NCBI GenBank assembly: GCA_947165755.1
Contig: CAMVBR010000006.1
Coordinates: 1 to 33,816, forward strand
DNA: 33,816 bases
Origin: an uncultured Clostridia bacterium
Lineage (GTDB): Bacteria > Bacillota > Clostridia > Oscillospirales > Acutalibacteraceae
Direction: 5' to 3'
Shown here: piece by piece, positions 1 through 33,816 of the stretch
Layout: each line of letters opens with the position of its first letter
Numbering within the stretch: position 1 is the first letter of the stretch
Made by a program: the position numbers and the translations under genes
The notes under the pieces: model-generated
What the model was told of the DNA's origin: nothing
The model's input: only the letters and a program-made list of their open reading frames with translations
Database searches by the model: none

Positions 1-272
1 CTTTTTAAGGCCGCCTCCATGTAAATGCGCAGATTGTCTTTTACCTTTTCCTGTATCTCACGCAGATGCGAGATGTAATCCAGCACGCTGTCGTCCCTGT
101 CCGCGGAGCAAGGACCAATGATCAGCAGAAAACGGTCGTCTTTTCCCGTAAAAATATTCTCGATCTCTTTGGCGCGTCTTGCTACGGTCTCATGCATCTC
201 TGCGGTTAAGGGATACATCTCCTTTACCTCTTTGGGTATCGTCAGTTTCCGTTCAAAAACCATATTCATCAT
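1..272 (-). CDS. aroF: 3-deoxy-7-phosphoheptulonate (DAHP) synthase, type I, N-terminal part (truncated by window edge)
   Basis: Reverse complement of 1-272 translates MMNMVFERKLTIPKEVKEMYPLTAEMHETVARRAKEIENIFTGKDDRFLLIIGPCSADRDDSVLDYISHLREIQEKVKDNLRIYMEAALK; the IGPCSADR motif is typical of DAHP synthases; AGGAG SD upstream; last gene of the aro operon in this window. Confidence 0.88.
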   Translation of the reverse strand, partial: MMNMVFERKLTIPKEVKEMYPLTAEMHETVARRAKEIENIFTGKDDRFLLIIGPCSADRDDSVLDYISHLREIQEKVKDNLRIYMEAALK

Positions 273-285
273 GGCGCATTTCTCC

Positions 286-1143
286 TTACTTTTTATCAAA
301 CAGCGCTCTTCTGGCGGTGGAAAGGCGCATTTTTGTTTTCAACGCATCGATATCTTCTCTTTCCAATATATCATGTATCTCATTCAATTCATCGGTAAAC
401 GTTCTGATTTCATCCAAAAGCGCATCTTTGTTCAGCAGAAACAGCTCGCTCCACATATTCTCATTGATGCGGGCAATGCGCGTCAGATCCCGGAAGGAAT
501 CGCCGGTATAATCCACAAGATGCTCGCTCTTGGAGCAGGTCATCAAACACATGGCAATGATATGCGTAAGCTGCGAAACGAACCCGATCATCTCATCGTG
601 CGCTTTGGGCGGCAGCGCCGAGATCCTTGCGAAATCCAGCGTTTCTCCGATCCCCTTGCATACTTCGATCGCATTGAACGTATTCGCGTCGGTTGGCACA
701 ACGATATAGTTCGCATCGAGAAAGATCCGATCGTCGCTGTTTTGAACCCCGTAAACCTCTTTACCGGCCATGGGGTGCGCAGCAATAAACTCCACGTCTT
801 TTCTCAGCATGCTTTGGATCTCGTATACCACGGGCGCTTTCACGCCGGTCACGTCGGAAATCACGGCCCCGCGCTTGAAAAAGCGCTGATTTTCTCCGAC
901 CCATTCCAAAAACACGTGTGGGTACAATGCAAAAATACAAAGATCCGCCTCCCCGACCAAAGCCGCGTCAACCGTACTTGCACCCTTCTCTATCAACCCC
1001 TTATCAAGGGCAAATCCGATCGCATTTTGGTCGGTATCGATCGCACTCACGTGGTATCCTCTCTTTGAGAACCCCATCGCGTAGCTGCCCCCGATCAACC
1101 CCAAACCGACGATCAGTATGCGCATATTTTTATCCAGCTTCAT
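286..1143 (-). CDS. tyrA: prephenate dehydrogenase
   Basis: N-terminal NAD-binding motif ILIVGLGLIGGSYAMGF; internal AAHPMAGKEVYGVQNS and HDEMIGFVSQLTHIIA; aro operon context. Confidence 0.93.
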   Translation of the reverse strand: MKLDKNMRILIVGLGLIGGSYAMGFSKRGYHVSAIDTDQNAIGFALDKGLIEKGASTVDAALVGEADLCIFALYPHVFLEWVGENQRFFKRGAVISDVTGVKAPVVYEIQSMLRKDVEFIAAHPMAGKEVYGVQNSDDRIFLDANYIVVPTDANTFNAIEVCKGIGETLDFARISALPPKAHDEMIGFVSQLTHIIAMCLMTCSKSEHLVDYTGDSFRDLTRIARINENMWSELFLLNKDALLDEIRTFTDELNEIHDILEREDIDALKTKMRLSTARRALFDKK

Positions 1144-2344
1144 AATTGATTTTCACCTTCAGTTTTTCAAGATCCTCAAAAAATCCTGGATAGCTTTTCT
1201 TCACAGCTTCCGCGCCGTCGATCTCACCGCCGTACCGCGTACACAATACGGCAAGGCTCATTACGATCCGGTGATCGTTATGTCCCCATAAAACAGCGTT
1301 CGGGCTGTGCGTACAGGATGGCGGAATTTCGATTCGGTCTTCTCCGAGTTCCACGTTCACTCCGAATTTGGCAAGCTCCTGGGCCATGGCGGCGCCGCGA
1401 TCGCTCTCTTTTAAGGCCAATCGCTTCGTTCCCGTGAATACTCCTCCGTAGTGCATCGCGGCAAACGCAAACAGGACCGGCGCAAGATCGGGACAGTCTG
1501 AAATATCACAGCTTGAATACTCTTTCTTCAGCCGCGCGAAGTACTGTATACATACCTTATCGCCCTGCAGGGAATCTTCGCGAACACCGGAAATTTCCAT
1601 CGGCGCGCCGCACTCCCGCAAGGCATACAGGAACGCCGCGTTGGACCAATCCCCTTCATTCTCCGTTTCAACGGCTTTATAGGCCTGCCGACCCTTTACA
1701 TATAAAGCATTACCGCATATCCACCTTACAGAAATCCCAAATACAGAGAGAACTGCCACCGTGATATCGATATACGGCTTGCTTTCCACGCTACCGGTCA
1801 GGCGGATCTCGCTATCGCCGTCCAAAAGCGGCAGCGCAAATAACAACCCCGATACGAACTGGCTGCTGATATTCCCCGGGAATGTAAATATGCCCGAACG
1901 CAGCATCCCGTTTACAGTGATCGCCTCGCTTGTTTGCTCGAATTCAATCTCCTGCGAACGGCAAATTGCTTCGTAAACCTGCATCGGGCGCCGTAAAAGC
2001 GTTTCGCTCCCCTGCAGCACAACGCGCCGCCCGGCAAGCATACACAGCGGCATGAAAAACCGCATCGTACTTCCGCACTCGCGGCATGGGAGCGGTTCGT
2101 TGATTTTAAAACTCTTTCCGCCGACCCCATATACCGTAAGCGCGCTTTTTTTGTAATCCGTTTTTGCTCCAAGCGCATGCACACAGTCTATCGTTGCGCA
2201 TATATCGTCAGACAAAGATACATTTTTTATCGTGCTCTCTCCGTCTGCGAGCGCCGCGCACAGGATCAGCCGATGCGCATAGCTTTTGGAAGGCGGCGCC
2301 TGAATTCCGCCGGACGGCACAGAAGGTTCAATTTTTACTATCAT
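1130..2344 (-). CDS. aroA: 3-phosphoshikimate 1-carboxyvinyltransferase (EPSP synthase)
   Basis: PPSKSYAHRLILCAALADG, ECGSTMRFFMPL, DCPDLAPVLFAFAA and NDHRIVMSLAVL motifs. Confidence 0.95.
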   Translation of the reverse strand: MIVKIEPSVPSGGIQAPPSKSYAHRLILCAALADGESTIKNVSLSDDICATIDCVHALGAKTDYKKSALTVYGVGGKSFKINEPLPCRECGSTMRFFMPLCMLAGRRVVLQGSETLLRRPMQVYEAICRSQEIEFEQTSEAITVNGMLRSGIFTFPGNISSQFVSGLLFALPLLDGDSEIRLTGSVESKPYIDITVAVLSVFGISVRWICGNALYVKGRQAYKAVETENEGDWSNAAFLYALRECGAPMEISGVREDSLQGDKVCIQYFARLKKEYSSCDISDCPDLAPVLFAFAAMHYGGVFTGTKRLALKESDRGAAMAQELAKFGVNVELGEDRIEIPPSCTHSPNAVLWGHNDHRIVMSLAVLCTRYGGEIDGAEAVKKSYPGFFEDLEKLKVKINYEAG

Positions 2345-2774
2345 GATCGTAATTCTTTTTCAATAAGTCGATAGCTTCCAGATACCCCTTCACTCCGTGG
2401 CCCTTGATCGTTTTCACGCAAGCGGAACGGATATAACTGATTTTTCTGAAGGGTTCCCGCAGATCGGGATCGGAAATATGCACTTCCACCGCAGGGATCG
2501 CAACCGCCTTTAATGCGTCGAGCAGAGCAATGCTGGTATGCGTATACGCGCCGGGATTGATCACGATGCCGTCCGCATTTCCGTAAGCGGCCTGGATCCT
2601 GTCCACAAGATCCCCCTCATGATTCGATTGATACAATTCAACATCCACGTCAACTTTGTTTGCATGGTTCCTGATCTGTTCGCACAAGCCTTCATACGTG
2701 CAGCTTCCGTAGATCTCCGGCTCACGGATTCCAAGCATATTCAGATTCGGGCCGTTTATTACCAAAATCTTCAA
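2328..2774 (-). CDS. aroQ: type II 3-dehydroquinate dehydratase
   Basis: MKILVINGPNLNMLGIREPEIYG, IVINPGAYTHTSIALLDAL and EVHISDP motifs. Confidence 0.95.
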   Translation of the reverse strand: MKILVINGPNLNMLGIREPEIYGSCTYEGLCEQIRNHANKVDVDVELYQSNHEGDLVDRIQAAYGNADGIVINPGAYTHTSIALLDALKAVAIPAVEVHISDPDLREPFRKISYIRSACVKTIKGHGVKGYLEAIDLLKKNYDHDSKN

Positions 2775-4009
2775 TTAAAATGCCTTCTTTCTATTTCATA
2801 CGCAACTGCGGCAACGGCCGTATTATCATTGATAACGTCGTCCGCCGTATTGCAATAAATATCATACCGTTCACGGTATCTGTTAAATATAGCCTCTTTC
2901 GACAAGGCCAAGGGCCGATCGCCCGTGGGCGTCAACAATTCAGGGGAACGGTCAAGAAAATAAATGCGGCCGTTCATTTTCAATGCATCGGTATTTTCAA
3001 AATTCAGCACCGCGCCTCCGCCGGTAGAAATCACACAACCGGAGCGCGCAGAGATCTCTCTTATGATTTCCGTTTCAATTTTCCGGAATGCCGTTTCCCC
3101 ATGCAAACGGAAGATATCGGGAATCGAAACGCCGGTCTTATTCACGATACATTCGTCGGTATCAATAAACGGTCTGTGAAGCTTTTCGGAAAGAAGCTTG
3201 CCGATCGTCGTTTTTCCGCAGCCGGGCATACCGGTCAAAACGATATTCTGCTTTGCATTAAAAATATCTCTGAAGATCCGATCGGCTGTTCCCTCTTCCG
3301 CTTCGGTCTCCATAAAGATCTCATACGCCCTTACCGCCTGTGAAACGAGCATATACAATCCGGTTTGCGCTTGTAAACCTATTTTAGCCGCCGATGCGGT
3401 AAGCAACGTATGCAGAGGATTATACACTGCGTCCAATACCGCCTCCAAAGCAGGAAAAGCCTTTACGTCTATTGCGGACTCAAATAGATTCGGATACATA
3501 CCTACAGGCGTTGTATTGATTATGATTTGTATATCCGCGTGTTTTTTCAGCGCTTCCGCATAGGTGATCGCTCCGGGCTGCGCTCTTCTGCTTACCTTGT
3601 AAACCTCTGACGCCCCGAGCCGGGATGCTGTATACGCAGCGGTTTTTGAAGTGCCTCCGGTCCCGAGGATGAGCACCTTCTTCCCGTTAAGGGAGATTTT
3701 TTCTTTTTCGATGAGCGCCTGCATACCGAACGCATCCGTATTATACCCATACAGTTTTCCGTTTCTGTTTACAACGGTATTCACCGCGCCGATGGCAGCG
3801 GCGGTCTCGTCTGCGGCGTCAAGGTAAGGGATCACGGTTTGCTTATAAGGAATGGTCACGTTGATTGCGATAAAATCGCGGCGGAGCATAAAAGGACCGA
3901 CTTGGTCCGGCGCCAATTCCTTCAGCTCGTATGCATAAGATCCTATTTTTTCATGTATTTCCTTTGAAAAGCTGTGCGGCAGACGTTCTCCGATACAGCC
4001 GTATTTCAT
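2771..4009 (-). CDS. aroE-aroK: bifunctional shikimate dehydrogenase / shikimate kinase (AroE-AroK fusion)
   Basis: N-terminal AroE (YGCIGERLPHSFSKEIH, NVTIPYKQTVIPYLD, NTDAFGMQALI) continuous with AroK (IVLTGMPGCGKTTIGKLLSEKL, FIDTDECI, STGGGAVL). Likely start at 4009, overlapping the aroC stop (ATGA), rather than the ORF-track 4063. Confidence 0.93.
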   Translation of the reverse strand: MKYGCIGERLPHSFSKEIHEKIGSYAYELKELAPDQVGPFMLRRDFIAINVTIPYKQTVIPYLDAADETAAAIGAVNTVVNRNGKLYGYNTDAFGMQALIEKEKISLNGKKVLILGTGGTSKTAAYTASRLGASEVYKVSRRAQPGAITYAEALKKHADIQIIINTTPVGMYPNLFESAIDVKAFPALEAVLDAVYNPLHTLLTASAAKIGLQAQTGLYMLVSQAVRAYEIFMETEAEEGTADRIFRDIFNAKQNIVLTGMPGCGKTTIGKLLSEKLHRPFIDTDECIVNKTGVSIPDIFRLHGETAFRKIETEIIREISARSGCVISTGGGAVLNFENTDALKMNGRIYFLDRSPELLTPTGDRPLALSKEAIFNRYRERYDIYCNTADDVINDNTAVAAVAYEIERRHFN

Positions 4010-5106
4010 ATTATGTCGCCTCCCAGCCAATCCGTACCGTAACGAAGCGCAAGCTGATCGCAAAGAACAAGCGCCGTAATGCTATCCACAACAACACGCG
4101 CCCTATGCAATATTGCAGGGTCGTGCCGCCCCCTGATTTCCAGAGTTGCATCTTCCTTCGTGCCGGTGTTTACCGTTTGCTGCGGCTTTGCAATGGATGG
4201 GGTCGGTTTTACGGCGCAGCGGAAGATAACGGGCATACCGTTGGAGATTCCGCCGTTGACGCCGCCGTTATGATTGGTCGTTGTTCTAACACCGTCATTC
4301 GCCCAAACGATTGGGTCATTCGCTTCACTGCCACGCATCTCCGCGAATCCAAAGCCTGCGCCGAACTCCACGCCTTTTATGGCCGGAATGCTGAACAAGC
4401 CATGGGACAAAACGCTTTCCAACGAATCGAACCACGGCTCCCCTACGCCGGCAGGCAAACCGATCACAGCCGTTTCCAAAACGCCGCCAACACTGTCCTT
4501 TTCCAAGGCCGCGGCTTCGATCGCCGTTTTCATTTTCTCCCCCGCTTCTTCACAAATCACAGGAAAGGGGCTTTCATTCAATAATGTTATCTCGTTTTTC
4601 AAATCAGAAAAAGCATGATCCTGAATACCGGCGCAGTTCTTTATATGCGTTCCGATCGCAATACCCTTTTTACGCAATGCCGAAATCACGATCGCCCCTG
4701 CCGCCACCAAGGGCGCAGTCAGCCTGCCGCTGAAATGCCCGCCGCCGCGATAGTCCTCATACCCGTGATACTTAATATGCGCCGTTAAATCCGCATGGCC
4801 GGGACGGGGCAAAAACCGCACGTCCTCATAATCCGCGCTTTTTATATCTTTGTTCGGAAGAAGAATGCAAATCGGCGCGCCTGTGGTTATTTTATTGAAT
4901 ACACCGCTTACGATCTGAAACGAATCCTGCTCCTGCCTTGCAGTGGAGATCCTCCCCTGCGGTCTTCTGAGAAAAAGCTGATGCGCAATAAAATCACCGT
5001 CGATCGTAATCCCCGGCGCTATGCCGTCAAGCACGACGCCGATCGCATCTCCGTGGCTCTCTCCGAATAGCGTAATGCTTACACTGTTGCCAAACGTATT
5101 CTTCAT
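4006..5106 (-). CDS. aroC: chorismate synthase
   Basis: GNSVSITLFGESHGDAIGVVLDGIAPG, RRPQGRISTARQEQD, RPGHADLTAHIKYHGYEDYRGGGHFSGRLTAPLVAAGA. Confidence 0.96.
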   Translation of the reverse strand: MKNTFGNSVSITLFGESHGDAIGVVLDGIAPGITIDGDFIAHQLFLRRPQGRISTARQEQDSFQIVSGVFNKITTGAPICILLPNKDIKSADYEDVRFLPRPGHADLTAHIKYHGYEDYRGGGHFSGRLTAPLVAAGAIVISALRKKGIAIGTHIKNCAGIQDHAFSDLKNEITLLNESPFPVICEEAGEKMKTAIEAAALEKDSVGGVLETAVIGLPAGVGEPWFDSLESVLSHGLFSIPAIKGVEFGAGFGFAEMRGSEANDPIVWANDGVRTTTNHNGGVNGGISNGMPVIFRCAVKPTPSIAKPQQTVNTGTKEDATLEIRGRHDPAILHRARVVVDSITALVLCDQLALRYGTDWLGGDII

Positions 5107-5110
5107 GCAA

Positions 5111-6124
5111 TTACCTCTTTATTATGCATTGCAGCCGATCCATAAGCTCTTCCGGCTGCATGATCGAACTGACATACGCACCGGGAGTATTCACAGTAGT
5201 TACCGCAATGCCGCTGCTTTCACTTTTCTTATCATGTTTCATCGCCTGCATGATCACGGCTTCATCCATTTCGATTTCCGTTGGAAGCGAAAGCTTTTCT
5301 AAAGCTTTTTTTACTCTCGGGCGCAGCTGCGTACCGCACATTGGCAGCATTCCCAACGCAACGCATTCGCCGTGGTATAATCCGTGCAAATCCTCTTCAC
5401 TTTCGATCGCGTGGCCGATCGTGTGACCGAAATTCAGGATCTTCCGAAGCCCCTGTTCCTTTTCGTCCTGCTCCACAACACTTTTCTTTATTTCGATCGA
5501 CCGAGTGATCACCGTATCCATATTTTCATAGACGTCCCCATGCTCAAACAAATCAAATAAAGCGCCGTCGGACGTCAACGACATTTTCAAGGCCTCCGCA
5601 AGCCCGTTTGAAATATGCCGCACAGGCAGAGTTTTCAGCACGTCCGGATCGATGAGAACGGCTTTCGGTTGATAAAAAGCCCCAACGATATTTTTTATGC
5701 CGTTCAGATTCACGGCTGTTTTCCCGCCGATCGAAGAATCCACCTGCGAAAGAACTGTAGTGGGAACGTTATAGAAATCCACGCCGCGCATATAACTTGC
5801 AGCGGTAAATCCTGCGAGGTCTCCCACCACGCCGCCGCCCACGGCGACGACGCAATCTTTTCGGGTAAACCCCAGCTCCAGCATTTTTGAGAGCAGCGCT
5901 TCAAACTGAAAAATACTTTTGCTCCGCTCCCCCTGCGGGATCGTATATACGTGCCCCTGCGCACATTGTTTTAATAATGTGTCCGCATAAACCGGGGGAA
6001 CGCCGGTGTCTGTCACAATAAAAACTTTTCTGTTCAGATCCAGGATCTCTCCTGCGCGGAAAAGGATCCCGTGCGAGAAGCAAATATCATACCCGTTCTG
6101 ATTTAAAGCCACATGAATCACCAT
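5111..6124 (-). CDS. aroB: 3-dehydroquinate synthase
   Basis: AVGGGVVGDLAGFTAASYMRGVDFYNVPTTVLSQVDSSIGGKTAVNLNGIKNIVGAFYQP; NFGHTIGHAIES. Confidence 0.96.
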   Translation of the reverse strand: MVIHVALNQNGYDICFSHGILFRAGEILDLNRKVFIVTDTGVPPVYADTLLKQCAQGHVYTIPQGERSKSIFQFEALLSKMLELGFTRKDCVVAVGGGVVGDLAGFTAASYMRGVDFYNVPTTVLSQVDSSIGGKTAVNLNGIKNIVGAFYQPKAVLIDPDVLKTLPVRHISNGLAEALKMSLTSDGALFDLFEHGDVYENMDTVITRSIEIKKSVVEQDEKEQGLRKILNFGHTIGHAIESEEDLHGLYHGECVALGMLPMCGTQLRPRVKKALEKLSLPTEIEMDEAVIMQAMKHDKKSESSGIAVTTVNTPGAYVSSIMQPEELMDRLQCIIKR

Positions 6125-6136
6125 ATTAAGCCTCGT

Positions 6137-7231
6137 TCATTCTGAAAGATTGATCTCTTTCGCGTAATGTCCTACGATCTTGAGCTGCTCACAGCATACG
6201 GAAAGCTCGCGCAGCATGCGTTTTCCCTCATCGCTGTTCTGGTCGCCCTTTGCCTCCACGTAAAAATAATACTGCCACGGAATATCTTTTACAGGACGGC
6301 TTCTGAGCACGCGCATATCAAAGCCGTGCGCCGAAATAATGTTCACCGCTTTGGCCAGCGCGCCAACGTCATTCTTTACCGTAAACAATAGAATAAAATG
6401 ATTCTCTGCCCCCACATATGTATTCTCGGAACGCGAGAACACGGCGAAACGGGTGGTATTGACAGACCGTTCATTGATATCATGATCCAATATCTGCAAG
6501 CCGTAAAGCTGAGCGGTTTCTTTGCTTGCGATAGCCGCAATATGCACGTCGTTCGACGAGGCAACCATTTTTGCGGCTGCTGCGGTATTGGAAGCCTGTA
6601 TTGCCTCATACCCGTTTTCTTTAATGTAAGCAGCGCACTGCATAAGGGCCTGCGGATGGCTCACTACTTTTTGAACGTCCGATAAATTCGCATTCGTGAT
6701 ACCAAGCAGATGGTGAATCACCGGCAGCGAATATACGCCGTTGATATACAGGGGGCCTTTGAACATCAGATCCACAACCTGCCCCACCTCACCGGCGGTA
6801 CTGTTCTCAATCGGCAGCACGCAGCAGTCACACTCCCCGTTCCGAACGGAAAAATAGGCCGAATCAAAATCGACGTAAGAAATGAGATTGCCCGATGGAA
6901 ATATCTTTTTTGCGGCAATTCCGGCGAAAGCGCCTTCCACGCCGCAGAACGCGATTTTCATTCCTTCCATCAACCGGCTCTGATACCGTTTGGAAATATC
7001 CATAACTGCCTGCAGAAAACTGACGTAATACGAGGTATAAACGGTATTATTCAGCATAGCGCTGTTTTTTTCAATAAGAACAGATTCTCTTTGCGGATCA
7101 AATACAGGCAAACCGTTTTCCGTTTTATACCGTGCAATTATTTCCGCCGCGTTCAGCCGGGATTCAAACAACAAAGCCATTTCCCGGTCGATTCTGTCGA
7201 TTTCCTGCCTTGCCTTATCCAAGTCACTCAT
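6137..7231 (-). CDS. pheA: bifunctional chorismate mutase / prephenate dehydratase (P-protein) with C-terminal ACT domain
   Basis: N-terminal chorismate mutase helix (DLDKARQEIDRIDREMALLFESRL), PDT core (VLPIENSTAGEVGQVVDLM, VSHPQALMQCAAYI, NTTRFAVFSR), ACT region; AGGAGG SD. Confidence 0.94.
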   Translation of the reverse strand: MSDLDKARQEIDRIDREMALLFESRLNAAEIIARYKTENGLPVFDPQRESVLIEKNSAMLNNTVYTSYYVSFLQAVMDISKRYQSRLMEGMKIAFCGVEGAFAGIAAKKIFPSGNLISYVDFDSAYFSVRNGECDCCVLPIENSTAGEVGQVVDLMFKGPLYINGVYSLPVIHHLLGITNANLSDVQKVVSHPQALMQCAAYIKENGYEAIQASNTAAAAKMVASSNDVHIAAIASKETAQLYGLQILDHDINERSVNTTRFAVFSRSENTYVGAENHFILLFTVKNDVGALAKAVNIISAHGFDMRVLRSRPVKDIPWQYYFYVEAKGDQNSDEGKRMLRELSVCCEQLKIVGHYAKEINLSE

Positions 7232-7250
7232 ACCAAAATCCTCCTGCAGT

Positions 7251-7289
7251 AAAGAAAAACCACCGCATTTATGAAAAAATAAGCGGTGG
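7251..7289 (-). terminator. rho-independent attenuator terminator in the pheA leader
   Basis: CCACCGC-TTATTTTTTCATAAAT-GCGGTGG then TTTTTCTTT on the minus strand. Confidence 0.85.
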
Positions 7290-7319
7290 AAAAAACACTA
7301 TTCAGATCCGAAGGGGTCT

Positions 7320-7379
7320 TTATAATGTAAAATCCATCGCGATATTAAAATAGAAGTAAAAGCTGTGCTGAAGATGCAT
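7320..7379 (-). CDS. putative 19-aa attenuator leader peptide MHLQHSFYFYFNIAMDFTL
   Basis: ATG CAT CTT CAG CAC AGC TTT TAC TTC TAT TTT AAT ATC GCG ATG GAT TTT ACA TTA TAA; Phe/Tyr run placed upstream of the attenuator. SD spacing about 11 nt (long); an overlapping ORF MKYASSAQLLLLF from 7386 has spacing of about 4 nt. Confidence 0.65.
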   Translation of the reverse strand: MHLQHSFYFYFNIAMDFTL

Positions 7380-7498
7380 ATTTCATGCGGCTTCCTTTCA
7401 TAAGTTATTTTGATTGTATTATACATAAATCATTTTGTCAACTTAAAATTAATTAATTTATATAATTTACATTATTTTTTTCAATCTTTATGTCTCAC

Positions 7499-7527
7499 TT
7501 GAAAAAGCGCATATCCTTTGATACAAT
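7499..7527 (+). promoter_or_regulatory. sigmaA-type promoter for the FAD oxidoreductase gene
   Basis: TTGAAA (7499-7504), 17 nt, TACAAT (7522-7527); start codon 7551, implying a very short 5' UTR. Confidence 0.65.
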
Positions 7528-7550
7528 GATCGGTGAAAGGTGGTTTTTTT

Positions 7551-8855
7551 ATGGCGAACATTATTGTTGTCGGCGCCGGCCATGGCGGTCTGACTGCCGC
7601 CGCTCGTTTGGCTGCGGCAGGTCACTCTGTTACGGTTTTTGAGAAGAAAAACAGAAACGAGCTGGGGTATGATTGGCACGACAGGTTTTCTTTTTCCGTT
7701 TTAGCCAAAGCGCTCGATACTACCGAGGACGCCTTTTCACCGGAAATTTGGGAGTATCGCGGTGATTGCGCGTTTATAAGCCCCGCAAAAAGAAAAAACA
7801 TAGTCATTCGCTACGACATAGAAAGCAGGCAGAAGATCATGTGGCGAAAGCCTCTGATCAACATGCTGGTGGACCACGCGGAACAATGCGGCGTCCGTTT
7901 TGTTTTCGGGGTACCTGTTTTCGGCCCCGAGCTGGCGGGCAAATCCGTTACCGGCATTCACACAAAACACGGTGTTTATTCTGCCGATCTTGTAATAGAC
8001 GCCGCAGGTGTATTCTCTCCGATCCGCTCAAAACTCCCGAAATATTTTCACATTGAAAACGCCCCCAAGGATAACGACGTTTTCTACGCATACCGCGCGT
8101 ACTACAAAAAAACAGAGAATGTTTTACCGGAAGCGCCTTTTGAAGTATATTTGCGGCATAACGGCGAGAAGGGATTATCCTGGCTTTATACCGCGGAGGA
8201 TTACGTGGATATCCTGATCGGGCGTACAGAGCCTTTATCTGAAGAAAAGCTCGAAGAAACCGTTTCCGTGTTTCGTTTCGAGCATCCATGGTTCAACGAT
8301 CAGATCGTTCACGGCGGAAGCCATGGCATTATCCCCGTCAGACGCCCATTAACGCTTATGGTTGCAAACGGATATGCCGCCGTTGGCGACAGCGCATTTA
8401 TGACCACGCCGATGAATGGCATGGGCATCGATCTTTCTCTGCAGGCGGGCATGCTGCTGGCCGATACCGTGCTTCACGCCCCTTCGGATCATTTAACTGC
8501 GGACGTACTGTGGGAATACAACCGAGATTATCATCTGCTTTACGGTGGAGAAACCGCAAGGAACGAAGGGCTGAAAAACGCGCTGCTCTCTTTGTCTGCC
8601 CAAGGCGTTGATTTTCTGTTTGAGCAGGACGTGATCCAGGCAGCGGATCTATCCGGCGCAGGCAGAAATTTGAACCTTCCCGCGCTTCTCGGCAAATTCA
8701 CACGGGGCATGCATAAGCCGCCGTTCTTTTTCACGATCATCAACGGCTTGCGAAAGGGCAGCAAAGCCGCAGCGCTCTATCAATCGCCGCCCCCCGCATA
8801 CGATTTACAGGCTGTCATAAAATGGGATAAGGCCATCCGCGCCTGTGACATATAA
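7551..8855 (+). CDS. FAD-dependent oxidoreductase (FixC/geranylgeranyl reductase-like NAD(P)/FAD family)
   Basis: GAGHGGLTAAARLAAAGHSVTVFEK Rossmann/FAD motif; VGDSAFMTTPMNGMGIDLSLQAGMLLADTV FAD motif; AAAGGTGG SD before ATG 7551 (the ORF-track 7533 start is a GTG at the SD). Confidence 0.82.
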   Translation: MANIIVVGAGHGGLTAAARLAAAGHSVTVFEKKNRNELGYDWHDRFSFSVLAKALDTTEDAFSPEIWEYRGDCAFISPAKRKNIVIRYDIESRQKIMWRKPLINMLVDHAEQCGVRFVFGVPVFGPELAGKSVTGIHTKHGVYSADLVIDAAGVFSPIRSKLPKYFHIENAPKDNDVFYAYRAYYKKTENVLPEAPFEVYLRHNGEKGLSWLYTAEDYVDILIGRTEPLSEEKLEETVSVFRFEHPWFNDQIVHGGSHGIIPVRRPLTLMVANGYAAVGDSAFMTTPMNGMGIDLSLQAGMLLADTVLHAPSDHLTADVLWEYNRDYHLLYGGETARNEGLKNALLSLSAQGVDFLFEQDVIQAADLSGAGRNLNLPALLGKFTRGMHKPPFFFTIINGLRKGSKAAALYQSPPPAYDLQAVIKWDKAIRACDI

Positions 8856-8856
8856 G

Positions 8857-8942
8857 AAAAAGCACCTGAAGGGCGGCACAAATTAGTGATAAGCAAAGAA
8901 CCTGTATTATCCCTTATTTGCACCGCCCAAAGGGTGCTTTTT
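8857..8942. terminator. bidirectional terminator: long interrupted hairpin between convergent genes
   Basis: AAAAAGCACC(tgaa)GGGCGG(ca)CAAAT(t)AG(t)GATAA-[gcaaagaacctgta]-TTATC(c)CT(t)ATTTG(ca)CCGCCC(aaag)GGTGCTTTTT. Confidence 0.8.
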
Positions 8943-9417
8943 ACTTTAAGTGATCGCTCCAAATGCGAACAAGTCGGTCAAAAGAAACGCCGGCGTTTGC
9001 AGGCGAAGTAGACGGCAAACAAATCGCAGGCTTCCCCACAGCGGGCAACAAGTATTTATTGTAGTATTTTTCAGCGGTTTTCCCGTTTACAATAATCCTT
9101 TTGATCGGCGCGCGCTCCAGGATCCATGAAATATCGTTCGGCTGCACGTTTCTGATGGACGCATCGGAGCTTCCGTCAATATCACAGCTTGCGATCACAT
9201 CCCAAAGCGCTATTCTATGGGTCAGAAGAAACGCCTTCTTCTCTTCCGTATTCTTCAAAGGTTCAGCGTTGTAAATAACCGAAAGCATTCTCCAAAACCG
9301 GTTTTGCGGGTGCCCATAGAAAAATGCGGCTTCTCTGGATTTTACCGAAGGAAAACTGCCGAGAATCAGTATCTCGCTGTTATTATTAAATACGGGAGGA
9401 ATATTATGTTCAATCAT
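8941..9417 (-). CDS. DNA-deoxyinosine glycosylase / uracil-DNA glycosylase superfamily
   Basis: ILILGSFPSVKSREAAFFYGHPQNRFWRML, ALWDVIASCDIDGSSDASI, LPSTSPANAG: pattern of the hypoxanthine-DNA glycosylase family. Confidence 0.85.
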   Translation of the reverse strand: MIEHNIPPVFNNNSEILILGSFPSVKSREAAFFYGHPQNRFWRMLSVIYNAEPLKNTEEKKAFLLTHRIALWDVIASCDIDGSSDASIRNVQPNDISWILERAPIKRIIVNGKTAEKYYNKYLLPAVGKPAICLPSTSPANAGVSFDRLVRIWSDHLK

Positions 9418-10814
9418 CAGTTGATCTGCAAATGAGAAAGCTCAAAGAAATCACGGTATTTTGTAAAAATGAATTTCAGTTCTCTGCATTTTATCGGTTT
9501 GATATTGCAGATCCGCTTATATCCCACGGTAGTACCCTCATAAAGGGTTTTCCACTTTCCTTTTTCGTTCAGGTACAGGATTTCAAACGCTTCAATATGC
9601 TGACCGTTCGCAATATTCTCGGAAAGAACGATCTTATCAAACGGCTCGTCTTCTTTGAACCGAACATGCAGCACAGGCGTTCTGTCTTTTTCCTCCGGCC
9701 GCCAGAATGCGTTCATTGCCGTTGTTTTTATATTTTTCGCTATTGCGGGATCCTTTTCAGACGATGCCGAGATTTCGACGCGGTCATCAACAATATTGCC
9801 GGAGAACATAAGCTTGATATCTTTGCCGAATGCCGTAAGGATCTGTGTATCCACGTCGTCGATCACCCCGCGCTTATTCGGAGACAGACCGAGCATCAGG
9901 CAGGAATTATTACCTACGGAATTAAAATACAGCCCAAGCAGCTTATCTTTTGTTTTTACCGAATATTTGTCGTCCTCATCAAAGAACCAGTGCTTCCGGA
10001 TCGGCAAACTGACTTCACAGGGATACCAAATAAACTTTTCCTGCCCCTTGATCGCCTTCCGGCTGCCGATATCAAGCGCCATCATATCCCCTGCTTTTTT
10101 CGGCGCGGGCTCGGATGTACCGTCTTCATATACGCCGTAATAAGCGGGAACCGAACTCCATTCTTCGCTGCGGGTAACACCGTTTTCATTTCCGCTCCAA
10201 CGCACGTCAGGGCCCATAAAGGAAATCACGGCATTCGGGGCAAGGGTACGGATCGTTTGATAATACCGCCCCCAGTCATACTTCTGCACGCGTGTTTCAT
10301 TGCTGCCGCAGATGCCGTCGAGCCACACGCAGAAAACGTCGCCGTAGTTTGTAAGCAGCTCCGTCAGCAAATTACAGAAATAATCATCGTACGCAACGCC
10401 TGTTCCGTAAGTTTTCTCGTGCATATCCCAAGGGGAAACGTATATACCGAATTTCAAGCCGAACTTTCGGCAGGAATCGGCAACCATACGAACCAGGTCG
10501 CCCTCGCCGTCCATCCAATTGGAATTTTTCACGGAGTAATCCGTATGGGCAGTCGGCCATAAGCAAAAGCCGTCGTAATGCTTGCAGGTAAATACAAGAC
10601 CTCGCATGCCTGCGTTTACCGCCAGCTCGCACCAGCTGTCCGTATCCATATTTTCAGGCCAAAAAACAGAAGGCGATGTGTAACCACCGCCGAACTTTGC
10701 AGAAGTAAACACGGGAAGCCCGTAGCTTACAAGCGCATAGAATTCTGTTTTCTGCCATTCGATCTGCCGCGCAGAAGGTCTGGCGCTGTTTGCAAAACGA
10801 TAAGAATCATCCAT
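9417..10814 (-). CDS. alpha-L-fucosidase, GH29-like
   Basis: FTCKHYDGFCLWPTAHTDYSVKNSNW, LKFGIYVSPWDMHEKTYG, VWLDGICGSN (nucleophile-like Asp); C-terminal carbohydrate-binding-like region. Start set at 10814 (MDDSYRFANS), just after the preceding stop codon. Confidence 0.85.
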   Translation of the reverse strand: MDDSYRFANSARPSARQIEWQKTEFYALVSYGLPVFTSAKFGGGYTSPSVFWPENMDTDSWCELAVNAGMRGLVFTCKHYDGFCLWPTAHTDYSVKNSNWMDGEGDLVRMVADSCRKFGLKFGIYVSPWDMHEKTYGTGVAYDDYFCNLLTELLTNYGDVFCVWLDGICGSNETRVQKYDWGRYYQTIRTLAPNAVISFMGPDVRWSGNENGVTRSEEWSSVPAYYGVYEDGTSEPAPKKAGDMMALDIGSRKAIKGQEKFIWYPCEVSLPIRKHWFFDEDDKYSVKTKDKLLGLYFNSVGNNSCLMLGLSPNKRGVIDDVDTQILTAFGKDIKLMFSGNIVDDRVEISASSEKDPAIAKNIKTTAMNAFWRPEEKDRTPVLHVRFKEDEPFDKIVLSENIANGQHIEAFEILYLNEKGKWKTLYEGTTVGYKRICNIKPIKCRELKFIFTKYRDFFELSHLQIN

Positions 10815-10815
10815 A

Positions 10816-11169
10816 TCAGTCGTGATTTGTGGCAACGATATCCGCGCCGGTGCCGAGAATGTTCGGAATGATCACCTGACCGAGTTTCACAGGCGCTTCA
10901 ACGGTAACGGAATTGATCGCCTTCATGCAGTCAAAGATCATGCTTTTCGGGATCGGTTTGTTGGATTTGACCGGAACCACGGGATAGATCCCGCCGTTCA
11001 CTTTTACGCTGGTTGCGAGTGAACGTGTGGGATTCACAATTTCCGACCGGGCATAAGCATCGCCGCGCTTGCAGGTGTTTCCCGTAACAGAAAGTACCCC
11101 CGTTTCATCATATTCCACAGTGATCGCGCAGCCCAAGGGGCAGGCAACGCACGTAAGATCTCTTTTCAT
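10816..11169 (-). CDS. DUF1667 family protein (small Cys-containing protein linked to GlpA/GlpB-like oxidoreductases)
   Basis: MKRDLTCVACPLGCAITVEYDE...GNTCKRGDAYARSEIVNPTRSLATSVKVNGG...PVVPVKSNKPIPKSMIFDCM. Confidence 0.88.
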   Translation of the reverse strand: MKRDLTCVACPLGCAITVEYDETGVLSVTGNTCKRGDAYARSEIVNPTRSLATSVKVNGGIYPVVPVKSNKPIPKSMIFDCMKAINSVTVEAPVKLGQVIIPNILGTGADIVATNHD

Positions 11170-11171
11170 AT

Positions 11172-12428
11172 TTATTCCTCCACACGAACAGTAATCGAGC
11201 TGTTCTCATCCATCGCGGCAAGTACGTCCGCAGGGATCACAACGTTTTCCATCTCACCGGGAGCAAGCTTTACTTTCTTCTTAGAAGAAATCGTTTTTCC
11301 GTCGCATTCCAATACGACTCTTGCATTTTTGAAAATTCTGCCTACCCTGAAATACAGCTTCACGTCGTTGGGATTTTTCACGTTTACGCGCTGCGGAACA
11401 AGATACCGCACGCCGTTCCCCGTAACTGTGTTCACATATACCGTTTCCTTCGGCGCAGTACCTAAAATATATTCGGCGGCGCCCTGCCCGGCCAGCTGAG
11501 ACTCCAGCGTTACGTAGTCCACAAGATCATGCACGTGCAAAACGTTGCCGCAGGCGAATATGCCCTGATGGTCTGTTTGCCGCATTTCATCCACAACGGC
11601 GCCGTTCGTAACACGGTCTATCGCTATCCCTACGTTTTTTGTCAGCTCGTTCTCGGGAATCAAACCGACGGAAAGCATCAGCGTATCGCATTCTATATAT
11701 TCTTCCGTTCCCGGGATCGGCTGCAGCCGATCATCCACCTTTGCAATGGTAACGCCCTCCAGCCGCTGGGTACCGTGCGTCTCGATCACGGTCGTGGAAA
11801 GACGAAGCGGGATGCCGAAGTCATCCAAACACTGAACGATATTTCTTGTAAGGCCGCCGGAATAGGGCATGATCTCGCATACCACCTTCACCTCTGCGCC
11901 TTCCAGCGTCATACGCCGCGCCATGATCAGACCGATATCGCCGGACCCCAAAATCACAACCTTTTTGCCGGGCATATATCCGTCGAGATTCACGTATTTC
12001 TGCGCGGTACCGGCAGTCATAATACCCGATGCACGCGTACCGGCCATTTCCAATGCGCCGCGCGGGCGCTCGCGGCAGCCCATGGCAAGCACAACAGCCT
12101 TGGCCTGAATTTTCAGAAAACCGTCTATTTTATTAACAGCGGTCACCAGATTGCATTCGCTGATATCCAATACCATGGTATCGCATTTTACATCGATATC
12201 CGTTTTTTCAACTTCTACGATAAACCTGTCTGCATATTCGGGGCCGGAAAGCTCTTCGCCGAAATAGTGCAGACCGAAACCGGTATGAATACACTGCTCC
12301 AGAATACCGCCAAGCGTTTGCGCGCGCTCAAGAATGATTATCTTTTCCACGCCGCACTCTTTTGCTTTCAGCGCGGCTGCCATACCGGCCGGGCCGCCGC
12401 CTACAACGACAAGATCATAATTCAACAC
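11172..12428 (-). CDS. FAD-dependent pyridine nucleotide-disulfide oxidoreductase family protein, glycerol-3-phosphate dehydrogenase associated
   Basis: DLVVVGGGPAGMAAALKAKECGVEKIIILER; VVILGSGDIGLIMARRMTLEGAEV; GIFACGNVLHVHDLVDYV. Confidence 0.85.
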   Translation of the reverse strand: MLNYDLVVVGGGPAGMAAALKAKECGVEKIIILERAQTLGGILEQCIHTGFGLHYFGEELSGPEYADRFIVEVEKTDIDVKCDTMVLDISECNLVTAVNKIDGFLKIQAKAVVLAMGCRERPRGALEMAGTRASGIMTAGTAQKYVNLDGYMPGKKVVILGSGDIGLIMARRMTLEGAEVKVVCEIMPYSGGLTRNIVQCLDDFGIPLRLSTTVIETHGTQRLEGVTIAKVDDRLQPIPGTEEYIECDTLMLSVGLIPENELTKNVGIAIDRVTNGAVVDEMRQTDHQGIFACGNVLHVHDLVDYVTLESQLAGQGAAEYILGTAPKETVYVNTVTGNGVRYLVPQRVNVKNPNDVKLYFRVGRIFKNARVVLECDGKTISSKKKVKLAPGEMENVVIPADVLAAMDENSSITVRVEE

Positions 12429-12443
12429 GTTCTGTTCCTCCGC

Positions 12444-13877
12444 TTATTTCGTTTTGTCAAACAGGATTCTGGAACCCTTACCGAATTTCGTGATCTCATT
12501 CATCTCCACGCCGAGCTCTCTGGCGAGGATCTCAACCACCTTTGAACCGCAGAAACCGCCCTGGCATCTGCCCATTCCGGCGCGCGTACGGCGTTTTACG
12601 CCGTCCACGTCCCTTGCGCCACCCGGAGCTCTGATCGCATCAACGATCTCCCCCTCTGTGATGGTTTCACAACGGCATATAATACGGCCATAGGCGGGGT
12701 TACGCGCAATTGCTGCGGCCCTTTCCTCATCCGTTGCGTTACGGAAATGGAAAATACCTTCCCGTTTACCGTTGAAGCTTTCATTTGCTTCAAGATCGTC
12801 AAAAGCGTTTGTTACGAGATAAGAGAGATATTTCGCTATGGCAGGGGCAGAGGAAAGCCCGGGGGATTCAATGCCGGCGGCATTGATGAATTTCTCGTTG
12901 ATTTTACTCGGGCCAAGCACAAAATCTTGAGAGGTATCGTGCGCGCGCAGACCGCAGAAGGATGTGATTGCGTTTCTTGTGGAAACAAGCTTACAGCTTT
13001 TTGTTGCAAGCGTTTTCACTGCTTTCAAACCATCCAGGGTTGTTGCGGTGTTATCGCGATCCTCAGTTTCGGCAGCGGTCGGACCGATCAACAGGTTGCC
13101 GTCTACGGTCGGCGTGACCAAAACACCCTTACCAAGCTCGGTAGGGCACTGAAAAACGGTATGCGACACAAGATTACCTACCGCTTTATCCAACACGAAA
13201 TACTCGCCGCTGCGCACTTTGATATGTACGCTGTCGTCCCCGATCATGCGGGCGATCTCATCCGAATGCGTGCCTGCAGCATTGATCACATAGGAAGAAA
13301 CGATCTCCCCCTGGGTTGTGGAAAGATGGAATACCCCATCCGAGCAATCAATACCGGTCACCGCGCAGTTTCTGATAAGCTCTACGCCGTTTGCAACGGC
13401 ATTTTCTGCGGCTGCGATCGTAAGCTCGTACGGGCATACGATACCTGCGCTTTTTGCCAGCAGCGCGCCGCACGCCTCTTCCGCGATATTCGGCTCGATC
13501 GCAAGAAGCTGCTCCCGATCCAGAAGCTCCATATCCGGAACCCCGTTTTTGATGCCTCTTTCATAAAGCTCTTTCAGGGTTTTAATTTCATCTTCGCAAA
13601 AAGCAACGACCAACGAACCGTTATTTTTATAAGGTACGTCCAGTTCCTCGCAGAATTCTTTCATGATCGCGGCGCCTTTTACGTTGAAGTTTGCCTTCAA
13701 CGTTCCGGGAACAGCGTCAAAACCTGCATGCACAATGCCGCTGTTTGCTTTTGAAGCTCCCATAGCGACGTCGTTCTCAGCCTCAAGAAGAACCGTACGA
13801 AGTTTATACCTTGATAATTCTCTCGCCGTCAAAGCGCCGATCACACCGGCGCCGATAATAGCAACATCATAAATCAT
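12444..13877 (-). CDS. GlpA-like FAD-dependent glycerol-3-phosphate dehydrogenase with C-terminal BFD-like [2Fe-2S] domain
   Basis: DVAIIGAGVIGALTARELSRYKLRTVLLEAENDVAMGASKANSGIVHAGFDA; C-terminal ICRCETITEGEIVDAI...RTRAGMGRCQGGFCGSKV. Confidence 0.86.
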   Translation of the reverse strand: MIYDVAIIGAGVIGALTARELSRYKLRTVLLEAENDVAMGASKANSGIVHAGFDAVPGTLKANFNVKGAAIMKEFCEELDVPYKNNGSLVVAFCEDEIKTLKELYERGIKNGVPDMELLDREQLLAIEPNIAEEACGALLAKSAGIVCPYELTIAAAENAVANGVELIRNCAVTGIDCSDGVFHLSTTQGEIVSSYVINAAGTHSDEIARMIGDDSVHIKVRSGEYFVLDKAVGNLVSHTVFQCPTELGKGVLVTPTVDGNLLIGPTAAETEDRDNTATTLDGLKAVKTLATKSCKLVSTRNAITSFCGLRAHDTSQDFVLGPSKINEKFINAAGIESPGLSSAPAIAKYLSYLVTNAFDDLEANESFNGKREGIFHFRNATDEERAAAIARNPAYGRIICRCETITEGEIVDAIRAPGGARDVDGVKRRTRAGMGRCQGGFCGSKVVEILARELGVEMNEITKFGKGSRILFDKTK

Positions 13878-13926
13878 TTTGATTCAACATCTCCCAGCGG
13901 TACAAAAAATAGATTTTTGCCAATCA

Positions 13927-13976
13927 ATTATACTATACGCAATCATAAAATTCAACTGTCGTTAATATATTAACAA
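13927..13976 (-). promoter_or_regulatory. promoter of the glp-like/fucosidase operon with an adjacent Rex-like palindromic operator
   Basis: Minus strand: TTGTTAATATATTAACGA (13976-13959), then TTGAAT (13955-13950), 17 nt, TATAAT (13932-13927). Confidence 0.65.
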
Positions 13977-13992
13977 CGATTTTAAGGTATGA

Positions 13993-14026
13993 AAAAAAAT
14001 ATCCGCCCTTAAGGCGGATATTTTTT
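13993..14026. terminator. bidirectional rho-independent terminator
   Basis: AAAAAATATCCGCC-CTTAA-GGCGGATATTTTTT perfect dyad. Confidence 0.88.
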
Positions 14027-14032
14027 AAACAA

Positions 14033-14188
14033 TTATTCTGTGGGTTCTTCTACGGCTGCTTCGGTAGGATCTTCAGAAGTGGTTTCTTCTTCAAGAGCGG
14101 TTCCGAGATAATCAAAAATTGCCTGCCAAATCATGATCTTTGCAAAAGGCTTCATGATTTTAAGAAGCATCTTAATAATCCATCCCAT
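14033..14188 (-). CDS. 51-aa small protein (cationic amphipathic N-terminus, acidic C-terminal tail), not in the ORF track
   Basis: MGWIIKMLLKIMKPFAKIMIWQAIFDYLGTALEEETTSEDPTEAAVEEPTE; GGAGG SD 8 nt upstream; own promoter TTGATT (14251-14246)-17-TATAAA (14228-14223) on the minus strand; terminator right after the stop. Confidence 0.72.
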   Translation of the reverse strand: MGWIIKMLLKIMKPFAKIMIWQAIFDYLGTALEEETTSEDPTEAAVEEPTE

Positions 14189-14255
14189 AATAATAACCTC
14201 CAATAATAATGATTTCAGTTAATTTATACCACAGTTTACACAAAAAATCAATAGA

Positions 14256-14978
14256 CTAAAACAATTTTTTTGAATGTTTTTCAAATGATTCCGGTATGGT
14301 TTCGGGTTCAGGGTAATCCACACCGTGTGTATCTACACGAACGTAGGCCATCACCTGATCTGTTATGGGACGGTCGTATGCGTCGGTTTGCGTATTGCCG
14401 ATACGGTTTACTACGTCCATTCCGTCGATTACTTTTCCGAACGCCGCGTAGTCGCCATCGAGATAAGCCGGCGCGGCAGTACAGATAAAGAACTGCGAAC
14501 CCGCAGTATTATACGCGGCAGCGGGATTAAAACGGTTCCCCTGCCGCGCCATGGAAACAACGCCCTCCGTATGAGATAACGTATTATTATTGTAGCCGTT
14601 ATTGGAAAACTCACCCACGATCTGATATCCGGGGCCGCCGGTACCGTTCCCGAGAGGGTCGCCGGTCTGGATCATGAAGTTTTCGATCACGCGGTGGAAA
14701 ATAATGCCGTCATAAAAACCTTTATTTGCCAAAGAGATAAAATTATTCACGGTATTTTCGGCAATTTCCGGGTACAGCTCAAAAGCGATCACACCGCCGT
14801 CCTTTGTTACAATTACGGCCATAGGATGCTCATTATTCTTGAATTTCTCTATTTCGGCATTATAAAGCTCTTCAAAATTCACAGTTTTCGACTCCTTTTT
14901 ATTACAAGAACTGAATAGGCACATGGAAATTACGGCAACCAAAACAAAAGAAATTGCCGTAGAAATTATTTTACGCAT
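14256..14978 (-). CDS. peptidyl-prolyl cis-trans isomerase, cyclophilin type, lipoprotein
   Basis: Signal peptide with lipobox ([10 protein letters not shown]); cyclophilin core [53 protein letters not shown]. Confidence 0.93.
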
Positions 14979-16863
14979 TCTCTGTTACCTCTCCCGGATC
15001 AACGGAAGAACCTTCCATTAAGCGCTTGAAGCCTTCACCGTCGATCTTTTCGTTTTCAATCAAATAGCTCGCAAGAAGGTCAAGACGATCTCTGTGCTCT
15101 CGAAGGATCGATTCGCACCTGCCGTAAGCTTTGAGCATGATCTTTTTCACTTCCGCATCGATATCTTTTGCGATTTCTTCGGAATAGTTCCGTACGGTAC
15201 CGTAGTCTTTACCGAGAAATACCTCATCATGACCGGAACCGAACGCGATGGGGCCGAGGGTATCGCTCATGCCGTATTTGGTTACCATCTTTCTGGCGAT
15301 TTCCGACGCGCGCTCGATATCGTTGGAGGCTCCCGTTGTAATATCGTCGAATACGATTTTTTCTGCGACGCGGCCGCCGAGCAAGGTGACCAGATCATCC
15401 TCCATGCTCTTCTTGGATCTGTAAAGCTTATCTTCCACCGGCAGCGACATGGTATAACCGCCGGCCATGCCTCTGGGAACGATGGAAACCTGATGCACGG
15501 GATCCTGCCCCTCAAGGTAGTAGGTTGCAACCGCATGCCCGGCCTCATGAAAAGCTGTGATCTTTTTATCTTTCTCTGATATCTTATGCGACTTCTTTTC
15601 AGTTCCTACAATAACCCGGATCGCGGCTTCCTCGATCTCGGCTTTTGTGATCGCCTTCAAGCCCTTTCTTGCGGCAAGCAGGGCTGCCTCATTCAGCAGG
15701 TTCGCAAGATCAGCGCCCGTAAAACCGACTGTGGATCTTGCGATCTCCTGAAAATCAACGTCAGGCGCCAGAGATTTATTCCTTGCATGCACCTTAAGGA
15801 TCTCCACACGGCCTTTGATATCAGGATAACCGACGGTCACCTGACGGTCAAAGCGGCCGGGACGAAGCAGCGCGGGATCAAGGATATCCGGTCGGTTGGT
15901 AGCGGCGATCACGATCACGCCTTCGTTTTCAACGAAACCGTCCATCTCAACCAGCATCTGGTTCAGCGTTTGCTCTCTTTCATCGTGTCCGCCGCCCATA
16001 CCGGCGCCTCTGTGGCGGCCGACAGCGTCGATCTCGTCGATGAAGATGATGGAAGGCGCGCATTTCTTCGCCTGCGCAAACAGATCGCGCACACGGGAAG
16101 CGCCGACGCCCACATACATCTCAAGAAAATCCGAACCGGAAATAGATAAAAACGGAGCGTTTGCCTCCCCCGCAACGGCCTTTGCAAGCAAAGTTTTACC
16201 CGTACCGGGAGGGCCTACAAGCAGAACGCCCTTGGGAATCCTTGCGCCGAGCGCGTTGTATTTTCCGGGATCCTTCAGGAACTCAACGATTTCGGCAAGC
16301 TCTTCTTTTTCCTCATCCGCACCGGCGACGTCCGCAAACGTGACCTTTTTTCCGCCGTCGTTTTTTCGTACCCTCGCCTTACCGAAGCTCATGGTTCGGT
16401 TGGATTCACTCATAATGCTCTGGTTCATGCTTCTGGTCATTACGAACATCAGCACGCCGAGCACAACGATCATAAGAATGGTCGGGATCAGGCTTACAAG
16501 CCATGAATTAGACGCCCCGGATTTGTAGTTGAACTCCACGGGTTTATCCGGGTGTTCTTCATTATACCGCATTACATAGGCGTGGACGTCCTCATAAAAA
16601 AGCGTTACGCTTGGAACGGTATACTTATGAACGGCTTTATCGTCGCGCAGCTTATAATTCAGAAGGCCGCTGCCGAGATTCAGCTCGTACGACTCAATTT
16701 TATCTTCTCTGAAAAGCTGAACGATCTCATAATAAGTTTTTTCCTTTTCCGAAGCGGAAGATCTCACAAAAAAGGAAATCACCATAATCATTACCAGCGG
16801 CACAAGAATCAGGGGTAAGAACTGACCGATTTTACGCGTTTTATCGTTGTTCAATGCTTTCAC
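14971..16863 (-). CDS. ftsH: ATP-dependent zinc metalloprotease FtsH
   Basis: [64 protein letters not shown] zinc motif. Confidence 0.97.
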
Positions 16864-17408
16864 TCCTTGTTTTTCATATAAACCTGCGGTTTCAGTATTC
16901 CCACAAACGGGAGATTTCTGTATTTTTCATCGTAGTCGAGCCCGTAACCGACGATAAACTCATCCGGCACCTCAAGCCCTTTATAATCCGGAAAAATATC
17001 CACTTTTCTGCGTTCGGGCTTGTCAAAGAGCGTACAGATCCGGATGCTGTTCGGATTTCTGGCGTAAAGAAGATCCATAAGATAATTGAGCGTCATACCG
17101 CTGTCGAGAATATCTTCAACGATCAGAACGTCGTATCCTCTGATATCCCGATCCAAATCCTTCATGATTCGCACGGTCCCGCTCGATTTTATACCGCTTC
17201 CGTAGGAAGAAACAGCCATGAAATCGATCTCGCAGGGAATATCGATGGATCGCATCAAATCCGTCATAAAAACGATGGATCCTTTCAGAATGCTTACCAT
17301 AAGCAGATTTCTGCCTTTATAATCAGATGAAATCTGCGCGCCGAGTTTTTTTACAACGCTATCCAGTAATTCTTCTGAAAAAAGGACTTCTTTAATATCA
17401 TTCAACAT
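16860..17408 (-). CDS. hpt: hypoxanthine phosphoribosyltransferase
   Basis: [44 protein letters not shown] motif, [24 protein letters not shown]. Confidence 0.95.
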
Positions 17409-18751
17409 GATTTGCAGTTCTCCATTCTGATAATCATAATTTTTTTTGTATTTTCGCCCGCAAGTCGGCTGCTGTCCACGCCTGCGCCATAAGCCCAGAT
17501 CACACCGCGGCTGTCTGCGATCACAGGCAGTTCTTTTCTTTCAGCCGCCGGAATTTTCATTTCCGTATACAGTTTTTTCAGTGTTTTGGTGCAGTTTCTT
17601 TTGGAAAGCCGCACGCGATCACCGGTTAAGGGGGTTCTGATCTCTATAAAATCATCTATTTTTTCATAATCGATGTATTCACAGCAATATTCAATTACGG
17701 CTGCGGCATCGAATATCTCGAACTTCAAAATATTACGGTAAAATGGAACCGGTCGAAGCGAATGTTTTGCCAATCTCACATTCGCAGGAATATCACACGC
17801 CGGAACGGCATTATCCTGAAAAAGATACGTTCCGTCGGTTTTGATTCTGATATTGCCCGGGAGCGTTAACGCGAAGCCGGCGCGATCAAGGTTTTGAGAA
17901 ATCAGATCAACATGAACCGCCTCAAACGATGCGCCGGGAACAGAAGACAAATACCGGCAAAGAACTCTTGCAAGCAACGCGGGATGCAGCTTCAAAAGAG
18001 GTGCAACGATCAGCTTACCGTCTTTCATCAAACCGGAGAGCTGTTTCTCTGCTTCCCGATCCATAAAATCATCTTCGGATCTCAGGTTTTTAATACAGCG
18101 CAGCGCCGTTGCCTCAAACGAGGGAAATATCTCCTGCAGCGGAGGGATCACGTTATGCCTGACCCGATTTCTTGTATATGCATCCGAATCGTTGGATTTA
18201 TCCGTCCGGAAAGCAATCCCCTTTTCACTGCAATAGGCCACAGTCTGCATACGCGTAAACCCGATCAATGGTCTGATAATATTGCCCCTTACCGGCGGAA
18301 TTGCGCTTAATCCGTGAAGAGAAGTGCCGCGGCTCAAATTGAGCAGAAACGTTTCGATCACATCGCTGCCGGTATGCGCGGTGGCTATTTTCTCCGCGTC
18401 TATTGAAGAAAAATAATCATACCTTATTTTTCTGGCGGTCAGTTCAATACTTTCACCGTGCGCCTGTGCAATACCGGCAACGTCGGCGCGGTAAACGTAA
18501 AGAGGAATATTTCGCGCCTCACAATAATCCCGAACGAACGCTTCGTCCGCATCGGATTCCTCTCCGCGCAGGCAATGATTTACATGTGCGGCGCTCAGCT
18601 CTACTCCAAGCTGCTTTCTGCATTCATAAAAAAGTTCAAGCAGGCAGGTTGAATCAGCGCCGCCGGAAAAAGCAACGCAAACACGGTCGCCTTTTTGAAC
18701 CATACTATATTGAGAGATCGTATTCAGGAATAATTCACTGAGCGCTGTCAT
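17402..18751 (-). CDS. tilS: tRNA(Ile)-lysidine synthase
   Basis: VCVAFSGGADSTCLLELFYECRKQLG PP-loop, AHVNHCLRGEESDADEAFVRDYC; start near 18751 (MTALSELF), overlapping the dnaB end, rather than ORF-track 18853. Confidence 0.93.
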   Translation of the reverse strand: MTALSELFLNTISQYSMVQKGDRVCVAFSGGADSTCLLELFYECRKQLGVELSAAHVNHCLRGEESDADEAFVRDYCEARNIPLYVYRADVAGIAQAHGESIELTARKIRYDYFSSIDAEKIATAHTGSDVIETFLLNLSRGTSLHGLSAIPPVRGNIIRPLIGFTRMQTVAYCSEKGIAFRTDKSNDSDAYTRNRVRHNVIPPLQEIFPSFEATALRCIKNLRSEDDFMDREAEKQLSGLMKDGKLIVAPLLKLHPALLARVLCRYLSSVPGASFEAVHVDLISQNLDRAGFALTLPGNIRIKTDGTYLFQDNAVPACDIPANVRLAKHSLRPVPFYRNILKFEIFDAAAVIEYCCEYIDYEKIDDFIEIRTPLTGDRVRLSKRNCTKTLKKLYTEMKIPAAERKELPVIADSRGVIWAYGAGVDSSRLAGENTKKIMIIRMENCKSC

Positions 18752-20126
18752 TGTGATCATCAACACCGGTATACATCGTATACATCGGGTTCCATGCAAG
18801 TTTGATTTTACCCGTAGGACCGTGGCGGTTTTTTTCAACGAGAAGCTCCGCAAGGTTCACATTCACCTTCTGCTCCTGCTCTCCGCCATCTTCGTCGTTC
18901 TGTTCGTTTTTCTTATAATAGTCTTCGCGGTAAAGCATGACTACGATATCGGCATCCTGCTCAATAGAGCCGGATTCTCGCAAATCCGCAAGCTGAGGTT
19001 TATGGGATTTATTGCCTCTGGATTCCGTACTTCTCGAAAGCTGCGCGCAAACAACAACGGGAATATTCAGATCCTTTGCCATAAGCTTCAGATTTCTTGT
19101 GATATCGGAAACCTCCTGCACACGGCTCTCTTTTGCATCCGCGGATTTCATGAGCTGCAAGTAATCCACAAAAACGGCGGCGACGTCTTTCAGTCTGCGT
19201 ATTTTTGATTTCATTTCAGGAACAGTGGTATTGGAGGTATCGTCAAAATACAGCGGGACGTCGCCGAGAAACAATGCCGCGGAAAGAAGCGAATCCCATT
19301 CGGCGGGGGTCAGCTCTCCGGTTCGCATTTTTTGGCTCGGGATACGCGCTTCCGAGGCAAGAACACGCTGCGCAAGCTGCTCTTTTGACATTTCCAAAGA
19401 GAAAAACAATACCTTCTTTCTGGATTTTGCAGCCACGTTTCGGGCCATATTCAGCGCAAAACTCGTTTTGCCCATCGCGGGACGGGCGCCTACGATCACA
19501 AGATCTGAACGGTTCAGCCCCGTACACATGGTATCAAAATCCTTAAAACCGGTAGGAAGTCCTTTGTACTGATCACGGTCGTCGGAATTCAGCTTTGCAA
19601 GCGTATCGTAAACGGCCTTGATCATCGTACCGATGCTCGTAGGGCCATCGTCCGTTCGCCCCTGCCGGATATCGTAAATACGCTGCTCCGCCGCATCCAA
19701 CTGCTGATCGGCGTCTTTATTTGAGTTTTGCGCATCGTCTATGATCTTATTGGCAGCCTGTACCAGCGTGCGCACGTAAAACTTGTCTTTTACGATACGG
19801 CAGTACGATTCCAGATTGGAAACAGACGGAACCGCGTCGGTAAGCTGCATAAGATACTGCTTTCCGCCGTCTTCTCCGCTGAATACTTTTTCTTTTCTCA
19901 AGCGATCCAGCAGCATCAGCATGTCGATCGTTCCGGAAGTACTGTCCAGTACCGTCATAATGGAAAAAATGGACTGATGCTGCGGATAATAAAAATATTC
20001 TGATTTCAGGATGGAAGCGGCGATCGAAAAGCATTTCGGATCAAACAAAATACAGCCGAGTACAGCCTGCTCAGCTTCAAATGAATAGATCTTGCTTTGA
20101 GAATCGCCTGTTAATTCCGATGCCAT
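18735..20126 (-). CDS. dnaB: replicative DNA helicase DnaB
   Basis: EQAVLGCILFDP, LVIVGARPAMGKTSFALNMARNVA Walker A, FFSLEMSKEQLAQR, VFVDYLQLM. Confidence 0.97.
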   Translation of the reverse strand: MASELTGDSQSKIYSFEAEQAVLGCILFDPKCFSIAASILKSEYFYYPQHQSIFSIMTVLDSTSGTIDMLMLLDRLRKEKVFSGEDGGKQYLMQLTDAVPSVSNLESYCRIVKDKFYVRTLVQAANKIIDDAQNSNKDADQQLDAAEQRIYDIRQGRTDDGPTSIGTMIKAVYDTLAKLNSDDRDQYKGLPTGFKDFDTMCTGLNRSDLVIVGARPAMGKTSFALNMARNVAAKSRKKVLFFSLEMSKEQLAQRVLASEARIPSQKMRTGELTPAEWDSLLSAALFLGDVPLYFDDTSNTTVPEMKSKIRRLKDVAAVFVDYLQLMKSADAKESRVQEVSDITRNLKLMAKDLNIPVVVCAQLSRSTESRGNKSHKPQLADLRESGSIEQDADIVVMLYREDYYKKNEQNDEDGGEQEQKVNVNLAELLVEKNRHGPTGKIKLAWNPMYTMYTGVDDHNDSAQ

Positions 20127-20144
20127 TATGTAACTCCAATATAA

Positions 20145-20585
20145 TTATTCGCCTACGAAAACGTACATCTGTGCCTGAATACCGGTATAAAGCTTTACGG
20201 TAAAGGGATACGTACCGTATTGGCGGATATCTTCGGAAACGATTTTCTTTTTTTCCACTTCAATACCGAATTCTTCTTTGATTTTTTCTGCAATCTCTTT
20301 CGAGGTTACCGAGCCGAAAAGCTTCCCGTTGGCGCCGGCATTGGCCTTAACGGTAATCGTTTTGCCTTCAAGCGCAGCGGCGTTTTTTTCCGCGGCGGCT
20401 TTCTCCTGCGCGATGCGGTAAGCAGTAGCAGCCTCGCGGTTTTTGAGTTCGTTCATTGCGCCGGCGTCTGCCTGCTTGGCAATTTTTCTGGGGATCAGAT
20501 AGTTTTTGGCGTATCCGTCGGAAACGTTTACAAGCTCGCCCTTTTTACCCAGATCCTTTACATCCATGTTCAGAATGACTTTCAT
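20145..20585 (-). CDS. rplI: 50S ribosomal protein L9
   Basis: MKVILNMDVKDLGKKGELVNVSDGYAKNYLIPRKIAKQA; C-terminal domain GKLFGSVTSKEIAEKI. Confidence 0.97.
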   Translation of the reverse strand: MKVILNMDVKDLGKKGELVNVSDGYAKNYLIPRKIAKQADAGAMNELKNREAATAYRIAQEKAAAEKNAAALEGKTITVKANAGANGKLFGSVTSKEIAEKIKEEFGIEVEKKKIVSEDIRQYGTYPFTVKLYTGIQAQMYVFVGE

Positions 20586-20588
20586 CTT

Positions 20589-22571
20589 TCATCCTCCTGC
20601 ATCTGTTGTATTTGATAAATATTCGTCTATTTTTTCCTTCAGCAGCGCGAACGCTTCTTCAGGCGTTACGCCGCTGAGCTGAGCCGCAGCCATACTGTGG
20701 TGCCCACCGCCGCCAAGCTTCTCCATAATAAGCTGAACGTTGATCCGCTCAAGACTTCGCGCGGAAATATTGAGCATGTTATCCCCAAAAGGCGATATCA
20801 CAAAGGATGCGTCAACGTTGGAGATCGTAAGAAGCTCATCTGCCGCTTTTGAGCAGATCAGCCTTGCGGCTTCACCTTTTACCTCTGATATCGATATCGC
20901 ATAACGATCATAAAAATGCGCGTTGTTTACGATTTCATTGATCTTTATATTCTCATCAACACTGCCCGCAAACAGTTTTCTGACGGCGACGGTATCCGCC
21001 TTACAGGAACGCAGATAAGAAGCGGCGTCAAACGTGCGGCTGCCGACGCGCAAGGTAAAATCCTTCGTATCCAGCATAATGCCGGCAAGCAGCCCCTGCG
21101 CCTGGTTCTGCGTCAGCTTCGGTTTCGACGGAGAATACTGCACAAGCTCGGTTACCATTTCGCAAGCGGACGAGGCGTGAGGCTCCAGAAGCTCATATGT
21201 ACTTCCTTCTATATGATCCACCGCCATTCTGTGATGGTCGATCACAACCGTTTTCAGCCCCAGATTCAAAAAGCGCGGTTCCTCAACGATTTTCACGCGC
21301 ATTGTATCAACTATGATCAAAAGCGTGTTGTCGTTGATTTCGGATAGCGCCTTTTCGGGCGTAATAAAACTGATCGCACCCGAACCGCTTTCCAGCATAT
21401 GGATCAGAGGCAGCGCCATCGTTTTCTCTTTTTTTACGATAACGTGAGCGTTTTTTCCAACGGATCTCGCAATAGCCACAAGGCCGCCGGCTGCGCCGAT
21501 ACAATCAAAATCACTGAAGCTGTGGCCCATCACCAAAACGTTCGAGCTGTTTTGAATATACTCTGCCAAAGCGCCCGCAAAGGCACGGGATTTGATCTTT
21601 CCCCGTTTTTCTTTTCCGCCGCTGATTCCGCCGAAAAACTCGTAATTATCACCGGTTTTGATCGCAACCTGATCGCCGCCGCGTCCACGCGCCATATCCA
21701 GGGCTTCTCTCGCGTCGTCCTCGCATAAGTCCACTTCATCCGCATGGCCGACGCCTATGCTGAGCGTGATCTCTGTTTCAGAAGGCCCGAAATGGCCGTT
21801 TCTCACCTTATCGATCACGCTGAACCGATTGGCGATCATGTCGTCAAGGTTCTTTGATTCCGTTACGGCAAAAAACCTGCCGTCGGTAAACTTTCTAAAG
21901 ATGCACTTGTTCTCAACAAACCATTTGCTGATGATCCTGTCGATATCGGAATTCATAGCATAATAGTCTTCATGCGGCATCAAATCTTCTGCCTGTTCCA
22001 GCGAATCCACGTTGATCAGCAGCACTACGGGGCGGGTCAGCAAGTATTTTGTGCGAACATCCTTCAAAAGGGTATCGTCCACAAAATACAGTGCGTAAGC
22101 GCCATCCTTCAGGGCGGCCGGGTAAACAGTATACTTGCCTTTATCCCCGTTTACTTCAAAACTCACAGCGTCATTTCCATCGGCAAGATACGTGTGTAAA
22201 GGGATCACAGTTCGCAGGTTGTTGTTCTCCATTCCTGAAAAGTCCTGAAGAACGCTTTCAAAAAGAGCATTGAACCATACGAGCTCGCCATCTGATTCGA
22301 TCAAAGCCGCAGGCAGCGGGAAAGCGCCTACAACGTCCTTATCCGCATCCGAAAGACGCAGCATGTCGGTGAGGCTTCTTACCTGTTCAACTTTTCTTTT
22401 TTGATCTTTAAGGTACCAATGAAAAGAAACGAATACAACAAAACAAACACAGCCGACCTCTGTTAATCCGACCGGTACAGAATACATAACAGTCAAAAGG
22501 CTGACGATCAGCGCGATCGTAATTATAATAAAAGTAAACGGATTGCGCTTAATAATATTTAATATTTTCAA
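20589..22571 (-). CDS. gdpP: GdpP-like cyclic-di-AMP phosphodiesterase (2 TM + PAS-like + degenerate GGDEF + DHH/DHHA1)
   Basis: Two N-terminal TM segments; DHH motifs VMGHSFSDFDCIGAAGGL, IIVDTMR, VVIDHHRM; DHHA1 GGGGHHSMAAAQL. Confidence 0.92.
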   Translation of the reverse strand: MKILNIIKRNPFTFIIITIALIVSLLTVMYSVPVGLTEVGCVCFVVFVSFHWYLKDQKRKVEQVRSLTDMLRLSDADKDVVGAFPLPAALIESDGELVWFNALFESVLQDFSGMENNNLRTVIPLHTYLADGNDAVSFEVNGDKGKYTVYPAALKDGAYALYFVDDTLLKDVRTKYLLTRPVVLLINVDSLEQAEDLMPHEDYYAMNSDIDRIISKWFVENKCIFRKFTDGRFFAVTESKNLDDMIANRFSVIDKVRNGHFGPSETEITLSIGVGHADEVDLCEDDAREALDMARGRGGDQVAIKTGDNYEFFGGISGGKEKRGKIKSRAFAGALAEYIQNSSNVLVMGHSFSDFDCIGAAGGLVAIARSVGKNAHVIVKKEKTMALPLIHMLESGSGAISFITPEKALSEINDNTLLIIVDTMRVKIVEEPRFLNLGLKTVVIDHHRMAVDHIEGSTYELLEPHASSACEMVTELVQYSPSKPKLTQNQAQGLLAGIMLDTKDFTLRVGSRTFDAASYLRSCKADTVAVRKLFAGSVDENIKINEIVNNAHFYDRYAISISEVKGEAARLICSKAADELLTISNVDASFVISPFGDNMLNISARSLERINVQLIMEKLGGGGHHSMAAAQLSGVTPEEAFALLKEKIDEYLSNTTDAGG

Positions 22572-22595
22572 GCAACCGCCTCCTGATACTGAAAA

Positions 22596-24527
22596 TTATA
22601 CTGCGAATACGCTTACAATGATGATCGGGGACCTTTTTGTTTTATCAAATACGGCTTTTGCAACTGCGTCTTTCAGCCTTTGCTTGAGCACGTTGCTGTC
22701 CATATTCACACCGCGCCTGTATCGGTCAAAAGCATCCTCACAGGCATTTGTGATATATGCGTTCAGCTCGTTCGCATTATCACCGAAAACAAATCCCTTT
22801 GTCTGAATATCCACGGAGGACATCAAACCGCCCGTATACAGATCGTAAACCGCGGTAACAAGCACGATCCCGTCGGTTGAAAGCTTTTTTCTGTCTCGCA
22901 GGACCGAGCTTCCCACATCTCCTACGCCTGAGGAATCCACAAAGATCCTGCCGGCCGCAACATGCGTTTCCGTTTTGATGCCCGCATCAGATAAAGCCAC
23001 AACGTCTCCGAGTTCGGGAACCAGTATATTCTTTTCCGGGATCCCCACGCTCAACGCAAGCTCAGCGTGCTTTCGCATGTGCTTCTGTTCACCGTGGACC
23101 GGAATAAAATATTTCGGACGAACAAGATTCATGATCAGCTTCAGTTCTTCCTGCGCGGCATGACCGGAAACGTGGATCCCAAGGCTTTTTTCGTAGATCA
23201 CCTCTGCGCCGAGCTTCATAAGCTCGTTGATCGTATTGGCAACCGTTTTTTCGTTGCCGGGAATCGGCGTAGCGGAAATGATCACGAAATCGTTATCACC
23301 GATTTTCACTTTTTTGTGTTCGCCCGTAGCCATTCTTGTAAGCGCGGACATCGGTTCCCCCTGGCTGCCGGTGGTAATGATCACGATCTCTTCGTCAGGG
23401 TAATTCCGCAGATGGTCAATCGAAAGGATCAATCCGTCCGGCACGTTCAGATAACCGAGATCCCGGCTGATCGAGGTTACGTTCTCAAGGCTTCTGCCGG
23501 ACAAAAAGATTTTTCTGCCCATGCGCACGGATGCGTCGATGATCTGCTGTATACGATGGATGTTTGAAGAAAAAGAGGCAACGATAATACGCTTTTTATC
23601 GGCCCTCACAAACAGCTGCGCAAGCGTCTCGCCTACTTTTTTCTCACTGGGGGTATATCCGGCTTTTTCGGCGTTGGTTGAATCCTGCAGAAGGCAAAGC
23701 ACACCCTCGTTTCCGAGCTGGGCGAATTTCGGCAAATCAATCACACCGCCGTCGATCGGGGTGTTATCGATCTTGAAGTCGCCGGTATGAACGATCACCC
23801 CAGCTTCGCAGCGAATCGCAAAGGAAAGCGCGTCGGGAATGGAATGATTCACGTGAATTGCCTCAAACGTGAATACGCCGGCTTTGATCACGTCGCCGGG
23901 GTTGATCACGTTCAGCTTTGCGCTGCGAAACATTCTGTGCTCCCGCAGCTTGCCCTCGATCAGCCCCATAGTCAGCCTTGTGGCATAAATCGGAATATTT
24001 ACTACTTTAAGTAAGTAAGGAAGACCGCCGATATGGTCTTCATGTCCGTGGGTGATAAACACCGCTTTGATTTTGGATGCGTTTCTCTCTATAAAGTTGA
24101 AATCCGGCAGTACGTAGTCGATTCCGGGCATATCCGCATCCGGGAACGTCATACCGCAATCCAGTATGACCATATCGCCGTTGTATTCAAATACGGTAAG
24201 ATTCTTTCCGATTTCGTTGATGCCCCCCAGAAATGTGATCCGTACGGGCATTGCAGCATGCGCAGCCTTTTTCTTTTCCCCGGCAGGCGTTCTCTTTTTT
24301 GCTGTATTTTTTTTCTCGGTTTTTGTTTTTGCTTCAGCTTGTTCGGTTCTTGAAGCCGCTTCTGACTCTATTGCTTTTTTCTTTGTTTTTGCAGCGGTTC
24401 CGTTCTTGTCTGAAGATTTTTTTACCGTCGACCTTTTACCGGCTGTGGACGACGAACGTCTATTCGATTTTTTTTCTGTTTTTGTCTCTGTGGTTTCATT
24501 CTGCGTTTTTGCAGTTTTATTTGGCAT
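22596..24527 (-). CDS. rnjA: ribonuclease J with a long Lys/Thr-rich N-terminal extension
   Basis: ITFLGGINEIGKNLTVFEY, VFITHGHEDHIGGLPYLL metallo-beta-lactamase motif, VHTGDFKID, PVHGEQKHMRKHAELA; residues ~1-92 low-complexity K/T/E/A. Confidence 0.93.
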   Translation of the reverse strand: MPNKTAKTQNETTETKTEKKSNRRSSSTAGKRSTVKKSSDKNGTAAKTKKKAIESEAASRTEQAEAKTKTEKKNTAKKRTPAGEKKKAAHAAMPVRITFLGGINEIGKNLTVFEYNGDMVILDCGMTFPDADMPGIDYVLPDFNFIERNASKIKAVFITHGHEDHIGGLPYLLKVVNIPIYATRLTMGLIEGKLREHRMFRSAKLNVINPGDVIKAGVFTFEAIHVNHSIPDALSFAIRCEAGVIVHTGDFKIDNTPIDGGVIDLPKFAQLGNEGVLCLLQDSTNAEKAGYTPSEKKVGETLAQLFVRADKKRIIVASFSSNIHRIQQIIDASVRMGRKIFLSGRSLENVTSISRDLGYLNVPDGLILSIDHLRNYPDEEIVIITTGSQGEPMSALTRMATGEHKKVKIGDNDFVIISATPIPGNEKTVANTINELMKLGAEVIYEKSLGIHVSGHAAQEELKLIMNLVRPKYFIPVHGEQKHMRKHAELALSVGIPEKNILVPELGDVVALSDAGIKTETHVAAGRIFVDSSGVGDVGSSVLRDRKKLSTDGIVLVTAVYDLYTGGLMSSVDIQTKGFVFGDNANELNAYITNACEDAFDRYRRGVNMDSNVLKQRLKDAVAKAVFDKTKRSPIIIVSVFAV

Positions 24528-24590
24528 AATAACTCCTTTTTGATTTATATAAAAAGATTATTTCAAAATAAAATAATACGTCTTATAATA

Positions 24591-26915
24591 CTACTTTTTA
24601 TCGTCATTGTCAATATTGATACTTTGTAATTTTGAAAGCAGGTCGCCGCCGATTTCTTTTGCCGTTTCCGTATCGGCAGCCTGAATCACAAGCCGTACTC
24701 GATTTGAATTCCCAAGCTGACGAATTTTCACATCCGCGCCACGATGATCACCAAAAGAATAGTACGGCTCGGCGCTGCTTTTTTTTCTTCCCCCCGCGTT
24801 AAGAAACATGCGTCGAATCTCAGACGGTGCGCGATCAAGCTCAACAACCTTTCTTCGGACCACAAAGTCATTCTGCAGCGACATCAGATGCTCCAGATCG
24901 GTATTCGCTTCCGTTAACACCGAGATTATTTTTACACATAAAAATACAGCGTCAAAATTCCAGAGATTCCCGAGCAGCTGTTCAGAGGTAAAATACGCCG
25001 GAAGCTTTGAAACGGGCCCCATTCGTATTGCGCAGCTGTTGTATACCTGCGCCTTCTCCATGATGAAATCCGGCGCGTCCTCAGGGAGCAGCACGTCCGT
25101 TCCGCGAGCGAACGCGAGTTCGCATAGTACAGCGCGTATGCGGTCGGCGGAATAAACGTGGTCATTTTCTATGCAATACAGGTCGGTTCCGTCTTCATTG
25201 ATCAAAAACTGCATATCGCCGGGCATATCTGCATTTTCGGCTTTCAAAAACAGTCCGTCCAAAATCGATTTGATAATGTTATTCTCACACTCAAAGCGCA
25301 TCCGCTTTCCGTTCGGAAACACAGGCATTATTTTTTTCAATGCGGAAAGGTATGAAGCCCGCATAAGATGCATACGGAACAATTCATAGGGCGGTTGATC
25401 AAAAGAGAAGCGAAAGGCCGAGAATCGGTAATTGTTATTTATAAATCTTGCGACTGAAGGATCAACCGGGAACCCATCCTTACCAAAAACAGCAATATTT
25501 ACGGTCTGATCCGATGCTGAAACATACAAAAACAGATCAAGATTACTGTATGCGCTGTAAAAATATGCCTGTGCCTTATACACAGCTTCGTAGTCGTATG
25601 CAATCGCGCCGCAGGCGCGCACACCGCAAATACACACGTTTTTATAAAGCTCCGAAATATCCGTCCCGTCGCATCCGACGCCGATTCTGCGTATCGTTTT
25701 TACAGAAGCGACAGCATGTCCCAGCTTTATTGCGTCAGACAAAGACAATTCCACATAAGCCCTTCCCGAAATACCGTATATATCGGGTTCGATCCTTTCA
25801 GGCGTTTCATAAAACATGTCTTTGGAAATAATGGCTTCCGGTGTGATCGTCCTCCCCGGCCAGATCCTGCATCCGGGCAAGACTCTGGAAAATCTGCCTA
25901 TCTTAGCCCCGTAGCCGATCACCGCATTTTTCTCGATCACGCAATTCTCGCCCACCTGAACATTGTCGTCAAGGATCGCGTCTAAAAGATCCGTGCCGTT
26001 GCCAACTTCCACATGGTTCCCAACCAAACAAGCATGCACCGTACACCCGCGATCGAGACGAACGGAACTTCCGAGTACCGTATGCGGCCCTATTGTACAA
26101 TTCTCTTCAAAGGTACATCCCTCGCCGATCAGGCACGGCGCAATGATCTTATTTCCCCGGTCATCTTCCCGGTCTTCAGAATAGAACGTACCCTTGAACG
26201 CAAACCGGTCGATATACTGTTCCAGCATTTCGGCCGAAAGCGATCTGTATGCCTCAAATTCCCCGATATCTCCCCACATCTGATCGGTGCGAAAACAGAA
26301 AAAACGCAGTTTTTGTTTTAGTATATCAGGGAACAACTGTCCCGCAAAATCATAAGCCGTTCCGGAAGGAATCAGTTCCAGCACTCTACCCTTCAAAACA
26401 TATATCCCGGTGTTGATCAAACTGGATTCCGCATTCTCCCAAGTTGGTTTTTCCTGAAACCCGATCACATTCCCCTCTCGATCGCACTTGATCACCCCGT
26501 ATTCTCTGGGATCGGATACTTCCTTCCCCACCAACGTTACATCTGCATTTGTGTTCACGTGGGAATCGATCACTGCGTTCAGATCTATATTGAAGATATT
26601 ATCCCCGCTGAGAACAAGCACGTCTTCGTCGGTTTCGGCAACGCAGTTCTTTACGCCGCCTGCGGTACCCAGCGGTTTGTTTTCTTCATAATAGCGCAAT
26701 TCGGCATGAAAGCCGGTTTTTTCACAATATTCCATAATATCCATCGCTTTATAACCGAGTGAAAGACGGATATCGGTAATTCCGGCCCTGATTACACTTT
26801 CAATAATATGCTTCAGCACCGGAACGTTCATGATTCTGATCAAAGGCTTGGGCGTCGTTTCCGTCAGCGGCTGCAATCTGCTGCCAAGGCCGCCGCACAT
26901 AATTACCGCAATCAT
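24591..26915 (-). CDS. sugar-phosphate nucleotidyltransferase + left-handed beta-helix repeats + phosphomannomutase-like C-terminal domain
   Basis: MIAVIMCGGLGSRLQPLTETTPKPLIRIMNVPVL; hexapeptide-like repeats (CTFEENCTIGPHTVLGSSV, VQVGENCVIEKNAVIGYGAKIG); C-terminal RRIGVGCDGTD...INEDGTDLYCIEN resembling a PMM/PGM fold. Confidence 0.85.
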   Translation of the reverse strand: MIAVIMCGGLGSRLQPLTETTPKPLIRIMNVPVLKHIIESVIRAGITDIRLSLGYKAMDIMEYCEKTGFHAELRYYEENKPLGTAGGVKNCVAETDEDVLVLSGDNIFNIDLNAVIDSHVNTNADVTLVGKEVSDPREYGVIKCDREGNVIGFQEKPTWENAESSLINTGIYVLKGRVLELIPSGTAYDFAGQLFPDILKQKLRFFCFRTDQMWGDIGEFEAYRSLSAEMLEQYIDRFAFKGTFYSEDREDDRGNKIIAPCLIGEGCTFEENCTIGPHTVLGSSVRLDRGCTVHACLVGNHVEVGNGTDLLDAILDDNVQVGENCVIEKNAVIGYGAKIGRFSRVLPGCRIWPGRTITPEAIISKDMFYETPERIEPDIYGISGRAYVELSLSDAIKLGHAVASVKTIRRIGVGCDGTDISELYKNVCICGVRACGAIAYDYEAVYKAQAYFYSAYSNLDLFLYVSASDQTVNIAVFGKDGFPVDPSVARFINNNYRFSAFRFSFDQPPYELFRMHLMRASYLSALKKIMPVFPNGKRMRFECENNIIKSILDGLFLKAENADMPGDMQFLINEDGTDLYCIENDHVYSADRIRAVLCELAFARGTDVLLPEDAPDFIMEKAQVYNSCAIRMGPVSKLPAYFTSEQLLGNLWNFDAVFLCVKIISVLTEANTDLEHLMSLQNDFVVRRKVVELDRAPSEIRRMFLNAGGRKKSSAEPYYSFGDHRGADVKIRQLGNSNRVRLVIQAADTETAKEIGGDLLSKLQSINIDNDDKK

Positions 26916-26983
26916 TTTTTCACCCCATATTGATTTATCACGGTTATTATTTACCTGCAGAACCGTGTTTAGTCATATTTGCA

Positions 26984-27012
26984 TTGATTTTAGCAAAACA
27001 ATATGCTACAAT
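26984..27012 (+). promoter_or_regulatory. sigmaA-type promoter for rnhA
   Basis: TTGATT (26984-26989), 17 nt, TACAAT (27007-27012); AAAGGTGA SD follows. Confidence 0.6.
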
Positions 27013-27028
27013 GCACAAAGGTGATCAG

Positions 27029-27481
27029 ATGGATACTGTATATATTTATACCGACGGCGCATGCTCGGGAAATCCCGGCCCCGGCGGATGGTGCGCCATA
27101 CTTCGTTACAAACAAAAAGAACGCGAGGTTTTCGGCGCGGAAAAAGAAACAACAAACAATCGCATGGAACTCACAGCTGTGATCAAAGGGCTGAAAGCTC
27201 TGAGATACCCGTGCAAAGTCATGGTGATTTCCGATTCAAAATATGTTTGCGACGCGATCAATCAGCACTGGCTGAGTTCATGGGAAAGAAAAAGCTGGAA
27301 AAAATCCGACGGAAAACCCGTACTCAATCCGGATTTGTGGATGGAACTGTCATCGTTGCTGAAACTGCATGACGTTCAATTTACGTGGATCAAAGGCCAC
27401 GCCGGTCACCCGGAAAATGAACGTTGCGACGCGATCGCAGTCAGGGAATACCGGAAATATCTTAAAAACAGCGATCTGTAA
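27029..27481 (+). CDS. rnhA: ribonuclease HI
   Basis: VYIYTDGACSGNPGPGGWCAILRY, NNRMELTAVIKGLKAL, VISDSKYVCDAI, WIKGHAGHPENERCDAIA; start ATG 27029 with SD AAAGGTGA rather than 26930. Confidence 0.95.
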   Translation: MDTVYIYTDGACSGNPGPGGWCAILRYKQKEREVFGAEKETTNNRMELTAVIKGLKALRYPCKVMVISDSKYVCDAINQHWLSSWERKSWKKSDGKPVLNPDLWMELSSLLKLHDVQFTWIKGHAGHPENERCDAIAVREYRKYLKNSDL

Positions 27482-27506
27482 GCCACACGTTTACAGATCG
27501 CTTTGC
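27470..27506. terminator. terminator hairpin overlapping the rnhA stop codon, between convergent rnhA and spoIVA
   Basis: AGCGATCTGTAA (27470-27481) / TTACAGATCGCT (27491-27502), 12-bp perfect stem; T-rich flanks on both strands. Confidence 0.8.
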
Positions 27507-27507
27507 T

Positions 27508-28986
27508 TTATATGATGATACAGATCAATCCGTTGCAGCCCTCATTGATCACCCGCTCCAGCGTTTGCTGCAATTTCATACGGGCTTCATTCGGCATATG
27601 CGTCAGCTTTGCCTTCAACCCTTCGTTGACCAGATCGTGCAGGGATTTTCCGAAAATATTTGACTCCCAGATCTTTGAAGGATCTTCCTGAAATCCTTCA
27701 AGCAGGTATTTTACGAGGTCTTCGCTCTGCTTTTCACTTCCCACAATAGGAGCCACTTCCGTTTTTATATCGGCTCGCAAGAGGTGGATCGACGGCGCGC
27801 TCGCCTTCAATCTGACGCCGTATCGGTTGCCCTGTTTTACGATCTCCGGTTCCTCCAGCGAGAGTTCGTCAACAGAAGGCATCACAATACCGTAACCTGT
27901 TGAATTCACCTGCATCAATGCGGCTTCTATCTTTTTATACTTTTTGTTTATCGATGAGAGCGTCTGCAGAACTTCAACCAAACCGGCGTCGTTTGCGATC
28001 TGTATATCGGTAATATCGGATATCATACCATAAAACACGGACTTGTCTATTTCCGCATTTATATATGCCGTTCCTTCACCCAGCTTTACATTTTCCGTGG
28101 AAGAGTATGTAACGCTTTCCATTTTATGCATTTCTTCAACAAACGCGGGAACGTCTCTCACTTTTCCGATCTTCGAACCTGCGGCTCTCACTTCTTTCAA
28201 AAGCAGTTCCTTTTTCGGATCACTCTCTTTAAGGCCTGCATACCATCCGGGAAGCGAGATCACAATTTTTTTCAAGGGAAACTCCATCAGTACGTTCTTC
28301 AGAATTTTTGTGATCTCGGTCTCATCCAGCTTGAGGCAATTTACAGGCAGCACGGGAGAAGCATATTTTTCACTCAACTCAGCGGCAAGCTTCTGTGCGG
28401 CATTGCTGTTTGGGTAAACGCAATTCAAGAGGATCACAAACGGCTTGTTTATCGTTTGGAGCTCATTGATCACACGCTCCTCCGCCTCTTCATATTCTTC
28501 CCTCGGGATCTCGCTGATGCTTCCGTCGGTCGTAACCACCAACCCGATCGTCGCATGCTCATTGATCACCTTTTTCGTTCCGATCTCGGCAGCCATATTA
28601 AAAGGGATCTCTTCTTCAAACCACGGTGTTTTTACCATTCTGGGCGCGTCGTTTTCTATATACCCCAGTGAAGAAGGTACGATATATCCAACGCAATCCA
28701 CAAGCCGAACACGAAAACTCGTGTTGTTTTCAAACGAAAGATTCACGGCGCTTTCAGGAACGAATTTCGGCTCGGTAGTCATGATCGTCCTACCGGCAGA
28801 AGACTGCGGAAGCTCGTCTATCATTCGCTCTCTTGCGAAGTCGGCGGGAACGTTCGGCACGATCAACGTTTCAAAGAACTTTTTAATAAACGTGGATTTG
28901 CCTGTACGCACAGGGCCTACGACGCCGATATAAATATCTCCACCGGTTCTTCTTGCAATGTCTTCATAAATATTTGTGTCTGTCAT
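27508..28986 (-). CDS. spoIVA: stage IV sporulation protein A (spore coat morphogenetic ATPase)
   Basis: IYEDIARRTGGDIYIGVVGPVRTGKSTFIKKFFETLIVPNV; TIMTTEPKFVPESAV; C-terminus ends GLICIII. Start at 28986 (MTDTNIY) after an AAAGGGG SD. Confidence 0.97.
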   Translation of the reverse strand: MTDTNIYEDIARRTGGDIYIGVVGPVRTGKSTFIKKFFETLIVPNVPADFARERMIDELPQSSAGRTIMTTEPKFVPESAVNLSFENNTSFRVRLVDCVGYIVPSSLGYIENDAPRMVKTPWFEEEIPFNMAAEIGTKKVINEHATIGLVVTTDGSISEIPREEYEEAEERVINELQTINKPFVILLNCVYPNSNAAQKLAAELSEKYASPVLPVNCLKLDETEITKILKNVLMEFPLKKIVISLPGWYAGLKESDPKKELLLKEVRAAGSKIGKVRDVPAFVEEMHKMESVTYSSTENVKLGEGTAYINAEIDKSVFYGMISDITDIQIANDAGLVEVLQTLSSINKKYKKIEAALMQVNSTGYGIVMPSVDELSLEEPEIVKQGNRYGVRLKASAPSIHLLRADIKTEVAPIVGSEKQSEDLVKYLLEGFQEDPSKIWESNIFGKSLHDLVNEGLKAKLTHMPNEARMKLQQTLERVINEGCNGLICIII

Positions 28987-29446
28987 AATCAAACCCCTTT
29001 GCATTCTTATCGTCAATTAACAATATGAACACCGGACGTGTTTTATGACAGCATAGTATTCCCAAAAAAAGAAAAACCCCGTCGTAGACGAGGTCTGTCA
29101 TGTATAAGAGCTCCCCAAAGTGTACCAATCCATAGAAAGAACGAATTACAGTACATTGGTCGTTTAACGACTTGTAAGTTGAATCGACAATATATCCTGT
29201 ACGGTGCAGAAGTTCCAGCCAATAGCCGGTTTCGCTCGCTTCCTTAAGCGCGATCTCAAGCTTTGATATAAAATCCTTTTTGCCTTGCGCGTAGTTTGCT
29301 TCGAAAATATTCGCGCCGATGGAGGTGCCGGAACGTCCAATCTGATTGGAAATAACGGATTCGTGTTTCGCTTTCAAGTCTTTGACAAGATTGATGATTT
29401 GCACAGAGAAATCCATAGAGAGATCACGCAGTTTTGATTCAGACAT
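28964..29446 (-). CDS. four-helix-bundle protein (S23 / 23S rRNA intervening-sequence protein family), C-terminus probably aberrant
   Basis: MSESKLRDLSMDFSVQIINLVKDLKAKHESVISNQIGRSGTSIGANIFEANYAQGKKDFISKLEIALKEASETGYWLELLHRTGYI; GGGGCGG SD upstream of ATG 29446; ORF runs on through a terminator into spoIVA. Confidence 0.85.
   Translation of the reverse strand: MSESKLRDLSMDFSVQIINLVKDLKAKHESVISNQIGRSGTSIGANIFEANYAQGKKDFISKLEIALKEASETGYWLELLHRTGYIVDSTYKSLNDQCTVIRSFYGLVHFGELLYMTDLVYDGVFLFLGILCCHKTRPVFILLIDDKNAKGFDYDRHKYL
29020..29048 (-). promoter_or_regulatory. possible sigmaE-type promoter for spoIVA
   Basis: Minus strand TCATAAA (29048-29042), 14 nt, CATATTGT (29027-29020); resembles a mother-cell sigmaE layout. 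Confidence 0.4.
29063..29093 (-). terminator. rho-independent terminator downstream of (and read through by) the four-helix-bundle ORF
   Basis: Minus strand CCTCGTC-TAC-GACGGGG followed by TTTTTCTTTTTTT; flanked by 7-bp inverted repeat ATGACAG (29045-29051)/CTGTCAT (29095-29101). Confidence 0.75.
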
Positions 29447-29467
29447 GATACCGCCCCCTTCTTGTTT

Positions 29468-29496
29468 ATAATACCCAATGAAACTGGAATCGTAAA
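29468..29496 (-). promoter_or_regulatory. putative promoter of the four-helix-bundle gene, abutting the hairpin array
   Basis: Minus strand TTTACG (29496-29491), 17 nt, TATTAT (29473-29468). Confidence 0.5.
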
Positions 29497-29672
29497 ATGA
29501 TGTATGCGCCGTCGGCGCAAGTGATGCAGTTCGCTCCGCAAACAGTGATGTATTGCGGCTATGCCGCAAAGTGATGTGATGCGTTCCGCTCACGCGCCGA
29601 AGGCGCACATCACGCACGAAGTGCACATCACTTGCGAAGCAAACATCACGTTCCGCGAGAGCGGAACACATC
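29497..29672. repeat. array of short self-complementary hairpins joined by GTGATG linkers in the left half and CATCAC linkers in the right half
   Basis: Linkers: ATGATG 29497, GTGATG 29521, 29545, 29571; CATCAC 29608, 29626, 29644, CATC 29669. Hairpins include TGCGCC/GGCGCA, TTGCGGC/GCCGCAA, GCGCC-gaa-GGCGC, GCAC-gaa-GTGC, TTGC-gaa-GCAA, GTTCCGC-gaga-GCGGAAC. Confidence 0.88.
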
Positions 29673-29682
29673 GTTCAAAAAA

Positions 29683-29719
29683 ACGCCTTTTGTCGGTAGA
29701 CAAAAGGCGTTTTTTTTGT
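29683..29719. terminator. terminator hairpin downstream of tRNA-Lys
   Basis: ACGCCTTTTGTC-GGTA-GACAAAAGGCGT 12-bp perfect stem with T-runs on both strands. Confidence 0.88.
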
Positions 29720-29795
29720 TGGTGAGCCAGCGGGGATTCGAACCCCGGACACCCTGCTTAAAAGGCAGGTGCTCTGCCGACTGAGCTACTGGCTC
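29720..29795 (-). tRNA. tRNA-Lys (anticodon UUU), CCA encoded
   Basis: GAGCCAG-TA-GCTCAGTCGGCAGAGC-ACCTGCCTTTTAAGCAGG-GTGTC-CGGGGTTCGAATCCCCG-CTGGCTC-A-CCA folds as a cloverleaf; loop CTTTTAA gives anticodon TTT. Confidence 0.97.
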
Positions 29796-30051
29796 ATTTT
29801 GCAGACAGGAATGCAAACAAGAACGTAGCGACCAATGTAAGAACAAACATAACCACAGTAAGCACTTTCGTGATCTTGGCAAGCTTCGCTTCCATTGTGC
29901 GGCCCTTGTTTTTTCCGAAGAAGGTATCGGCACCACCGGAAATGACGCCGGAAAGCCCTGCTTCGCGGCTCTGCTGCAACAATACGATAATAACGATTAA
30001 AACAGACAGAACGACCAGGACGACTCCGATACAAATCTCATACCATGCCAT
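29794..30051 (-). CDS. secG: preprotein translocase subunit SecG
   Basis: IGVVLVVLSVLIVIIVLLQQSREAGLSGVISGGADTFFGKNKGRTMEAKLAKITKVLTVVMFVLTL; TGA stop 29796-29794. Confidence 0.94.
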   Translation of the reverse strand: MAWYEICIGVVLVVLSVLIVIIVLLQQSREAGLSGVISGGADTFFGKNKGRTMEAKLAKITKVLTVVMFVLTLVATFLFAFLSAK

Positions 30052-30141
30052 AATTTTTACCTCTTCCTATGCATATTTCCTGCATTGCCTAAGTATATTA
30101 GCACAACGTTATATAAAAATCAAGTCTTTTTTTAAATTATT

Positions 30142-30423
30142 TCATTTTTTTTCATTTTCCTTATTTCCGGACCAAATCAGTAAAACTTCAAATATTAATA
30201 CCGGCATAATACAAATTATCAAACTGTCCACGGCAAGAACAAACAGTTCATGATACCAATATAAGCCCGTGGTAATATCCGCGCAGCTGTATGTATAAAA
30301 CAATAAAACAACCACCGCAACCACGTTTGCGGCTAAAAAAATCACATAGCCGGCCGCAAGGATCCTTTTAGATACCTTCTCCATTTGATCGATCAACAGC
30401 GCAATTTGCAATATCGGTTTCAT
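30142..30423 (-). CDS. small hypothetical membrane protein
   Basis: 93-aa ORF with two hydrophobic helices; AGGAAG-type SD upstream of ATG 30423. Confidence 0.6.
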   Translation of the reverse strand: MKPILQIALLIDQMEKVSKRILAAGYVIFLAANVVAVVVLLFYTYSCADITTGLYWYHELFVLAVDSLIICIMPVLIFEVLLIWSGNKENEKK

Positions 30424-30496
30424 TCTTTCTTCCTCCCCGCTTTCATTATAATCATTTGTTTTGAGAAAGCAATCTGTAAAATTTTCCTCAAAAATA

Positions 30497-30525
30497 TTGC
30501 CAATTCCGATGAACCATGTTAAAAT
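30497..30525 (+). promoter_or_regulatory. sigmaA-type promoter for nrdR
   Basis: TTGCCA (30497-30502), 17 nt, TAAAAT (30520-30525). Confidence 0.5.
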
Positions 30526-30559
30526 ATTAAAAATAACAATGAAAGCCGGTGACCAACGT

Positions 30560-31015
30560 ATGAATTGTCCGTTTTGTTATTTTCCCGAAAGCAAAGTGAT
30601 CGATTCCCGTCCTGCGGATGACGGGCAGCGGATCCGCAGAAGAAGAGAATGCGTCAAATGCGCAAAGCGCTTTACCACGTACGAATCCGTTGAAACACAG
30701 CCCCTGATCATTATAAAAAGAGATAGGTCCCGGCAGGTATTCGATCGAAACAAGCTTCTCAGCGGCATGCTCCGTGCTTGTGAAAAAAGACCGGTATCGC
30801 TCCAGACGCTTGAAACGGCAATAGATGAAATCGAAAGCCAGCTCCAGAACTCTTTCGAGCGCGAGGTCACCTCAGTTCAAATCGGTGAAATGGCGCTTGA
30901 AAAGCTTCGCTATATTGACGAGATTGCATACGTGCGTTTTGCATCTGTATACAGAGACTTTAAGGATATCGAATCATTCATGGAAGCTCTTACAAGCTTA
31001 AAGAACGAAAAGTAA
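30560..31015 (+). CDS. nrdR: transcriptional repressor NrdR
   Basis: [42 protein letters not shown] zinc ribbon plus ATP-cone ([29 protein letters not shown]); start at 30560 rather than 30461. Confidence 0.96.
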
Positions 31016-31060
31016 CCAAACGTGATCATTTTTTTGCATCAATAATATCGGAGGATCAAC

Positions 31061-31504
31061 ATGTTTGCATTTATACAAAAACTGATTGCTTTGCTTACCG
31101 CAATGCTCGCTTTTCTCGGTTTTGCAAAAGGGAACGACAAGAATCAGGAACCGGCGGCAGATACAATTGCGTCTTTTACCGTTCATGAAAACAGCGTCGT
31201 ATTCTCTTTTGTCTCAAATCCCTCCACAGGGTACGGCTGGCAGTATACGCTTAACGGAGACAGCGTTGTTTTTACAACAGAGCATTTTGAATGCGGCGAT
31301 AAAGGCAATACCGCAGGCGCGCCCGGAAAGCAGTTTTATACTTTTACCGCTGAAAAACAGGGCAAAACAACGGTTACTTTTATTTATGACCGGCCCTGGG
31401 AAAACAACGAGCCGCTTTATAGCTACACTGCCGTAATCAGTGTAGACGCGGATCTTCATGTTTCTGTGGAATCGTTTACAAAAGCAAATAACGTTTTGAT
31501 ATAG
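31061..31504 (+). CDS. secreted/anchored protease inhibitor, chagasin-like (I42 family)
   Basis: N-terminal hydrophobic signal/anchor; NPSTGYGWQY and DRPWE motifs matching the chagasin loop motifs NPTTGF and RPW. Confidence 0.8.
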   Translation: MFAFIQKLIALLTAMLAFLGFAKGNDKNQEPAADTIASFTVHENSVVFSFVSNPSTGYGWQYTLNGDSVVFTTEHFECGDKGNTAGAPGKQFYTFTAEKQGKTTVTFIYDRPWENNEPLYSYTAVISVDADLHVSVESFTKANNVLI

Positions 31505-31545
31505 TAAAAGTAATAAGAATTAAATTATTCAATATCATTTCTCAG

Positions 31546-31579
31546 GTCCTTTTAGCGTATGCCGAAAGGACTTTTTCTT
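31546..31579 (+). terminator. rho-independent terminator
   Basis: GTCCTTT-TAGCGTATGCCG-AAAGGAC followed by TTTTTCTT. Confidence 0.75.
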
Positions 31580-31686
31580 TTTTATGGGCATATTTTACAA
31601 GAAATGCGCTTAAAGTTTTTACAATCGATGGATTGTTTTCAATTGTTCTGAATGTTATAATAAAAAAAATGGAAAGGAGGAACAGC

Positions 31687-33204
31687 ATGGGTAAAGTCAA
31701 AAACCTTTTAGACAAGAAGATCGTTGCGAAAGACGTTGGCGAGCAAACTTACATCAGCTGGCGGGAAGCCCTCTCTTACGCCATGGGGCGCGGCGCGCAG
31801 GGCATGAGCACGTCCATGACGGCCTCCAAATACGTAAATTTCTTTATTACGGACGTTCTGCATATCAATACGAGCCACGCCTCCAATATCCGTCTGTTCT
31901 GCGGTATATTCGACGCGATCAACGATCCGATCATGGGGGTGCTGGTGGATAAAACGCGCACCAAATACGGCAAAATGCGTCCGTATATCAAGTTTGCGCC
32001 TTATTTCGTATCTCTGTTTATGCTGATGTTCTTTATCGGCAGCGATAAACTCTCCTACGCACTCAAGCTTGCGCTTACCGTTTTTGCCTTTGTAGGCCTG
32101 GACGTAACGTATACGGCATTCGACGTGCCTATGGGCGCGCTCGCTTTCTCCATGACGCCGAACGGCACGGAACGCACCAAGCTTTACGGCATTGCATCCA
32201 TCGGCCGCATGATACTCGGCGCTATTCCCACCGCGCTGGTTGCATTCGCCGCATGGTTCCCCTATTTCAATACACATCTCGATAAAGCCTATTTAACAGC
32301 TGCGGTGATCAGCGCTGTTTTTATCATTATATTAACGCGTTTCACATTCCGAAATACCACAGAACGTCTGGAACACCACGATGACGCCCCCGGCGTAAAG
32401 GAATGCCTGAAGCTTCTGTTTTCCAACCGGCCGCTGTTGATGCTTTTCCTTGGAAATATTCTGTTTGTTCTGATCAAGGTACCGGAACAGGCCTCCTTTT
32501 ACTTTGTTTACGATTCTCTTTTCAACGCAAAATACAACGGCTTGCTTGAAATCGCAAAAGCGCCCGGTTCCGTTCTGGCGGCGCTGTTCGTGCCGATGAT
32601 CGTTGAGAAGCTCGGTGAGAGATCCGATTCCAAAAAGTTTTATCAGGCGTGCTGCGTGCTCGGCGTTCTCATCAACGGCGCCTTTGCCGCTTCCACATAC
32701 GGCGGCATTATGAATAAGGCGGACGGGACGCCGATATCCCTTCTGACCGGCATTCTTGTGATCGCCTTTACTTTTTTTGCAACGTTCCCGCTGGAATTCA
32801 AGAACCTGATGCAGAAAGAGATGGAAGCGGAAACGGTGGATTATGTGGAATATCGCTCCGGCAGACGCGTTGAGGGTACAATGCTCTCTATTATGTCATT
32901 TACAGGTAAGCTGGAAGGTACGCTTTCTTCTTTTATAACGCTCAGGATCCTGGATTTTACAAAACGCGTGGAACACACCGCGGACGTACCTACGATCCAG
33001 AACCGGAATACGCAATGGGCGCTGTTTTTAATGACGACTGTTTTTCCTGCCGTCGGCTATCTGCTGATGCTGATTCCGATCCATTTTTACAATATCACCG
33101 GCGAAAGTCACCGGCAGATGATGGCCGAAATACTCTTACGGCGGCGCATGACCGCTGAAACCTTAAACGATACCACGGAAGGAGCAAACACACATGGCGA
33201 ATGA
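31687..33204 (+). CDS. GPH (glycoside-pentoside-hexuronide:cation symporter)/MFS family transporter
   Basis: SWREALSYAMGRGAQGMSTSMTASKYVNFFITDVL, DAINDPIMGVLVDKTRTKYGKMRPYI; 10-12 TM pattern; AAAGGAGG SD before ATG 31687. Confidence 0.85.
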   Translation: MGKVKNLLDKKIVAKDVGEQTYISWREALSYAMGRGAQGMSTSMTASKYVNFFITDVLHINTSHASNIRLFCGIFDAINDPIMGVLVDKTRTKYGKMRPYIKFAPYFVSLFMLMFFIGSDKLSYALKLALTVFAFVGLDVTYTAFDVPMGALAFSMTPNGTERTKLYGIASIGRMILGAIPTALVAFAAWFPYFNTHLDKAYLTAAVISAVFIIILTRFTFRNTTERLEHHDDAPGVKECLKLLFSNRPLLMLFLGNILFVLIKVPEQASFYFVYDSLFNAKYNGLLEIAKAPGSVLAALFVPMIVEKLGERSDSKKFYQACCVLGVLINGAFAASTYGGIMNKADGTPISLLTGILVIAFTFFATFPLEFKNLMQKEMEAETVDYVEYRSGRRVEGTMLSIMSFTGKLEGTLSSFITLRILDFTKRVEHTADVPTIQNRNTQWALFLMTTVFPAVGYLLMLIPIHFYNITGESHRQMMAEILLRRRMTAETLNDTTEGANTHGE

Positions 33205-33816
33205 CGTATTCAACAAAGTGAAAACCTTTGCAAGCGACGTAAAAACGCATTGGAGCACCCCCGCCGAGGGCAGATACGTTCCTTATAAAGAGTATAAGGA
33301 TATCTTTATTGCCGTCGGCTCCAACTACGCGGGCTCCAAAATGCTGGAATACCTCTATTTCGGCGCAGGCTGCTTTTTGATGATGTACCATTACAAGCTG
33401 CCCTACCTTACCTTTGCCATTATCGGGCTGATCAATATGCCGCTCAACTATCTCTGGTCCATGATCGGCTGGTACATCAACGACAATCTCGGCTTTTTGG
33501 AGAAAAAAAAGGAACGCGCCCTTTACGCCTTCTATTTTTCCATGATCGTTCTCGGGCTTGTGCTGCTGATCGCCCCGGTATCGCTGCTGTTTAATCAAAA
33601 CGGGGCTTTCGTAACGTTTATGAACGGACTGGAAGGCGTAAACTGCGCTTCCGCATTCAAAATCTTCGGCACGCACATTCTGTGGAACGGCTGGGCCGGT
33701 TCCCGCAATATTTTCTGGCGCAAAAAGCTTCTGCCGAAATTCGGAAGGTATAAGTATTATCTTTACTGCGATTTCTTTCCGAAATGCGTCATGGTGTGCC
33801 TGCTCGGCTGGCTGCC
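33194..33816 (+). CDS. second GPH/MFS-like transporter, N-terminal part (truncated by window edge)
   Basis: ATG 33194 overlaps the previous gene's end; MANDVFNKVKTFASDVKTHWSTPAEGRYVPYKEYKDIFIAVGSNYAGSKMLEYLYFGAGCFLMMYHYKLPYLTFAIIGLINMPLNYLWSMIG..., open to the window end. Confidence 0.75.
   Translation, partial: MANDVFNKVKTFASDVKTHWSTPAEGRYVPYKEYKDIFIAVGSNYAGSKMLEYLYFGAGCFLMMYHYKLPYLTFAIIGLINMPLNYLWSMIGWYINDNLGFLEKKKERALYAFYFSMIVLGLVLLIAPVSLLFNQNGAFVTFMNGLEGVNCASAFKIFGTHILWNGWAGSRNIFWRKKLLPKFGRYKYYLYCDFFPKCVMVCLLGWL

Follow-up and report, generated by a model that had tools for sequence, protein, structure and literature searches.

The window, that is, the whole stretch of 33,816 nucleotides that was analysed, is an entire contig of a fragmented assembly that is 83.5% complete. 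Its minus strand carries an operon in the order pheA-aroB-aroC-aroE/K-aroQ-aroA-tyrA-aroF, whose genes overlap or have only a few nucleotides between them. The first gene, pheA (6137..7231), encodes a fused chorismate mutase/prephenate dehydratase with a weak ACT match. It is followed by aroB (5111..6124), aroC (4006..5106), an aroE-aroK fusion (2771..4063), aroQ encoding a type II dehydroquinase (2328..2774), aroA (1130..2344) and tyrA (286..1143). The last gene, aroF for DAHP synthase, is truncated by the contig end and is present with its 5′ part (1..285). Pfam and NCBIfam agree with the gene identities proposed in an earlier sequence-only reading of this DNA, except that aroF was recognized by eye from its translation (...DDRFLLIIGPCSADRDDSVLDYI...). 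Elsewhere in the window, positions 9417-10835 of the minus strand encode an alpha-L-fucosidase-like protein with an F5/8 type C domain, which adjoins a DNA-deoxyinosine glycosylase.

A compact leader precedes pheA on the minus strand. Its promoter (7413..7441, 11/12 matches) consists of the −35 hexamer TTGACA (7441-7436) and the −10 hexamer TACAAT (7418-7413) with a spacer of 17 nt, and the leader transcript is expected to start near 7405. By eye, similar −35/−10 pairs are also located upstream of the leader in many relatives. The Shine-Dalgarno sequence (SD) AAAGGAAG lies at 7391..7398, and an SD of the GAAAGGA type is retained in most relatives. Downstream of it, an ORF running from the ATG at 7379 to the TAA at 7320 (7320..7379) encodes the leader peptide MHLQHSFYFYFNIAMDFTL in a conserved frame rich in Phe and Tyr (F/Y). 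The control codons, TTT TAC TTC TAT TTT (FYFYF), match the products of the operon, which carries pheA and tyrA together with the shikimate genes. The leader therefore has a short, SD-preceded ORF with a run of end-product codons, as an attenuator should.

The putative switch itself consists of three strands that can form two alternative hairpins. Region 2, GCGATGGA (7333..7340), encodes A-M-D/E and forms the 5′ strand of an antiterminator, as compensatory changes with region 3 indicate. Folding places an inner hairpin at 7295..7328 (ACATTAT 7328-7322 with ATAGTGT 7301-7295; z −5.6 in the window), and the stop codon TAA of the leader overlaps the end of its 5′ arm. Region 3, TCCACCGC (7283..7290), can pair either with region 2, giving the antiterminator, or with region 4, the 3′ arm GCGGTGG (7266-7260), giving the intrinsic terminator CCACCGC...GCGGTGG plus T-run (7251..7290, −12.5 kcal/mol). 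The T-run (7259-7251) lies 20 nt upstream of the pheA ATG at 7231, which is preceded by AGGAGG. The promoter, the leader ORF and the strong terminator were thus all found where the sequence-only reading had put them, and re-reading of regions 2 and 3 gave the same 7 of 8 pairs, with one A.C mismatch as the exception.

The ATG at 7379 is 13 nt from the SD, which is a suboptimal spacing, and initiation there may be further lowered by an upstream out-of-frame ATG at 7386. The latter opens an overlapping ORF, MKYASSAQLLLLF (7386-7345, minus strand), and raises the question of which frame is the true leader. Being only 6 nt from the AGGA of AAAGGAAG as against 13 nt for its competitor, ATG 7386 could start a leader whose LLLL codons sense leucine, and a comparable overlapping ATG at locus L061 opens MSNVLRRQIRFLLLLF. 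However, the out-of-frame ORF at L063 reads MYVYRHI followed by a stop, most relatives have an SD-spaced ATG in the F/Y frame only, conservation is confined to the F/Y frame, and sensing of leucine would make no sense for an aromatic operon. We consider leucine sensing extremely unlikely and take the F/Y frame as the leader ORF. In both L061 and L063, an in-frame stop follows the overlapping ATG shortly before the F/Y-frame ATG.

How readily does such an ORF arise by chance? When the AT-rich 180-nt window leader was shuffled by dinucleotides, 104 of 3000 shuffles (3.5%) contained an ORF in which 5 or more of 7 codons were F/Y, and the F/Y ORF of the window taken alone is weak evidence. Since a single F/Y ORF is unremarkable, conservation was made the deciding question, for which the window was compared with the 80 closest pheA loci from named genomes, making 81 in all. 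Of the 81 pheA loci, 29 carry an ATG ORF that follows an SD and has F/Y in at least 5 of 7 codons, against a shuffled expectation of 0.1 loci on average and 1 at most (40 rounds, 81 loci), and the next best residue pair scores 8 loci. These numbers bear directly on the idea that the terminator is constitutive but leaky and that T/A-rich codons in an AT-rich promoter region would give Phe and Tyr by chance. Such an idea is in keeping with the 3.5% of shuffles, but it is hardly credible given the 29 loci where 0.1 are expected, the three-strand covariation and the second genomic copy before a tyrosine-type transporter, both described below.

Besides the window, 29 of the 80 named comparison loci, most of them in rumen and gut Clostridia MAGs, have the complete element, always as an F/Y-rich leader peptide followed by GCGATGGA, a hairpin, TCCACCGC and a terminator. 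The sequence-only reading had asked whether orthologous leaders keep the F/Y codon runs and the alternative pairing, and whether relatives conserve the leader ORF at all; in the comparison, ORF and pairing turned out to be conserved jointly, both being kept at these 29 loci. A covariance model built from 28 leaders supplied a 30th locus, L133, with its leader placed further upstream, which brings the total to 31/81 with the window. The pheA leaders of the same genus encode MFYAGKSGFYFYYFNNAMEHYIIEDFRN (G024), MFANSHNNYFYFYFNNAMEHYIITDLKN (G023), MFTGTYNGFYFYYFNKAMEHYIITDFSC (G007), MFSKLYYFKLNIAAETNIMREQIL (G009) and MFAFCNPAAYSYFFMNSDGTSGNA (G025). Across 30 loci, no feature is as consistent as the F/Y run, while the codons used and the flanking peptide vary.

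Thirty-five of the 81 pheA loci are without any leader. Leaders occur mainly where pheA is the first gene of its operon, and several leaderless loci have a same-strand gene within ~50 nt upstream of pheA. On the PheA tree, the presence of a leader changes 7 times, compared with 24 times in shuffles; the leader is clustered and thus mostly inherited with pheA. A search of 74 sources (410 kb) that contained the window but no other training locus recovered, apart from the window itself, nothing but the pheA leader of L133 (E 2.5e-11), L133 being the close sister of row L124 in the training set. Within the genus, the model detects the element in 7 of 26 genomes, of which G005 carries it solely before a transporter. 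In a sample of 396 genomes from the order, it is detected in 6, which belong to three families; strict filters make this latter count a lower bound.

When the 28 leaders were given to RNAalifold with no structure, it picked the helix between regions 2 and 3, the very antiterminator that had been drawn by eye. The pairing of the earlier reading thus stands, whereas its extent of 8 nt does not, since folding gives a long hairpin reaching from GCGATGGA to TCCACCGC. Helix 2:3 is paired to 96.4% with both-side changes at three pairs, and helix 3:4 to 86.4% with both-side changes at seven pairs. For both structures, none of 500 shuffles attained the observed covariation score, and pairing fell to 35-63% when the partner was shifted by 1-3 columns. 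Changes extend through all three strands in the clade L068-L085 (GCGATTGA / TCAACCGC / GCGGTTA, G-C to U-A), in L071-L072 (GTGATGGA / TCCACCAC / GTGGTG, C-G to U-A in L071) and in L139, where ACGATGG / TCATCGT / GCGATGA contain several changes. Because members of one clade are related, the independent covariation events in helix 2:3 number only about three. Nearly all leaders retain the A.C mismatch at position four of region 2 (shifted by one in L065 and L091), and it would hold the antiterminator weaker than the terminator.

Folding was performed with the region 3/4 boundaries anchored on the CCACC motif. All of the 30 leaders fold as the long region 2-region 3 hairpin when cut just after region 3. 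The leader ORF ends within the 5′ arm of this antiterminator. The hairpin interior varies in sequence among clades with the pairing kept, and alone folds better than shuffled sequence in most leaders. A terminator thus lies between the leader ORF and the first gene, and the antiterminator and the terminator exclude each other. Once region 4 is part of the equilibrium partition function, most leaders favour the terminator even when a stalled ribosome is included, and the model consequently requires kinetic, co-transcriptional folding. A protector hairpin is not conserved, the upstream pairing of region 2 being 3.1 bp versus 3.8 bp with shuffled upstream sequence. Without a ribosome, the window leader folds as the antiterminator before region 4 appears, and the no-ribosome state is mixed across leaders (14/30).

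A long, conserved antiterminator that forms without a ribosome in the window leader might point to a translation-independent RNA switch, in which a small molecule, a tRNA or a protein chooses the hairpin and the F/Y codons are incidental. Against this, the 30 loci share the F/Y run more consistently than anything else although codons and peptide vary, no T-box or other Rfam match is present at the leader, and the hairpin interior has no conserved sequence able to act as a binding pocket. We regard such a switch as very unlikely. The conserved leader frame, the exclusive pairings and the covariation all support the attenuator proposed in the sequence-only reading, and the leader is, with high probability, a ribosome-mediated transcription attenuator that senses charged tRNA-Phe and tRNA-Tyr and controls the aromatic operon.

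We infer the translation of the leader, the stalling, its timing and the physiological response from the sequence as follows. RNA polymerase would start at ~7405, and a ribosome would follow on the leader ORF. If Phe or Tyr is short, the ribosome would stall within the FYFYF run and leave free region 2, GCGATGGA, which lies 21 nt beyond the first control codon. The free region 2 would then pair with region 3 over the long hairpin before region 4 is made, in which case the terminator would be blocked and pheA to aroF would be transcribed. If both Phe and Tyr are ample, the ribosome would reach the stop codon and cover region 2 and/or the inner hairpin, regions 3 and 4 would pair, and transcription would stop. 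From the first codon of the F/Y run to region 2 the distance is 21-33 nt in all leaders, so that a stalled ribosome would leave region 2 free and one further on would cover it.

The stop codon is located 9 to 54 nt past the start of region 2 (18 nt in the window and 9 nt in a short-leader clade), and in many relatives about 24-54 nt past region 2. A ribosome terminating in the window or in the short-leader clade would sit on region 2, and in the other relatives it would break the inner hairpin via its 5′ arm; both events would favour the terminator. The masking of region 2 that was originally envisaged fits the window and the clade with the 9-nt stop, but not the many relatives in which the stop is too far downstream. 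As no protector hairpin is conserved, an untranslated leader may show more readthrough instead of less, and with a mixed no-ribosome fold the effect of blocking translation is a prediction. The start-codon mutation suggested earlier as a test is therefore non-discriminating as stated.

A search of the source genome with the model returned the pheA leader (E 9e-13) and a weak second site at G000:C83:3230-3349 (L149, E 0.11). There, a leader peptide MNFINNNHSYIYYFTR and then a terminator precede a gene for a TrpX-like substrate-binding lipoprotein. The pairing of GCGACGG with CCGCCGC at this site adds another compensatory change (U-A to C-G) and retains the A.C mismatch. The congener G005 has the leader MRRCSWYFIFTCAMDRCPTPQNPRF before a TrpX-like gene as well (G005:C19:15625-15758, L155; model E 2.3e-5). 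Both TrpX-like proteins score under the NCBIfam TrpX cut-off, and both align with the tyrosine-binding CD0873 (6HNI), of which Glu-263 and Tyr-279 are tied to tyrosine selectivity (PMC6816091). With columns aligned by eye, they have Glu and Tyr at these positions, where the Trp binder SP1069 differs, which predicts tyrosine as the substrate of the ABC transporter. Of 24 transporter loci in the genus, only those of this genome and G005 have such a leader.

Several known identities were tried and rejected for the pheA leader. Rfam gave no match there at the gathering threshold, and the Phe leader was absent among matches with E up to 5; the best-E match at a permissive threshold, GcvB, scored 23.9 bits against a cut-off of 42 and was taken as chance. 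The classical enterobacterial Phe leader was dismissed, with neither recognition by the Rfam model nor a protector (1:2) hairpin, and so was a TRAP-regulated leader, as a run of G/UAG triplets was not found by eye. Nor is the leader a T-box riboswitch: an RF00230 search of the source genome gave seven T-boxes, none of them at the leader. Two of these T-boxes, G000:C61:3471-3715 (L142) and G000:C288:3307-3550 (L144), lie before a pheS-like gene and another TrpX-like gene (genes assigned by eye).

The enterobacterial PheL and PheM are short leader peptides rich in Phe codons, PheL standing before pheA. Like these pheA and pheST leaders (PheL being the Phe leader of Rfam), the Clostridia element offers a choice between antiterminator and terminator. 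It differs from them in that it mixes Tyr with Phe, has no Rfam match or conserved protector hairpin, and would control the entire shikimate-to-Phe/Tyr operon. Firmicutes commonly use T-boxes, which sense uncharged tRNA, whereas the pheA leader would sense by codons. With T-boxes at pheS-like and trpX-like genes of the same genome, two ways of sensing aromatic aminoacyl-tRNA would coexist. In Acholeplasma, the uORFC-13-1 motif before aroF (24 sequences) is a proposed uORF attenuator with at least one Phe codon (PMC8632094). It is likewise a predicted Phe-codon uORF adjoining a terminator before an aromatic-pathway gene outside Proteobacteria, but the element described here has an F/Y codon run, stands before pheA in Clostridia and has a defined antiterminator. 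Leader-peptide attenuation in Firmicutes is also represented by His leaders predicted in Eubacteriales, Erysipelotrichales and the Bacillus cereus group (PMC9413887) and by the branched-chain ilv-leu leader of Staphylococcus aureus (PMC5794164), which concern other amino acids and for which no shared RNA element is reported.

A description of the element was not found in the literature searched, where most subscription journals lay outside the scope. The kind of attenuation is classical, while the element, its clade and a regulon of operon plus transporter appear to be undescribed. Codon-sensing attenuation, the textbook enterobacterial mechanism, probably serves a whole aromatic operon in Clostridia too, and unculturable gut bacteria could be searched for Phe/Tyr genes with the element as an RNA query.

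A second kind of F/Y leader (...FTFARFYAGFYCYA..., terminator GCGGTTCTGT...ACAGAGCCGC) precedes pheA at ~15 of the 80 named loci, in other Clostridia as well as in rumen Treponema, and gives no match to the first covariance model. This structurally unrelated design is seen at L077, L078, L082, L084, L088, L092 and L093, and further at L098, L108, L127, L130, L135 and L137. Its peptide motif is ARFYAGFYCY, of which AGF is retained in most despite nucleotide differences. The two RNA designs are unrelated yet follow one F/Y codon logic ahead of pheA, and through them the convergent evolution of attenuators becomes testable. A broader picture, to which we give slightly less than even chances, would be a hitherto undescribed family of two-state Phe/Tyr ribosome attenuators in gut and rumen Clostridia, protector-less such that an untranslated leader reads through, with a small regulon of the operon and tyrosine uptake beside T-boxes, and with a second, independent F/Y leader in sister lineages and rumen Treponema.

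In two rumen Treponema/Spirochaetaceae MAGs (L080:2277-2465 and L081), the second design stands before pheA-aroB-aroC, which suggests either that operon and leader were transferred from Clostridia or that the contigs were misbinned. In another family of the order, L013 (G049:C61) has a leader MFFESCYFYFYFTRRCPYSF upstream of pheA with a third type of terminator.
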